This document shows positions 1 through 64,000 of a DNA stretch of 64,000 nucleotides, one piece after another. Under the pieces are notes generated by a model that saw only the letters and a program-made list of their open reading frames with translations, was not told where the DNA came from and ran no database searches. The stretch lies in contig JALSHZ010000063.1 in NCBI GenBank assembly GCA_026981985.1, forward strand, positions 1-64,000, written 5' to 3'. Origin of the DNA: Gammaproteobacteria bacterium. GTDB taxonomy: Bacteria; Pseudomonadota; Gammaproteobacteria; UWMA-0217. Made by a program: the position numbers and the translations under genes. Within the stretch, counting starts at the first letter, position 1, and each line of letters begins with the position of its first letter.

Positions 1-283
1 GGGATCCGGCAGAATGCGCGACATGAAATCCTGGCACCATTCGGAATAACTCGGGGATCTCTACGGCGCCGGATCTTTCGATCATGTCCCTAGTCAGTAT
101 CGTGACGGAGACCGGGGATCGAAAGGCAGATTGGGGAATCCTCGATGCGGTCATCACAATCGGGATGTCTGTCATCATTACCTCTTCGTCTGCCTCATTG
201 GCGTGATCGGTCAGGGCAGCGGCTTCTTGATGGCTGACGCTCCATAACAGGAATGCCGACACGGCTGCGGCTCGTTTCATCAT
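1..283 (-). CDS. TonB-dependent receptor, N-terminal fragment (signal peptide + start of plug domain); continues past the left edge
   Basis: Manual reverse translation from ATG at 283: MMKRAAAVSAFLLWSVSHQEAAALTDHANEADEEVMMTDIPIVMTASRIPQSAFRSPVSVTILTRDMIERSGAVEIPELFRMVPGFHVAHSAGS; typical plug motif (VMTASRIPQ..SPVSVTILTRDMIERSGAVEIPELFRMVPGF). Open to window edge, so absent from the ORF track. Confidence 0.85.
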   Translation of the reverse strand, partial: MMKRAAAVSAFLLWSVSHQEAAALTDHANEADEEVMMTDIPIVMTASRIPQSAFRSPVSVTILTRDMIERSGAVEIPELFRMVPGFHVAHSAGS

Positions 284-515
284 GACGAGTTTCTCTCTAT
301 CGCGTTGCTTTTACGTGGGGGGGGCTGGGAAGAAGGGGATTGTCTTAAAGTTACTGAGTCTGGACGTCTGTTTGATGCTTTTATTCCATCATATCCTGCA
401 CTCACCTAGATGCAACCCACTTTAGTCCACTTTAGCGTTTGTGCGTGCAGCGGAGCCTTGTTACTGGCTGATGTTTGTTATACTGTCCGCGTTTTTACGC
501 GCGTACCATATTGAC

Positions 516-543
516 AAGGCACTGCCATGGCGGTGCCTTTTTG
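516..543 (+). terminator. Terminator-like hairpin in the thrS upstream region
   Basis: AAGGCACTGCC-AT-GGCGGTGCCTT followed by TTT; one G.U pair. Confidence 0.5.
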
Positions 544-655
544 TTTCTGGTGCTGGTTCCCATGGCGTTGGCGGGTGTCAGGATGCATCCCGATCACGTC
601 AGCCGCTTTTGTTTGTTCATGTGGCCTGTGGTAGTGGCCACCACTGGAGGATTTC

Positions 656-2587
656 ATGCCTGTAATCACGCTCCCTGATGGTTCTACTCGAAGCTATGAT
701 CACCCGGTAACGGTGATGGATGTGGCGAACGATATTGGTCCGGGCCTGGCCAAGGCGACCCTGGCCGGCAAGGTGAATGGCGAGCTGGTCGATGCCAGCC
801 ATGTCATGGATGACGATGCTTCGCTGAGTATCGTGACCTCGCGAGACGAGGAGGGGCTGGAGGTTCTGCGTCACTCGTCGGCGCATCTGCTGGCGCAGGC
901 GGTGAAGGAGTTGTTTCCCGAGGCGCAGGTGACGATTGGGCCGGTCATCGAGAACGGCTTCTACTACGATTTCGCCTATGAAAGACCGTTTACGCCGGAA
1001 GATCTGGAGCAGATCGAAAAGAAGATGGCGGAGCTGGTCAAGCAGGACATTCCGGTGGAACGTTCCGTCATGAGCCGGGAAGAGGCTATTCCGTTCTTCC
1101 GTGACATGGGGGAGGAATACAAGGCCGAGATCATCGATTCCATTCCCGAGGGCGAGACGCTATCGCTTTACCGGCAAGGTGATTTTATCGACCTGTGTCG
1201 TGGCCCCCATGTGCCCAGCACCGGAAAACTGGGGCCGTTCAAGCTGATGAAGGTGGCCGGTGCCTATTGGCGGGGTGACTCGAACAACGAGATGCTGCAA
1301 CGCATCTATGGCACGGCCTGGCCGGACAAGAAACAGCTCAAGTCTTACCTGCATCGCCTGGCAGAGGCGGAGAAGCGTGACCATCGCCGTATCGGCAAGC
1401 AGCTCGATCTGTTCCACATGCAGGAAGAAGCGCCGGGCATGGTGTTCTGGCACGACAAGGGCTGGACGATCTATCAGACGATCGCCAGTTACATGCGCAA
1501 GCAGCAGCGCGCTCGCGGCTATCACGAGATCAACACGCCCCAGGTCGTCGATTTTTCACTGTGGGAAAAGTCGGGCCATGCCGCTAAGTTCGGCGACGAC
1601 ATGTTTACCGTCCACTCCGAAGGGCGTGATTTTGCCATCAAGCCGATGAACTGTCCCTGCCATGTGCAGGTGTTCAATCAGGGTTTGCGCAGTCACCGCG
1701 AGCTGCCGCTGCGGCTGGCCGAATTTGGTTCCTGTCATCGCAACGAGCCATCGGGGGCGCTGCATGGGCTGATGCGCGTGCGGGGTTTTACCCAGGACGA
1801 TGCGCATATTTTCTGCACCGAAGATCAGATTCAGGAAGAGGTTTCCGAGTTCATCGATTTCCTCCACGAGGTGTATGAGGACTTTGGTTTCACCGACGTG
1901 ATCTACCGCCTCTCGACACGGCCGGAGCAGCGTGTTGGCAGCGACGAGGTCTGGGATCGGGCGGAAAAGGCGCTGGCCGATGCACTCGATGCCAAATCGC
2001 TACCGTGGGAGGAGCTGCCTGGCGAGGGTGCCTTCTACGGGCCCAAGATCGAGTTCTCCCTGAAAGACTGCCTTGATCGCGTCTGGCAGTGTGGCACGAT
2101 CCAGGTGGATTTCTCGATGCCGGGTCGGCTGGGGGCAGAATATGTTGCGCCTGATGGGTCGCGCCAGGTGCCGGTCATGCTGCACCGTGCGATACTCGGT
2201 TCGTTCGAGCGTTTCATCGGTATTCTGATTGAGCACTATGAAGGCAAGTTTCCGGCCTGGCTGGCGCCGTATCAGGCAGTGGTGATCAATATCACCGACA
2301 AGCAGGCCGAGTATGCGACCAGTGTCGCTGAAGCCTTGGAAAAACAGGGCTTTCGGGCTTTTCCCGACTTGAGAAACGAAAAAATAGGCTTTAGAATCCG
2401 CGAGCGCACGTTACAGCGAATTCCATACATGGTTGTAACGGGTGACAAGGAACGGGAATCGGGTACTGTAGCTGTTCGCACACGAAGTGGCGAAGATCTG
2501 GGCAGCATGACGCTGGACGCGTTCATGGAACTGCTGGCTGCAGACATCGCGCAATTTGGTCGCGAACAAACACAATTGGAGGGCTGA
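656..2587 (+). CDS. thrS: Threonyl-tRNA synthetase
   Basis: 643 aa; TGS domain start [24 protein letters not shown], class II motifs ([45 protein letters not shown]). Confidence 0.98.
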
Positions 2588-2590
2588 GAA

Positions 2591-3118
2591 ATCGCCGCAG
2601 CAAAAAAACTGAAGCACCGTATCAACGGTGACATTACCTCTCCACAGGTGAGGTTGATCGACGCCGACGGAGAAAACAAGGGTGTTCTCCCTACTCAGGA
2701 GGCGTTGGCAAAAGCCCAGGAAGCCAAGCTTGATCTGGTCGAGATTTCCCCCAATGTTTCTCCGCCGGTCTGCAAGATCATGGACTATGGGCGCTTTCGC
2801 TTCGAGGAAGGCAAGAAGTCTCAGGCCAACCGCAAGAAGCAGAAACAGATCCAGCTCAAGGAAGTCAAGTTTCGTCCTGGTACTGATATCGGCGACTACA
2901 ATATCAAGTTGCGGAATCTCACCCGCTTTCTCACCGACGGCAACAAGGCCAAGATCACCATCCGCTATCGGGGCCGTGAAATGGCGCACAAGGAGCTGGG
3001 TGCCGAGCTGCTGAAGCGGATCGAAGCCGATCTGGCCGATATCGCCGTCGTCGAGCAGTTCCCGAAGATGGAAGGCCGGCAGATGATCATGATCATGGGG
3101 CCCAAAAAGGGTAAGTAG
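2591..3118 (+). CDS. infC: Translation initiation factor IF-3, probable AUC start
   Basis: Frame extends upstream of the first ATG: ATC GCC GCA GCA AAA AAA CTG AAG CAC CGT ATC AAC GGT GAC ATT (..RINGDI..), preceded by GGAGGG; body [34 protein letters not shown] is IF-3. Confidence 0.93.
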
Positions 3119-3310
3119 TCCCGTTCGCGAGGGCTTTCTCAGACCCGGTTTCTTTTATTGATTGAAACAGCGCGCCAGCATCGGTAGAATCGCGCGTCTT
3201 CGCGCCCTGCCGGCGTGGAGAATGATGTCCGGTTGCACACTGTGTCGCCGGCATGGCGAGTGCTTCTGCTAATGAAGCATTTTTTAGTTGATACGGAGTT
3301 GGAGCTGAAG

Positions 3311-3508
3311 ATGCCCAAGATCAAGACCAACCGTGGCGCCGCCAAACGCTTTCGCAAGACAGCGTCGGGCGCATTCAAGCGAAGCCAGAGCTTTCGCCGC
3401 CACATCCTGACCAAGAAGAGCACCAAGCGCAAGCGTCATCTGCGCGAGCCTGCCATGATCGCTTCCTGCGACTCGGCCATGGTGCGTCGCATGTTACCTT
3501 ACAGTTGA
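3311..3508 (+). CDS. rpmI: 50S ribosomal protein L35
   Basis: [45 protein letters not shown], 65 aa. Confidence 0.96.
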
Positions 3509-3525
3509 ACGAGGACGAGTAAACC

Positions 3526-3885
3526 ATGCCTAGAGTAAAAAGAGGTGTTACCGCCCGCGCCCGGCACAAGAAAGTACTAAAAAAGGCCAAAGGCTACTAT
3601 GGAGCCAGAAGTCGTGTGTATCGGGTTGCCACTCAAGCAGTTACGAAAGCCGGCCAGTATGCCTACCGTGACCGTCGCCAGCGCAAGCGCCAGTTCCGCG
3701 CCTTGTGGATAGCCCGTATCAACGCGGGAGCGCGCATGTTCGGTATTTCGTACAGTCGAATGATCAATGGTATGAAGAAGGCCAATATCGGCCTCGATCG
3801 CAAGGTGCTGGCTGACCTTGCGGTGCATGACATCGATACATTCGGCAAGATTGCTGAAAAGGCGAAAGCTGCCCTGGCGCAGTAG
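3526..3885 (+). CDS. rplT: 50S ribosomal protein L20
   Basis: [35 protein letters not shown].., 119 aa. Confidence 0.97.
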
Positions 3886-3931
3886 CTCTCCTGGGTGGAG
3901 CCGCCCCCGATCGGGCGGTTTATCAAGCGCG

Positions 3932-3962
3932 AAAAAAGGGAAGGGCGACCTTCCCTTTTTTA
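3932..3962 (+). terminator. Rho-independent terminator after rplT
   Basis: AAAAAAGGGAAGG-GCGA-CCTTCCCTTTTTT. Confidence 0.85.
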
Positions 3963-3987
3963 TTTGTCCCGTGTGACAGCCTGTTGA

Positions 3988-5073
<1,086 letters not shown>

Positions 5074-5136
5074 TCCGCAGTCCATTCGCTATGCATCTGA
5101 TATTGATGCATAACTTCAATTTTTGATGGCAAGGTT

Positions 5137-7515
5137 ATGAAAATTAACGAATCATGGTTGAGAGAGCTGGTTGATCCATCGCTGGACGCAAGCGAACTCG
5201 GTGAGCTGCTGACGATGGCCGGGCTGGAACTGGATGGCATGGAACCGGCGGCGCCACCGTTTTCGGGCGTTGTCGTCGCGAGGATTGCCGAGATCGAGCA
5301 ACACCCCAATGCTGACAAGCTACGTGTCTGCCAGGTTGATACTGGTGGCGATATCCTGACGCAGGTGATCTGTGGTGCCGCCAATGCGCGCCAGGGGCTG
5401 ACGGTCGCCATGGCAACCGTTGGTGCGGTGCTGCCGGGAGATTTCCGCATCAAGAAGGCGAAGCTGCGGGGTGTCGAATCGTTCGGCATGCTGTGTTCCG
5501 AGGCCGAGCTGGGACTGGCCGACAGCGCCGATGGCATCATGGAGTTGCCAGATGATGCGGTGCCAGGCACCGATTTTCGTGACTGGCTTAACCTCGACGA
5601 TATTGTGTTCGATATTGATCTCACGCCCAATCGGGCCGACTGCCTGTCGCTACAAGGCATCGCGCGTGAGGTATCGGTATTGACCGGCGCGCCGTTGACG
5701 CTGCCCGTGGTTGAGGATGTCGCTGCTGCAACACAAGCGTCGCTGGCCGTCGATCTCGACGCTGCGTCGGCTTGTCCGCGTTACGCCGGTCGTGTGATCA
5801 CTGCGGTCGATACCAGTGCGGAAACGCCGCTGTGGATGCAGGAAAAGCTGCGTCGCTGCGGCATCAGAAGCCTCTCGCCGGTAGTGGATGTAACCAACTT
5901 TGTCATGCTGGAGCTGGGCCAACCGATGCATGCCTTCGATCTGGATAAGCTGCACGGGGGCATTCGTGTTCGCCACGCCACCAGCGGTGAAAAGCTGACC
6001 TTGCTCGACGGCAAGGAGGTCGAACTCGACGATGACACGCTGGTGATCGCGGATCATGATCGGGCGTTGGCCATGGCTGGGGTGATGGGGGGCAGTGATT
6101 CGGCAGTCGATGAGCAGACGCGCAGTATTTTCCTTGAAAGCGCCTTTTTCACGCTGCAGCAGATTGCTGGCAAGGCGAGGAAATATGGGCTGCATACGGA
6201 ATCATCGCATCGTTTTGAGCGGGGCGTCGATTTCTGCTTGCAGCGCAAGGCGATCGAGCGCGCTACGGCGCTGATACTCGATATTTGCGGTGGCGAGCCG
6301 GGCCCTGTGGTCGAAGCCGTCAGCGAAGCCGATCTGCCACAGCTGCCGGCGATTCTGTTGCGCCAGGAGCGTCCCGCCAGGATGTTGGGGATCGAGATGG
6401 ACGCGGCGCGAATTGTCACTATCCTCGAAGGCCTCGGCTGTGAGGTCGAAGCCACCGAGGCGGGCTGGAGCGTCACTCCGCCCAGCTACCGCTTCGATCT
6501 GCGCATCGAAGAGGATCTGATCGAGGAGCTGGCGCGGGTTTATGGTTACAACAATATCCCGTCGCATAGCCGCAGCTGGTCGCCTGAGGTTCGTCCCATT
6601 CCTGAGAACGAGGTTCCCGTTGCCATGTTGCGGCAGCGACTGACGGATCTGGGTTATCAGGAAGTCATCACCTACAGCTTCATCGATGACAAGACCGAAA
6701 GCCTGGTCAACCCCGGCATCCAGGCGTTGGGGCTGGCGAACCCGATATCATCTGAGCTGGCTAACATGCGCACCACGCTCTGGGGTGGGTTGCTGCAGGT
6801 CGTCCGTTACAACCTGCGACGCCAGCAGCCGTCTGTGCGTATCTTCGAAACAGGACTGGTGTTTCTGCCACAGGCCTCTGGGCTGGAGCAGACTTCACGG
6901 CTGGCGGGTGCAATCACCGCCACCGCATTTTCGGAGCAATGGTCCGTGCCAGCGCGTACCCCTGACTATTTCGACATCAAGGGGGATGCGGAAAACCTGC
7001 TGCAACTCTGCCATCTGGATAGTAAAGTGACCTGGCTCCCGGGCGAACATCCGGCGCTGCATCCTGGTCAGTGTGCCTCGGTCCGTCTCGACGGCAAGGA
7101 GATCGGCATCGTCGGCGCATTGCATCCTGAATTACAGGCCAAACTCGATATCGATGAACCAGTATTCCTGTTCGACTTCGATCAGGCTGTGCTGCGACAT
7201 CGGGATTTACCCCAGTTTCAACCACTCAGTCGTTACCCGGCGATGCGCCGTGATATTGCTGTTGTTGTCGACGAAACTGTGAGCTTTGGCCAAATTTCAC
7301 AGAGTATCGAGTCGCTCGACCTCGATTTGATTCGCGGCTTTGAGATTTTTGATGTATATAAAGGGGAAGGCGTAGCATCAGGTCGAAAAAGCATCGCTTT
7401 AAGCTTGATTTTACAGGACTTATCGCGCACTCTAGAGGACGAGGTTGTGGAGCGTGCAGTGACGATGGTGCTGCAAAAACTGGAATCGGATGTTGGAGCG
7501 TCCTTGCGAGACTAA
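5137..7515 (+). CDS. pheT: Phenylalanyl-tRNA synthetase beta subunit
   Basis: 792 aa; [31 protein letters not shown].., tRNA-binding, B3/B4 and B5 domains. Confidence 0.97.
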
Positions 7516-7517
7516 CG

Positions 7518-7820
7518 ATGGCACTAACAAAAGCAGACATGGCCGAGATGCTCTATGAACAGCTTGGTTTGAACAAACGCGAAGCCAAGGAGCTGGTTGA
7601 ACTGTTTTTCGAGGAGATCCGTCTCGCGCTGGAGAGCGGATCGAATGTGAAGTTGTCAGGCTATGGCAATTTTGTGCTGCGGGATAAAAGCCAAAGGCCC
7701 GGGCGCAATCCGAAAACCGGAGAGGAGATCCCGATTTCGGCCCGCCGCGTCGTCACTTTCAGACCGGGACAGAAACTCAAACAAAGAGTCGAGAATTATG
7801 CTGGAAGCGGGGAACAATAA
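7518..7820 (+). CDS. ihfA: Integration host factor alpha subunit
   Basis: [88 protein letters not shown]; follows pheT. Confidence 0.97.
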
Positions 7821-8151
7821 CGAATTGCCGACCATACCCGGCAAACGCTATTTCACCATTGGAGAGGTGAGCGAGCTGTGTGGCGTCAAGCCGCATGTGT
7901 TGCGCTATTGGGAGCAGGAATTTCCTCAGCTCAAGCCGGTGAAGCGGCGCGGCAACCGGCGCTACTACCAGCGCCAGGATGTGCTGCTGATTCGGCAGAT
8001 TCGCAGCCTGTTGTACGAGCACGGGTATACCATTGGTGGCGCGCGCCAGAAACTTTCCGGTGAAGACACCAAAGAAGATTCCATTCAGAGTGACCAGATC
8101 GTCAAGCAGATTCGTTCCGAGCTTGAAGATCTGTTGAAATTACTCAAGTAA
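7798..8151 (+). CDS. MerR family transcriptional regulator
   Basis: [55 protein letters not shown] overlaps the end of ihfA. Confidence 0.9.
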
Positions 8152-8166
8152 CCATCTATATTCCGC

Positions 8167-8318
8167 CTAGCTATTCAGTCGGTAGAAAAATAGAGCCGTA
8201 ACTGCTCAGATTGCCGCTAAAGCGCGTCAGATCAAGGCGGGAAATGTGAGTTTACAGGTGTAAATGACCATTTCCCAACACAGAGATGGCGCGTTTCAGT
8301 GGTGAGCTGAGCAGTTAC
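8167..8318 (-). mobile_element. MITE-like hairpin element, copy A (152 bp), imperfect 8-bp target duplication
   Basis: Outer ends ctagctattcag / ctgagcagttac, internal gtaactgctcag; flanks TATTCCGC (8159-8166) and AATTCCGC (8319-8326), 7/8 identical; homologous to copies at 49124 and 57390 in opposite orientation. Confidence 0.85.
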
Positions 8319-8373
8319 AATTCCGCTCTCCTGATTTTTGCCCGCTCGGGCCTCAATCAATCAACGTCTTTGT

Positions 8374-8450
8374 CGGGGCGTGGCGCAGTTTGGTAGCGCA
8401 CTTGCATGGGGTGCAAGGGGTCGTAGGTTCAAATCCTACCGTCCCGACCA
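8374..8450 (+). tRNA. tRNA-Pro(GGG)
   Basis: CGGGGCG-TGGCGCAGTTTGGTAGCGCA-CTTGC ATGGGGT GCAAG-GGGTC-GTAGG TTCAAAT CCTAC-CGTCCCG-A-CCA; cloverleaf folds, anticodon GGG, CCA encoded. Confidence 0.97.
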
Positions 8451-8522
8451 TTTATTCATCCGTCGACCTGCCGGTTTTCGGACAGCATGCCAATGATGGT
8501 TATCCTGACGGTCTGACTGCCA

Positions 8523-10793
8523 ATGCATCCCGATTCTCATCATCCCGTTCCGGATCTCAAGCAGCTGGTACTCGTCGGCGGTGGCCATAGCCAATTGCAG
8601 GTGCTGATGTCACTGGCAATGCAGCCGATTCCCGGGCTGCGCACCGTGCTCATCAGCAAGGACACCATGACTGGCTACTCGGGGATGCTGCCGGGGTATA
8701 TTGCTGGGCACTACACTTTTGACCAGACGCATATTGATCTGCGCCGTTTGTGCGCCTGGGCGGGTGTGGTGTTTATCGAAGACAGCGTCGTCGGGCTCGA
8801 AACGACGACACGCAAACTCGCCACGGCTCGTCACGGTGATATCCATTACGACTGGCTATCGATCAACATCGGTTCGACGCCGAATCGCCGCCATATCACC
8901 GGCCAGACGGACCGCCTGATTCCGGTTAAGCCAATCGATCAGTTCTTGCAGCAGCTTGACCGTATCGAGCGCCGTGTCATGGACGCTGGCCAGCCGCTGC
9001 GACTGGGTGTGATTGGGGCTGGCGCGGCGGGTGTCGAAGTACTGTTATCGCTGAAGTACCGGCTGGAGCGGCAGCGTGGTGCGACATCATCGGCATCAGA
9101 CTTCGAATTCCATCTCTTCAATGCAGCCGATAGCATCTTGCCGACCCACAATTCGCGGGTGCGCCGCTTTTTCCTCGAACATCTTTCTCGTGAAGGCATT
9201 GTCGTGCACGACAATTTCGAGGTCGTGGCGCTGGAATCGGTGGATGTGCTGTCCCGAATCGGTGAACGCGTCGCGGTGGATGAAGTCATCCTCACCACCT
9301 CGGCTGCGCCCCAGCCCTGGCCGGGAAGAGCGGGGTTACAGGTGGATGAGCGCGGCTTTATCGAGGTCAATGCGTTCCTCCAGTCCTGTTCGCACCCCGA
9401 GATTTTTGCCGCCGGTGACATCGCGGCCTTTACGCCTTCGCCCACTGAAAAAGCAGGGGTCTTTGCCGTGCGTCAAGGTCGGCCGCTGGCGGAAAACCTG
9501 CGTCGCACGATTGCGGGACGGCCACTCAAACCTTACCGGGCACAGAAGAAGTGGTTGGCCTTACTTGCCTGCGGCGATCGATATGCGGTTGCGTCTCGCG
9601 GCCATTTTTTCGCCCGTGGGCGTTGGGTCTGGCGTTGGAAGGATCACATCGACCGCAAGTTCATGCGGATGTTCCAGGACCTGCCCGATATGCCACAGCC
9701 CGAGCGGCCGCATCTGGCTGAGGGGCTGCTCGCCGGCAATGAAAAGCTGGTCAGGAATCTTGGCATGCGGTGTGCGGGATGCGGTGCCAAAGTGGGCGGG
9801 GATGTCTTGCAGGGGGTGCTGGACAGTTTGCACCAGGGTTTGAACGGTGCGGTTGCCGGTGAAATCGCGCGTAGGGATGATGCCGCCGTCATTGACGTGC
9901 CGCCAGGGCGGCTGTTGCTTCAGAGTATCGACTACTTCACCGCGCTGGTCGATGATCCCTGGGAGCTGGGCCGGATTGCCGCCAATCACGCATTGGGTGA
10001 TATCTATGCGATGGGTGGGCAGCCACACTCCGCATTGGCATTGGCCAGTCTGCCTTACGGGAATGAGCAGTTACTTGCGGAAACGCTCCGCATGATGCTG
10101 GAAGGCGCGATGTCTCTGTTTTCAGATGCCGGGGTTGCGCTGATTGGTGGACACACCAGCGAGGCGGCGGAGCTGTCGCTGGGATTCAGCGTGAATGGTT
10201 TCGTGACCCCGGAGAAGCTGCTGCGCAAGTCTGGCATGCAGCCTGGTGATGTACTACTGATGACCCAGCCGATTGGAACCGGCGTGCTGTTCGCAGGCCA
10301 CCAGCAGGCGCGGGCGCAGGGCGTTTGGCTGGAGCAGGCGATCACCAACATGACACGCAGCTACCGGCATGCGGCGGAAATTCTGCAGACTCATGGTGCA
10401 ACTGCCTGTACCGACGTGACCGGCTTCGGCCTGCTCGGTCATCTGCTGGAAATGCTGCGCCCCTCCAACCAAAGCCTGTGCCTCGATATTGCCGCGATAC
10501 CACTGTTGCCTGGGGCGCTGACGTTATCGGCCGAAGGTATTCGTAGCAGCCTGTTTCCTGCCAATAGCAAGGCGCGCCATGTGATCACAAACCTTGAACA
10601 GGCGCATCGTCATGCGGCGTTCGAACTACTGTTCGATCCACAGACGGCCGGCGGATTGATGGCCTTCGTGCCAGCGGCCAGTGCTGAGGCTTGCCTGCAA
10701 CAGTTGCAGCAATACTATCCCGACGCGGCGCGGGTCGGTGAAGTCGTCGAAACGGATACTGCCGAAGCGGCTATTGAGATCACTGGTTACTGA
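8523..10793 (+). CDS. selD: Fusion: NDH-like FAD-dependent oxidoreductase + selenide, water dikinase (SelD)
   Basis: N-term LVLVGGGHSQLQVL..GYSGMLPGYIAGHY; C-term from about residue 400: GMRCAGCGAKVGGDVLQGVL..RRDDAAVIDVPPGRLLLQSIDYFTALVDDPWELGRIAANHALGDIYAMGG (AIRS/SelD fold, Cys in catalytic loop). Confidence 0.93.
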   Translation: MHPDSHHPVPDLKQLVLVGGGHSQLQVLMSLAMQPIPGLRTVLISKDTMTGYSGMLPGYIAGHYTFDQTHIDLRRLCAWAGVVFIEDSVVGLETTTRKLATARHGDIHYDWLSINIGSTPNRRHITGQTDRLIPVKPIDQFLQQLDRIERRVMDAGQPLRLGVIGAGAAGVEVLLSLKYRLERQRGATSSASDFEFHLFNAADSILPTHNSRVRRFFLEHLSREGIVVHDNFEVVALESVDVLSRIGERVAVDEVILTTSAAPQPWPGRAGLQVDERGFIEVNAFLQSCSHPEIFAAGDIAAFTPSPTEKAGVFAVRQGRPLAENLRRTIAGRPLKPYRAQKKWLALLACGDRYAVASRGHFFARGRWVWRWKDHIDRKFMRMFQDLPDMPQPERPHLAEGLLAGNEKLVRNLGMRCAGCGAKVGGDVLQGVLDSLHQGLNGAVAGEIARRDDAAVIDVPPGRLLLQSIDYFTALVDDPWELGRIAANHALGDIYAMGGQPHSALALASLPYGNEQLLAETLRMMLEGAMSLFSDAGVALIGGHTSEAAELSLGFSVNGFVTPEKLLRKSGMQPGDVLLMTQPIGTGVLFAGHQQARAQGVWLEQAITNMTRSYRHAAEILQTHGATACTDVTGFGLLGHLLEMLRPSNQSLCLDIAAIPLLPGALTLSAEGIRSSLFPANSKARHVITNLEQAHRHAAFELLFDPQTAGGLMAFVPAASAEACLQQLQQYYPDAARVGEVVETDTAEAAIEITGY

Positions 10794-11179
10794 TCAAGCG
10801 GCAAATCGTTATGCACTAGCGTCTCTATCTCGACGCAATCTTGCAGGGTACTGTGCAGCGTGCACAAATGCGCGGCTCGCTGTACAGCCTTCAGGCGTGA
10901 ATCTGGTAACTCCGCCCAGTGAATCAGCATTCTAATCTGGCTGATCCGGGTGGGCTTGCTGGCATATTCCCAACTGAGGTCGATGGAAATGTCGTCGGTA
11001 TCGACATCCAGGCGCATTGAGTAGTCTTCCATGACGGCAAAAGTACAACGCCCGAGCGCAGCGACAAACATGTGCATGGCGCTGAAATACAGCGCCTCCG
11101 ATTCGAGCGTAATGTCCATGCCTTCTTCCTCGAAGGCCGCCATTCGGATACGGGTCTGGTCGATGACGTAAATCTGCAT
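10787..11179 (-). CDS. OsmC/Ohr family protein
   Basis: 130 aa; ALYFSAMHMFVAALGRCTFAVMEDYSMRLDVDTDDISIDLSWEYASKPTRISQIRMLI; convergent with selD (7-bp overlap). Confidence 0.75.
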   Translation of the reverse strand: MQIYVIDQTRIRMAAFEEEGMDITLESEALYFSAMHMFVAALGRCTFAVMEDYSMRLDVDTDDISIDLSWEYASKPTRISQIRMLIHWAELPDSRLKAVQRAAHLCTLHSTLQDCVEIETLVHNDLPLDQ

Positions 11180-11299
11180 GGTGTTCTCGGTCGCTGGGAG
11201 AGGTGGCGCGGAGAGTATGACAGATCCAGCTGTTCGTAAAGATCGGCCGGCGTCGTTGCTGTAGAATGTGACAGATCAATGCACTAAAGGGGAGAAGCG

Positions 11300-11782
11300 A
11301 TGCCAAGTTTTGATATTGTTTCCGAGTTTGAACGCCATGAGGCGCAAAATGCCGTCGATCAGGCCAATCGCGAAGTATCGACGCGTTTCGATTTTCGCGG
11401 CAGTGATGCCAGCTACAGCCTCAAGGACGATGTCATCACCATGCAAGGCAGTGGCGAGTTTCAGCTCAAGCAGATGCTTGAAATCCTGCAAAGCAAGCTG
11501 CATCGCCGCGGTATCGACATTGCCTGTCTCGACGTGGGAGATTCACAGCCGAAGGGCAAGATGCGGACTCAGCCGGTTACGCTGCGCCAGGGAATTGATA
11601 CCGACACGGCAAAAAAGATCGTCAAGTTGATCAAAGAGCAGAAAATGAAAGTCCAGGCTGCGATTCAGGGCGACAAGCTGCGGGTCACCGGCAAGAAACG
11701 TGACGATTTGCAACGTGTGATAGCACTGCTGAAGGAGCAGGATTTTGGGTTACCGTTGCAGTTCAATAATTTCAGAGATTGA
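11300..11782 (+). CDS. yajQ: YajQ family nucleotide-binding protein
   Basis: MPSFDIVSEFERHEAQNAVDQANREVSTRFDFRGSDASYSLKDD..VQAAIQGDKLRVTGKKRDDLQ. Confidence 0.96.
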   Translation: MPSFDIVSEFERHEAQNAVDQANREVSTRFDFRGSDASYSLKDDVITMQGSGEFQLKQMLEILQSKLHRRGIDIACLDVGDSQPKGKMRTQPVTLRQGIDTDTAKKIVKLIKEQKMKVQAAIQGDKLRVTGKKRDDLQRVIALLKEQDFGLPLQFNNFRD

Positions 11783-11828
11783 GCGGGTTTCCAGCGTGCT
11801 GGGAAATGACGACTGAACAAGGAAAAAC

Positions 11829-12308
11829 ATGAAACTGAAAAATGTCGCTTGGAAATCATTGCTGGCTGTTGTTGTGGCCGGTGCCATCCTGAACACCACG
11901 CAGGCGGAAAGCCTGATGGAAGCCAACGAGAAGGCGGGCAAGGCTTTTCTGGAGAAGAATCGCCATGCCGATGGTGTTCAGGTGACTGACAGTGGGCTGC
12001 AATACAAGGTGATTCGTGAGGGAACGGGAAAGCGTCCGGGGCCGACTTCGAAGGTGACTGTCAATTATGAGGGGCGGCACCTCAATGGCGAGGTGTTCGA
12101 TAGCTCTTACCAGCGTAACAAGCCGATAACCTTCGGTTTGAACCGCGTCATCAAGGGCTGGACCGAAGGTTTGCAGTTGATGAAGGAAGGCGCGAAGTAT
12201 CAGCTCTTTATCCCGCCGGAGCTGGGCTATGGTCACCGAGGAGCAGGTGCGGCGATCGGGCCGAGTGAGACGTTGATCTTCGATGTCGAGTTGTTGAAGG
12301 TCGAGTAA
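11829..12308 (+). CDS. FKBP-type peptidyl-prolyl cis-trans isomerase (exported)
   Basis: Signal peptide, then VQVTDSGLQYKVIREGTGKRPGPTSKVTVNYEGRHLNGEVFDSSY..FIPPELGYGHRGAGAAIGPSETLIFDVELL. Confidence 0.94.
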   Translation: MKLKNVAWKSLLAVVVAGAILNTTQAESLMEANEKAGKAFLEKNRHADGVQVTDSGLQYKVIREGTGKRPGPTSKVTVNYEGRHLNGEVFDSSYQRNKPITFGLNRVIKGWTEGLQLMKEGAKYQLFIPPELGYGHRGAGAAIGPSETLIFDVELLKVE

Positions 12309-12317
12309 CTAGCTGCG

Positions 12318-12346
12318 CCTGCGATGCCGGCTAACGGCATCGCAGG
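12318..12346. terminator. Perfect 12-bp inverted repeat between convergent FKBP gene and proS
   Basis: CCTGCGATGCCG-GCTAA-CGGCATCGCAGG; no strong U-tract. Confidence 0.45.
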
Positions 12347-12356
12347 TGAGTTCGTC

Positions 12357-14075
12357 CTATTCGCCTGACAGTCGCTGCTTGAGAAAATCGACGATCTCGC
12401 CGATGGCGATGTTGCTGGCGTCTTCGCTGTTGCGGCGTGACTTGTATTCGACGATGCCTTCATCGAGCCCGCGTTCACTGAAGACCACGCGATGCGGAAT
12501 GCCAATCAGTTCCAGGTCGGCAAACATCACGCCGGGCCTGATCTTTCGGTCGTCGAGCAGGACATTGATCCCTGCCTCTTGCATTTCCTGGTAGAGCTTC
12601 TCGACGGCATCACGCAGGCGTTGCGATTTGTGCAGATTGATCGGGGCGAGGGCGACGGTGAACGGCGCAATGGCTTCCGGCCAGATGATGCCGTGTTCGT
12701 CGTGGTTCTGTTCGATGGCAGCGGCGACGATGCGGGTGATGCCGATGCCGTAGCAGCCCATTTCGAGTACTGCGGCTTTGCCGTTTTCGTCCAGCACCTT
12801 GACGTCCATGGCTTCGCTGTAGGTGGTGCCGAGCTGGAAGATGTGGCCAACTTCGATGCCACGAACGATCTTGATGGTGCCTTTGCCGTCGGGGCTGGGG
12901 TCGCCTGTCACAATGTTGCGGATGTCGACTGCGGTTGGCTTCGGCAGATCGCGCTCGAAATTGACGCCGGTCAGATGAAATCCTTCACGGTTGGCACCAC
13001 AGACGAAATCATTCAGACCGAGTACCGCAAAATCGGCGAACATGGGCAAGTCGATCCCGACCGGGCCAATCGAGCCAGGTTTGCTGCCTGTGGCTTTGAT
13101 CACATCGGTTTCACTGGCGAACTCCAGCGGCTGTTGCACGCCGGGGAGTTTCTCGGCCTTCACAGCATTGAGTTCATGATCGCCGCGCAGCAGTAGCGCA
13201 ATGAAGGGTTGCTCCTCGCTGTCGCCCCGGACGATGAGCGTCTTGACGATGCGCTCGGCTGGCATGCCCAGGGCTTTACTGACTTCCTCGATGCTTTCTG
13301 CGCCGGGTGTCGCGACTTCGGTCATCGTCTGGGTTGCGTCGCTGGCTGGAGGGACTGGCTGGGTGGGTGCCAGTTCGATATTGGCGGCGTAATCGCTGCC
13401 ATCGGAGAATGCGATGGCGTCTTCGCCAGCATCGGCCAGCACATGGAATTCGTGGGAAGCATTGCCGCCGATGGAACCGGTGTCGGCAGCCACAGCGCGA
13501 AATTCCAGCCCCATTCTGGCGAAGATGCGACTGTAGCAGTCGTACATGGCCCGATAGGTTTGCTGCAGCGAGTCCTTGCCGATGTGGAAGGAGTAGGCGT
13601 CCTTCATGATGAACTCTCGCGAACGCATCACGCCGAAGCGGGGCCGGATCTCATCGCGGAATTTGGTCTGGATCTGGTAATAGTTGACCGGCAGCTGCTT
13701 GTAACTGCGGATCTCCTTGCGGGCATAGTCGGTGATGACTTCTTCATGGGTCGGGCCGAGGCAGAATTCGCGCTCGTGCCGGTCATGCATGCGCAGCAGT
13801 TCGGGACCGTATTTTTCCCAGCGGCCTGACTCTTGCCAGAGTTCGGCGGGTTGGACGACGGGCATCAGCAATTCGACCGCGCCGCTGCCATCCATCTCCT
13901 CGCGCACGATGCGTTCGACGTTGCGCAGTACCTTCAGTCCGAGGGGTTTCCAGATATAGAGCCCGGCTGCCAGGCGGCGGATGAGACCGGCGCGGAGCAT
14001 CAGCTTGTGGCTGATGATCTCGGCGTCGGCAGGGGTTTCCTTCAGCGTGGAAAGGGGGAAACGGGAAACGCGCAT
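12357..14075 (-). CDS. proS: Prolyl-tRNA synthetase
   Basis: [61 protein letters not shown].., 572 aa. Confidence 0.97.
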
Positions 14076-14115
14076 GGTGATGACTGCTCCGCAGATAATG
14101 GAGCGCCATTCTGTC

Positions 14116-14454
14116 TCAGAAGGTGGTGGAATTCCAGCCCCACATATGGCGTGCTGGATTACTGAATTCGATATAGGTGCGTGCGGCGGGAACGTCCAGG
14201 TGCCGGGTGACCAGATCGCAGAGTGTCGCTGAAAACTCGGCGGTTCGCTCTTCTGGCAGACCCAGGCTTTTCAGCTCGATATAGGCGAGCGGTGCCGTGG
14301 TGCCGGCGAACAGCATTTCGGGATTGTGCCGCATTGTCACCATGACGTAGTTTTCGGGTTTTCCCAGCAACGTGGCTGTGGCGCTGGAAAGCTCAGCCAG
14401 CATCTCGTTTGGGTCGGTTACTTCAACGTTGGTCTCGATCTTGAGCAGCGGCAT
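14116..14454 (-). CDS. MIF/phenylpyruvate tautomerase-like protein
   Basis: [82 protein letters not shown]; Pro directly after Met. Confidence 0.85.
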
Positions 14455-14471
14455 GGTCTGAGATTCTATTG

Positions 14472-14966
14472 TTAAGGCTGACACATCTTATCAAGATCCT
14501 CACGGTATTGCTGCATACGCGCTTCGCGCTCTTCTGGCGTCAGCACCCTGGGTTGCTCACTGTCGCTGCTGCGTACACGGATACGGGTGTTCTGTTCCAG
14601 AATGCGAAGATTATTCCGCAGCGCATTGCAAGCTTCCTGCTGTTGCTTGCGACGGGCGGCCTCCTCCTTTGCGATGGTCTCGGCGTCTTGTTGCTCAGGG
14701 ATGAGGACATTATATTGCTTGGCGGAGTCGCCTTGCTCTGCTGTATCTTCCATGTTGCCGGGTGGTATTGGCGTTGGTTTGCTGGCACTGTCTGGTTTGC
14801 CCGATACTTCGAGTATCTTGATGCCTTTTCCAGTGGGGGGAACCTGGCTGTAGTGTATGCCGCCGTCGGCATCCATCCACTTGTAGGTGGTCGCCAGCAG
14901 TGCGCTTGATTGTCCTGACATCAACAGCGCCAGTGTCAGGGTGATGATGATCCGTTTGCTGTTCAT
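14472..14966 (-). CDS. DUF4124 domain-containing exported protein
   Basis: Signal peptide MNSKRIIITLTLALLMSGQSSALLA, then TYKWMDADGGIHYSQVPPTGKGIKILEV, coiled C-term. Confidence 0.75.
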   Translation of the reverse strand: MNSKRIIITLTLALLMSGQSSALLATTYKWMDADGGIHYSQVPPTGKGIKILEVSGKPDSASKPTPIPPGNMEDTAEQGDSAKQYNVLIPEQQDAETIAKEEAARRKQQQEACNALRNNLRILEQNTRIRVRSSDSEQPRVLTPEEREARMQQYREDLDKMCQP

Positions 14967-15122
14967 CGCGGCTGTCCGGTTCGATAGTGGAAACCCTTGC
15001 ATTATAGTGAACCTCAAGGGGTGCAAGTCAGTACCATGCCCCCATATTTAGTGTTTCGAATCCTGGCAGGCGATGGAATGCCGACGAATTCACGATATTT
15101 GTTGATTACCTGGCGGGATCAC

Positions 15123-15152
15123 AGGGAATATTAGCGATTGCTGATATTCCCT
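15123..15152. promoter_or_regulatory. 30-bp near-palindrome (candidate operator) upstream of RND efflux operon
   Basis: AGGGAATAT-tAGC-gatt-GCTg-ATATTCCCT, 39 bp upstream of the MFP start codon. Confidence 0.5.
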
Positions 15153-15190
15153 GATACTATCCGCAAAATTTTGAGATGTGAGGGAAAGCA

Positions 15191-16267
15191 ATGCGTAACT
15201 ATCTGATTCTATGTCTGACGCTGCTGGCCGGGCCGGTGCTGGCAGATTCAGTCGCGAGCGATGAAAACGAGGCGCCATTGCCTTTCGATGTGACGGCGGC
15301 TGCCATTGAGAAGGTTGACTACGAGCGGGTTCTCAACGGCACCGTCGATGCGGTCAATGAAACCACGGTGTCTGCCGAGACCTCCGGCACCATCACCGAT
15401 CTCTATTATGACGTCGACGACTATGTGAAGCAGGGTGATGTCATCCTCCGCATCAAGGCAACAAAACAGAAGGCGGGACTCAAGGCGGCCAATGCTGCGG
15501 TTTCCGAGGCACGGGCAAGGTTGAGTGAGGCGCGTCAGGAATACAAGCGGGTCAAGGACATTTTCGAGCGCAAGCTGGTATCGAAGTCTGATCTGGATCG
15601 TGCCACCGCCAGTTTGCGTGCTGCTGAAGCCCGCCTGGATGCCGCACTGGCAGCGCGTGCCAAGGCACAGGAGCAGACCGAGAGCACCGTTGTACGGGCG
15701 CCTTACAGCGGCATCGTCAAGATTCGTCACGTCCATCTCGGAGAGTTCGTCAATGTGGGGCAACCGTTGATGACCGGCGTTTCGCTGGAGAAACTCCGGG
15801 TCAATGTGAATGTGCCCCAAAGCCTGATCAACAAGGTCAGGAAGCTGAAGAAGGCGCGGGTGTTGGTCGAAGGGGATCATCGTGGCATTCCCGTCGAAGG
15901 TCTGACGTTCTTTCCTTATGCCGATCCGGTGACCAACACGTTCAAGGTGCGGGCGAATCTTGCCGAAGGCGTCGAGGGCCTGTTTCCCGGTATGTTCGTC
16001 AAGGTGGCGTTTGTCGTTGGTGAGAAGAAGCAGCTGGTTGTTCCCGAACAGGCTGTTGTCTATCGCGGCGAGGTTACAGGGGTCTATGTCGTCGATGACA
16101 ATGGTCGTGTGGCATTGCGTCAGATCCGCGCGGGCAAGACCACTCGCGATGGCAAGATCGTGGTGCTGGCAGGTTTGAGTGAAGGTGAGCGTGTCGCGCT
16201 GGATCCGGTTGCCGCAGCCATCTACTTGAAAAAACAGATCGGCAGGGAGGCAAAGCAGCATGACTGA
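15191..16267 (+). CDS. RND efflux periplasmic adaptor (membrane fusion protein)
   Basis: Signal peptide; VSAETSGTITDLYYDVDDYVKQGDVILRI lipoyl-type domain, alpha hairpin, VVRAPYSGIVKIRHVHLGEFVNVGQPLMTG. Confidence 0.92.
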   Translation: MRNYLILCLTLLAGPVLADSVASDENEAPLPFDVTAAAIEKVDYERVLNGTVDAVNETTVSAETSGTITDLYYDVDDYVKQGDVILRIKATKQKAGLKAANAAVSEARARLSEARQEYKRVKDIFERKLVSKSDLDRATASLRAAEARLDAALAARAKAQEQTESTVVRAPYSGIVKIRHVHLGEFVNVGQPLMTGVSLEKLRVNVNVPQSLINKVRKLKKARVLVEGDHRGIPVEGLTFFPYADPVTNTFKVRANLAEGVEGLFPGMFVKVAFVVGEKKQLVVPEQAVVYRGEVTGVYVVDDNGRVALRQIRAGKTTRDGKIVVLAGLSEGERVALDPVAAAIYLKKQIGREAKQHD

Positions 16268-19200
16268 TTCAGCGATGGGTATCTCCGGCCGCATCGCAGC
16301 GAAATTCCAGAACAACGCCATTACGCCATTGCTGGCATTGGTGGGGCTATTGCTGGGGCTGTTCGCGGTCATGATTACGCCACGGGAGGAAGAACCGCAG
16401 ATCAATGTGACGTTCGCGAATGTCTTGATCCCGTTTCCTGGCGCCACGGCATCAGAGGTGGAGCATCTCGTTGCCGGCCCGGCGGAGCAGGTGTTGTCCG
16501 AAATTTCGGGCATCAAGCACGTCTACTCGTCTTCCTATCCGGGGCGCGCGATTCTCACGGTACAGTTCAAGGTGGGTGAGAACCGCACCGATGCACTGGT
16601 GCGGCTGTACAACAAGATCGCCTCGAATATCGACTGGTTGCCTCCTGGCTTGGGTGTGCTGCAGCCAATCATCAAGCCGAAGGGCATCGATGACGTGCCG
16701 ATCGTGACAGCGACGCTGTGGACCGATGATCAGAGCAAGAGTGCCTATGACCTGTTGCAGGTGGCGCATGCGGTGGAGACCGAGTTGAAGCGTGTGCCCG
16801 GCACGCGGCAAATCTACACCATCGGCGGTGCGCCACAGGTGGTTTCGGTTCGGCTCGACCCCCAGAAGCTGGCGGGTTATAGCCTGTCGATCGATGATAT
16901 CGCGGCTTCACTGCGCGCCGCCAACAGCTCGCGTGATGCAGTCAACGTCGTCACTGACAATGAGGAGATTCAGGTTCAGGCTGGTGCTTTCCTGACCACT
17001 GTCGAGGAGGTCGGGAGCCTCGTGGTCGGCGTATTCAGCGGCAAGCCGGTTTACCTGGAAGAGGTGGCCCAGGTCCAGCGCGGGCCGGATCAGCCAAGCC
17101 AGTATGTTGCCTACAGCGAAAAAGGCACGGTCAGCAATACCCCCGCGGTGACCATCGCAGTGGCCAAACAGCCAGGCAAGAACGCGGTCGAAATCGCCGA
17201 TAAAGTGATCGAACGTTTCGAGCAGCTCGACGGTATTTTCATTCCCGACGGTGTCAATGTCGAGATTACGCGCAACTACGGTGCTACCGCGAAGGCCAAG
17301 GCGGACAAACTGATTCAGAAATTGCTGTTCGCCACGGCCTCGGTCGTATTGCTGGTGTGGCTGACGATGGGCTGGCGCGAGGCGGGCATCGTTGGTATCG
17401 CGGTGATCATCACGTTGATGATCACCCTGTTTGCCTCTTGGGCCTATGGGTTCACGTTGAACCGCGTGTCGTTGTTCGCACTGATATTTTCTATCGGGAT
17501 TCTGGTGGATGACGCCATTGTGGTGGTGGAGAACATCCATCGGCATCTCAGCATGGGCGGCAAGAAGATTCTCGACGTCATTCCGGCTGCCGTCGACGAA
17601 GTTGGCGGGCCGACGATTCTGGCGACTTTTACCGTCATTGCTGCATTGATGCCGATGGCCTTCGTTTCCGGTTTGATGGGGCCATACATGAGCCCAATTC
17701 CAATCAACGCCAGCATGGGTATGTTGATCTCACTGGTGGTGGCCTATGTCGTCACGCCGTGGCTGACCTACAAGGTGCTGCGCAAGGTGGATTTCAGTCA
17801 GCATCATGGCGAATCCATCCCGGGCTGGCTTGGCAGTCTGTTTAACAAAGGGGTTGGTATTTTCCTCAATGGCGACAAGGGTAAAGGAAAGCGCCGCAGC
17901 CTGTTCGTGGTGATTATGGTCCTGATTGCGCTGTCGGTCTCGCTGGCCGTATTCAAGGTAGTAGTATTGAAAATGCTGCCGTTCGACAACAAATCGGAAT
18001 TTCAGGTCGTCGTCAATATGCCGGAAGGCACGACACTCGAGCAGACCAAGCGGGTGCTCGACGAGCTGGCCGGTTATCTGGAGACGGTGCCGGAAGTTGA
18101 AAACCTGCAAGTCTATGCCGGCACTTCGGCACCGATCAACTTCAATGGCCTGGTGCGGCAATACTACCTGCGCAAGGGTTCCTATCTGGGCGATATCCAG
18201 GTCAATCTGGTCGACAAGCACCATCGTGATCGCAAGAGTCATGACATCGCGCTGGCGGTACGGGCACCATTGCAGGAAATTGCACAGAAGCACAATGCCA
18301 TCGTGAAGCTGGCCGAAGTGCCGCCTGGGCCACCGGTGCTGGCGCCGATCGTCGCCGAGATCTACGGACTGGATTATGAAGGTCAGATCAAAGTGTCTGA
18401 AGCGTTGGCAGGAGTGTTTGCCGGTACGGCGGATATTGTCGACATCGACGATAGTGTCGAATACCCGCAGAAGCGCTATATCCTGCATGTCGATAGAGAG
18501 AAAGCGGCATTGCTTGGTCTGCATCAGCAGCAAGTCTCCACCGCAGTCAATACTGTACTGGGAGGCAGCGCGCCAACCTATCTTCATGGTCATAACGTGA
18601 AGTATGCGATTCCGGTCAAGATGGAATTCTCCGAAGCTGACAAAGCAGATATCGAGTCATTGCTGGATCTGCGCATCCGCAGCAAGTCCGGACAGTTGGT
18701 GCCAATGTCTGAAATCGTCAGTATCGAGGAGACAACCCGCGAGCATGCGATTCACCACAAGGATCTGCTGCCCGTGGTCTATCTGATGGGTGACATGGTG
18801 GGCGATCTCGACAGTCCGTTGTATGGCATGTTCGATATTTCATTCGCGCTGAATGAAACGGAGCTGGCTGGTGAGGGGATTATCGATCAATACTTCATCA
18901 ATCAGCCCGCCAGTCCCTATACCTACAGCATCAAATGGGATGGCGAGTGGACGGTGACCTATGAGACCTTTCGTGACATGGGTATCGCCTATGCCTTTGG
19001 CATGATCATGATCTATCTGCTGGTGGTCGCTCAGTTCCGCTCCTACGCCGTGCCGCTGGTGATCATGGCACCGATTCCACTGACAATCATCGGCGTCATG
19101 CCGGGTCACGCGTTGCTTGGTGCCAAGTTCACCGCCACCTCGATGATCGGCATGATTGCATTGGCTGGGATTATCGTGCGCAACTCGATCCTGCTGGTGG

Positions 19201-19472
19201 ATTTCATCAATGAACAGGTTCGCGCTGGCATGGATCTGCAAGAGGCAGTCATCAAGGCGGGGGCGGTGCGGGCAAAACCCATTGTGCTGACAGGCCTGGC
19301 GGCAATGATCGGTGCGATGTTCATTCTCAATGACCCGATCTTTAGTGGTCTTGCGATTGCACTGATCTTTGGTTTACTGGTCTCGACAGTACTGACATTA
19401 CTGGTCATACCGGTGCTGTACTACGCCTATGTCTACAAGCGCGTGGACAAGGTGATCCTAGGGACGGGCTGA
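16260..19472 (+). CDS. RND efflux transporter permease
   Basis: 1070 aa; INVTFANVLIPFPGATASEVEHLVAGPAEQ.., VDDAIVVVENIHRHL, TM pattern; overlaps the MFP stop. Confidence 0.95.
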   Translation: MTDSAMGISGRIAAKFQNNAITPLLALVGLLLGLFAVMITPREEEPQINVTFANVLIPFPGATASEVEHLVAGPAEQVLSEISGIKHVYSSSYPGRAILTVQFKVGENRTDALVRLYNKIASNIDWLPPGLGVLQPIIKPKGIDDVPIVTATLWTDDQSKSAYDLLQVAHAVETELKRVPGTRQIYTIGGAPQVVSVRLDPQKLAGYSLSIDDIAASLRAANSSRDAVNVVTDNEEIQVQAGAFLTTVEEVGSLVVGVFSGKPVYLEEVAQVQRGPDQPSQYVAYSEKGTVSNTPAVTIAVAKQPGKNAVEIADKVIERFEQLDGIFIPDGVNVEITRNYGATAKAKADKLIQKLLFATASVVLLVWLTMGWREAGIVGIAVIITLMITLFASWAYGFTLNRVSLFALIFSIGILVDDAIVVVENIHRHLSMGGKKILDVIPAAVDEVGGPTILATFTVIAALMPMAFVSGLMGPYMSPIPINASMGMLISLVVAYVVTPWLTYKVLRKVDFSQHHGESIPGWLGSLFNKGVGIFLNGDKGKGKRRSLFVVIMVLIALSVSLAVFKVVVLKMLPFDNKSEFQVVVNMPEGTTLEQTKRVLDELAGYLETVPEVENLQVYAGTSAPINFNGLVRQYYLRKGSYLGDIQVNLVDKHHRDRKSHDIALAVRAPLQEIAQKHNAIVKLAEVPPGPPVLAPIVAEIYGLDYEGQIKVSEALAGVFAGTADIVDIDDSVEYPQKRYILHVDREKAALLGLHQQQVSTAVNTVLGGSAPTYLHGHNVKYAIPVKMEFSEADKADIESLLDLRIRSKSGQLVPMSEIVSIEETTREHAIHHKDLLPVVYLMGDMVGDLDSPLYGMFDISFALNETELAGEGIIDQYFINQPASPYTYSIKWDGEWTVTYETFRDMGIAYAFGMIMIYLLVVAQFRSYAVPLVIMAPIPLTIIGVMPGHALLGAKFTATSMIGMIALAGIIVRNSILLVDFINEQVRAGMDLQEAVIKAGAVRAKPIVLTGLAAMIGAMFILNDPIFSGLAIALIFGLLVSTVLTLLVIPVLYYAYVYKRVDKVILGTG

Positions 19473-19735
19473 TCAACCTGTCATGGCAAGAGCCGATGGA
19501 TGCCTGCCATTGGCTCTTGCCCGGATGTCTCACCAGTTCTCTACCTCGAGCTGCCTCGCTACGTGACCCGGTGAGAAATACGCGCTAGCTCAGGCGTTTT
19601 CGCCGAAACATTCCCTAAGTCAGGCGCTGTTTATATAAGCCGCGTTATCTACTACAATAAATCCCTTTTATGGCTACCCGCATTTTTTGCTGGGTCGAGC
19701 CTTGGACGATCTGCGGCAGGTAACAGGAGAAAGGG

Positions 19736-20647
19736 ATGGCTGACAGAAGGCTCCAGGTTTTTCAAACGGTTGCTACGCATCTGAGTTTCACCAAGGCGGC
19801 CGAGGTGTTGCATATGACGCAGCCAGCGGTGACGTTTCAGGTTCGCCAACTGGAAGAGCACTTCAACACGCGGCTGTTCGATCGAACGCATAATCGGGTC
19901 ACGCTGACGGCTGCGGGCGAAGCGGTGTTCGTCTATGCCAAACGGATCTTCGAGCAGTACGAGGAGATGGAAAACAGCGTCCGGGAGATCACGGGCGAGG
20001 TCAGTGGTTTGCTTACCATCGGCGCCAGCACCACGGTAGCGGAGTATATGCTCCCGGCGCTGTTGGGAAAGTTCAAAGCGGTGTTTCCGGATATTCGTCT
20101 GAGCCTGAAGGTGTCCAATACCGAGAGTGTCGTGGCGATGGTGGAGGACAATGTCATCGACCTGGCGGTGGTCGAGGCGCCGGTCAGCAACAAGCATCTG
20201 CTGGTCGATGTCTGTGATGTGGATGCGCTGGTGGTGGTGGCACACCCTGATCACGAAGCCGCGAAACTCAACAGCCTGACCGCAGCGCAGTTGATAGAAT
20301 TCCCCTATATCTGCCGCGAGGAAGGCTCCGGCACTCGGGACGTCATCAAGGAATATATGGCGCAGAGCAAGCTCGACTCCGATAGCCTCAATGTCTGTCT
20401 GGAACTGGGTAGTCCTGAGTCGATCAAAGGCGCCGTCGAGGCGGGCATGGGCATTGCCATTCTGTCGAAGGTGACAATCGCCAAAGAGCTGGCGCTCGGT
20501 ACACTGGTAGCGATTCCGCTCGACCCACCGCTGGAGCGGCCATTTTCCTTCGTCCGGCAGCGGCAGAAATTCCGTCAGACGGCAACCGAGAAGCTATTGG
20601 ATTTCGCGCATGAATATTGCAGGCAGAAGAAGCAATCTGCCGAATGA
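19736..20647 (+). CDS. LysR family transcriptional regulator
   Basis: RLQVFQTVATHLSFTKAAEVLHMTQPAVTFQVRQLEEHFNTRLFDRTHNRVTLTAAGEAV HTH and substrate domain. Confidence 0.95.
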   Translation: MADRRLQVFQTVATHLSFTKAAEVLHMTQPAVTFQVRQLEEHFNTRLFDRTHNRVTLTAAGEAVFVYAKRIFEQYEEMENSVREITGEVSGLLTIGASTTVAEYMLPALLGKFKAVFPDIRLSLKVSNTESVVAMVEDNVIDLAVVEAPVSNKHLLVDVCDVDALVVVAHPDHEAAKLNSLTAAQLIEFPYICREEGSGTRDVIKEYMAQSKLDSDSLNVCLELGSPESIKGAVEAGMGIAILSKVTIAKELALGTLVAIPLDPPLERPFSFVRQRQKFRQTATEKLLDFAHEYCRQKKQSAE

Positions 20648-20997
20648 GTAGTGAACGGCAATCAGCGTTGCTGGCGTTGTTTGAACGCCTCGATGAGCAG
20701 CGGCAGCGTTCGCTGCTGGATTATGCCGATTTTCTGGTCGAGCGGCATGGCCTGGCGCAACCTCAAAGCGGGGTTCCTGTGCCGGAATTGTCACCGCGGC
20801 CGGAAAATGAAAGTGTTGTAAAGGCAATGAAGCGTTTGTCGGCTGGTTATTTCATGCTTGATCGTGCATCCATATTTCACCAAGCATCCGCTTTGATGAC
20901 GGAGCATATCATGCAGGGGCGTCCGGCGGCTGAGGTGATTGACGACCTCGAAGCATTGTTCTTGCGTGAATATCAGAAGTTGACCGAAGACAGATAG
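20644..20997 (+). CDS. Hypothetical protein, translationally coupled to lysR (ATGA)
   Basis: MSSERQSALLALFERLDEQRQRSLLDYADFLVERHGL.., 117 aa. Confidence 0.7.
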   Translation: MSSERQSALLALFERLDEQRQRSLLDYADFLVERHGLAQPQSGVPVPELSPRPENESVVKAMKRLSAGYFMLDRASIFHQASALMTEHIMQGRPAAEVIDDLEALFLREYQKLTEDR

Positions 20998-21009
20998 CAG
21001 TAGCAATCG

Positions 21010-22107
21010 ATGATCAGTTTCCTTCAGTCCTGGTATTACCGCCATTTTTCCGATCCGCAGGTTGCATTGCTCGCCGTGCTGCTGCTGACGGGATTCGCGG
21101 TGATGTTCTTTGCCGGCCAGATTCTGGCGCCATTACTGGCTGCCATTGTCATTGCCTACCTACTCGATGGCGCCGTCGCCTGGGCTGAAGGACGTGGTAT
21201 TCCACGCTGGCTGGGGGCGACACTGGTGTTCCTGGTATTCGTTGGGGTGATGCTCGCCATCCTGATCTGGATGGTGCCATTGCTGTTCAAGCAGGCCACG
21301 CAGTTCTTCACCGAAGTACCGAACATGGCAAACAAGGGGCAGCAGTTACTGATGCAGTTGCCGGAGCGGTATCCGACGATCATCACCGAAGACGATGTCG
21401 TGGCTGTTATCAGTCAGATTCGTTCTGAACTTGCTAACGTCGGTCAGACGGTATTGTCCGTGTCGGTTGCCTCTGTCATCAACTTGATTACGGTACTCGT
21501 CTACATGGTGCTGGTACCGGTACTGATCTTTTTCCTGTTGAAGGACAAGCCCAAGCTGCTGCGATGGATTACTGGCTTTCTGCCGCATGACCGCCAATTG
21601 GCGCTGCAGGTGTGGCAGGAGATGAACGCCAAGATTGCCAGCTATGCGCGTGGCAAGCTGCTGGAAATTATCCTTGTCTGGTTCGTCACCTACGTCACTT
21701 TTCTTATCCTCGGCCTCAACTATGCGCTATTGTTGAGTTTCATCGTCGGCCTTTCGGTGATCGTTCCCTATGTTGGTGCTGCGGTCGTGACCGTGCCAAT
21801 CGCCATGATCGCCTATTTTCAATGGGGCATTTCGCCGCCATTTGGCTGGGTGCTGCTGGCCTATGGCATCATTCAGTTTCTCGATGGCAATGTACTGGTG
21901 CCGTTGCTGTTCTCGGAAGTCGTCAACCTTCACCCAATCGCGATTATTGCAGCGGTGCTGCTGTTTGGTGGTTTGTGGGGGCTATGGGGTGTGTTTTTCG
22001 CGATACCGCTGGCAACGCTGGTGCAGGCCGTGATCAATGCCTGGCCGAAAAACGAAGATCCGTTTGCCGACACGGTGGATGATCTGGCAGAAACTGCCGA
22101 TCAGTAG
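21010..22107 (+). CDS. AI-2E/PerM family transporter
   Basis: 365 aa, TM-rich; PYVGAAVVTVPIAMIAYFQWG, ILDG-like QFLDGNVLVPLLFSEVVNLHPIAIIAAVLLFGGLWGLWGVFFAIPLATLVQAV. Confidence 0.93.
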   Translation: MISFLQSWYYRHFSDPQVALLAVLLLTGFAVMFFAGQILAPLLAAIVIAYLLDGAVAWAEGRGIPRWLGATLVFLVFVGVMLAILIWMVPLLFKQATQFFTEVPNMANKGQQLLMQLPERYPTIITEDDVVAVISQIRSELANVGQTVLSVSVASVINLITVLVYMVLVPVLIFFLLKDKPKLLRWITGFLPHDRQLALQVWQEMNAKIASYARGKLLEIILVWFVTYVTFLILGLNYALLLSFIVGLSVIVPYVGAAVVTVPIAMIAYFQWGISPPFGWVLLAYGIIQFLDGNVLVPLLFSEVVNLHPIAIIAAVLLFGGLWGLWGVFFAIPLATLVQAVINAWPKNEDPFADTVDDLAETADQ

Positions 22108-22131
22108 TGTAGTGATTGGGGTGATGTCACA

Positions 22132-23022
22132 TCACAGCTGTTTGTCCACTTCCTCCATTTGTTGTAGCAGGTTGAGGTAAGCCTGGTATCGGCGCCGCAG
22201 GATTTCTCCCTTGTCGACCGCATCCTTGACCGCGCAACCGGGTTCGCGGACATGCAGGCAGTTGTGGAAGCGGCAATGCACCCGTAGTGCAACAATCTCG
22301 CGAAATCCTTTTTGTACATCGGCTGGTGGAATAGGTGGTGGTGTGAAGTCACGGATGCCGGGCGAGTCGATTAGTTCGCCACCTTCCGGAAGATGATATA
22401 GGCGCGCATTGCTGGTGGTGTGCTGACCAAACCCGGTGGTTTCAGACAGGGTTTGCGTGAGGATGTCGGCCTTGGGGATCAATATGTTGGTCAATGATGA
22501 CTTGCCCACGCCGGATTGCCCGACCAGCACATTGGTCTTTTTTTTCAGATGTTTGCGTAGTGGCTCCAGGCTTTCAGGCTGCCTGGTCGATGTGTCGAGC
22601 ACGGTGTAGCCGATATCCCGGTAGTCTTGATAGATTCGGGCAATCTCGTCGGGGCAGGGCTGGTCCGCCTTGTGGTGCAGCAGGATGGCGGCAATTTCCA
22701 TGATTGCAGCCATGACGAAAAGCTGATCGACCATCGACCAGTCGGGGCTTGGTTCGACAGCGCTGGCGATGATGATCTGGTCAATATTGGCCGCGATGGT
22801 GCGTGGCGTGCCGCGGAAATAGCTGCGCGTCAGACTGTTGCGCCTGGGCAGCATTTTCGTGATCACGATGTCCGAGCCATTTTGCTGCCACCGCACGTAG
22901 TCACCGCAGACGAGATCCTGCAACTTGCGCCGGCTGGTGGCACGCACAATCTCGCCGGAGGGCAGCTCGATCAACGCCTCGGCGCCAAAGCGGCTGATGA
23001 TCCGGCCTTCCCCCTTGTTCAT
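22132..23022 (-). CDS. rsgA: Ribosome small subunit-dependent GTPase A
   Basis: Circularly permuted GTPase motifs TNVLVGQSGVGKSSLTNILIP, TTSNARLYHLPEGGELIDSPGIRDF; C-terminal CRFHNCLHVREPGCAVKDAV. Confidence 0.96.
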   Translation of the reverse strand: MNKGEGRIISRFGAEALIELPSGEIVRATSRRKLQDLVCGDYVRWQQNGSDIVITKMLPRRNSLTRSYFRGTPRTIAANIDQIIIASAVEPSPDWSMVDQLFVMAAIMEIAAILLHHKADQPCPDEIARIYQDYRDIGYTVLDTSTRQPESLEPLRKHLKKKTNVLVGQSGVGKSSLTNILIPKADILTQTLSETTGFGQHTTSNARLYHLPEGGELIDSPGIRDFTPPPIPPADVQKGFREIVALRVHCRFHNCLHVREPGCAVKDAVDKGEILRRRYQAYLNLLQQMEEVDKQL

Positions 23023-24290
23023 GCTGCCGTCGCCTGCCTGTTGGTTGATTCATCCACTGTCCGGCGTTGCAATTCCTGCAACCGGGCAATGCGGATAGCC
23101 GCCGGCGGATGGGAATCATAGAACAGTGAATGCAGCCGATCGGGTGTGAGTGTGCTGGCATTGTCCTTGTACATCGTCACCAGTGCCGTGATCAGCGCCT
23201 TGGCACTGGCTTGTGATGCCGCGTATGCATCGGCTTCGAACTCATGTTGCCGCGAGAGCCAGGCAAATAGCGGGCTGACAAAAAACATCACCAGCGGGAC
23301 GACAATGGAAAACAGAATCAGCCCGGTGGCTGGCGAGGGTGTTGTAACACCAAGTGCCTGGTAGAACGCTGTTTGTGGCAGCAGCCAGGCCAGTAGCGCG
23401 AACCCGGCCAGGCTGGTGATGGCGCTGAGTAGCAACCCCTTGAGAACATGGTGGTGTTTGAAATGTCCCAGTTCATGCGCCAGTACGGCGATGATCTGCT
23501 CCCTGGCGAGACCGTCGAGCAACGTATCGAAAAACACGATGCGTTTGTTTTTCCCCAGGCCGGTGAAATAGGCATTGCCATGGCTGGAACGACGGGAACC
23601 ATCCATGACGAAAATGCCCTTACTGGTGAATCCGGCGTGGTCGAGCAGTTGTTCAATGGCGGTTTTTAGAGACTCATCCTCCAGCGGCGTGAAGCGATTG
23701 AATAGGGGGGCGATCAGTGTCGGATATACCCAGCTGATCAGGATACTGAAACCAAAAAATGCGAGCCAGGCATAGAACCACCAGTAAGTGCCTGCCGCTT
23801 CAAGCAGCCAGAGGATCACGTAGAGCAGTGGTGTGGCCAGAATCAAAGTCAAGGCTAGCCCTTTGAGCGTATCAGCGATCAGGGTGGCAATGGTGGTGCG
23901 GTTGAAGCCGAAGCGTGCCTCAATGACAAACTGGCGGTAGAGACTGAACGGGGCGCTCAATAAGGATGAAATCAGCCCAAACAGCAGGATGAGAACCACG
24001 CCATCGGTTAGTGATGGGAGCCCAAGGCCACTGACCAGCTCGCTCAACCGTTGTAGCCCGCCGCCAATGCTCCAGCCCAGTACCAGCAATGCATCGAACA
24101 GGATTTCCCAGCGCGCCAGCCGTGCTTTTGCGCAAGTATAGTCCGCCGCCTTCTGATGCGCCTGCAAAGAAATTGCATCACGGAAAGCTCTAGGTACTGC
24201 CTCCCGGTGCTGCTGCACCGCACGGATCTGGCGCTGGTTCAACCAGAGGCGGATGACAGTGACAACGGTAACAAGCGTCAGGAACAGCAT
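23019..24290 (-). CDS. M48 family metallopeptidase (CAAX/Ste24-type)
   Basis: [49 protein letters not shown] (HExxH), EFEADAYAA. Confidence 0.94.
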
Positions 24291-24337
24291 CGAGTTTGCT
24301 AGAATCTCCGAATTGTGAAAACACGAGAGTAGCGCAT

Positions 24338-24898
24338 ATGCCACCTGATGAAGATAACCTGATCTGGATCGACCTGGAAATGACCGGGCTGGATACCGTC
24401 AACGACCAGATCATTGAAATCGCCACCATTGTAACCGACAAGCATTTGAATATCCTCGCCGAGGGGCCGGTACTCGCCATTCGGCAGCCGGACGCGTTAC
24501 TCGAAGGCATGGATGACTGGAACCGCAAGCAGCATGGCGACTCCGGTCTGGTTGAACGGGTGCGCAGCAGCGAGGTCGACGAAGCGGAGGCCGAAGAACA
24601 GACGCTGGCTTTCCTGCGCCAGTGGGTGCCTGCGGGCAAGTCACCCATGTGTGGTAACAGCATCTGCCAGGATCGGCGTTTTCTGGCGCGTTGTATGCCA
24701 AAGCTGGAAGCCTTCTTTCACTATCGCAATCTCGATGTCAGTACCTTGAAGGAGTTGGCCCAGCGTTGGAAGCCAGCGGTGGCAAAGGGGTTCTTCAAGG
24801 AATCGCAGCATCTTGCATTGCAGGATATTCGGGACTCCATCGACGAACTGCGGTACTATCGTCGGCACTTTATCGCGCTTGATATCGATCAAGACTGA
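24338..24898 (+). CDS. orn: Oligoribonuclease
   Basis: [81 protein letters not shown]. Confidence 0.97.
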
Positions 24899-25049
24899 TG
24901 TTCTGACCGTCTATTACGATAGACTGGTTTCTCATGCGACCGGCTTGTTTTGTGAGGGCGATCATTTCCGTAGCGGTGGAAATGCTATAAGCACGGCAAA
25001 TTCCCCCATTAAAAGTTACGAATAGGGCGGGTTCAGGCCTTGTGGCATG

Positions 25050-25295
25050 ATGTGACCACTTTATCCGGAGGGCTACGCACCGATTTGTGGTGACGGTGGT
25101 TCACCATCCGGATCCGACCAGAGCAATCACGATGATTTCAGATACTGTTTCAGGCGGTTTGCACCTCCGCATGCGTATAGGTGTAAACGTATGAGCACCG
25201 GCTTGATCAGCATGGTCAGGCATACCGCAGCCTGCTGGGCTGCTCACAACATTCTGCAAAAAAACCCCTGTCCGCTGGACCGGGGTTTTTTTTGC
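25050..25295 (+). ncRNA. Candidate structured leader RNA / attenuator upstream of hppA
   Basis: Stem ATCCGGA(25063-69)/TCCGGAT(25107-13) enclosing TGGTGA(25088-93)/TCACCA(25101-06); possible pseudoknot CACCG(25078-82)/CGGTG(25094-98); hairpin GTTTGCACCT(25157-66)/AGGTGTAAAC(25179-88); ends in the 25258-25293 terminator. No coding ORF here. Confidence 0.4.
25258..25293 (+). terminator. Rho-independent terminator just upstream of hppA
   Basis: AAAAAAACCCC-T-GTCC-GCT-GGAC-C-GGGG-TTTTTTTT. Confidence 0.85.
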
Positions 25296-25330
25296 GCCAA
25301 TTTTTTTCCAATGAAGAATAGGAGGTTACG

Positions 25331-27346
<2,016 letters not shown>

Positions 27347-27545
27347 GCGTTGTTAAGGCAACATCACTGCGGGAGCAGGAATGCTCCCGTGTTGTTATGG
27401 GGCTGGTTTTGTATTTCGGGAAATATTCCTTATTCAGTCACTTTATAGTCGTGCCTGCACTGGGCGTGTTCCGTCAGCGCCTTACCGGATCTATCCAGCA
27501 AGAAGCCGGTTTCCACCACAACACCTGTAAAGAGAGGGCAATACA

Positions 27546-28001
27546 TTGATAGTCAAAGAAATCATGAATTCTGATATCAAATCCATCAAACCGGATAGCA
27601 TGGTACGCGACGTTGCGATGGTCATGTGTCTGCAAAAAATTAGCGGGATGCCGGTGGTCGACGAAGGCAATAATCTCGTGGGCATCATTTCCGAAAAGGA
27701 CATCTTGCAGCACATGTTTCCAAACATCGACGAAGCAATGACTATGGATTCGAAGCCGGACTTCGAAGAAATGGAGAAGCGCTATGCCGAAACGCTTGGC
27801 ATGAAAGTGTCGGAACTGATGACGAAGAACGTGGCCACCGTCTCGGCAGACATGCCCTGTCTGAAAGCAGCGTCGATGATGTGGTTACGCAAGATTCGCC
27901 GTATCCCAGTGACCGAAGGAACAAAGCTGGTTGGCATCGTGAGTATCGGCGACGTGCATCGCTCGATCTTCCAGCAACAGCTGGTCGATCAGGCAACCTG
28001 A
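27546..28001 (+). CDS. Tandem CBS-domain protein
   Basis: VKEIMNSDIKSIKPDSMVRDVAMVMCLQKISGMPVVDEGNNLVGIISEKDIL..VSELMTKNVATVSADMPCLKAASMMWLRKIRRIPVTEGTKLVGIVSIGDV. Confidence 0.93.
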   Translation: MIVKEIMNSDIKSIKPDSMVRDVAMVMCLQKISGMPVVDEGNNLVGIISEKDILQHMFPNIDEAMTMDSKPDFEEMEKRYAETLGMKVSELMTKNVATVSADMPCLKAASMMWLRKIRRIPVTEGTKLVGIVSIGDVHRSIFQQQLVDQAT

Positions 28002-28031
28002 TACCTTCTCTGGTCTGCGCCGATGGATGTG

Positions 28032-28061
28032 AAAAGCCACCATGATTTGGTGGCTTTTTTA
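28032..28061 (+). terminator. Rho-independent terminator after CBS gene
   Basis: AAAAGCCACC-ATGATTT-GGTGGCTTTTTT. Confidence 0.85.
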
Positions 28062-28087
28062 TTTTGTTGCCTGAGTCCGCGTGAACC

Positions 28088-29014
28088 TTACGCGTCGGGA
28101 AGGTTTCTCAAGATGGCTTCTGCGCCATTGACAAGCAGCTCCTCGGCGAGGGATACGCCCATCGCTTCAGCTTGGTCCATTGTGCCACGGCGTTCGCCGC
28201 TGATGACTGTCTGGCCATTGAGGCTGGCCACCAGGCCGCGCAGCCAGAGTTCGTTGTTCTCCAGCACCGCATAGGCCGCGATCGGTACTTGGCAGCCGCC
28301 TTCGAGACGATGGTTGAACGCACGTTCTGCGCTGACACGGATGAAGGTTGGCTCGTCTTTTAGGAAAGCGATCAATGCCATTGTGTCAGCATCGTCCTCA
28401 CGGCACTCGATGCCGACGGCACCCTGGCCGACGGCGGGCAGAATGGTCTCTGCCGCAATCGTATGGCGAATACGATCTTCCAGTTTCAGTCGAACCAGGC
28501 CGGCGGCAGCAAGAATGATGGCGTCGAACTCGCCGCTGTCGAGCTTGGAAAGACGCGTCTGCACGTTGCCGCGCAGGCTCCGAATCTCCAGATCAGGGCG
28601 TTGCTGCAACAGCTGGCTTGAACGCCGGAGGCTGGAGGTGCCGACTCTGGCGCCTTGTGGCAGTGCTTCGAGTGTTTCGTATTGGTTGGAAACAAAGGCG
28701 TCGAAGGGCGTTTCACGCTCGCAGATGACGGGCAGTGCAAACCCGGGTGGCAGATCCATCGGCACATCTTTCATCGAGTGGACGGCAATATCGGCATCGC
28801 CGGCCAGCATGCCTTGTTCCAGCTCCTTGACGAACAGGCCTTTGCCGCCAATCTTGGCCAGTGGCGTATCAAGAATCTTATCGCCCTGCGTTGTCATTGT
28901 TACCAGCTCGACATCGAGATCGTTGTGCTCGGCCAGCAGGCGATCCTTGACGTAGTTTGCCTGCCAAAGGGCGAGCGGGCTTTTGCGAGTGGCGATTTTG
29001 AGGTTTCTCTTCAT
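28088..29014 (-). CDS. hemC: Porphobilinogen deaminase
   Basis: [78 protein letters not shown]. Confidence 0.97.
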
Positions 29015-29163
29015 GGTCTTGGCGGCCGGGCTGGCAGATTGGGAAAGGGCGCATCTTACCGGCTGGAGGCGCTCCAGTCAGCAAATTACAAAGGATTGGT
29101 TCGAACCCCGAGTGGGGTGGGATAACAGCATGGCGGCAGACTGATGCCCGCCGCCAATATCGG

Positions 29164-30417
29164 TTAGATCTCGAAAGGATCGAGCTTTTTGGGCATGGTT
29201 TCGTTTTTCATCGTGGCGTATTTAGGCATGCCTTTGTCGTCATAAGCAGGGTAGTCTTCGCCGGAAATCAGCGGGTAGAGATACTCCTTGCAGGCGTCGG
29301 TGATGCCAAAGCCATCTTCGGTGATGAAGTCCTTGGGCATCATTTTTTCGACGTTGGCGACCTCGGACAGCGGGGCTTCGCCAATGCTCCATTTGTACGG
29401 GCTCGATGATTCGCGCACAACGGTGGGCATGATGGAATTCTTGCCTTCGAGTGCTTTTTCGACCGCAGCCTGTCCCAGTGCATAGGCCTGCTCGACGTCA
29501 GACTTCGACGCAAGATGGCGTGCGGCGCGTTGCAGGTAGTCAGCGACGGCCCAGTGGAATTTGTAGCCGAGCGCGTCCTTGATCATGTTGGCGACCACGG
29601 GTGCTGCGCCGCCGAGCTGGGCATGGCCAAAGGAATCGCGTGTGCCTTGTTCAGCGAGGAATTTTCCGTCGGGCCAGTGACAGCCTTCGGACAGCACGAT
29701 CGTGCAGTAGCCGTGTTCTTTGACCTTGGCATCGACGGTGGCGAGGAACTTCTCTTGGTCGAACTCGATCTCCGGGAACAGCGTGACGACCGGAATACCG
29801 TAGTCTTCTACCAGCGCGCCGGCAGCAGCGATCCAGCCTGCGTGACGTCCCATGACCTCGATGACGAAGATCTTGGTAGATGTCTTGGCCATTGAGCGCA
29901 CGTCATACGAGGCTTCCAGTGTGGAGACAGCGATGTATTTTGCGACCGAACCAAAGCCGGGGCAGTTATCGGTGATTGGCAGATCGTTATCGACCGTTTT
30001 GGGTACATGGATCGCCTGGACAGGGAAGCCCATCTTTTCAGACAGCTGGGATACCTTGTAGCAGGTATCGGCCGAATCGCCGCCGCCGTTGTAGAAGAAG
30101 TAGCCGATGTCATAGGCTTTGAAGACTTCGATCAGGCGTTCGTATTCACGCTTGTTGTCTTCCAGGCTCTTGAGCTTGAAGCGGCAGGAGCCAAAGGCGC
30201 CGGAGGGGGTGCTGCGCAGTGCGGCAATGGACTCGTCGGACTCCTGACTGGTGTCGATCATCTCTTCGGTGAGCGCGCCGATGATACCGTTGAGACCGGC
30301 GTAGACGGTACCGATCTTGTCGGGGTGCTTGCGCGCGGTTTCGATAACGCCGCAGGCGGAAGCATTGATAACGGCGGTGACGCCGCCGGATTGTGCATAG
30401 AAAGCATTCTTGGGCAT
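29164..30417 (-). CDS. pfp: Pyrophosphate-dependent 6-phosphofructokinase
   Basis: MPKNAFYAQSGGVTAVINASACGVIETA..YNGGGDSADTCYKVSQL..IHVPKTVDNDLPITDNCPGFGSVAKYIA; GGGDS/PKTVDNDL motifs typical of PPi-PFK. Confidence 0.93.
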   Translation of the reverse strand: MPKNAFYAQSGGVTAVINASACGVIETARKHPDKIGTVYAGLNGIIGALTEEMIDTSQESDESIAALRSTPSGAFGSCRFKLKSLEDNKREYERLIEVFKAYDIGYFFYNGGGDSADTCYKVSQLSEKMGFPVQAIHVPKTVDNDLPITDNCPGFGSVAKYIAVSTLEASYDVRSMAKTSTKIFVIEVMGRHAGWIAAAGALVEDYGIPVVTLFPEIEFDQEKFLATVDAKVKEHGYCTIVLSEGCHWPDGKFLAEQGTRDSFGHAQLGGAAPVVANMIKDALGYKFHWAVADYLQRAARHLASKSDVEQAYALGQAAVEKALEGKNSIMPTVVRESSSPYKWSIGEAPLSEVANVEKMMPKDFITEDGFGITDACKEYLYPLISGEDYPAYDDKGMPKYATMKNETMPKKLDPFEI

Positions 30418-30459
30418 ATTGATACCTCTGAAATTCGGGTGTATGGCAACAAACAGCAC

Positions 30460-30484
30460 GGAGCCAGCACCATGCGCTGGCTCC
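30460..30484 (-). terminator. Strong hairpin in the sat-pfp intergenic region (no U-tract)
   Basis: GGAGCCAGC-ACCATGC-GCTGGCTCC, 9-bp perfect stem. Confidence 0.35.
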
Positions 30485-30498
30485 GGTTGTGCTGATGA

Positions 30499-31689
30499 TC
30501 AGCTGTTGAGGCTCTGATAGTAGTCCATCAGGATCTTGGCCACTTCTGGGCGGGAGAACTCTTTTGGCGGGGCGATGCCCTGGCCGAGCATTTCGCGAAC
30601 CTTGGTGCCGGACAGCAGGACGAAGTCTTCCTTGGTGTGATCGGGTGCTTCACACATCATCACCACCTTGTTGAGCTTCTTCGAGTAGGCTGTGTGGTCG
30701 GCACGGAAGATCTCGATATCGAGTGCGCCTTCGGGAACTTCTTCATCGAAGATTGTCTGCGCATCGAAAGCGCCGTAGTAATCGCCAACACCGGCATGGT
30801 CGCGACCGATGATGAAATGGGTTGCGCCCATGTTCTGACGGAACAGGGCATGCAGAACCGCTTCGCGCGGCCCGGCATACAGCATGTCGAAACCGTAACC
30901 AGAGATGATGACGCTGTTGGGCGGGAAGTAGAGTTCGACCATCTTGCGGATAGCGGCATCACGTACATCGGCCGGGATGTCGCCTGGCTTCAGCTTGCCG
31001 AGCAGCATGTGAATGACGAGGCCATCGGCGCCGATGCGATCCATGGCGATATGGCAGAGTTCCTCGTGGGCGAGGTGCATCGGGTTGCGGGTCTGGAAGG
31101 CGACGACCTTGTTCCAGCCACGCTGCTCGATTTCGTTACGGATTTGCACTGCGGTGCGGAAGGTATCGGGAAAATCTTTCTCGAAATAGGAGTAGTTCAA
31201 TACCTGGATCGGGCCGGAGATGGCAAAACGACCGACGGACATGAATGCGGCTACACCGGGGTGCTCCATGTCGGTGGTGCGGTAGACCTTTTCGGCAATG
31301 ACGTTCATGTCGTCATCGGAAAATTCCTCGATGGCTTCCACGTCCATCACGGCCAGTACAGGATGGCCTTCGACGTTGGGGTCACGCAATGCAACGCGCT
31401 TGGCACCTTCGATGGGAGACGGGTCCTCGACCATGTTCAGCACCGGGGTAGGGAAGAACACGCCGGAGGTGGTGTGCATGTTATCGGCGACGTTGAGCGC
31501 GTCGGCGCGGTTCATGTAGCCAGTCAGTGGGTTGAAATAACCACCACCGAGCATGACGGCGTTGCCGGCAGCGGCCGAGCTGATGATGATTGAAGGCAGT
31601 GATTCCGCCTCCTTGGCAAGTGCCTCACGAGCCGCATCGTCGGCGACGTAAAGTGGATTCAGTGTATCGGAGCCATGTGGCTTGATCAT
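30499..31689 (-). CDS. sat: Sulfate adenylyltransferase (homo-oligomeric Sat, ATP sulfurylase)
   Basis: KVVAFQTRNPMHLAHEELCHIAMDRIGADGLVIHMLLGKLKPGDI, NMGATHFIIGRDHAGVGDYYGAFDAQTIFDE, VLLSGTKVREMLGQGIAPPKEFSRPEV. Confidence 0.97.
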   Translation of the reverse strand: MIKPHGSDTLNPLYVADDAAREALAKEAESLPSIIISSAAAGNAVMLGGGYFNPLTGYMNRADALNVADNMHTTSGVFFPTPVLNMVEDPSPIEGAKRVALRDPNVEGHPVLAVMDVEAIEEFSDDDMNVIAEKVYRTTDMEHPGVAAFMSVGRFAISGPIQVLNYSYFEKDFPDTFRTAVQIRNEIEQRGWNKVVAFQTRNPMHLAHEELCHIAMDRIGADGLVIHMLLGKLKPGDIPADVRDAAIRKMVELYFPPNSVIISGYGFDMLYAGPREAVLHALFRQNMGATHFIIGRDHAGVGDYYGAFDAQTIFDEEVPEGALDIEIFRADHTAYSKKLNKVVMMCEAPDHTKEDFVLLSGTKVREMLGQGIAPPKEFSRPEVAKILMDYYQSLNS

Positions 31690-31713
31690 GTTCAACCTCC
31701 ATCAGAAATGGCG

Positions 31714-31738
31714 AAAAAGGAAACGCTTGGCGTTTTCC
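31714..31738 (-). terminator. Terminator hairpin in the leader directly upstream of sat
   Basis: On minus strand GGAAAACGC-CAA-GCGTTTCC-TTTTT, ending 24 nt before the sat ATG. Confidence 0.7.
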
Positions 31739-31857
31739 GACAGCCTGTCGGCCGGCCGCAAAAAGTGCCGTATGCAGAAAAAAAACCCGCGTGATTGTGG
31801 ACGATTTGGCGTTTTATTGCCAGATGAATGGGCTTATCAAGGTATAAGTCTGGCTGA

Positions 31858-32472
31858 TTATGGTTTGGCTGTGTCACCGTCTGCAAAGCGCCTGATCGTA
31901 CGGGCGATCTGGCGGGAAAAGCGTGCCAGCGCCCGACTTTGGGCGGCGACGTAGGCGCTATAGTCCTGCCCCTCGACCGGCTCGCGAATCAGTGTTTGCT
32001 CAGCTGCCAGCTCCTTCCGCCCCTTGCGGCTGAGCAGTTGCCAGCGGGCACGCAACAGCACGTGCTTGCCGAGTTCGCCATCGAAGCGTGAGATACTGAT
32101 ACGCACTTGGTAGTCGGGGCGCAGGCGGCTTTCCCAGGGATAGGTGTAGATCTGGTTGGAACCGAGCAGCACCACGAGGTTATCGGCGAGGATACGCAAA
32201 AAGTCGTCATCGAAACGCCCGGCCCATTGGTGAAAATCAGCGACGTTGATTTTATTGTCATGCTCCCGTGTCACCACTTGCGGGCGTTGCAGCACCTTCG
32301 GGAAGTCGAGCGGGCCTATGCCCACCCGCACCGGCGGGTGCAATCGTTGGCTCGGGTTGTCAGCGATGGTTGCGTTGAGTGCATAGAAATGCGTTGGCGC
32401 TTCATGCACGGCACACGCCGAGACGACGGCGGCCAGCGCGGCAGGTAGTAGTCGTTTCAGTGGGCTTTTCAT
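31858..32472 (-). CDS. pqiC: PqiC/ABC-type transport auxiliary lipoprotein
   Basis: LLPAALAAVVSACAVHEAPTHFYALNATIADNPSQRLHPPVRVGIGPLDFPKVLQRPQVVTREHDNKINVADFHQWAGRFDDDFLRILADNL. Confidence 0.88.
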   Translation of the reverse strand: MKSPLKRLLPAALAAVVSACAVHEAPTHFYALNATIADNPSQRLHPPVRVGIGPLDFPKVLQRPQVVTREHDNKINVADFHQWAGRFDDDFLRILADNLVVLLGSNQIYTYPWESRLRPDYQVRISISRFDGELGKHVLLRARWQLLSRKGRKELAAEQTLIREPVEGQDYSAYVAAQSRALARFSRQIARTIRRFADGDTAKP

Positions 32473-34136
32473 GGTGTTTCCAGGCTCTTGCCGTAGAGCA
32501 AGGCATTGGGGTGGCGTTCGAGATAGTCCGTCAGTGCTTCGAAGGAGTTCACGGCTGAAGAGAGCTGGTCGATCAAGCGACGAATGTCATATACCAGCGG
32601 TGAATCCTCGGACAACGTGGTATCGGCGGTGGCGAGGGTCTTCTCAAGTTGCTGTAGCGTACTGGCCACTTGCTGTGACAGTTCCGGCACGCTGCGGTTG
32701 AGCTTGTCGCTGATCTCGTTGGTATTGGCCAGCAATTGCCGCAGGTCGGACATGGCTTGTTTGGATTCGCCCGATGCCAGCATCTGCTTTAGCTCTCGAA
32801 TCGTGACGCTCAGGTCGTTGGCAATCTCCACGAAGGGAATCTCGCCGGCCTTGTCGAGCAGGTCGGTGATGTTGCGGGTGATTTTATCGAGCGCACCTGG
32901 CACGGTGGGAAAAGCGCGGAACGGGCCGTTTTGTGCGATGGTGGCGGCGGGTACGTTGTCGTGGAAATCGAGGTCGACGTAGAGTTGCCCGGTCAGTAGG
33001 TTGCCGGGGGCAAGCTGGGCGCGCAGGCCGCGTTGCACCAGTGTTTCCAGCACCAGCTCGGTGCTGCCGATCTCACCGGTGACGGTGATCAGGTCGGGGT
33101 GCAGGGCGATCAGTACCGGGATCTTCACTTCCAGGCTGCGGTGATCCATCTGCAAGTCGATGTCGATCACTTCACCGACTTTGATGCCGCGAAACTCCAC
33201 TGGTGCATTGATGGCCAGGCCGCGAATCGAGCTGTCGAAATAAAGTACGTAGTATTCGGTCAGCGCCCAGGCCTTGTTCTCGATGCTTTCCCGGTCTGGC
33301 AGCAGGGCAAATCGTTCGCCGCCTTCGGTCGGTGCACCGGCTTCGAGATTGAGCGGTGTATCGACGGCAATGCCGCCGGTCAGTAGCGATGCGAGGGATT
33401 CCAGTCTGGCACTGACACCGTCAGCGGTGAGCTTGAGATCGAAGCCGCTGGCGTTCCAGAAGCGGCTGTTTTTGCGGATCAACTTGTCGTATGGGGCGTT
33501 GATGAAGATATTGATGACCACGGAGCGACCGTCGCTGTCGAGGTGATACCCCGTCACCTCGCCGACCTGTATCTGTCGATAGTAGATACCTGAGCCGATA
33601 TCGAGGGAGCCAAGGCTATCGGCAGTGAGTACATAGCGTTTGCCGTCGGCATCTGACTGCACGGCCACAGCCTCGTCGAGCCCCATGTAATGGCTCATTG
33701 CCGATCCGTCGCCCTTGCCGGGGTCCATTGCGATGTAGATACCGGAGATCAGGGTGTTGAGCCCGGAGATGCCTTTCGGGTTGATGCGCGGGCGAACGAT
33801 CCAGAAGCGAGTCTCATCATTGAGGTGAGTGCCAATCGACTTTTTCAGTTCCACCGTGACTTTGACCCGGCTGAGGTCGTGGTTGAGTTCGATGCGCTTG
33901 ACCTTGCCAACCTCGACATCCTTGTAACGCACCCGGGTTTTGCCCGGCTCCAGCCCTTCGGCATCGGTGAAGCTGATGACAATGGTCGAACCCTTGTCGT
34001 TGAAGGATTTCCAGATCAGCCAACCGCCGATCAGCAGGGCGATGATCGGAACCAGCCAGACCAGTGAAAAACGGTTGTTTTCGCTGATGATAGCTTCGGG
34101 CAGTTGCTCGGGGCCGAGTTCAGTCATTGCAGGCAT
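32469..34136 (-). CDS. pqiB: PqiB / MCE-domain intermembrane transport protein
   Basis: 555 aa; repeated MCE-type domains GSTIVISFTDAEGLEPGKTRVRYKDVEVGKVKRIEL.., LNTLISGIYIAMDPGKG. Confidence 0.92.
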   Translation of the reverse strand: MPAMTELGPEQLPEAIISENNRFSLVWLVPIIALLIGGWLIWKSFNDKGSTIVISFTDAEGLEPGKTRVRYKDVEVGKVKRIELNHDLSRVKVTVELKKSIGTHLNDETRFWIVRPRINPKGISGLNTLISGIYIAMDPGKGDGSAMSHYMGLDEAVAVQSDADGKRYVLTADSLGSLDIGSGIYYRQIQVGEVTGYHLDSDGRSVVINIFINAPYDKLIRKNSRFWNASGFDLKLTADGVSARLESLASLLTGGIAVDTPLNLEAGAPTEGGERFALLPDRESIENKAWALTEYYVLYFDSSIRGLAINAPVEFRGIKVGEVIDIDLQMDHRSLEVKIPVLIALHPDLITVTGEIGSTELVLETLVQRGLRAQLAPGNLLTGQLYVDLDFHDNVPAATIAQNGPFRAFPTVPGALDKITRNITDLLDKAGEIPFVEIANDLSVTIRELKQMLASGESKQAMSDLRQLLANTNEISDKLNRSVPELSQQVASTLQQLEKTLATADTTLSEDSPLVYDIRRLIDQLSSAVNSFEALTDYLERHPNALLYGKSLETP

Positions 34137-34761
34137 CCCAGATCAGGCGTGGATCGAAGCGATGGGCAGCAAACATCGTCAGCACGACGACGGCAGCAAA
34201 CGACAGCGAACCAATGCCCGGTTCGATGCTTGCCAGAGAACCGAATTGCACCAGCGCCGCGAGAATGGCGATGACGAAGATATCCACCATCGACCAGCGG
34301 CCAACGAACTCGGTGAGGCGGTACAAGCGGGTGCGATCGACCAGGCGCCAAGTCGATTTGCGCTGTACCGAGATCAGCAAAAAGGCGAGCACCACCATTT
34401 TCAATAGTGGAATGAAGATACTGGCCACGAAAACGATCAGTGCCAGTGGCCACATGCCTTCCTCGATCAGCTGGACAACCCCTTCGAGAATGGTCGCCGG
34501 CTCCCCCTTGCCAAGCCAGACGACACTCATGATCGGATAGACGTTGGCGGGAATGTACAACACGATCGCGGCAATCAGATAGCACCAAGTATCGCGGATA
34601 CTGCCGGGAATGCGGGAATGGATATGCGCGCCACAGCGTGGGCATTCGATCCGTCCATGCGAGTTGGTTGGTCTGCATGCCAGCGCATGACAAACATGGC
34701 AGGAGATCAGCCCCGCCTCGGCTGCGGTCAACGTTTGCATTGTCGATCCAGTCGATGCCAA
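34120..34761 (-). CDS. PqiA-family protein (second half of split PqiA)
   Basis: CHVCHALACRPTNSHGRIECPRCGAHIHSRIPGSIRDTWCYLIAAIVLYIPANVYPIMSV; overlaps start of pqiB. Confidence 0.9.
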   Translation of the reverse strand: MASTGSTMQTLTAAEAGLISCHVCHALACRPTNSHGRIECPRCGAHIHSRIPGSIRDTWCYLIAAIVLYIPANVYPIMSVVWLGKGEPATILEGVVQLIEEGMWPLALIVFVASIFIPLLKMVVLAFLLISVQRKSTWRLVDRTRLYRLTEFVGRWSMVDIFVIAILAALVQFGSLASIEPGIGSLSFAAVVVLTMFAAHRFDPRLIWDACND

Positions 34762-35351
34762 ATCAGCTGTGGGTCAAGGGAGATGGAGAGTGCTGCCAGC
34801 ACGACGATCAACAGGCTGAAGGCGTACATCGCCGGGCCCGGAATAACGGTTGCGATGTCCCCCAGTTTCACCACGGCGACGAGTGTGGCAAGCATGAAAA
34901 TCTCCAGCATGCCCCAGGGTTCGGTGCTTTGCAGATAGCGAAATACGTGGATGCTGAAACGTGGCCGCTTACCAAATTTCAGGGGGGCTAGCAAATACAG
35001 TATTGCCAGCAGGCTGAACAGCGGGAAAAGAAATGTCGTGGCGAACACCAGCAGTCCAAGAAAGATGTTGCCCTCTTGCCATAGGATCATGCTGCTCGAC
35101 AACAGGCTGCTGTCCTGCACCCGCCCTTGCGCATTGAGCGCGAGAAATGGGAGCAGGTTGCTGACGAAAAACAGTAGCAGACCGGAAACCGCCAGCGCCA
35201 GACTGCGGTCGAGACTATTACGGCTATAGCGCTGGAGCGTGGCGCCGCAGCGGGCGCAGTTGACCTTGCCAGGGCTGCGAATGGCTGGTAACCGCTGCAG
35301 CAGATCGCAGTCATGGCAGGCAATCAGTGTCGTGTTGTAGGAATTTGTCAT
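34728..35351 (-). CDS. PqiA-family protein (first half of split PqiA)
   Basis: IACHDCDLLQRLPAIRSPGKVNCARCGATLQRYSRNSLDRSLALAVSGLLLFFVSNLLPFLALNAQG. Confidence 0.9.
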   Translation of the reverse strand: MTNSYNTTLIACHDCDLLQRLPAIRSPGKVNCARCGATLQRYSRNSLDRSLALAVSGLLLFFVSNLLPFLALNAQGRVQDSSLLSSSMILWQEGNIFLGLLVFATTFLFPLFSLLAILYLLAPLKFGKRPRFSIHVFRYLQSTEPWGMLEIFMLATLVAVVKLGDIATVIPGPAMYAFSLLIVVLAALSISLDPQLIWHRLDRQCKR

Positions 35352-35568
35352 CAGAGACGGTTTATCGGTTGAGGCTTCTGATCGAAGCAAGTATAGCCTG
35401 ATGAGGCAGGAGAACGCGCAGTTGCCCTTGTTTCGCAGTGCCCGCCGAATACTTGCTGCTTGAGTAATACGGCATATTCTAACTTGATGAGATGATGGCG
35501 CCTGCCAAGTAATAATGCTTCAATGAAAACGATTATTAACGGTGTCTGTGAATAATAGGTTCTTGGTT

Positions 35569-36336
35569 ATGAAACAAATGAACGTCATGATTGTCGGAGC
35601 GGCGTTGCTATTGCCCTTGACGAGTGGATCGATAGTGGCAGCGGGTGAGGATGAAAAGCTCGAATTCCCGCCACTGGTGCCTGATGAGGTGATTACTGGC
35701 GAGCTGCCGGCAAGCGCCGCAGTGGCGACTGACGCTGCGGTGGCGCCGACTGTTGTCGCAACCACGCCAGCGCCTGCGGTCGTAGCGCCGGTGGCGGCGC
35801 CGCAGCCACAGCAGGTGCCAGCGCAACAGAATTATTACCAGGGTTATCAGGGCTACCAGGCATATCCCGGATACCAGAATTATCAAAACTACCAGGGCTA
35901 CTACCCCGGCTATTCATCCTATCCTGGTTATGGGTATCCCTATGGCTATGGGCAACCGGGATATGGCTATGGTTATGGTGCGCCGACCCAAGGGTACTAT
36001 GGTTACCGAAGACCTTCCCGAAAGTCCAGCGGCTGGGGTGATATGCCGTGGATGGGCGGTAGCTGGACGGAAGGGCCGTGGAACAATGGCAAGTTCAGCC
36101 GTGGCGACTGGCTCGGTGGTGGGCCTTCGCGCTGGTTCAAGGGCGGAGACTTTCAGGACGGTTTCGCCGACATGTGGGATGACATGATTAACGCACCAGC
36201 TGAAATGGGAACAATGCCAGGAGGCTGGGAATTTCCAACGGTCAGCACCCCCAATCCGGTCGATGTGGGTGAGGAACTGGGTCGTGCGGCGCCAGAATTC
36301 GTTCAGGAAGTGCCGAACATGATTGACATCAAATAG
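35569..36336 (+). CDS. Exported Gly/Tyr/Pro-rich protein, sulfur globule protein-like
   Basis: Signal peptide; low-complexity NYYQGYQGYQAYPGYQNYQNYQGYYPGYSSYPGYGYPYGYGQPGYGYGYGAPTQGYYGY; Trp/Gly C-term WGDMPWMGGSWTEGPWNNGKFSRGDWLGGGPSRWFKGGDFQDGFADMWDDMINAPAEMGTMPGGWEFP. Confidence 0.65.
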   Translation: MKQMNVMIVGAALLLPLTSGSIVAAGEDEKLEFPPLVPDEVITGELPASAAVATDAAVAPTVVATTPAPAVVAPVAAPQPQQVPAQQNYYQGYQGYQAYPGYQNYQNYQGYYPGYSSYPGYGYPYGYGQPGYGYGYGAPTQGYYGYRRPSRKSSGWGDMPWMGGSWTEGPWNNGKFSRGDWLGGGPSRWFKGGDFQDGFADMWDDMINAPAEMGTMPGGWEFPTVSTPNPVDVGEELGRAAPEFVQEVPNMIDIK

Positions 36337-36616
36337 GGTTTCTCTGTTGTCATCGACCGCGAGCGCGTTTTTCTGGAGCGCTCGCATCTTTCATGGTATA
36401 AAGCGCGCCCTCGCATTGTGCGAGAGCAAATTCACACACATGTCGTCACGATTGGCTGGGTGCCGCACAACCAAAAGCGGTTGTCAGTCGGGGCATGTGG
36501 AGGTTTAACCCTATTGAAACAGACAGGCTCCTGGCTCGGACTCATCACGGGGTAGTGAGATGGTCCGGCGAGAAACCCGGGTTGGGGCGGCGTCCGTTTC
36601 GCATTGGAGAAATGTA

Positions 36617-37399
36617 ATGGCAAGAGTAACCATGCGCCAGATGCTGGAAGCTGGTGTTCACTTCGGACACCAGACGCGCTACTGGTGCCCCAAAATGGCC
36701 CCCTACATCTTTGGGTCCCGTAACAAGATTCACATCATCAACCTCGAAAAGACGTTGCCGATGTTCGAGGATGCACTGAACTATGTTGGCAAGCTGGCAT
36801 CCAAGGGCGGCAATATCCTGATCGTTGGCACCAAGCGTTCGGCGCGTGAAGCGGTACACGCGCAAGCAAAGCGTTGTGGCATGCCTTATGTCGACCAGCG
36901 TTGGCTTGGTGGCATGCTGACCAACTTCAAGACTGTCAAGCAATCCATCAATCGGCTCAAGGAGCTGGAGGCGATGGAGAACGATGGCACTTTCGATCGC
37001 CTGAGCAAAAAGGAAGTGCTGATGCGTCGGCGCGAGCTGGCAAAGCTCGAGAAGACCCTGGGCGGCATCAAGGATATGCGCACCATTCCGGATGCGATGT
37101 TTGTTCTCGATGTGGGTTACGAGCGGATCGCGATTTCCGAGGCCCAGAAGCTGGGTATCCCGATCGTTGCGGTCGTCGACACCAATAACTCTCCCGAAGG
37201 TATCGACTATGTGATCCCTGGCAATGACGATGCCATTCGCGCGATCCAGCTGTATGTCACAGCGATCGCCGATGCCATCATCGAAGGCAAGGCCGCAAGC
37301 GCCAATGCTGCTACTGCCCAGGCGCAACCGGTAGAAGCGGAAGCAGCCGCAGAGGCGGACAAAGCGCCGGCTTCTGACGAAGCAGCCTCAGAGGCCTGA
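36617..37399 (+). CDS. rpsB: 30S ribosomal protein S2
   Basis: [50 protein letters not shown]. Confidence 0.98.
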
Positions 37400-37482
37400 T
37401 CGAAACGATAGGATATGAGGGGCGCGGACTGCGCCTCTCCAATGATGTCTGAATACCTGAATTTAATTGGAGTTTTGTCAAA

Positions 37483-38364
37483 GTGAGCATAACAGCCGCA
37501 ATGGTTAAGGATCTGCGCGAGCGTACTGGCGCGGGTATGATGGAATGCAAAAAGGCGCTGACGGAAGCGGATGGTGATATCGAAAAGGCCATCGAAGCAA
37601 TGCGCAAATCCGGTGCTGCCAAGGCCGTGAAAAAAGCGGGCCGCGTGGCCGCCGAAGGGCAGGTCATCATCAATATTTCCGATGACAAGAAAAATGCCGC
37701 AGTGGTCGAAGTCAACTGCGAAACCGACTTTGTAGGCAAGGATGAGAACTTTATCCGTTTTGCCGAGGAGCTTGGTGCCATTGCCTTGCGTGAAGCTGTA
37801 GAGGATGCAGCGGCACTGTCGGCAACCACCATGGCCAGTGGCCAGACGGTCGAAGAGGCGCGTCAGGAACTGGTCTCCAAGATCGGTGAGAACATCCAGG
37901 TGCGCCGTGTCCAGAAAATGACGGCAAGCGAAGGCGAGTTTGGTTCCTATCGTCATGGTGTGCGCATTGGCGTCGTTGTCGAAGTAGCAGGTGGTGATGA
38001 AGCATTGGCACGGGATATCGCAATGCACATCGCCGCAATCAAGCCTGTCTGCGTCGACGAGTCGGAAGTGCCGGCGGATCTGCTGGAGAAGGAACGCGCG
38101 ATTTTTGCTGCGCAAGCCAAGGAAAGCGGCAAGCCCGACAATATCGTCGAGAAGATGGTAAGCGGGCGGATGAAGAAATATCTCAAGGAAATTACGCTGT
38201 TGGGGCAGCCTTTCGTCAAGAACCCCGATCAGACCATCGAAGCCCTGCTGAAAGACGCTGACGCCAAGGTGTTGCAGTTCACGCGTATGGAAGTGGGCGA
38301 AGGTATCGAGAAAAAGCAGGAAGACTTCGCGGCTGAGGTCATGGCCCAGGTCAAGGGCGGCTGA
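37483..38364 (+). CDS. tsf: Elongation factor Ts
   Basis: [52 protein letters not shown]. Confidence 0.98.
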
Positions 38365-38448
38365 GGCAGTCGTGGGTTGCCCGGGACAGTGATTCTTGCA
38401 GGAATGCAACCAGAACCCGTTCTGGTTGTCCAACTGGGCGGGTAATGG

Positions 38449-38475
38449 AAAGGGACATGAGAGTGTCCCTTTTTT
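38449..38475 (+). terminator. Rho-independent terminator after tsf
   Basis: AAAGGGACA-TGAGAG-TGTCCCTTTTTT; another perfect hairpin CAACCAGAAC-CC-GTTCTGGTTG at 38407-38428. Confidence 0.85.
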
Positions 38476-38571
38476 GTGTACAGGCAGCGGGCTAACCGCT
38501 TCGCCATGATGTCCAATATCCGGCAGCCCGGCGGCTGTGCCGGAAATGAATTTCTGAGGAGTACGGAGTCC

Positions 38572-39300
38572 ATGACAGAAACTACAGGCCAACCCTACAA
38601 ACGCATTCTTCTCAAGCTCAGTGGTGAGGCGCTGATGGGCGATTCCGACTACGGTATTGAGCCGGCGATGATCGAACGAGTCGCAAAAGAGGTCGTGGAG
38701 CTTGCCGATATGGGCGTCCAGGTCGCCATGGTCGTTGGTGGCGGCAACATCTTTCGTGGTGCTGGTCTGGCCCAGGGCGGTATGGATCGGGTGACCGGGG
38801 ATCACATGGGGATGTTAGCTACCGTGATCAATGCGCTGGCATTGCAAGATGCGGTGGAGCGCCAGGGTCGCCAGGTGCGGGTCATGTCGGCGCTATCAAT
38901 TCATCAAGTCTGTGAGGACTATATTCGTCGTCGTGCAATTCGGCATTTGGAGAAAGGGCGCGTCGTCGTTTTCGCCGCAGGAACCGGCAACCCATATTTT
39001 ACCACCGACTCAGCCGCCAGCCTGCGCGGTATCGAGATCAAGGCAGATGTGCTGTTGAAGGCGACCAAAGTCGATGGCGTATATAATGCCGATCCAGTGA
39101 AGGTCGCGAATGCGACCCGGTATGATAAGGTCACTTTCGACGAGGCGCTGGAGAAAAAGCTGGGCGTGATGGATGCGACCGCTATCGTCATGTGTCGGGA
39201 CAATGATCTGCCACTGCGGATATTCAATATCTACGATCCGGGCAATCTGGTACGGGTCGTCAAAGGCGAAGACATCGGAACGCTGGTATACAGAGGATAA
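38572..39300 (+). CDS. pyrH: Uridylate kinase
   Basis: [59 protein letters not shown]. Confidence 0.98.
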
Positions 39301-39305
39301 CCACG

Positions 39306-39863
39306 ATGATTGATGAAATTCTGAAAGATGCCGAAGCGCGCATGAACAAGAGCATCGCAGCGCTGCAGAACGAACTGGCCAAGATCCGTACCGGGCGGGC
39401 TCACCCCAGCCTGCTGGATCACGTCACGGTCGACTACTACGGTTCGGAAGTCCCCATCAGCCAGGTCGCCAATGTCAATGTCGATGACCCACGCACGCTG
39501 GCGGTCACCCCCTGGGAAAAAGACATGGTCGGTAAGGTGGAAAAGGCGATTATGACTTCCGACCTCGGTCTGAACCCGGTGACGGCGGGAACCGTGATTC
39601 GGGTGCCCATGCCAGCGCTGACGGAAGAGCGTCGCCGCGATCTGGTCAAGGTGGTGCGTCAGGAGCTGGAAGCCGGCAAGGTTGCGGTGCGTAATATTCG
39701 ACGCGATGCCAACAGTGACCTCAAGGAGTTGGAAAAAGAGAAAGAGATTTCCGAGGACGACGAACGGCGGGCCCAGGAGCAGGTACAGAAGCTGACTGAC
39801 AAGGCCATCAAAGAGATGGAAGCGGTATTGGCGGTCAAGGAAAAGGAGCTGATGGAGATCTGA
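39306..39863 (+). CDS. frr: Ribosome recycling factor
   Basis: [57 protein letters not shown]. Confidence 0.98.
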
Positions 39864-39892
39864 CGTCAGTCAGGCGCCTTCGGGACAAAACA

Positions 39893-40618
39893 TTGCAAAC
39901 AAGAATCCCCCGGCATGTTGCCATTATCATGGATGGAAACGGCAGATGGGCCAAGGCGCGCCATTTGCCGCGCACGGCTGGCCACAAGAAAGGGGTCGAT
40001 GCCACGCGCAAGGCCGTCGAATATTGCTCGAATGCCGGCGTTGAGGTATTGACCGTATTCGCTTTCAGCAGTGAAAACTGGCGCCGCCCCGAGGGTGAAG
40101 TGTCGACGCTGATGGAGCTGTTCTTCTCCTCGTTACGCCGCGAGGCGAAACGGATGAAGGAGAAGGATATCCGTATGCGAATCATCGGTGATCGTTCCCG
40201 CTTTCCGGAAAAATTGCAGCAGGAGATGGCAGCAACCGAAGCGGTGACGGAACACTGTGGTGGCATGCTGTTCCAGATCGCAGCCAATTATGGTGGCCGT
40301 GCAGATCTGGTCTTCGCGATGCGTCAGCTCGGACAGGAACTGCTCGAGGGCAAGCTGACACTTGATGACATCGATGACGAGGCCATTGCGGCTCACACCT
40401 TCACGGCGGGAATCCCTGATCCTGACCTGTTTATTCGCACCGGGGGAGAACAGCGCATTAGCAACTTTCTACTGTGGCAGATCGCTTACACCGAACTCTA
40501 CTTTACCGATGTTCTCTGGCCCGATTTCGGTGCGCGCTGCCTCGATGAAGCGTTTGCCGATTTCGCCGCCCGGGAGCGTCGTTTTGGCAAAATCAGTGAG
40601 CAGGTGCGCCATGCTTAG
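39893..40618 (+). CDS. uppS: Undecaprenyl diphosphate synthase (TTG start)
   Basis: RIPRHVAIIMDGNGRWAKARHLPRTAGHKKGVDATRKAVEYCSNAGVEVLTVFAFSSENWRRP. Confidence 0.97.
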   Translation: MQTRIPRHVAIIMDGNGRWAKARHLPRTAGHKKGVDATRKAVEYCSNAGVEVLTVFAFSSENWRRPEGEVSTLMELFFSSLRREAKRMKEKDIRMRIIGDRSRFPEKLQQEMAATEAVTEHCGGMLFQIAANYGGRADLVFAMRQLGQELLEGKLTLDDIDDEAIAAHTFTAGIPDPDLFIRTGGEQRISNFLLWQIAYTELYFTDVLWPDFGARCLDEAFADFAARERRFGKISEQVRHA

Positions 40619-41438
40619 GCAACGGCTGGTATCTGGCGTATTGCTCGCGATTGTTCTCGTTAGTATTGTGTTGCTGGCACCGCATTCTGTGTTTGCCGCT
40701 GCCTTTGCCGTGCTGTTTGGCATCGGTGCAGTGGAGTGGGGGCGGCTGACGTCGCTGGACACACCGATGGCTGAGACGGCCTTTTTAGCCGGTTTTGTCG
40801 CCGCGGTGGTGCTGCTCTGGTGGACGCGTGATGGCATGCTGACGCAATGGTGGATCGCCGTGGCGGCGTTGTTCTGGGTCGTGGTGTTTTTTGCACTGCG
40901 CCATTATCGCCAGGCGCTCGACCAAAGCCCCCGCTGGCAGCGTCCCTTGTCGGCGAGTGGTCTGCTGCTGCTGCCCGCGGCGTGGGCGGCGTTTGTCGCC
41001 TTGCACGAGATTCATCCCGGCTGGGTGCTCTATATCATGATGCTCTGTGGCTTGGCGGATTCCTTTGCCTTCCTGTTTGGCAAGATGTTTGGAAAAAACA
41101 AGCTGGCGCCTGAACTCAGCCCCGGCAAGACGATCGAGGGTGCAGCTGGCGGCTTGTTCAGCGTGCTGGTTTTCTCGCTACTGGCGGCGTTTTACTGGCA
41201 AGGATTTTCCGGCCTGCAGACCGTCGCCTTCGTTGCGTTGAGCCTGTTTGTTGGTTTGATCTCGATCGAGGGTGATCTGTTTGAAAGCCTGATCAAACGC
41301 GAGGCCGGAGAGAAAGACAGCGGCAGGATCCTGCCCGGTCATGGTGGTATTCTGGATCGCTTCGACAGCCATATCGCTGCGTCTCCGGTATTCTATCTCG
41401 GCCTCAACGGCGTGCTGGCCTGGACACAGAGATCCTGA
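40611..41438 (+). CDS. cdsA: Phosphatidate cytidylyltransferase
   Basis: TM-rich; [66 protein letters not shown] signature. Confidence 0.96.
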
Positions 41439-41440
41439 CC

Positions 41441-42625
41441 ATGTCTCAGGGTATTACCATATTGGGTTCGACAGGAACGATCGGTGTCAACACGCTGGAT
41501 GTGATCGAGCGTAACCCCGACCGTTTTCATGTGGTGGCGTTGACCGCCAACAACAACGTTGCATTGCTGCTGGAACAGACGATGCGCTGGCAGCCGCGTT
41601 GGGTTGCGCTGGCCGATGAAGAGAAGGCCGAGACGTTTAGCCGAGAGGTTCAGGCGCGCGGACTCGACGTCGAGGTGCTTGGCGGACAAGAGGGGCTCTG
41701 TGAGGTGTGTCGGCTGGAAGAGGCTGATCAGGTGATGGCCGGCATCGTTGGCGCCGCTGGTCTGCCGCCGACGCTCGCAGCAGCCGAGGCAGGCAAGCGC
41801 GTTTTGCTCGCCAACAAAGAAGCACTGGTGATGTCCGGGGCGTTGTTCATGGATACCGTGCGCCGCCACGGGGCGGAGCTGCTGCCAATCGATAGCGAGC
41901 ACAACGCGGTATTTCAATGTCTGCCTGCCGACGGTTCGCAAGGGCTGCAGCAAAAGGGTGTGACCCGTATTTTGCTGACCGCTTCCGGTGGGCCGTTTCG
42001 CCAAGCATCACCCAGCGAGCTTGCTCGGGTCACGCCCAAGCAAGCCTGTGCGCATCCCAACTGGGTGATGGGGCGTAAGATTTCGGTTGATTCGGCGACC
42101 ATGATGAACAAGGGGCTGGAGATCATCGAGGCCTGTTGGCTGTTCGATACCAGTGTTGACAATATCGATGTGGTCATCCATCCGCAAAGCATCGTGCATT
42201 CGATGGTTGCCTATAGCGATGGTTCGGTACTGGCGCAAATGGGCAATCCCGACATGCGCACACCGATTGCGCATGCCATGGCTTGGCCGGAGCGTATCGG
42301 CTCGGGAGTCGAGCCGCTGGATCTTTACGCGGTCGCGAGGCTGGATTTCGAAATGCCAGATGTCGATCGGTTCCCGGCCCTGCGTCTGGCACGTGAGGCC
42401 TGTGCAGCGGCTGGTACAGCGACGACCGTACTCAATGCAGCCAATGAAGTGGCTGTCGAAGCCTTTCTCGATGGTCGCCTGCCGTTTACCGGTATCCCGG
42501 CGGTCATCGAGGACAGTCTCGAGAACATTCCAGTCGAGGAGGCCAGTAGCCTCGATGTCATTTACAACATCGATGCATTGACCCGTAAGCATGCCAGCGC
42601 CTTTGTCGCTGCGGGGGGAGTCTGA
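41441..42625 (+). CDS. dxr: 1-deoxy-D-xylulose 5-phosphate reductoisomerase
   Basis: [54 protein letters not shown]. Confidence 0.98.
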
Positions 42626-42626
42626 T

Positions 42627-43988
42627 ATGGGGTTTCTGACCAGTTTGATCGCATTTATCGTCGCCATCGGCATCCTGGTGGCGATACACGAGTTCGGCCA
42701 CTACTGGGTGGCAAGGAAGATGGGCGTCAAGGTGCTGCGCTTCTCGGTCGGTTTCGGCGCGCCGCTGTGGCGCAAGGTCGCTGGTGCCGATCAGACGGAA
42801 TACGTTATCGGCGCTATTCCCCTGGGCGGTTACGTCAAGATGCTCGATGAACGAGAGGGGGAGGTGCCAGAGGCCGAGCGGGATCGCGCCTTCAATCGCC
42901 AGAGCGTCGGCAAGCGCATCGCCATCGTTGCCGCTGGGCCGGTGTTCAACTTTCTGTTTGCAATTGCTGCCTACATGCTGATGTTCATGGTTGGCGTCAC
43001 TGGGCTCAAACCGGAGATCGGCGAAGTGCTGCCCGAATCGCCAGCCGCCCATGCGGGTATCGAAACCGGTTGGACTATTGCTGCGGTAGATGGCAAGCAA
43101 ACGCCCACCTGGGAAAATGCCGCGCTGGCGATCATCAACAAGGCAATGGACAAGGGGGTGGTTACGCTGACGCTGGTCGATGACGATGGCGCTACCCTGT
43201 CACGTACGCTGGATCTTGCTGACAGCAGAGAGTTGTTTGCCGATGGTGAAATTCTGGAGAACATCGGCATTCGCCCTTGGAGACCGCAGGTGCCCGCAGT
43301 GTTGGGCCGTCTGGTCGAGGGTGGGCCGGGTGCCAGCGCCGGGTTGCAGGCGGGAGACCGGGTGATCGGCATTGCTGGTAAGCCTGTGGCGGTCTGGCAA
43401 GACCTGGTGGCGGCGGTGCGGTCCCGTCCGGGTGAAAGGGTCGAATTTGAGGTGGAGCGCGACGGTTCGCGGCTGGCGTTTGCGGTGCAACTGGAAGCGG
43501 TCGACGAGGGCAAGCTCAGTATCGGGCGGGTCGGCGCCATCCCTCAGGTCGACGAAAAGCTGCTGGCCGCACATCGCGTCGAGGTACGTTACAACCCGTT
43601 GACTGCGTTCATTCAGGGCGTGAAGCGAACCTGGGACATGTCGATTCTCACATTGCGTTTTATGGGCAAGATGCTGACTGGGCAGGCTTCGCTGGATAAC
43701 GTCAGCGGGCCGATTACCATCGCCCAGTACGCAGGGGTGTCCGCACTCATTGGCGTCTCGGCATTTCTTGGCTTTCTCGGCATTGTCAGCGTCAGCCTCG
43801 GTGTGCTCAATCTGCTGCCGATACCGGTGCTCGATGGTGGCCATTTGCTGTTCTATTTGATCGAGGCAGTGAAAGGCTCACCGCTTTCCGAGACTGCTGA
43901 GGCGATTGGTCAGCGCATCGGTCTGGGCTTGCTGGCGATGCTGATGGGGCTCGCATTTTTCAATGATTTCAATAGGTTGTTTGGTTAA
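42627..43988 (+). CDS. rseP: RseP/M50 site-2 protease, PDZ domains
   Basis: GILVAIHEFGHYWVARKMGVKVLRFSVGFG (HExxH), PDZ repeats, LNLLPIPVLDGGHLLFYLIEAVKG. Confidence 0.97.
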   Translation: MGFLTSLIAFIVAIGILVAIHEFGHYWVARKMGVKVLRFSVGFGAPLWRKVAGADQTEYVIGAIPLGGYVKMLDEREGEVPEAERDRAFNRQSVGKRIAIVAAGPVFNFLFAIAAYMLMFMVGVTGLKPEIGEVLPESPAAHAGIETGWTIAAVDGKQTPTWENAALAIINKAMDKGVVTLTLVDDDGATLSRTLDLADSRELFADGEILENIGIRPWRPQVPAVLGRLVEGGPGASAGLQAGDRVIGIAGKPVAVWQDLVAAVRSRPGERVEFEVERDGSRLAFAVQLEAVDEGKLSIGRVGAIPQVDEKLLAAHRVEVRYNPLTAFIQGVKRTWDMSILTLRFMGKMLTGQASLDNVSGPITIAQYAGVSALIGVSAFLGFLGIVSVSLGVLNLLPIPVLDGGHLLFYLIEAVKGSPLSETAEAIGQRIGLGLLAMLMGLAFFNDFNRLFG

Positions 43989-46276
43989 TGTCGATACGTC
44001 TCACGGCTTTGTTGCTGTTGCTGGTGGTTAGCTGCGGCAGTTTGTATGCGGCAGATGCGCGCAAGGTAGAGGATATCCGTATCGTCGGCCTGGAGCGGGT
44101 ATCGAAAGGTGCAGTATTCGCCCATTTACCAGTCGATGTCGGTGATCGGGTAAAGCCCGGTATCGAAACATCGCGGATCATCAAATCCCTCTACAAGAGC
44201 GGTTTCTTCGACGACATCAAGCTTGGCTTCGATGGCAATACCCTGGTGATCAAGGTGCGCGAGCGCCCCGCCATTGCCAATATCACGATCGAAGGCAACA
44301 AGAGCATCGATACCGAGACGCTGCAAGAGGCACTGCGCAAGGCGGGGATCGACAAAGGGCGTGTCTTCAATCGTTCTGTTCTCGACAGTATAGAGCGTGA
44401 GCTGCGTGAGCAGTATCTGGCGCAGGGTAAATACAACGTCAAGATCGCGTCAAAGGAGAAGCCGCTGGACGGCAACCGTGTCGATCTGGCCATCGACATT
44501 TCCGAAGGCGTCGTGACACGCATCCGGCGAGTCGAAATTCTCGGTAACGAACACTTCAGCGACGAGGAGTTGCTGAAGAACTTCAATTCCGGCGTACCGT
44601 CATGGTGGGCGTTTCTCAGCTCCAAAGACAAGTATGCGAAACAGAAGCTGGAAGCTGACCTGGAGATACTGCGCGCGTTCTACATGGATCGTGGCTATCT
44701 CAACTTCAATATCGATTCGACACAGGTGACATTGACGCCCGACAAGAAAGATCTCTATATCACCATCAACGTCAGTGAGGGAGAGCGCTATACCGTGCGT
44801 GATGTGGAGATCAAGGGCAAGACGGCAGGCAAGGCGAGCGAACTCGCCGATGCGGTCAAGGTGACGGAAGGCGAGACGTTTTCGCGGGCCAAGATTGCTG
44901 ATTCGATTCGCGAGATGAAAGATGACCTTGGCAGCGAGGGATTCGCCTTTGCCGATATCAACGTGCTGCCCCGAATTGATGAAGAGAACAATAGCGTCGA
45001 GCTGGATTTCATCGTTGATCCTGGCAAACGCGTCTATGTACGCAAGATCATGTTTTTTGGCAATTCGAAAACACGGGATGAGGTGTTCCGCCGGGAGATG
45101 CGGCAGCTTGAAGGCAGCTGGTACTCGTCGACGAAGATCAAGCGATCACGCGTACGCATCCAGCGTCTGCCATTTGTCGAAACCGTGAATATCGAACGCA
45201 AGCGTGTGCCGGGCAGGGATGATCTCGTTGATCTGGAGGTGACGGTGACCGAGCGGCTGGCGGGCAGCTTTTCCGCCGGCATGGGCTATTCCCAGGCTGA
45301 GGGCCTGCTCATCAATCTGGCGTTCAGTCAGGAAAATGCTTTTGGCTCCGGCAAGCGGTTGTCGGTCAATTTCAACAATAGCTCATCAAACACTATTTAC
45401 AGCGTTTCCTATACCAATCCCTACTATACGATCGACGGCATTTCGCGCGGCTTCAATGCTTTCTATCGCAAGACCGATGCTGGCAAGCTCGACGTCGTCG
45501 ACTACATTGCCGATCGCTGGGGACTCGGCATGAGTTATGGTATTCCGCTGACAGAATACGATGGCCTGCGTTTGAGCCTCAACTATGAAAATATCGTGAT
45601 CAAGACCAGCGATCGCTCTCCTGCTGAAATCAAGGATTTCGTCGATGTAAACGGCGACAAGTACGATGAATACACGCTCAATGCCACCTTCACCCACGAC
45701 ACAAGGGATCGCACGGTATTTGCGTCAGACGGAAATCTTCAGCGCCTGCGCCTGGAAGTGGCCGCGCCAGGATCCGACCTCGACTACTACAAACTCAGCT
45801 ATCGCAATGTGTTGCTGTTCCCGTTCGGCGAGCGCTTCACACTTCAGGGGATGATGGATCTGGCCTATGGTGACAGCTACAACGAAACCACCGACCTGCC
45901 ATTTTTCGAGAAGTATTATGCGGGCGGAATACGTTCTGTGCGCGGTTATCGCGCCAACAGCCTTGGCCCGCGTTCGGTTTCGACAGACGACCCGTTCGGT
46001 GGCAATTTCAGAACGTTGGCGAGTCTGGAGTTCTTTTTCCCCGCGCCCTTCGCCAAGGACAATCGATCGGTACGGATGGGGGCATTTGTCGATGCCGGCA
46101 ATGTGTTCACCGACTATGATGATTTCGATGAGAATGAGCTGAGACTGTCGGCAGGTATGTCGTTTGAATGGCTGTCACCGGTCGGGCCGCTGGTGTTCAG
46201 TCTGGCTGATGCGCTGAACGATGAGGATGGGGATTCTACACAGCAGTTTCAGTTCAGTATTGGGGCATCTTTTTGA
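43988..46276 (+). CDS. bamA: Outer membrane protein assembly factor BamA
   Basis: 762 aa; POTRA repeats (VEDIRIVGLERVSKGAVFAHLPVDVGD..), beta-barrel, YYAGGIRSVRGYRANSLGPR. Confidence 0.97.
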   Translation: MSIRLTALLLLLVVSCGSLYAADARKVEDIRIVGLERVSKGAVFAHLPVDVGDRVKPGIETSRIIKSLYKSGFFDDIKLGFDGNTLVIKVRERPAIANITIEGNKSIDTETLQEALRKAGIDKGRVFNRSVLDSIERELREQYLAQGKYNVKIASKEKPLDGNRVDLAIDISEGVVTRIRRVEILGNEHFSDEELLKNFNSGVPSWWAFLSSKDKYAKQKLEADLEILRAFYMDRGYLNFNIDSTQVTLTPDKKDLYITINVSEGERYTVRDVEIKGKTAGKASELADAVKVTEGETFSRAKIADSIREMKDDLGSEGFAFADINVLPRIDEENNSVELDFIVDPGKRVYVRKIMFFGNSKTRDEVFRREMRQLEGSWYSSTKIKRSRVRIQRLPFVETVNIERKRVPGRDDLVDLEVTVTERLAGSFSAGMGYSQAEGLLINLAFSQENAFGSGKRLSVNFNNSSSNTIYSVSYTNPYYTIDGISRGFNAFYRKTDAGKLDVVDYIADRWGLGMSYGIPLTEYDGLRLSLNYENIVIKTSDRSPAEIKDFVDVNGDKYDEYTLNATFTHDTRDRTVFASDGNLQRLRLEVAAPGSDLDYYKLSYRNVLLFPFGERFTLQGMMDLAYGDSYNETTDLPFFEKYYAGGIRSVRGYRANSLGPRSVSTDDPFGGNFRTLASLEFFFPAPFAKDNRSVRMGAFVDAGNVFTDYDDFDENELRLSAGMSFEWLSPVGPLVFSLADALNDEDGDSTQQFQFSIGASF

Positions 46277-46318
46277 CAGTTGCTATTACTGTCAGTTGAA
46301 ATTCAGGAGAAGTTGATA

Positions 46319-46834
46319 ATGAAAACCAAGCTGTTTGCGTCGCTGCTATTGGCAGTGATCATGTCTGTGGCTGCCAGCGTGGCACAAGCTGAAACAAAGA
46401 TCGGCGCGGTCAGCATGGCGCGCTTGATGGAATCGGCACCTCAGGTCAAGCGTGCCAGTGAAAAGATCAAGGCCGAATTCGCCGAGCGCGAAAAGCAGCT
46501 GATCGAAGAGCAGGAGGAGATCAAGAAGCTGCAAGAAAATTATCGACGGGATCGTGAAGTGATGTCGGCGACCGAGCGGGAAAAGGCAGAAAACACCTTG
46601 CGCGAACGGGTGCGGGAATTCAAGCGCAAGTCCGATGCGTTTGCTGCTGATTTCAGTGAGGCGCGCAATCAGGCGTTGGGTGGTTTGCAGAGCGATATCT
46701 ACAAGGCTATTGTCGATATCGCTGAAGCTGAACACTATGATTTGATTGTCAGCGAAAGCGTGCTTTACGTGAGTAAGCGCATCGATATTACCGACAAGGT
46801 GATTGCCCGCCTGCAAAAGCAAACGGCCAAGTAA
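46319..46834 (+). CDS. skp: OmpH/Skp periplasmic chaperone
   Basis: Signal peptide, KIGAVSMARLMESAPQVKRASEKIKAEFAEREKQLIEEQEEIKKLQENY; after bamA. Confidence 0.93.
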   Translation: MKTKLFASLLLAVIMSVAASVAQAETKIGAVSMARLMESAPQVKRASEKIKAEFAEREKQLIEEQEEIKKLQENYRRDREVMSATEREKAENTLRERVREFKRKSDAFAADFSEARNQALGGLQSDIYKAIVDIAEAEHYDLIVSESVLYVSKRIDITDKVIARLQKQTAK

Positions 46835-46839
46835 CGCGC

Positions 46840-47874
46840 GTGAAGTTTACTGCTGCTCAGCTCGCTGAACGATTACAGTTCGACCTGCAGGGTGATGGTG
46901 ACGTCATGCTGGAAGGCGTCAATGATCTGCGCAAGGCATCACCGGGTGAGCTGAGTTTTCTTGCATCGGCAAAGTATTTGCCATTCCTGAGGGATACGGC
47001 AGCTTCAGCGGTGATCATGAGGACAGCGCAGCTGGCGGATTGTCCGCCGGGTGTAACAGCGCTGATCACCAGCGACCCCTATCTCGGCTATGCACGGGCG
47101 GCGCAGTTGTTGTACCCGCCACGGCGCTATGCGCCGGGCATTCATGCTTCTGCTGTGGTTGATGCGAGCGCTAGCGTTGACGAGTCGGTACATATCGGTG
47201 CGCACTGCTATATCGGCGCCGGTGTGGCGCTGGAACACAGCGTCGTCGTGCTGCCTGGTTGTGTCATCGAGGATGGCGTGCGCATTGGTGCTGGCACAGT
47301 TTTGGAACCGAATGTTACCTTGATGTCAAATGTCGTCGTCGGCGAAGGTTGTCTGTTGCACTCGGGCGCAGTTATCGGAGGGGATGGCTTCGGTTTTGCC
47401 AATGATCAGGGTGAGTGGGTCAAGATTCCGCAGCTCGGTGGTGTGAGAATTGGCAATGATGTCGAGATCGGCGCCAATACCACGATCGATCGCGGTGCGC
47501 TCGAGGATACTGTAATATCCGATGGGGTTAAGCTCGATAACCTTATTCAGATTGCCCACAACGTCAGAATCGGGCGTGATACCGCCATTGCCGGATGTAC
47601 CGGTATCGCGGGTAGCACGGTGGTTGGTGAACGCTGTGCGATTGGGGGCGGTGTTGGTATAACGGGCCACATAGAGATCGCCGATGGGGTGATGGTGACC
47701 GGACGCAGCTTCGTCGCACAGAGTATTCCCGAAGCGGGAAGCTATTCCTCTGAGACGCCGCTGCAACCTACGGGGAAATGGCGCCGCAACTATCTGCGCT
47801 ATCGCGAGCTGGACGATATTGCGCGACGTCTGAAAAAACTGGAAGGAAAATTGCAGGAAGCCGATGACGAATAG
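46840..47874 (+). CDS. lpxD: UDP-3-O-acylglucosamine N-acyltransferase (GTG start)
   Basis: Hexapeptide repeats; VVVGEGCLLHSGAVIGGDGFGFANDQGEWVKIPQLGGVRIGNDVEIGANTTIDRGAL. Confidence 0.97.
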   Translation: MKFTAAQLAERLQFDLQGDGDVMLEGVNDLRKASPGELSFLASAKYLPFLRDTAASAVIMRTAQLADCPPGVTALITSDPYLGYARAAQLLYPPRRYAPGIHASAVVDASASVDESVHIGAHCYIGAGVALEHSVVVLPGCVIEDGVRIGAGTVLEPNVTLMSNVVVGEGCLLHSGAVIGGDGFGFANDQGEWVKIPQLGGVRIGNDVEIGANTTIDRGALEDTVISDGVKLDNLIQIAHNVRIGRDTAIAGCTGIAGSTVVGERCAIGGGVGITGHIEIADGVMVTGRSFVAQSIPEAGSYSSETPLQPTGKWRRNYLRYRELDDIARRLKKLEGKLQEADDE

Positions 47875-48337
47875 TGTCGAAGAATATACTGGAATGACGA
47901 TTGCGGAAATCATGGCTTACCTGCCACACCGATTTCCAATGCTGCTGGTTGATCGGGTTGTCGAGTTTACGCCGGGTGAGTCACTGACCGCGCTGAAGAA
48001 CGTCACTGTCAATGAGCCATTTTTTCAGGGACATTTCCCGCAAGAGCCAATCTTTCCGGGCGTACTGATCATAGAAGCGCTGGCACAGGCCTGTGGCGTA
48101 TACGACTACGCCTGCCGGGCTGCTGCTGGCGAGTCGACGGATTTCGTGTTTCTGCTGGTATCCATCGACAATGTGCGTTTCCGTCAGCAGGTGGTTCCGG
48201 GCGATCAACTGATCCTGTCGATTAATCCCCTGTCGAAAAAACGCAATATGATCAAAGTGGAGGCCATAGCCTCGGTGGATGGAAAAACCGTTGCTTCGGC
48301 TGTGCTGATGTGCGCGAAGAAGGAGACTCCGGCTTGA
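47864..48337 (+). CDS. fabZ: 3-hydroxyacyl-ACP dehydratase
   Basis: IAEIMAYLPHRFPMLLVDRVVEFTPGESLTALKNVTVNEPFFQGHFPQEPIFPGVLIIEALAQ. Confidence 0.97.
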   Translation: MTNSVEEYTGMTIAEIMAYLPHRFPMLLVDRVVEFTPGESLTALKNVTVNEPFFQGHFPQEPIFPGVLIIEALAQACGVYDYACRAAAGESTDFVFLLVSIDNVRFRQQVVPGDQLILSINPLSKKRNMIKVEAIASVDGKTVASAVLMCAKKETPA

Positions 48338-49101
48338 TCGATTCGCGTGCAATTATCGATCCGGCAGCACGGATCAGCGACGATGTGACGATTGGCCCTT
48401 ATGCGGTGATCGGGGCCGATGTCGATATCGGCCCCGGCTGCTGGATTGGCCCCCATGTTGTCATCAATGGACCCACCAGCATTGGCCGGGACAATCGCAT
48501 CTACCAATTCTGTTCGATTGGCGAAGCACCGCAGGATCTTAAATACAATGGGGAGCCGACGCGGCTGCGGATTGGTGAGCGCAATACATTCCGTGAATAC
48601 TGCACCATCAATCGGGGCACAGTCACTGGCCATGGGGAAACGGTGATCGGCAATGACAACCTGATCATGGCGTATGTCCACGTCGCGCACGACTGCATTA
48701 TCGGCAACAACACCGTATTTTCCAATGGTGCATCACTGGCCGGGCATGTGACGATTGGAGATTATGCGATCCTCGGAGGCTTCACCCTTGTGCATCAGTT
48801 TAGCGAAATTGGCGCACACGCTTTTACCGGCATGGGTACAGCGCTGAACCGTGATTTGCCACCTTACACCATTGCCTCGGGCAACTACGCCCGCGCTATC
48901 GGAATCAACAAGGAAGGACTCAAGCGTCGGGGATTTTCCGCAGATGCCATTCGGGCGCTGTCACAGGCGTTCAAACTGCTGATTCGTGGTCGTGACCGAA
49001 ACAATGCGCTGGCCGAAGTGCGTGTGCTGGTGGATGAGTTTCCCGACGTGAAGGTGTTCGTCGATTTTATCGAGAATAGCGAGCGCGGAATTGTACGCTA
49101 A
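48334..49101 (+). CDS. lpxA: Acyl-ACP--UDP-N-acetylglucosamine O-acyltransferase (TTG start overlapping fabZ stop)
   Basis: LIDSRAIIDPAARISDDVTIGPYAVIGADVDIGPGCWIGPHVVINGPTSIGRDNRIYQFCSIGEAPQDLKYNGEPTRL; TTGA overlap. Confidence 0.96.
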   Translation: MIDSRAIIDPAARISDDVTIGPYAVIGADVDIGPGCWIGPHVVINGPTSIGRDNRIYQFCSIGEAPQDLKYNGEPTRLRIGERNTFREYCTINRGTVTGHGETVIGNDNLIMAYVHVAHDCIIGNNTVFSNGASLAGHVTIGDYAILGGFTLVHQFSEIGAHAFTGMGTALNRDLPPYTIASGNYARAIGINKEGLKRRGFSADAIRALSQAFKLLIRGRDRNNALAEVRVLVDEFPDVKVFVDFIENSERGIVR

Positions 49102-49123
49102 GTGTTAGATGGCCATCGGGTTT

Positions 49124-49321
49124 GTAACTGCTCAGTTCACCACTGGAATGCACCATCTCTCCGTCACCTACAAGGATGTAGGTGACGGGTGTGTGCAGGA
49201 GGGGAAGCTTTGGGGAATGCTCATTTACCCTTGTAGACTCACATTTCCCGCCTTGATCTGGCGTATTCCAGCGGCAATCTGAGCAGTTATGGTTCTACTC
49301 GAGCGAACGCTGAATAGTTAC
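49124..49321 (+). mobile_element. MITE-like hairpin element, copy B (198 bp) with a nested ~50-bp hairpin insert; perfect 8-bp TSD
   Basis: GTAACTGCTCAG...CTGAATAGTTAC; flanks TCGGGTTT at 49116-49123 and 49322-49329. Confidence 0.93.
49161..49188. repeat. Perfect 12-bp inverted repeat nested in copy B
   Basis: CCGTCACCTACA-AGGA-TGTAGGTGACGG; absent from copies A and C. Confidence 0.9.
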
Positions 49322-49355
49322 TCGGGTTTTTCTTGGCTACCCGGATAAGTGATTC

Positions 49356-50933
49356 TCAATTACCGCTTGTTCTGTCTTGAACGTCAGAGGGATATGGCCA
49401 GATTTTTCCTTCCAGTCCTCCGAACATGAAAATAATATCGGGATAGGTCCCCCAGTCCCCGGTGAATTGGTCGAAGCCGCTCGACGTATATTGGGGCCTG
49501 GGTGGTGCACCAGGAGCTGTTCTAGAATAAATCGACGTGATATATGGATCTTGATAATAGATATTAGATTGCGCCATGAATACGTCAGAGATATTGCCAT
49601 CACCAAAGCCCCCGGTATTCGTCGTGTTGATGATATTGTCTGGCACATGATCCTTCCCGCTTCCATATTTTACGATGGTTCCGTCAACTTGCCCTGCTAG
49701 ATGCCTTATCACCGCGCGGATACTTTTGGGTGGTTGATCACCTATCGATTCAGTTCCTGCCATACCTTCAGACGTTGAATAGTCGTAAAGTGATCTGTCA
49801 CCCATCCGAGCGAGTGCATCGGCTAATGTACACATAGAGCCGAGATATGCCATCGGGTATGAGAAAGCGTTTGTTGCCCCTGGGCTTGTGCGAATAATAT
49901 CCACATACGTGCCGTCCGGCCAAACTGAATAGCGCAGCGACTCTCTGAAAAATCTTGCTCCTTTGTCGGTTAGGATGGGGTCGTTAGTAAGAATCCCAAT
50001 AATGCCAACAGCGGAAGCTACAACGGATGTGCGATTATTCCATGTGTCATGTATCTGAAAATGTCTAGGACCTCCTGAGTACAAGAATTCTGGGACGCTA
50101 ATCTGTCCCGGGCAGTACTTTCCATCACAGAGATATTTGTCGTTGTATCGGTCAGAGAAGGACTGTTCGATAAACCACTCGATGTGTTTGACGATATAGT
50201 TTCCAGCTGTATTCAACCACGCCTCAAAACGTGTTCGGTCGGTTGCTGCCATATCGTTTTTGATCCACGAATAGGTGATTGCAATACGTCTTAGCCAAGC
50301 AGCTAGAAATTGCTTAGATCCCTGTTCTCGGATGGATTTGGTGCACCATCTGGAGCCGTCAGAAAAATCTATCCCAGCGGTTCTGGTATGAGCGAGTAAA
50401 TATGCTTTCACTTTGTTGAGATATTGTTTGGCATCGCCGTTTTCAGCATAGTCTAATACACGAAATACGAAGCCTGCGCTGTTGGCCCACATGCCCTGTG
50501 GGCCGTTTAGGTCTGGGTGGTTATCTGATGTTGTATCCCAGCATGAGCGCTTGGTTTGTCCTTCCCAAGGAAAAGTGTCTTTGGAGCCGTCCAGGAACAG
50601 TTGTGCATTGGCGAAGATCCTGGTGTCCCAGTGCTCTTTGTAAGCCCCATTCAAGCGTCGGTTGTTCCATACAGCCAGTTCGTCGTCGGTGTAGAATAAT
50701 CCTGGTGGAACTTGACTAGACTGATGATATGGGTCGGGAACGGCCGATGATGCGCCATCAGAGGTTGATGTAGAAGATACTGGTAACGGTGACAATGCTA
50801 ACGGATCTGTACTAAGCGTATCCGGTGTGTTGCTGTCGGTGGTGCTTGGCAAGAGTCCCGGTCCAGGGTCGCAAGCAATGAGCATAGAGACAATGGAGAA
50901 TAACAGAATAATTTGTTTGTATGCTTTCGTCAT
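49356..50933 (-). CDS. Lipoprotein with alginate-lyase-like/heparinase-type alpha-toroid domain (putative polysaccharide lyase)
   Basis: MTKAYKQIILLFSIVSMLIAC lipobox; then GLFYTDDELAVWNNRRLNGAYKEHWDTRIFANAQLFLDG..; GMWANSAGFVFRVLDYAENGDAKQYLNKVKAYLLAH; pattern resembles alginate_lyase-fold proteins. Confidence 0.6.
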   Translation of the reverse strand: MTKAYKQIILLFSIVSMLIACDPGPGLLPSTTDSNTPDTLSTDPLALSPLPVSSTSTSDGASSAVPDPYHQSSQVPPGLFYTDDELAVWNNRRLNGAYKEHWDTRIFANAQLFLDGSKDTFPWEGQTKRSCWDTTSDNHPDLNGPQGMWANSAGFVFRVLDYAENGDAKQYLNKVKAYLLAHTRTAGIDFSDGSRWCTKSIREQGSKQFLAAWLRRIAITYSWIKNDMAATDRTRFEAWLNTAGNYIVKHIEWFIEQSFSDRYNDKYLCDGKYCPGQISVPEFLYSGGPRHFQIHDTWNNRTSVVASAVGIIGILTNDPILTDKGARFFRESLRYSVWPDGTYVDIIRTSPGATNAFSYPMAYLGSMCTLADALARMGDRSLYDYSTSEGMAGTESIGDQPPKSIRAVIRHLAGQVDGTIVKYGSGKDHVPDNIINTTNTGGFGDGNISDVFMAQSNIYYQDPYITSIYSRTAPGAPPRPQYTSSGFDQFTGDWGTYPDIIFMFGGLEGKIWPYPSDVQDRTSGN

Positions 50934-51232
50934 ATGCCTCACAGTTTTGCGCGAGTTGAAATTGATGCAAGAAATTGCAGAGCGCGGGGTATTAGGCCGA
51001 TCCATGCAGCGTACTGGCGAAAGTCGGGCGATGGAGCCAGTATAGCTATTCGAAGCTCTGAATCGTTGATAACAATGGTTGTCGGTGTTGGCGAGAGCCG
51101 CTGCCCGTACTGTTTATTTGTTTCACTGTAGTTTTCTCCCTGTTTCTGGTGCGCCTGCCCAAGCACAATTATTGTTGTTTGTGGCGGTGGTCAGCGGCTG
51201 ACTACCTTTGCTCGAGCAGCTTACATGAGGAA

Positions 51233-51309
51233 TGGCGTCCCCGGCAGGAATCGAACCTGCAACCTACGCCTTAGGAGGGCGTCGCGCTATCCAGTTGTGC
51301 CACGGGGAC
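51233..51309 (-). tRNA. tRNA-Arg(CCT)
   Basis: Reverse complement GTCCCCGTGGCACAACTGGATAGCGCGACGCCCTCCTAAGGCGTAGGTTGCAGGTTCGATTCCTGCCGGGGACGCCA; anticodon loop CTCCTAA. Confidence 0.97.
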
Positions 51310-51431
51310 CAAGTGGGCGTATTGTAGCAGTTCGGTGATTCCAGATAAAACCGGTCGGATTTGCTGCTGGTTACACTGATAAGCAGCGCGTCCTGGTTTT
51401 GGCGGTATGCGTCTTGCTTGTTTGCCATGCA

Positions 51432-51989
51432 CTACAGGTCGTGAACCGTGCGCAAGTGATCAAGTAACCCACCAGCGGCTTTCTCAACCAGATCAAGTAC
51501 GCGTTCGAATTCGTTTGCTCCGCCAGAGTAGGGATCGGGGACTTCTCTTCCCTTGCGGCCTGCTGGGTCGAAATCAAGAAAAAGTCGGAGTTTGCTCCAG
51601 CAGGATTTTGGCACGACACTGCGGACGTCGAGCATATTGGTTTCGTCCATGACCAGAATATAGTCGAAGCGCTCACAATCAATGGCTTCGACTAACCGTG
51701 CCCTGTACTCACTTAGATCATAGCCGCGTTCTTTGGCAGCGGTCTGTGCGCGCGAATCAGGTGGTCTTCCAACATGGTAGGAGATTGTACCCGCTGAATC
51801 GATACCAATTTTGTCTTCTAGCCCGGCTTCCTTGACCAAGCGTGAAAACACGCCTTGTGCGGTAGGTGATCGGCAAATGTTACCCATGCAGACAAACAGC
51901 ACCGAAACTGTCTTCCCTTCAACCAGCGTCGCGGGATCGATGGGTGTGTCTGGATTCTTCTTCGGTTTGGAGCGCCTGAACAGTCCCAT
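51432..51989 (-). CDS. Low molecular weight protein-tyrosine-phosphatase
   Basis: VSVLFVCMGNICRSPTAQGVFSRLVKEAGLEDKIGIDSAGTISYHVGRPPDSRAQTAAKERGYDL..VPDPYSGGANEFERVLDLV. Confidence 0.96.
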   Translation of the reverse strand: MGLFRRSKPKKNPDTPIDPATLVEGKTVSVLFVCMGNICRSPTAQGVFSRLVKEAGLEDKIGIDSAGTISYHVGRPPDSRAQTAAKERGYDLSEYRARLVEAIDCERFDYILVMDETNMLDVRSVVPKSCWSKLRLFLDFDPAGRKGREVPDPYSGGANEFERVLDLVEKAAGGLLDHLRTVHDL

Positions 51990-52173
51990 TGTATTGCATA
52001 CCTGCAGCGAGAGAAGGCGGTTATTCTGAGCCTTCGGCGTATGGCTATCAAGCATGTATGGTTGATCGGTGTAGCGATTCGTTTATGAGCTGTGACAGTG
52101 GTCGCAAGTCAGGGCCAGTCAGACTGCAACATCTCTCCAATACAGGTCTGCAAGCAGCCAATGAGGGGGGTGA

Positions 52174-52947
52174 TCAATCGCTGGATATCGGTCTTTCCAT
52201 CATTGTCGCAGCATTGATCCACAGGCTGATAATCGATGCGCCCGGCGTGGTCGATAAAAGTTGCCGTTCGGCGTTGATGCGCTTCAGTTTAAGTGCCAAC
52301 CGGTAGGCCTGTTTAGCCGCCATATCCGCGACAGAGTGGACGCCGCTGGCTTGGAGCAGATTGGCGACGGGGCTGCTGATGCCTGGAATGCGTAGTAAGT
52401 CGGCAATTTCGCCGAGGCGGATCAATTCGGCTTCTTGCAAGCCGGTCTGTGCGAGCAGTGACGCTTTGCCATCGCTGCTTGCGATATGGCTGAGCAGCTG
52501 AGCCGTTGTTTCGATACCGAGTCTTTGAAACATCGCGAGCTGTTCGTTGCTGAGATCTCCCAGGTCTGCGAGTGGATGGCTGCCAGCCCGTGAATCGATG
52601 CTATCGATACGCGATTGCAGCTGCTGGTTGGTTTGTTCCAATATTTGCAGGCGCCGTAAAATGGCATCGAGATCACTCTCAGGATGTGTTGTGATAACGC
52701 CTTCACTGTTATCCATCAAGCGTGCATTGAGGTCGTGGTTGGCCGATTCGAGCTGCTCTGCCCGAACGAACAGCTCGTCCCGTTCTCTTTCAATACGGCG
52801 TAAATGCTCATGGCAGCTATCCAGCTCCATTTGCAGTGAACGATGGCGGTTGCCAAGCACCAGTGTTCGCAACTGCCAGCCAATCAGCAGTCCAATCAGT
52901 GCCGCCAGGACGAGGCAAAGCAGCATTTTCGTCACCAGATAGATCAT
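52174..52947 (-). CDS. Membrane-anchored coiled-coil protein with DUF4332-like helix-hairpin-helix region
   Basis: N-term TM MIYLVTKMLLCLVLAALIGLLIGWQL, coiled coil, LSNEQLAMFQRLGIETTAQLLSHIASSDGKASLLAQTGLQEAELIRLGEIADLLRIPGISSPVANLLQASGVHSVADMA. Confidence 0.75.
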   Translation of the reverse strand: MIYLVTKMLLCLVLAALIGLLIGWQLRTLVLGNRHRSLQMELDSCHEHLRRIERERDELFVRAEQLESANHDLNARLMDNSEGVITTHPESDLDAILRRLQILEQTNQQLQSRIDSIDSRAGSHPLADLGDLSNEQLAMFQRLGIETTAQLLSHIASSDGKASLLAQTGLQEAELIRLGEIADLLRIPGISSPVANLLQASGVHSVADMAAKQAYRLALKLKRINAERQLLSTTPGASIISLWINAATMMERPISSD

Positions 52948-53726
52948 GGCTCTTTTCCTTGGAGGTCGTTCCGGGGTACCGATTGGAACTCGAATGTGAT
53001 TCTGCGATTGGCTTCGCGACCAGCTGCAGTAGTGTTGTCGGCAATTGGTTCGCTTTCCCCTTTACCAAGCGCTTGCAGGCGTCGGGGCGGTATACCGAGC
53101 TTGGTGAGTTGCTTGGCGACAGCCGTGGCACGTGCCTGGCTGAGCGCGAGATTGTCCTTGGCGCGGCCAATGCTGTCGGTGTGACCGACAATGTGTAGTA
53201 TTTGCTGTGGGCATTGCTGTAATAAATCGGCTATCTGGTGCAATAGTGACAGCGAACCAGGAGCGAGTTCATCGCTGCCAAGTGAGAAATGCAACTTGCG
53301 GTCACCGGTGATTGCCTCCAGTTCGCTTTGGCATTGCTCATGCAGTGCTGATGTTTGGGCTGTGGCAGCCTCATCGGTGGTTGCGGTGGCTTCTTCCGGC
53401 GAGGCTGTTGCGTCGGACCGGGCGTCAGTTGGCGGGGCGCTCGGCTTATGTAGTTGCAGTTCGTCGTGAATCTGTCGGATGCCCCAGACGTTGGCGATAG
53501 ATTCGACTGCCAGTATGCGCTGATCGTCGCTCGTGATGGTGCCACGTAGGGTGATGTCTTGACCATCGACGCTGATATTTAGCTGATCCAGCCCGGCATA
53601 ACCCAGCGCTGCGGCGCTGCGATGGTTCAGATCAGCCTCGATATCCGCCGATTCGATGGTGATGCAGTACCACGACAGGATGCCGAGCAACAGTAGTTCG
53701 AGAAGAATCAGCAAAGGTTGTGACAT
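52944..53726 (-). CDS. BON-domain + OmpA-like peptidoglycan-binding protein
   Basis: N-term TM; BON-like GYAGLDQLNISVDGQDITLRGTITSDDQRILAVESIANVWGIRQIHDEL; OmpA LHIVGHTDSIGRAKDNLALSQARATAVAKQLTKLGIPPRRLQALGKGESEPIADNTTAAGREANRRITFEF. Confidence 0.88.
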   Translation of the reverse strand: MSQPLLILLELLLLGILSWYCITIESADIEADLNHRSAAALGYAGLDQLNISVDGQDITLRGTITSDDQRILAVESIANVWGIRQIHDELQLHKPSAPPTDARSDATASPEEATATTDEAATAQTSALHEQCQSELEAITGDRKLHFSLGSDELAPGSLSLLHQIADLLQQCPQQILHIVGHTDSIGRAKDNLALSQARATAVAKQLTKLGIPPRRLQALGKGESEPIADNTTAAGREANRRITFEFQSVPRNDLQGKEP

Positions 53727-53934
53727 GGAATAGCGGTGCCGTGGGATCGGGGTTGCTGCTATAGACAGGTGGATGAGCCCAATGGTTCCCGTCACAGAGG
53801 CCATTGCCTTGCCGCCTCTGGAGTAGCCAAGAGAAGCAGTTACTCCACACACTATATAGGGTGGTTGCCACTTACGCCGATCGCAAAAAGTAGTATAATC
53901 GCGCTCCAATTCTGGTCATGCCCTGGAGGCGCGA

Positions 53935-55191
53935 ATGTTCTCAGCAGATATGAAGATAGCCGGCTACGATGATGAGCTGTGGAGTGCAATGGACAACGAA
54001 GCCCGTCGTCAGGAAGAGCACATCGAGCTGATCGCGTCGGAAAACTACACCAGCCCCCGCGTCATGGAAGCGCAGGGTTCGGTGCTGACGAACAAGTACG
54101 CTGAGGGCTATCCCGGCAAGCGTTACTATGGCGGTTGCGAGTATGTGGATATCGCCGAGCAGTTGGCGATCGATCGCGTAAAGGCCTTGTTTGGTGCCGA
54201 CTATGCCAATGTCCAGCCGCATTCGGGTTCGCAGGCAAATGCTGCTGTCTATCTGGCATTGCTATCGCCGGGCGACACCATTTTAGGCATGAGTCTTGCG
54301 CATGGTGGCCATCTGACCCATGGCGCCAAGGTGAATTTTTCCGGAAAGATCTTCAACGCGATCCAGTATGGTCTTGATACTGATACTGGTGAGATCGACT
54401 ATGCCGAGGTTGAGCGGCTCGCAAAGGAGCACCAGCCGAAAATGATCGTAGCCGGGTTTTCCGCCTATTCCCGTGTCGTCGACTGGCAGCGTTTTCGTGA
54501 CATTGCGGACGAAGTGGGCGCCTGGCTGTTTGTCGATATGGCGCATGTGGCCGGTCTGATTGCGGCTGGTGTCTATCCAAGCCCAGTGGGCATCGCCGAT
54601 GTGACGACCTCGACGACGCACAAGACGCTGCGCGGTCCTCGCGGTGGCATTATTTTGGCAAAGTCCAACCCCGATATTGAAAAGAAGCTCAACTCGCTAG
54701 TGTTTCCTGGTACTCAGGGCGGGCCATTGATGCACGTCATTGCCGCCAAGGCCGTGGCGTTCAAGGAGGCGCTTGAGCCTGACTTCAAAGACTACCAGGC
54801 GCAGGTGGTTCGCAATGCCAGGGCCATGGCCGAAACCATGATGTCACGGGGATATAACATTGTTTCCGGGGGTACCGACAACCATCTCTTTCTGGTCGAT
54901 CTGATCGATAAGCCGATGAACGGCAAGGAAGCGGACGCTGCGCTGGGCAGCGCAAACATTACCGTGAACAAGAATTCAGTGCCGAATGATCCTGAATCAC
55001 CGTTTGTTACCAGTGGTATCCGTATCGGCTCACCAGCAATCACTACACGCGGTTTCAATGAAGATGACTCGCGCCAGTTGGCGGGTTGGATCTGTGATGT
55101 ACTCGATAACATCGGTGACGAAAAAGTGATTGCCGAAGTGAAGCAGAAGGTACTCGCGATCTGCGCCAGATTGCCGGTTTACCGGAAGTAG
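53935..55191 (+). CDS. glyA: Serine hydroxymethyltransferase
   Basis: [64 protein letters not shown]. Confidence 0.98.
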
Positions 55192-55201
55192 CGTTTCCGT
55201 C

Positions 55202-55699
55202 ATGCGCTGCCCATTCTGCAATGCGACAGAGACCAAAGTCATTGACTCGCGTCTGGCGAACGAGGGTTCCCAGGTACGGCGACGGCGCGAGTGTCTGGAA
55301 TGTTCAGAACGCTTCACGACCTATGAAACCGCCGAACTGAAGTTGCCACGCGTGGTCAAGCGCGATGGTCGCCGCGAGGCCTTCGACGAGCATAAGCTCC
55401 GCAGCGGCATCGAGCGATCGCTGGAAAAGCGACCGGTACGAACCGAAGACATCGATGCCGCTGTCTCACGCATCAAGCACAAGCTCCTCAGCAGTGAGCG
55501 TGAGGTGTCGTCTTCGCGGCTTGGCGAATGGGTCATGGAGGAGTTGCGCAACCTCGATCAGATTGCCTATATCCGCTTTGCCTCGGTCTACCTGAGCTTC
55601 GACGATATGGACGCGTTCCGCGAAACCATCGAACGCCTGGAGCGAGATCTGTCTCCTGAGGCGCGCAAACATCAGATTTCCTTTCTGGATACCGAATAG
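55202..55699 (+). CDS. nrdR: Transcriptional repressor NrdR
   Basis: [42 protein letters not shown] zinc ribbon + ATP-cone. Confidence 0.98.
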
Positions 55700-55701
55700 C
55701 A

Positions 55702-56817
55702 GTGCCTTTCTCCGCTATTGACCACGCGATGATGGCACGGGCGCTACGTCTTGCGCGGCGCGGATGCTACACAACCCAACCCAATCCGCGTGTGGGCTGC
55801 GTGCTGACGCGCGATGGCGACATTGTCGGTGAAGGGTTCCACGAATACGCAGGCGGACCGCATGCCGAGATCAATGCATTGGCGCAGGCCGGGGATTGGG
55901 CACGTGGTGCCACCGCTTATGTCACGCTGGAGCCGTGCAGCCATACCGGCAAGACCGAACCCTGTTCACAGGCATTGATTGAAGCAAAAGTGCAGCGCGT
56001 CATTGCCGCGATGGAAGACCCCAATCCCCTGGTCTCCGGTCGGGGTTTGCAACAGCTACGAGAGTCTGGCATTGACGCAAGCTCAGGTTTGATGGCCGAT
56101 GAGGCAGCAGCACTGAATCCGGGCTTTATCAAACGCATGCGTGAGGGCATGCCGTGGGTGAGACTGAAAATGGCCGCCAGTCTCGATGGCCGTACCGCCA
56201 TGGCATCGGGTGAGAGCAAGTGGATTACTGGCACGGCTGCGCGACAAGATGTGCAGCGCCTGCGGGCTCGCAGTGATGCTATTCTCACTGGAGTCGGCAC
56301 GGTGCTCGCCGATGATCCATCGATGAATGTCAGGCTCGGCAAAGACGAGCTTGGCATTCAACGCGCCCCACATCAGCCACTGCGCGTGGTGCTCGATACC
56401 GATTTGCAAACGCCGCCAGCGGCGCGGATCTTCGGTGAAGATGGTCGTCTGATCATCCTCCACGACAGTGATGAGCGCGATCGACAGCAGGCGCTCGAAG
56501 ACAAGGGGGCGGAACTCGTTCAGATGCCACGCGTCGATGGTCGACTCGATCTGCATCGGGTGTTGCAGTGGTTGGCCAAACGGGAAGTGAACGAATGCCA
56601 TGTCGAGGCTGGCTCCGTACTCGCGGGTGCATTGTTACGCGCGGCGCTGGTGGATGAACTGATCATCTATATGGCACCGCATCTGATGGGTGATGCGGCA
56701 CGCGGGATTGCTGCAATCCCGGGCCTGCTGACGATGTCCGATCGTATTGCGGTCGAGATCGACGATATCGTGGCGGTGGGTAAGGACTGGCGCATCACGG
56801 CGAAGGTGGCGAGGTAG
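55702..56817 (+). CDS. ribD: Bifunctional riboflavin deaminase/reductase (GTG start)
   Basis: TQPNPRVGCVLTRDGDIVGEGFHEYAGGPHAEINALAQAGDWARGATAYVTLEPCSHTGKTEPC. Confidence 0.97.
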   Translation: MPFSAIDHAMMARALRLARRGCYTTQPNPRVGCVLTRDGDIVGEGFHEYAGGPHAEINALAQAGDWARGATAYVTLEPCSHTGKTEPCSQALIEAKVQRVIAAMEDPNPLVSGRGLQQLRESGIDASSGLMADEAAALNPGFIKRMREGMPWVRLKMAASLDGRTAMASGESKWITGTAARQDVQRLRARSDAILTGVGTVLADDPSMNVRLGKDELGIQRAPHQPLRVVLDTDLQTPPAARIFGEDGRLIILHDSDERDRQQALEDKGAELVQMPRVDGRLDLHRVLQWLAKREVNECHVEAGSVLAGALLRAALVDELIIYMAPHLMGDAARGIAAIPGLLTMSDRIAVEIDDIVAVGKDWRITAKVAR

Positions 56818-56820
56818 TCG

Positions 56821-57393
56821 ATGTCAACGATCGTTGTGGTAAGAAAGAATGGCACCGCCTGTATCGCGGCCGACACGCTGACCACCTTTGGCGATACGCG
56901 CCAGTCGGCAGCGTTCGATGCGGCCAGCGACAAGATTTTCAGCTGTGCACAAAGCCATATTGGCATTGTCGGCAGCGCCGCGCATCAGATGGTGCTGGAA
57001 AGTGCCTGCGAGCAGGTCGGCACGCTCGACTTTCTCGGCCGCCGTGCGATTTTCGAAAGTTTTCTGCAATTGCATTCGGTGCTGAAGGAGAAGTACTTTC
57101 TCAACCCAAAGGAAGACGAGGATGATGCCTACGAGTCGACACAAATCGATGCCTTGCTCATCAATCGTCGTGGCATCTTCGGTGTCTTCTCATTGCGCGA
57201 AGTCTTTGAATACACGCGCTTCTGGTCGATCGGTGCTGGCTCGGAATTTGCGCTCGGTGCAATGCATGCGCTCTATGAGCGTCTGGAGACCGCCGAGGAG
57301 ATTGCCAAAGCGGCGCTAGCCGCCAGTGCGGAATTCAACAGTACCACCGCGCTGCCACTGACCTGCTACAGTGTGCAACTTGAGGAATCGTAA
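56821..57393 (+). CDS. Proteasome-type Ntn hydrolase (HslV/BPH-like); C-terminus altered by MITE insertion
   Basis: MSTIVVVRKNGTACIAADTLTTFGDTRQSAAFDAASDKIFSCAQSHIGIVGSAAHQMVLE..; HslV/20S-beta-like N-term; stop codon TAA at 57391-57393 lies inside the MITE terminus. Confidence 0.82.
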   Translation: MSTIVVVRKNGTACIAADTLTTFGDTRQSAAFDAASDKIFSCAQSHIGIVGSAAHQMVLESACEQVGTLDFLGRRAIFESFLQLHSVLKEKYFLNPKEDEDDAYESTQIDALLINRRGIFGVFSLREVFEYTRFWSIGAGSEFALGAMHALYERLETAEEIAKAALAASAEFNSTTALPLTCYSVQLEES

Positions 57394-57531
57394 CTGCTCA
57401 GCTTACCCCCTTATTTGCGTCAACTCTGCGTTGGAAGTGCTCATTTACACTTGTAAACTCCGCGCTTCCGCCTTGATTTGACGCAAAACGGGGGCAATCC
57501 GAGCCGTTACCTAACCTCGCTGAGTAGTTAC
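57390..57531 (+). mobile_element. MITE-like hairpin element, copy C (142 bp); perfect 8-bp TSD
   Basis: GTAACTGCTCAG...CTGAGTAGTTAC; flanks GAGGAATC at 57382-57389 and 57532-57539. Confidence 0.93.
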
Positions 57532-57563
57532 GAGGAATCACAACCGGAGGTACTGCTAACCTG

Positions 57564-58244
57564 ATGTTTACCGGAATTATTGAATCGGTCGGCGAGATCC
57601 GTGCGGTTATGCCGCAAGGTGGCGACCAGCGCTTCGACATCGGCATCGGGAAACTGGATATGCGCGATGTTGCACTGGGTGACAGTATCGCCGTCAATGG
57701 TGTCTGCCTGACGGTCATCGAATTCGGTCAGGACTGGTTCATGGCCGATGTGTCGAACGAGACACTGGCCTGTACCACGCTGGGAGCGCTCGCCAAGGGG
57801 GCGCGCGTCAATCTGGAAAAGGCGCTGACGCCAACCACCCGGCTCGGCGGTCATCTGGTCAGTGGTCATGTGGACGGGGTTGGTGAGATCGTTTCATTGG
57901 CAGATGATGGCCGCTCGGTGCGGGTCATGATCCGGGCACCCGAAACCTTGCTGCGTTACATTGCCGCGAAAGGCTCGATCTGTGTTGAGGGGATCAGCCT
58001 GACGGTCAACAGCATCGAGGGCGATGTCTTCGGGCTCAATATCGTGCCGCATACCATGCAGGAAACCAACCTCAGCAAGGCTACGGTTGGCACGCGGGTG
58101 AATCTCGAAGTGGATATCATTGCGCGCTATCTTGAACGGCTGCTGCAAGGCGGTGGCACCGAGGATGCCCATTCCGGTGCAGCTGGGGAAACGATCTCCC
58201 GGACCATGCTCGCTGCCGCCGGATTCATGGACAACAAAAGCTGA
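57564..58244 (+). CDS. ribE: Riboflavin synthase alpha chain
   Basis: MFTGIIESVGEIRAVMPQGGDQRFDIGIGKLDMRDVALGDSIAVNGVCLTVIEFG; repeat LGGHLVSGHVDGVGEI. Confidence 0.97.
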   Translation: MFTGIIESVGEIRAVMPQGGDQRFDIGIGKLDMRDVALGDSIAVNGVCLTVIEFGQDWFMADVSNETLACTTLGALAKGARVNLEKALTPTTRLGGHLVSGHVDGVGEIVSLADDGRSVRVMIRAPETLLRYIAAKGSICVEGISLTVNSIEGDVFGLNIVPHTMQETNLSKATVGTRVNLEVDIIARYLERLLQGGGTEDAHSGAAGETISRTMLAAAGFMDNKS

Positions 58245-58251
58245 GACTGCG

Positions 58252-59391
58252 ATGGCATTCAATACTGTAGAAGAAATCCTCGATGATATTCGTGCTGGCA
58301 AGATGGTCATCATTGTCGACGACGAGGATCGGGAAAACGAAGGCGATCTGTTGATGGCAGCATCGATGGTGCGGCCGGAAGATATCAATTTCATGGCGCA
58401 GTATGGCCGTGGCCTGATTTGCCTGACACTGACGCGCGAGCGTTGCCGCCAGCTGGCGCTGCCGTTGATGGTCGACGGTGGCGCGGCCGATTCCCATGGC
58501 ACCAATTTCACGGTATCAATCGAGGCTGCCGAGGGTGTGACCACCGGCATCTCAGCCTATGACCGGGCCCATACCATTCGTCAGGCGATAGCCCCCAATG
58601 CAAAGCCGGAGGATATCGTCCAGCCGGGTCATGTTTTCCCGCTGATGGCCAAGGCCGGCGGCGTTTTGACCCGGGCAGGGCATACCGAAGCGGGATGCGA
58701 TCTGGCGCGCCTCGCAGGGCTGGAGCCGGCGGCGGTCATTGTCGAGATTCTCAACGAGGACGGAACAATGGCGCGGCGTCCCGATCTGGAGCGCTTCGCC
58801 GCGGAACATGGCTTGAAGATCGGCACCATCGAGGATCTGATCCACTATCGCGTCAAGAATGAGAAATCGGTCGAGCGCGTTGCGCAAACGCATATCACCA
58901 CCGAGTACGGTGAGTTCGAGCTGGTGACCTACCAGAACCATGTTTCCGGGCATATTCATTTTGCGCTGGTGAAAGGCGATGTCAGCGCTGGTGAACCGGC
59001 GCTGGTGCGGGTGCACCTGCAGGATGCGCTGGTGGATTTTCTGTCAGTGACCGGCGAAGGCTTTGGCTGGCCACTGCATGATGCGATGCAGCGCGTCAAC
59101 GAAAGTGGTTGTGGCGTGGTAGTGATTCTGCGTCACCCTGAGCCCGACAGCAGTCTGGTGCAGCGGATCCAGCATCTCGGTGAGCGTGCCAATGCAGGGA
59201 TCGAAAAGCCCAGTGATGCGCCCGAAGACGTGCGTACCTTTGGCGTTGGGGCTCAGATCCTGCTCGACCTGGGCGTCAGAAAGATGCGCCTGCTGTCAGC
59301 GCCCAAGAAATTCCATGCGCTTGGTGGCTTCGATCTCGAAGTGGTCGATTACATCTGGGACAAATCCAGAGATAGCAGCAGCGGCGTATGA
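58252..59391 (+). CDS. ribBA: 3,4-dihydroxy-2-butanone-4-phosphate synthase / GTP cyclohydrolase II-like
   Basis: [71 protein letters not shown]. Confidence 0.95.
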
Positions 59392-59443
59392 ATACCGGCA
59401 GCAATCCGATAAAATACCGCCTTTATTCCAGACACTCGACGCA

Positions 59444-60400
59444 ATGAACCCCGATTATCTCGATTTTGAACAACCGATTGCCGAGCTTGAAGCAAAGATC
59501 AACGAGCTTCGTTACGTTGGGGATGGCAGTGGCGTCAATCTGGGTGACGAGATCGCCAAGCTGGAGGAAAAGGGGCGCAGTCTGACCGAGTCCATCTTTT
59601 CCAAGCTCACCCCGTGGCAAGTGTCGCAGCTGGCGCGTCATCCGCTACGTCCTTATACGCTGGACTACACTACATCGCTGTTTGCCGAGTTCCGCGAGCT
59701 GCATGGCGACCGTGCTTTCAAGGACGATCCGGCAATCGTCGCCGGAATTGCCCGGTTCAATGAGCAAACGGTCATGCTCATTGGCCACCAGAAAGGCCGT
59801 GACACCAAGGAAAAGCTCAAGCGGAATTTTGGCATGCCGCGTCCCGAAGGGTATCGCAAGGCGCTCAGGCTGATGAAGCTGGCGGAGCGGTTTCGTATGC
59901 CCATCATTACCCTGATCGACACGCCGGGTGCCTATCCTGGTGTGGGTGCTGAAGAACGGGGGCAGAGTGAAGCCATTGCGCGCAATCTGATGGAGATGTC
60001 CGAACTGACCGTGCCAATCATCTGCATCGTGATTGGGGAAGGTGGTTCAGGCGGCGCGCTGGCGATCGGCGTCGGCGACCATGTGATGATGCTGCAATAT
60101 AGCACCTATTCGGTAATCTCACCCGAAGGCTGTGCGTCGATTCTGTGGAAGAGTGCCGACAAGGCGTCCGATGCCGCCGAAGCCTTGGGGATTACCGCTG
60201 AAAAGCTGAAGGAACTGAAGCTGATCGACGAAGTGATTCCGGAACCGCTCGGTGGTGCCCACCGTGATCTCGATGCCGTCAGCAGCGCGATGGCTACCGC
60301 CATCGATGCGGCCCTGACCCGGTTGAAAAGCTATACCAAAGATGAGCTGGTGCAGCGCCGGTATGACCGACTTATGTCCTATGGGCAGTTTACGGGCTAG
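59444..60400 (+). CDS. accA: Acetyl-CoA carboxylase carboxyltransferase alpha subunit
   Basis: [73 protein letters not shown]. Confidence 0.98.
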
Positions 60401-60466
60401 TTCCATCTTCGCAAGACAGCATCCCCTGATGGCTGTGCATCCATATTCATTCTGGGTTGCTCAGGT

Positions 60467-61750
60467 TTGACGCACTCACGACCATTCACAGCCGATTCTC
60501 TGTTAGCCGGTCTCCAGCGACTGGATGTCACGACAGGTTATTGTGTTGCCCTCAGTGGCGGAGCCGATTCTGTTGCCCTGCTGATTGCCATGGCCGAACT
60601 TCGTTACCAACTGCAGAAGCCCCTGCGGGCGGTTCATGTTCATCATGGCTTGCAACAGGAAGCCGATGACTGGGCAGCATTTTGCCGGGATATCTGTCAC
60701 CAACTGAAGATTCCACTTCAGGTAATTGAAATCGACATTGAGCGGGAGTGCCGCGAGAGCCTGGAAATGGCTGCGCGGCGTCAGCGCTACGCCGCATTGG
60801 CACAGTCGTTGCTGGCGGATGAGGTGCTGCTGACTGCACATCATCTCGATGACCAGGCTGAAACCTTTCTGTTGCACCTGCTTCGAGGCGCTGGCGTCGA
60901 TGGTCTGGCTGCGATGCCCACTGTTCGGGTATTTTCCCGAGGCCTGCTGTGCAGGCCGCTGCTGGCATGGAGCCGGGAGCAGTTGGTTGCCTATCTACGC
61001 GAGCGGGGAATCGATTGGATCGAAGATCCCTCCAATGATGATGTCAGTTTCGATCGGAACTTTATCCGTCAAACCATCATACCGATGATCGCATCGCGCT
61101 GGCCTGCGGCGGCGAAGTCCATTTCGAGGGCGGCAGGTTTGCAGGCTGAGCAACGTCAGCTCAACGAGAGCCTGGCAAGCAACGCACTTGCCAGCTGTTA
61201 TGCCTTCAACACAGGCAGTCTGCAGTTAGATAGCTTGCGGTCGCTGGATGCGATAAGGAAGCGACTGGTGTTACGCAGTTGGTTGAAGCTGGGTCAGCCT
61301 CAGCTCACACTCTCCCAGGCGCACCTGGAGGCACTAGACGCCAGGCTGGCTTCTTCCACGAACTTCAGCTACCAGCTTGCGGGTGTGCAACTTCAGTCAT
61401 TCTCTGGAGCGCTTTTCAAGCGTCAGACTGACGCCAATAACCCAGTATTAGCGTATTTCTGGCAGCTCGACTGTCGGCTCCATATCGAGGTGCTGGGGGT
61501 TGTCATCGAACCATCACAGATCCTGCGTCATTTTCCGGGGCTTGGGCCTGGCGATACGCTGCGTATTACCAATCGGCGTGGGGGTGAAACGATTTACGAT
61601 CCAGGCGTCGGGCACCGGCCACTGAAAAAGATGCTGCAATACTGGCGGGTGCCTCCCTGGAGGCGTGCTCAGTTGCCATTGATCTGGTATGCGGAGCAAC
61701 TGATCTGCGTTCCGGGATACTGGGTGACCAGGGAGCTGGATCGGGATTGA
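60467..61750 (+). CDS. tilS: tRNA(Ile)-lysidine synthase (TTG start)
   Basis: GYCVALSGGADSVALLIAMAELRYQLQKPLRAVHVHHGLQQEADDWAAFCRDIC; RRQRYAAL..TAHHLDDQAETFLLHLLRGAGVDGL. Confidence 0.97.
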   Translation: MTHSRPFTADSLLAGLQRLDVTTGYCVALSGGADSVALLIAMAELRYQLQKPLRAVHVHHGLQQEADDWAAFCRDICHQLKIPLQVIEIDIERECRESLEMAARRQRYAALAQSLLADEVLLTAHHLDDQAETFLLHLLRGAGVDGLAAMPTVRVFSRGLLCRPLLAWSREQLVAYLRERGIDWIEDPSNDDVSFDRNFIRQTIIPMIASRWPAAAKSISRAAGLQAEQRQLNESLASNALASCYAFNTGSLQLDSLRSLDAIRKRLVLRSWLKLGQPQLTLSQAHLEALDARLASSTNFSYQLAGVQLQSFSGALFKRQTDANNPVLAYFWQLDCRLHIEVLGVVIEPSQILRHFPGLGPGDTLRITNRRGGETIYDPGVGHRPLKKMLQYWRVPPWRRAQLPLIWYAEQLICVPGYWVTRELDRD

Positions 61751-61991
61751 TTCAGTCATCCGATTCAGCCATACCGTTTGTCGGTTCAGGCAGGCGGTTC
61801 CAGATCGAGAACTTTCTTCTTGCACAGTTCTCAAAACGGCACGCCGATTACGGCTTCCAACTACATTCTTGAGTAGCATTCTCTTCCAGCCAGGTGCTTA
61901 GGATCCCGTGTGGTTCCCGGCATATTGAATATCGCAGGCGCTGGCCCGACAGCAAGCGGGAAGTGCCTAAACTGGAAGTTGCGACCACCCG

Positions 61992-63644
61992 ATGATCTAC
62001 ATCTCAGGATTCATAGTAGCCATGCTGTTGACCATGGTATTCATACCACCGGTCAAGCAGCTTGGTTATCGTTTTGGCCTGGTGGATACGCCCAATCAGC
62101 GCAAGGTCCATTTGACCCCGATTCCCCGGATTGGCGGGGTTGCGATGATTCTGGGTGCCACAGTGCCGCTTGTGCTTTGGTTGATCATCAGCCCGGCGTT
62201 GCTGAGCTATCTGCTGGGAGCAACGCTGATCATCATTTTTGGTGTTCTCGACGATGCTTTCGATCTCGATTTCAAACTGAAGTTTGTCGTTCAGACCGTT
62301 GCCGCACTGATTGTGGTTGTTGTTGGTAACATACAAATACACAGCTTTTCGCTGTTTGGACATCTCTTCGAACTGCCTTACTGGTTGTCCGTTGGTCTGA
62401 CGGTTTTCTTTTACCTGGCAGTGGTCAATGCAGTTAACTTCGCCGATGGACTGGATGGCCTGGCAGGAGGGATTACGCTCCTCAGCCTGATCGCCCTGGC
62501 GGGTGTTGCGTATGACTCAGGCGTCAAGGATGTTTTGTTGATTTCCGTTGTGCTGGTCGGTAGCGTGATGGGGTTTCTGCTGTTCAATAGCCACCCGGCG
62601 CAGGTATTCATGGGGGATGGTGGAAGCCAGTTTCTCGGCTTTTCACTGGCGGTCATGTCGGTCTATCTGACCCAGCGTGAGGGTGCAATGCTAAGCGCAT
62701 TCACGCCGTTGCTGATCGTCGGCATGCCGCTGATCGATCTGGTCTATGTCGTGGTATCGCGGAAGGTCCGGGGTCTGTCACCGTTTCACCCCGACAAGCG
62801 GCATATTCATCATCGTCTTCTTGCACTCGGCCTGCGGCAGTATGGTGCGGTATTTGTGATCTACCTGTTGCAGTCGGGCATTATCGTATCAGCCCTCGTC
62901 TTTCGTGACAGGGGAGACACCTTTTTTCTGGCGCTGTACCTGTTCTTTCTAGGGATGATCAGCTTGCTGATCACCACCGCACTAAGATATGGCAGGCTTC
63001 CTGGCGCTAGCGCCATCAACCGGCTGATGTATGGCCCAGTGCGAAGACTGCGTGTTCTGGTGAAAAGAAAGCGGCTGCCGGGTATTGCGCAGAAGATTGC
63101 GTTGTTTTCCATGGTTGGCTATCTGGTGCTCGGGACATTGATCCTTCATGAAGTCAAGTTTGAAGTGGGAATGATTGCAGCTGGCTTATGGTCGCTGTTT
63201 TTTGTCCTCAAACCGCGCCAGGTAACGGAAAAGATGTCGGGTTGGTTTATACGCTTCGTCTACTATCTGACGGCCAGCGGCGTGTTGTTTCTGACATACA
63301 CATCACCCGAGATCTTCGATGTCTATCGCCTCTGGATCAAGGTGTTTTTCTCGATATTGGCGGTCGTGATATTCATTGCGATCGAGTCTTCCGGCGATGA
63401 GCGTCTGAAACTGCGCCCGATCGATTTTCTGGTTGTGACCACGGCGCTGATATTGCCGGGAGTCGTTGGGCTGTCAGATATCGACCAGGTTTACTGGTTT
63501 GTGGCGGCGCACCTGTTGGTGCTCTTTTATGGTGTGGAACTGGTGCTGCTGTCCTACCGTGAATCTGCGCGTGTCAATCTGATCCAGTATCTATACACGA
63601 CCCCACTGCTGGTGCTGGCGGTTCGTGGCCTGTCTGGTATTTAG
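61992..63644 (+). CDS. MraY/WecA-family undecaprenyl-phosphate glycosyl-1-phosphate transferase with C-terminal membrane extension
   Basis: VDTPNQRKVHLTPIPRIGGVAMI, VNAVNFADGLDGLAGGI, FMGDGGSQFLGFSLAVMSV, SPFHPDKRHIHHRLLALGL; ~200 extra C-terminal residues with TM segments. Confidence 0.92.
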   Translation: MIYISGFIVAMLLTMVFIPPVKQLGYRFGLVDTPNQRKVHLTPIPRIGGVAMILGATVPLVLWLIISPALLSYLLGATLIIIFGVLDDAFDLDFKLKFVVQTVAALIVVVVGNIQIHSFSLFGHLFELPYWLSVGLTVFFYLAVVNAVNFADGLDGLAGGITLLSLIALAGVAYDSGVKDVLLISVVLVGSVMGFLLFNSHPAQVFMGDGGSQFLGFSLAVMSVYLTQREGAMLSAFTPLLIVGMPLIDLVYVVVSRKVRGLSPFHPDKRHIHHRLLALGLRQYGAVFVIYLLQSGIIVSALVFRDRGDTFFLALYLFFLGMISLLITTALRYGRLPGASAINRLMYGPVRRLRVLVKRKRLPGIAQKIALFSMVGYLVLGTLILHEVKFEVGMIAAGLWSLFFVLKPRQVTEKMSGWFIRFVYYLTASGVLFLTYTSPEIFDVYRLWIKVFFSILAVVIFIAIESSGDERLKLRPIDFLVVTTALILPGVVGLSDIDQVYWFVAAHLLVLFYGVELVLLSYRESARVNLIQYLYTTPLLVLAVRGLSGI

Positions 63645-63670
63645 CCAGAAAAGATTTTCAGATACCCCGG

Positions 63671-64000
63671 TTATTCGTCTGTAATATTGGCTTTGCGACA
63701 GCCATCGCTGAAGCGAATGTTAACGCATTCGCCTTGGCTTAATTCGTTGGCGTGGCTGATCACTTCACCGTTTTCTGCTCTGGACACAATGGCATAGCCT
63801 CGTCCAAGCACATGATCCGGGTTGAGAAGGTTTAGCGCGGTACTCAAACTATCCACGTGGTGGTGGCGCCGCTTGAGTTGTTCGCGCATATGCTGCTTGA
63901 GATATGTTTTAAGTTGCAGCAATTGTTCCCGCGCCATTTTGATTTGCTGCAGCGGGCGAAGACCCGATAGCGGACGCGCTGTTACCAGCAATTGATGGCG
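63671..64000 (-). CDS. xseA: Exodeoxyribonuclease VII large subunit, C-terminal part (continues past right edge)
   Basis: LLQLKTYLKQHMREQLKRRHHHVDSLSTALNLLNPDHVLGRGYAIVSRAENGEVISHANELSQGECVNIRFSDGCRKANI. Confidence 0.85.
   Translation of the reverse strand, partial: RHQLLVTARPLSGLRPLQQIKMAREQLLQLKTYLKQHMREQLKRRHHHVDSLSTALNLLNPDHVLGRGYAIVSRAENGEVISHANELSQGECVNIRFSDGCRKANITDE

Follow-up and report, generated by a model that had tools for sequence, protein, structure and literature searches.

The gene located between ribD and ribE in the window (the whole 64,000-nucleotide stretch of DNA analysed here) encodes a BPH (Betaproteobacteria proteasome homolog) that carries serine at the N-terminal position occupied by threonine in the solved members of the family. 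The protein belongs to an already published family, the Ser1 BPHs (main text of PMC5777263), whereas the linkage of Ser1 BPHs to the riboflavin operon is apparently new. BPHs are relatives of the proteasome with solved structures but without a known substrate or activity. The placement of bph at ribD and ribE, present in at least 13 gammaproteobacterial families and confined in our sample to one Ser1 clade, offers a first handle on the job of BPH and nominates RibD, RibE, RibBA, NrdR and flavoproteins as candidate partners. We think it probable that bph encodes the single subunit of a homo-oligomeric barrel, an ATP-independent peptidase made alongside the flavin enzymes. The finding also bears on why some relatives of the proteasome use Ser over Thr.

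Identity and active site of the window protein

An Ntn hydrolase gene between ribD and ribE, resembling BPH, had been predicted from the sequence. The open reading frame, whose product begins with MSTIVVVRKNGTACIAADTLTTFGDTR..., was recovered with exactly the predicted coordinates, and its neighbours were verified by Pfam matches (Table 1). Since the stop codon of ribD lies two codons upstream of the bph ATG in the same frame, no longer N-terminus is possible. That bph is more than a chance reading frame is evident from its phmmer match to a solved BPH, its retention in many genomes, and its low dN/dS.

The closest solved structures by phmmer were Cm-BPH (5ovu, E = 1.9e-47) and Td-BPH (5ovs, 3.7e-36), in comparison with just 0.01 for HslV. 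The predicted monomer, modelled from 36 relatives with a pLDDT of 89.7, matched six BPH chains in the PDB above all others (TM 0.84-0.89; 0.89 for Td-BPH), with HslV next at about 0.7. The protein scored 28.8 bits with the HslV model (cut-off 157.75), and 18.1 and 13.6 bits with the bacterial/archaeal 20S beta-subunit models (cut-offs 191.9 and 224, respectively), far too low for a 20S beta subunit. No hslU gene adjoins bph, as had been noted; the genome has its own hslV directly before hslU on another contig (C62:13666-15534). Because BPHs are the top matches by sequence and structure, the HslV and 20S scores fall below the cut-offs, and a separate hslV-hslU pair is present, we can conclude that the window protein belongs to the BPHs and is distinct from the cell's own HslV, an assignment with which profile comparison, gene context and tree agree. 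Despite weak HslV profile matches (E about 1e-6) and an HslU encoded in the genome, a divergent HslV working with HslU is therefore highly improbable; HslU was also absent from the BPH pull-downs described in the main text of PMC5777263. Canonical HslV was found in 29 of 33 genomes bearing a rib-type BPH, counting one genome with a broken copy and two of family f145, and BPH is thus no substitute for HslV.

The window protein has the fold, the length and the Asp17/Lys37/Gly50 set of Cm-BPH and Td-BPH (5ovs/5ovt), and likewise has no propeptide and no adjacent ATPase gene. Its acidic pore loop, nearly identical to that of Cm-BPH, is where confidence in the model was lowest (pLDDT <50 at residues 95-98 and 100-103). 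It differs from both in having Ser rather than Thr at position 1 and Ala at position 139, and in lying between ribD and ribE rather than beside PDC or argG. HslV (ClpQ), the ancestor family, has a fold alike and a similar N-terminal strand, but the long acidic pore loop sets the window protein apart.

In the chain numbering of 5ovs, Asp17, Lys37 and Gly50 of Td-BPH correspond to Asp18, Lys38 and Gly51 of the window protein, and therefore Ser2 corresponds to Thr1. All three residues were invariant in an alignment of 122 rows, duplicate genomes included, so that the catalytic Asp and Lys are both kept. The original prediction proposed Ser as the N-terminal residue unless Thr3 is exposed by further processing. 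Ser2 indeed occupies the position of the catalytic Thr1, with Ser fixed in the clade, and Thr3 aligns with the second residue of the solved BPHs; extra processing is thus unneeded and exposure of Thr3 was rejected. Ser1 BPHs outside Betaproteobacteria were already reported by Fuchs et al. (main text of PMC5777263), with Ser1 and the rest of the active site in common with the window protein. At site 139, 58 of the 78 rib-linked rows have Ser and the other 20 have Ala, as does the window protein; because this site varies inside the family, we do not treat Ser139 as defining a BPH. Covariation of Ser1 with Ala139 was unsupported, as Ser139 is kept in most Ser1 proteins.

Table 1. Positions in the window of bph, its neighbours, predicted functional residues and the inserted element
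Feature	Position	Strand	Basis or remark
nrdR	55202..55699	+	Pfam PF22811, PF03477
ribD	55702..56817	+	Pfam PF00383, PF01872
bph, Ser-type BPH subunit	56821..57393	+	190 aa as annotated, 7 aa fewer due to the MITE; ORF, homology, tree, structure match
Ser2 codon (mature Ser1), predicted N-terminal nucleophile	56824..56826	+	Alignment to 5ovs/5ovu; Ser in 68/68 rib-linked relatives
Asp18 (mature Asp17), active-site residue	56872..56874	+	Invariant in alignment; role according to main text of PMC5777263
Lys38 (mature Lys37), helps deprotonate the nucleophile	56932..56934	+	Invariant in alignment; role according to main text of PMC5777263
Gly51 (mature Gly50), oxyanion-hole glycine	56971..56973	+	Invariant in alignment; role according to main text of PMC5777263
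Acidic pore loop KEDEDDAYES, residues 97-106	57109..57138	+	Aligned with Cm-BPH KEDEDDPYES
Ala139, position of Td-BPH Ser139 (Thr1 contact)	57235..57237	+	Alignment
Target-site duplication GAGGAATC, left copy, inside bph	57382..57389	+	Sequence
MITE, 142 bp, inverted ends GTAACTRCTCAGC/GCTGAGTAGTTAC	57390..57531	+	First four bases complete codon 190 and form the TAA stop of bph
Target-site duplication GAGGAATC, right copy	57532..57539	+	Sequence
Orphaned bph 3' end, ..QPEVLLT then TGA overlapping ribE ATG by one base	57540..57564	+	Sister locus L002 ends ..KPEVMLT
ribE (riboflavin synthase)	57564..58244	+	Pfam PF00677 twice
ribBA	58252..59391	+	Pfam PF00926, PF00925

Gene order and descent of rib-linked BPHs

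Of 369 genomes sampled from the class, 47 gave a hit to the window protein; some of these hits were weak and probably represent other homologs of the proteasome. Among the 40 BPH-positive genomes in which ribD and/or ribE were located, bph adjoins one or both in 32, which span 13 families. Family f145, where the gene has been relocated, and five more families with divergent BPHs account for the remaining eight. Genomes negative for BPH mostly have ribD and ribE side by side, commonly with 8-125 nt between them; where their gap is wide (loci L136-L140), no convincing BPH remnant was found, the few weak tblastn hits lying outside the gaps. A second and larger collection, 80 named loci in GTDB genomes that partly overlap those of the class survey, gave the same picture: Ser1 BPHs stand in the order nrdR-ribD-bph-ribE-ribBA-ribH-nusB-thiL, and the Thr1 BPHs of Betaproteobacteria mostly follow gluQ, often with PaiB-like and S4-domain (hslR-like) genes. 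Of the two search patterns, one had MSTIV as its start and was thus biased to Ser1; the class survey was made without it. A draw from the phylum, serving as positive control, recovered the published PDC context along with Hsp33-like and argG-like contexts, the last two recognized from sequence only.

Among 66 relatives, the distance from bph to ribE was -1 in 17 and did not exceed 27 nt in 61, which supports a single transcript. No FMN riboswitch was detected in positions 50000-64000. The main text of PMC5777263 names argG, PDC and Hsp33 as BPH gene contexts and no riboflavin operon; no description of a link between BPH and riboflavin was found in the literature searched. We call the rib context not found in these sources rather than proven new.

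Once identical rows were removed, rib-linked BPHs had Ser1 in 68 of 68 cases and gluQ-linked BPHs had Thr1 in 27 of 27. The 68 rib-linked proteins and the two f145 proteins form one clade (100/92). The f145 proteins are nested inside it, with their genes located after nrdR and with ribD and ribE elsewhere. The dN/dS of bph was 0.04-0.10 in the computable pairs, lower than that of ribD in the same pairs; these ratios are rough because silent sites were saturated in some pairs. Pairwise distances of bph correlated with those of ribD, ribE and nrdR (rho 0.61-0.70) about as well as the distances of those genes did among themselves (0.65-0.71). bph is under purifying selection and is co-inherited with the rib operon.

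Several loci deserve separate mention. In f145 (L123 and L124) the relocated nrdR-bph pair lies upstream of genes named from sequence as ndk- and rlmN-like, and the start codon of bph is seemingly TTG. A second, distant Ser1 group in family f135 (L128 and L129) grouped with Td-BPH in the tree, a placement that carries a long-branch warning, and its bph adjoins a glycerophosphodiesterase-like gene. There may have been more than one origin of Ser1. At L053, L062, L084, L093, L099 and other Betaproteobacteria loci, a Thr-type BPH follows gluQ and often precedes a PaiB-like gene, whose product has a putative FMN-binding domain (PF04299), as well as an S4-domain gene; this context is not one of the three named in the main text of PMC5777263.

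Proposed function of the rib-linked BPH

According to the main text of PMC5777263, Thr-type BPHs are tetradecamers with barrel architecture that bind epoxomicin, and a partner ATPase was not found. As the purified Thr-type proteins were inert on standard peptides and casein (same source), peptidase activity is unproven for any BPH. We propose that the window protein, of a line descended from HslV, would have its Ser1 exposed by methionine aminopeptidase and assemble into a double-ring barrel of identical subunits, probably 14, with Ser1 turned towards the cavity. Past the acidic pore loop, a limited range of unfolded or damaged proteins or peptides may enter without help from an AAA+ partner. 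Co-transcription with ribD and ribE would make the level of BPH track flavin synthesis, and the likeliest clients may be damaged or surplus proteins in a flavin-rich setting of oxidative stress. Function as an ATP-independent barrel peptidase is what we infer, and a specific role in flavin metabolism is possible. Two points weigh against the peptidase reading: the Ser in contact with the nucleophile has given way to Ala139, and in proteasomes Ser1 is reportedly less efficient than Thr1.

Whether the operon reveals the function is a separate matter. There is an about even chance that bph entered the rib operon a single time, in an ancestral gammaproteobacterium, and was kept there by vertical descent, performing a general protein-quality job unrelated to flavin. 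The single clade is consistent with a single origin of the linkage, the host order nrdR-ribD-ribE-ribBA-ribH-nusB-thiL is stable in its own right, whether bph is present or not, and in f145 bph persists with no rib gene beside it. The neighbours of other BPH clades are PDC, Hsp33, argG or gluQ genes, and because these operons are so different, the fold does not imply a role specific to flavin. What such a passenger would not readily account for is that bph holds this position across 13 families (identity 51-84%), that spacers are very short and stop codons overlap start codons, and that relocation inside the clade was seen in only two genomes of one family.

The opposite view, that RibD, RibE, RibBA or a flavoprotein is a target of BPH for trimming, activation or removal, or that BPH acts on small molecules as an Ntn hydrolase of flavin metabolism, is possible but rather unlikely. 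It draws on the conserved place between ribD and ribE, on the tight spacing and overlap, and on the PaiB-like neighbour of many Betaproteobacteria Thr-type BPHs, although that link may be coincidence. Most genomes of the class, however, make riboflavin without a BPH and usually have ribD directly beside ribE, and its clean absence within one family (f62; G065 compared with G198) argues that the pathway can do without BPH. What was originally called an unclear link to flavin synthesis is a widely conserved gene order, which may or may not have functional meaning. It is unlikely, in our estimate, that the Ser1 BPH is a clade-specific, ATP-independent barrel peptidase of flavin homeostasis, acting for example in turnover of a rib enzyme or of damaged flavoproteins and recruited once into the ribD-ribE junction; if true, this would be the first role assigned to a BPH.

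A MITE at the 3' end of bph

The annotated coordinates of bph were exact, but the end of the frame is not that of the original gene. A MITE with 13-bp inverted ends is inserted there; the G with which it opens is the last base of codon 190, and the TAA that follows serves as the bph stop. Read through the empty site, the gene encodes 197 aa ending in EESQPEVLLT, the length of the protein at the sister locus L002 (DETKPEVMLT), and the junction TGATG forms a one-base stop/start overlap with ribE. The annotated protein of the window species is therefore slightly shortened and the overlap with ribE broken, a truncation peculiar to the window among Ser-type BPHs. The element has 49 matches in the genome. 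Its target duplication in bph is a perfect 8 bp, as it is at many other copies (8 of 8), and because the duplications are identical the insertion is probably recent. Its GTAA ends and 8-bp duplications suggest the IS66 transposase as helper; no match to that transposase (PF03050) was found in this incomplete genome, and IS66 was set aside as the helper.

That bph has been decaying in the window species since the insertion, with a nonfunctional product, seems improbable. Such decay would fit the apparent recency of the event, the loss of a short hydrophobic tail common to near relatives, and the finding of a bph broken in situ in another genome, G187, possibly through sequencing error. Yet the strands and helices of the core domain and the catalytic Asp and Lys are intact, and most other BPHs are without that tail anyway. 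Under the ATP-independent peptidase reading, the MITE, which took away the last seven residues and the overlap of the bph stop with the ribE start, probably left the core peptidase intact.

The broken gene of G187 (L132; G187:C1:1041124-1041689) lies in a genome of a single contig and is split over three reading frames, with ribD and ribE intact on either side. In G047, a species of the same genus, bph is intact; the break reflects either decay or sequencing error. Downstream of ribBA in the window, accA- and tilS-like genes, named from sequence, replace the usual ribH-nusB-thiL (59180-61750), and no ribH was located. The window also contains a pair of 88-nt inverted repeats, 85% complementary and 41 kb apart, at 8191-8278 and 49210-49297.
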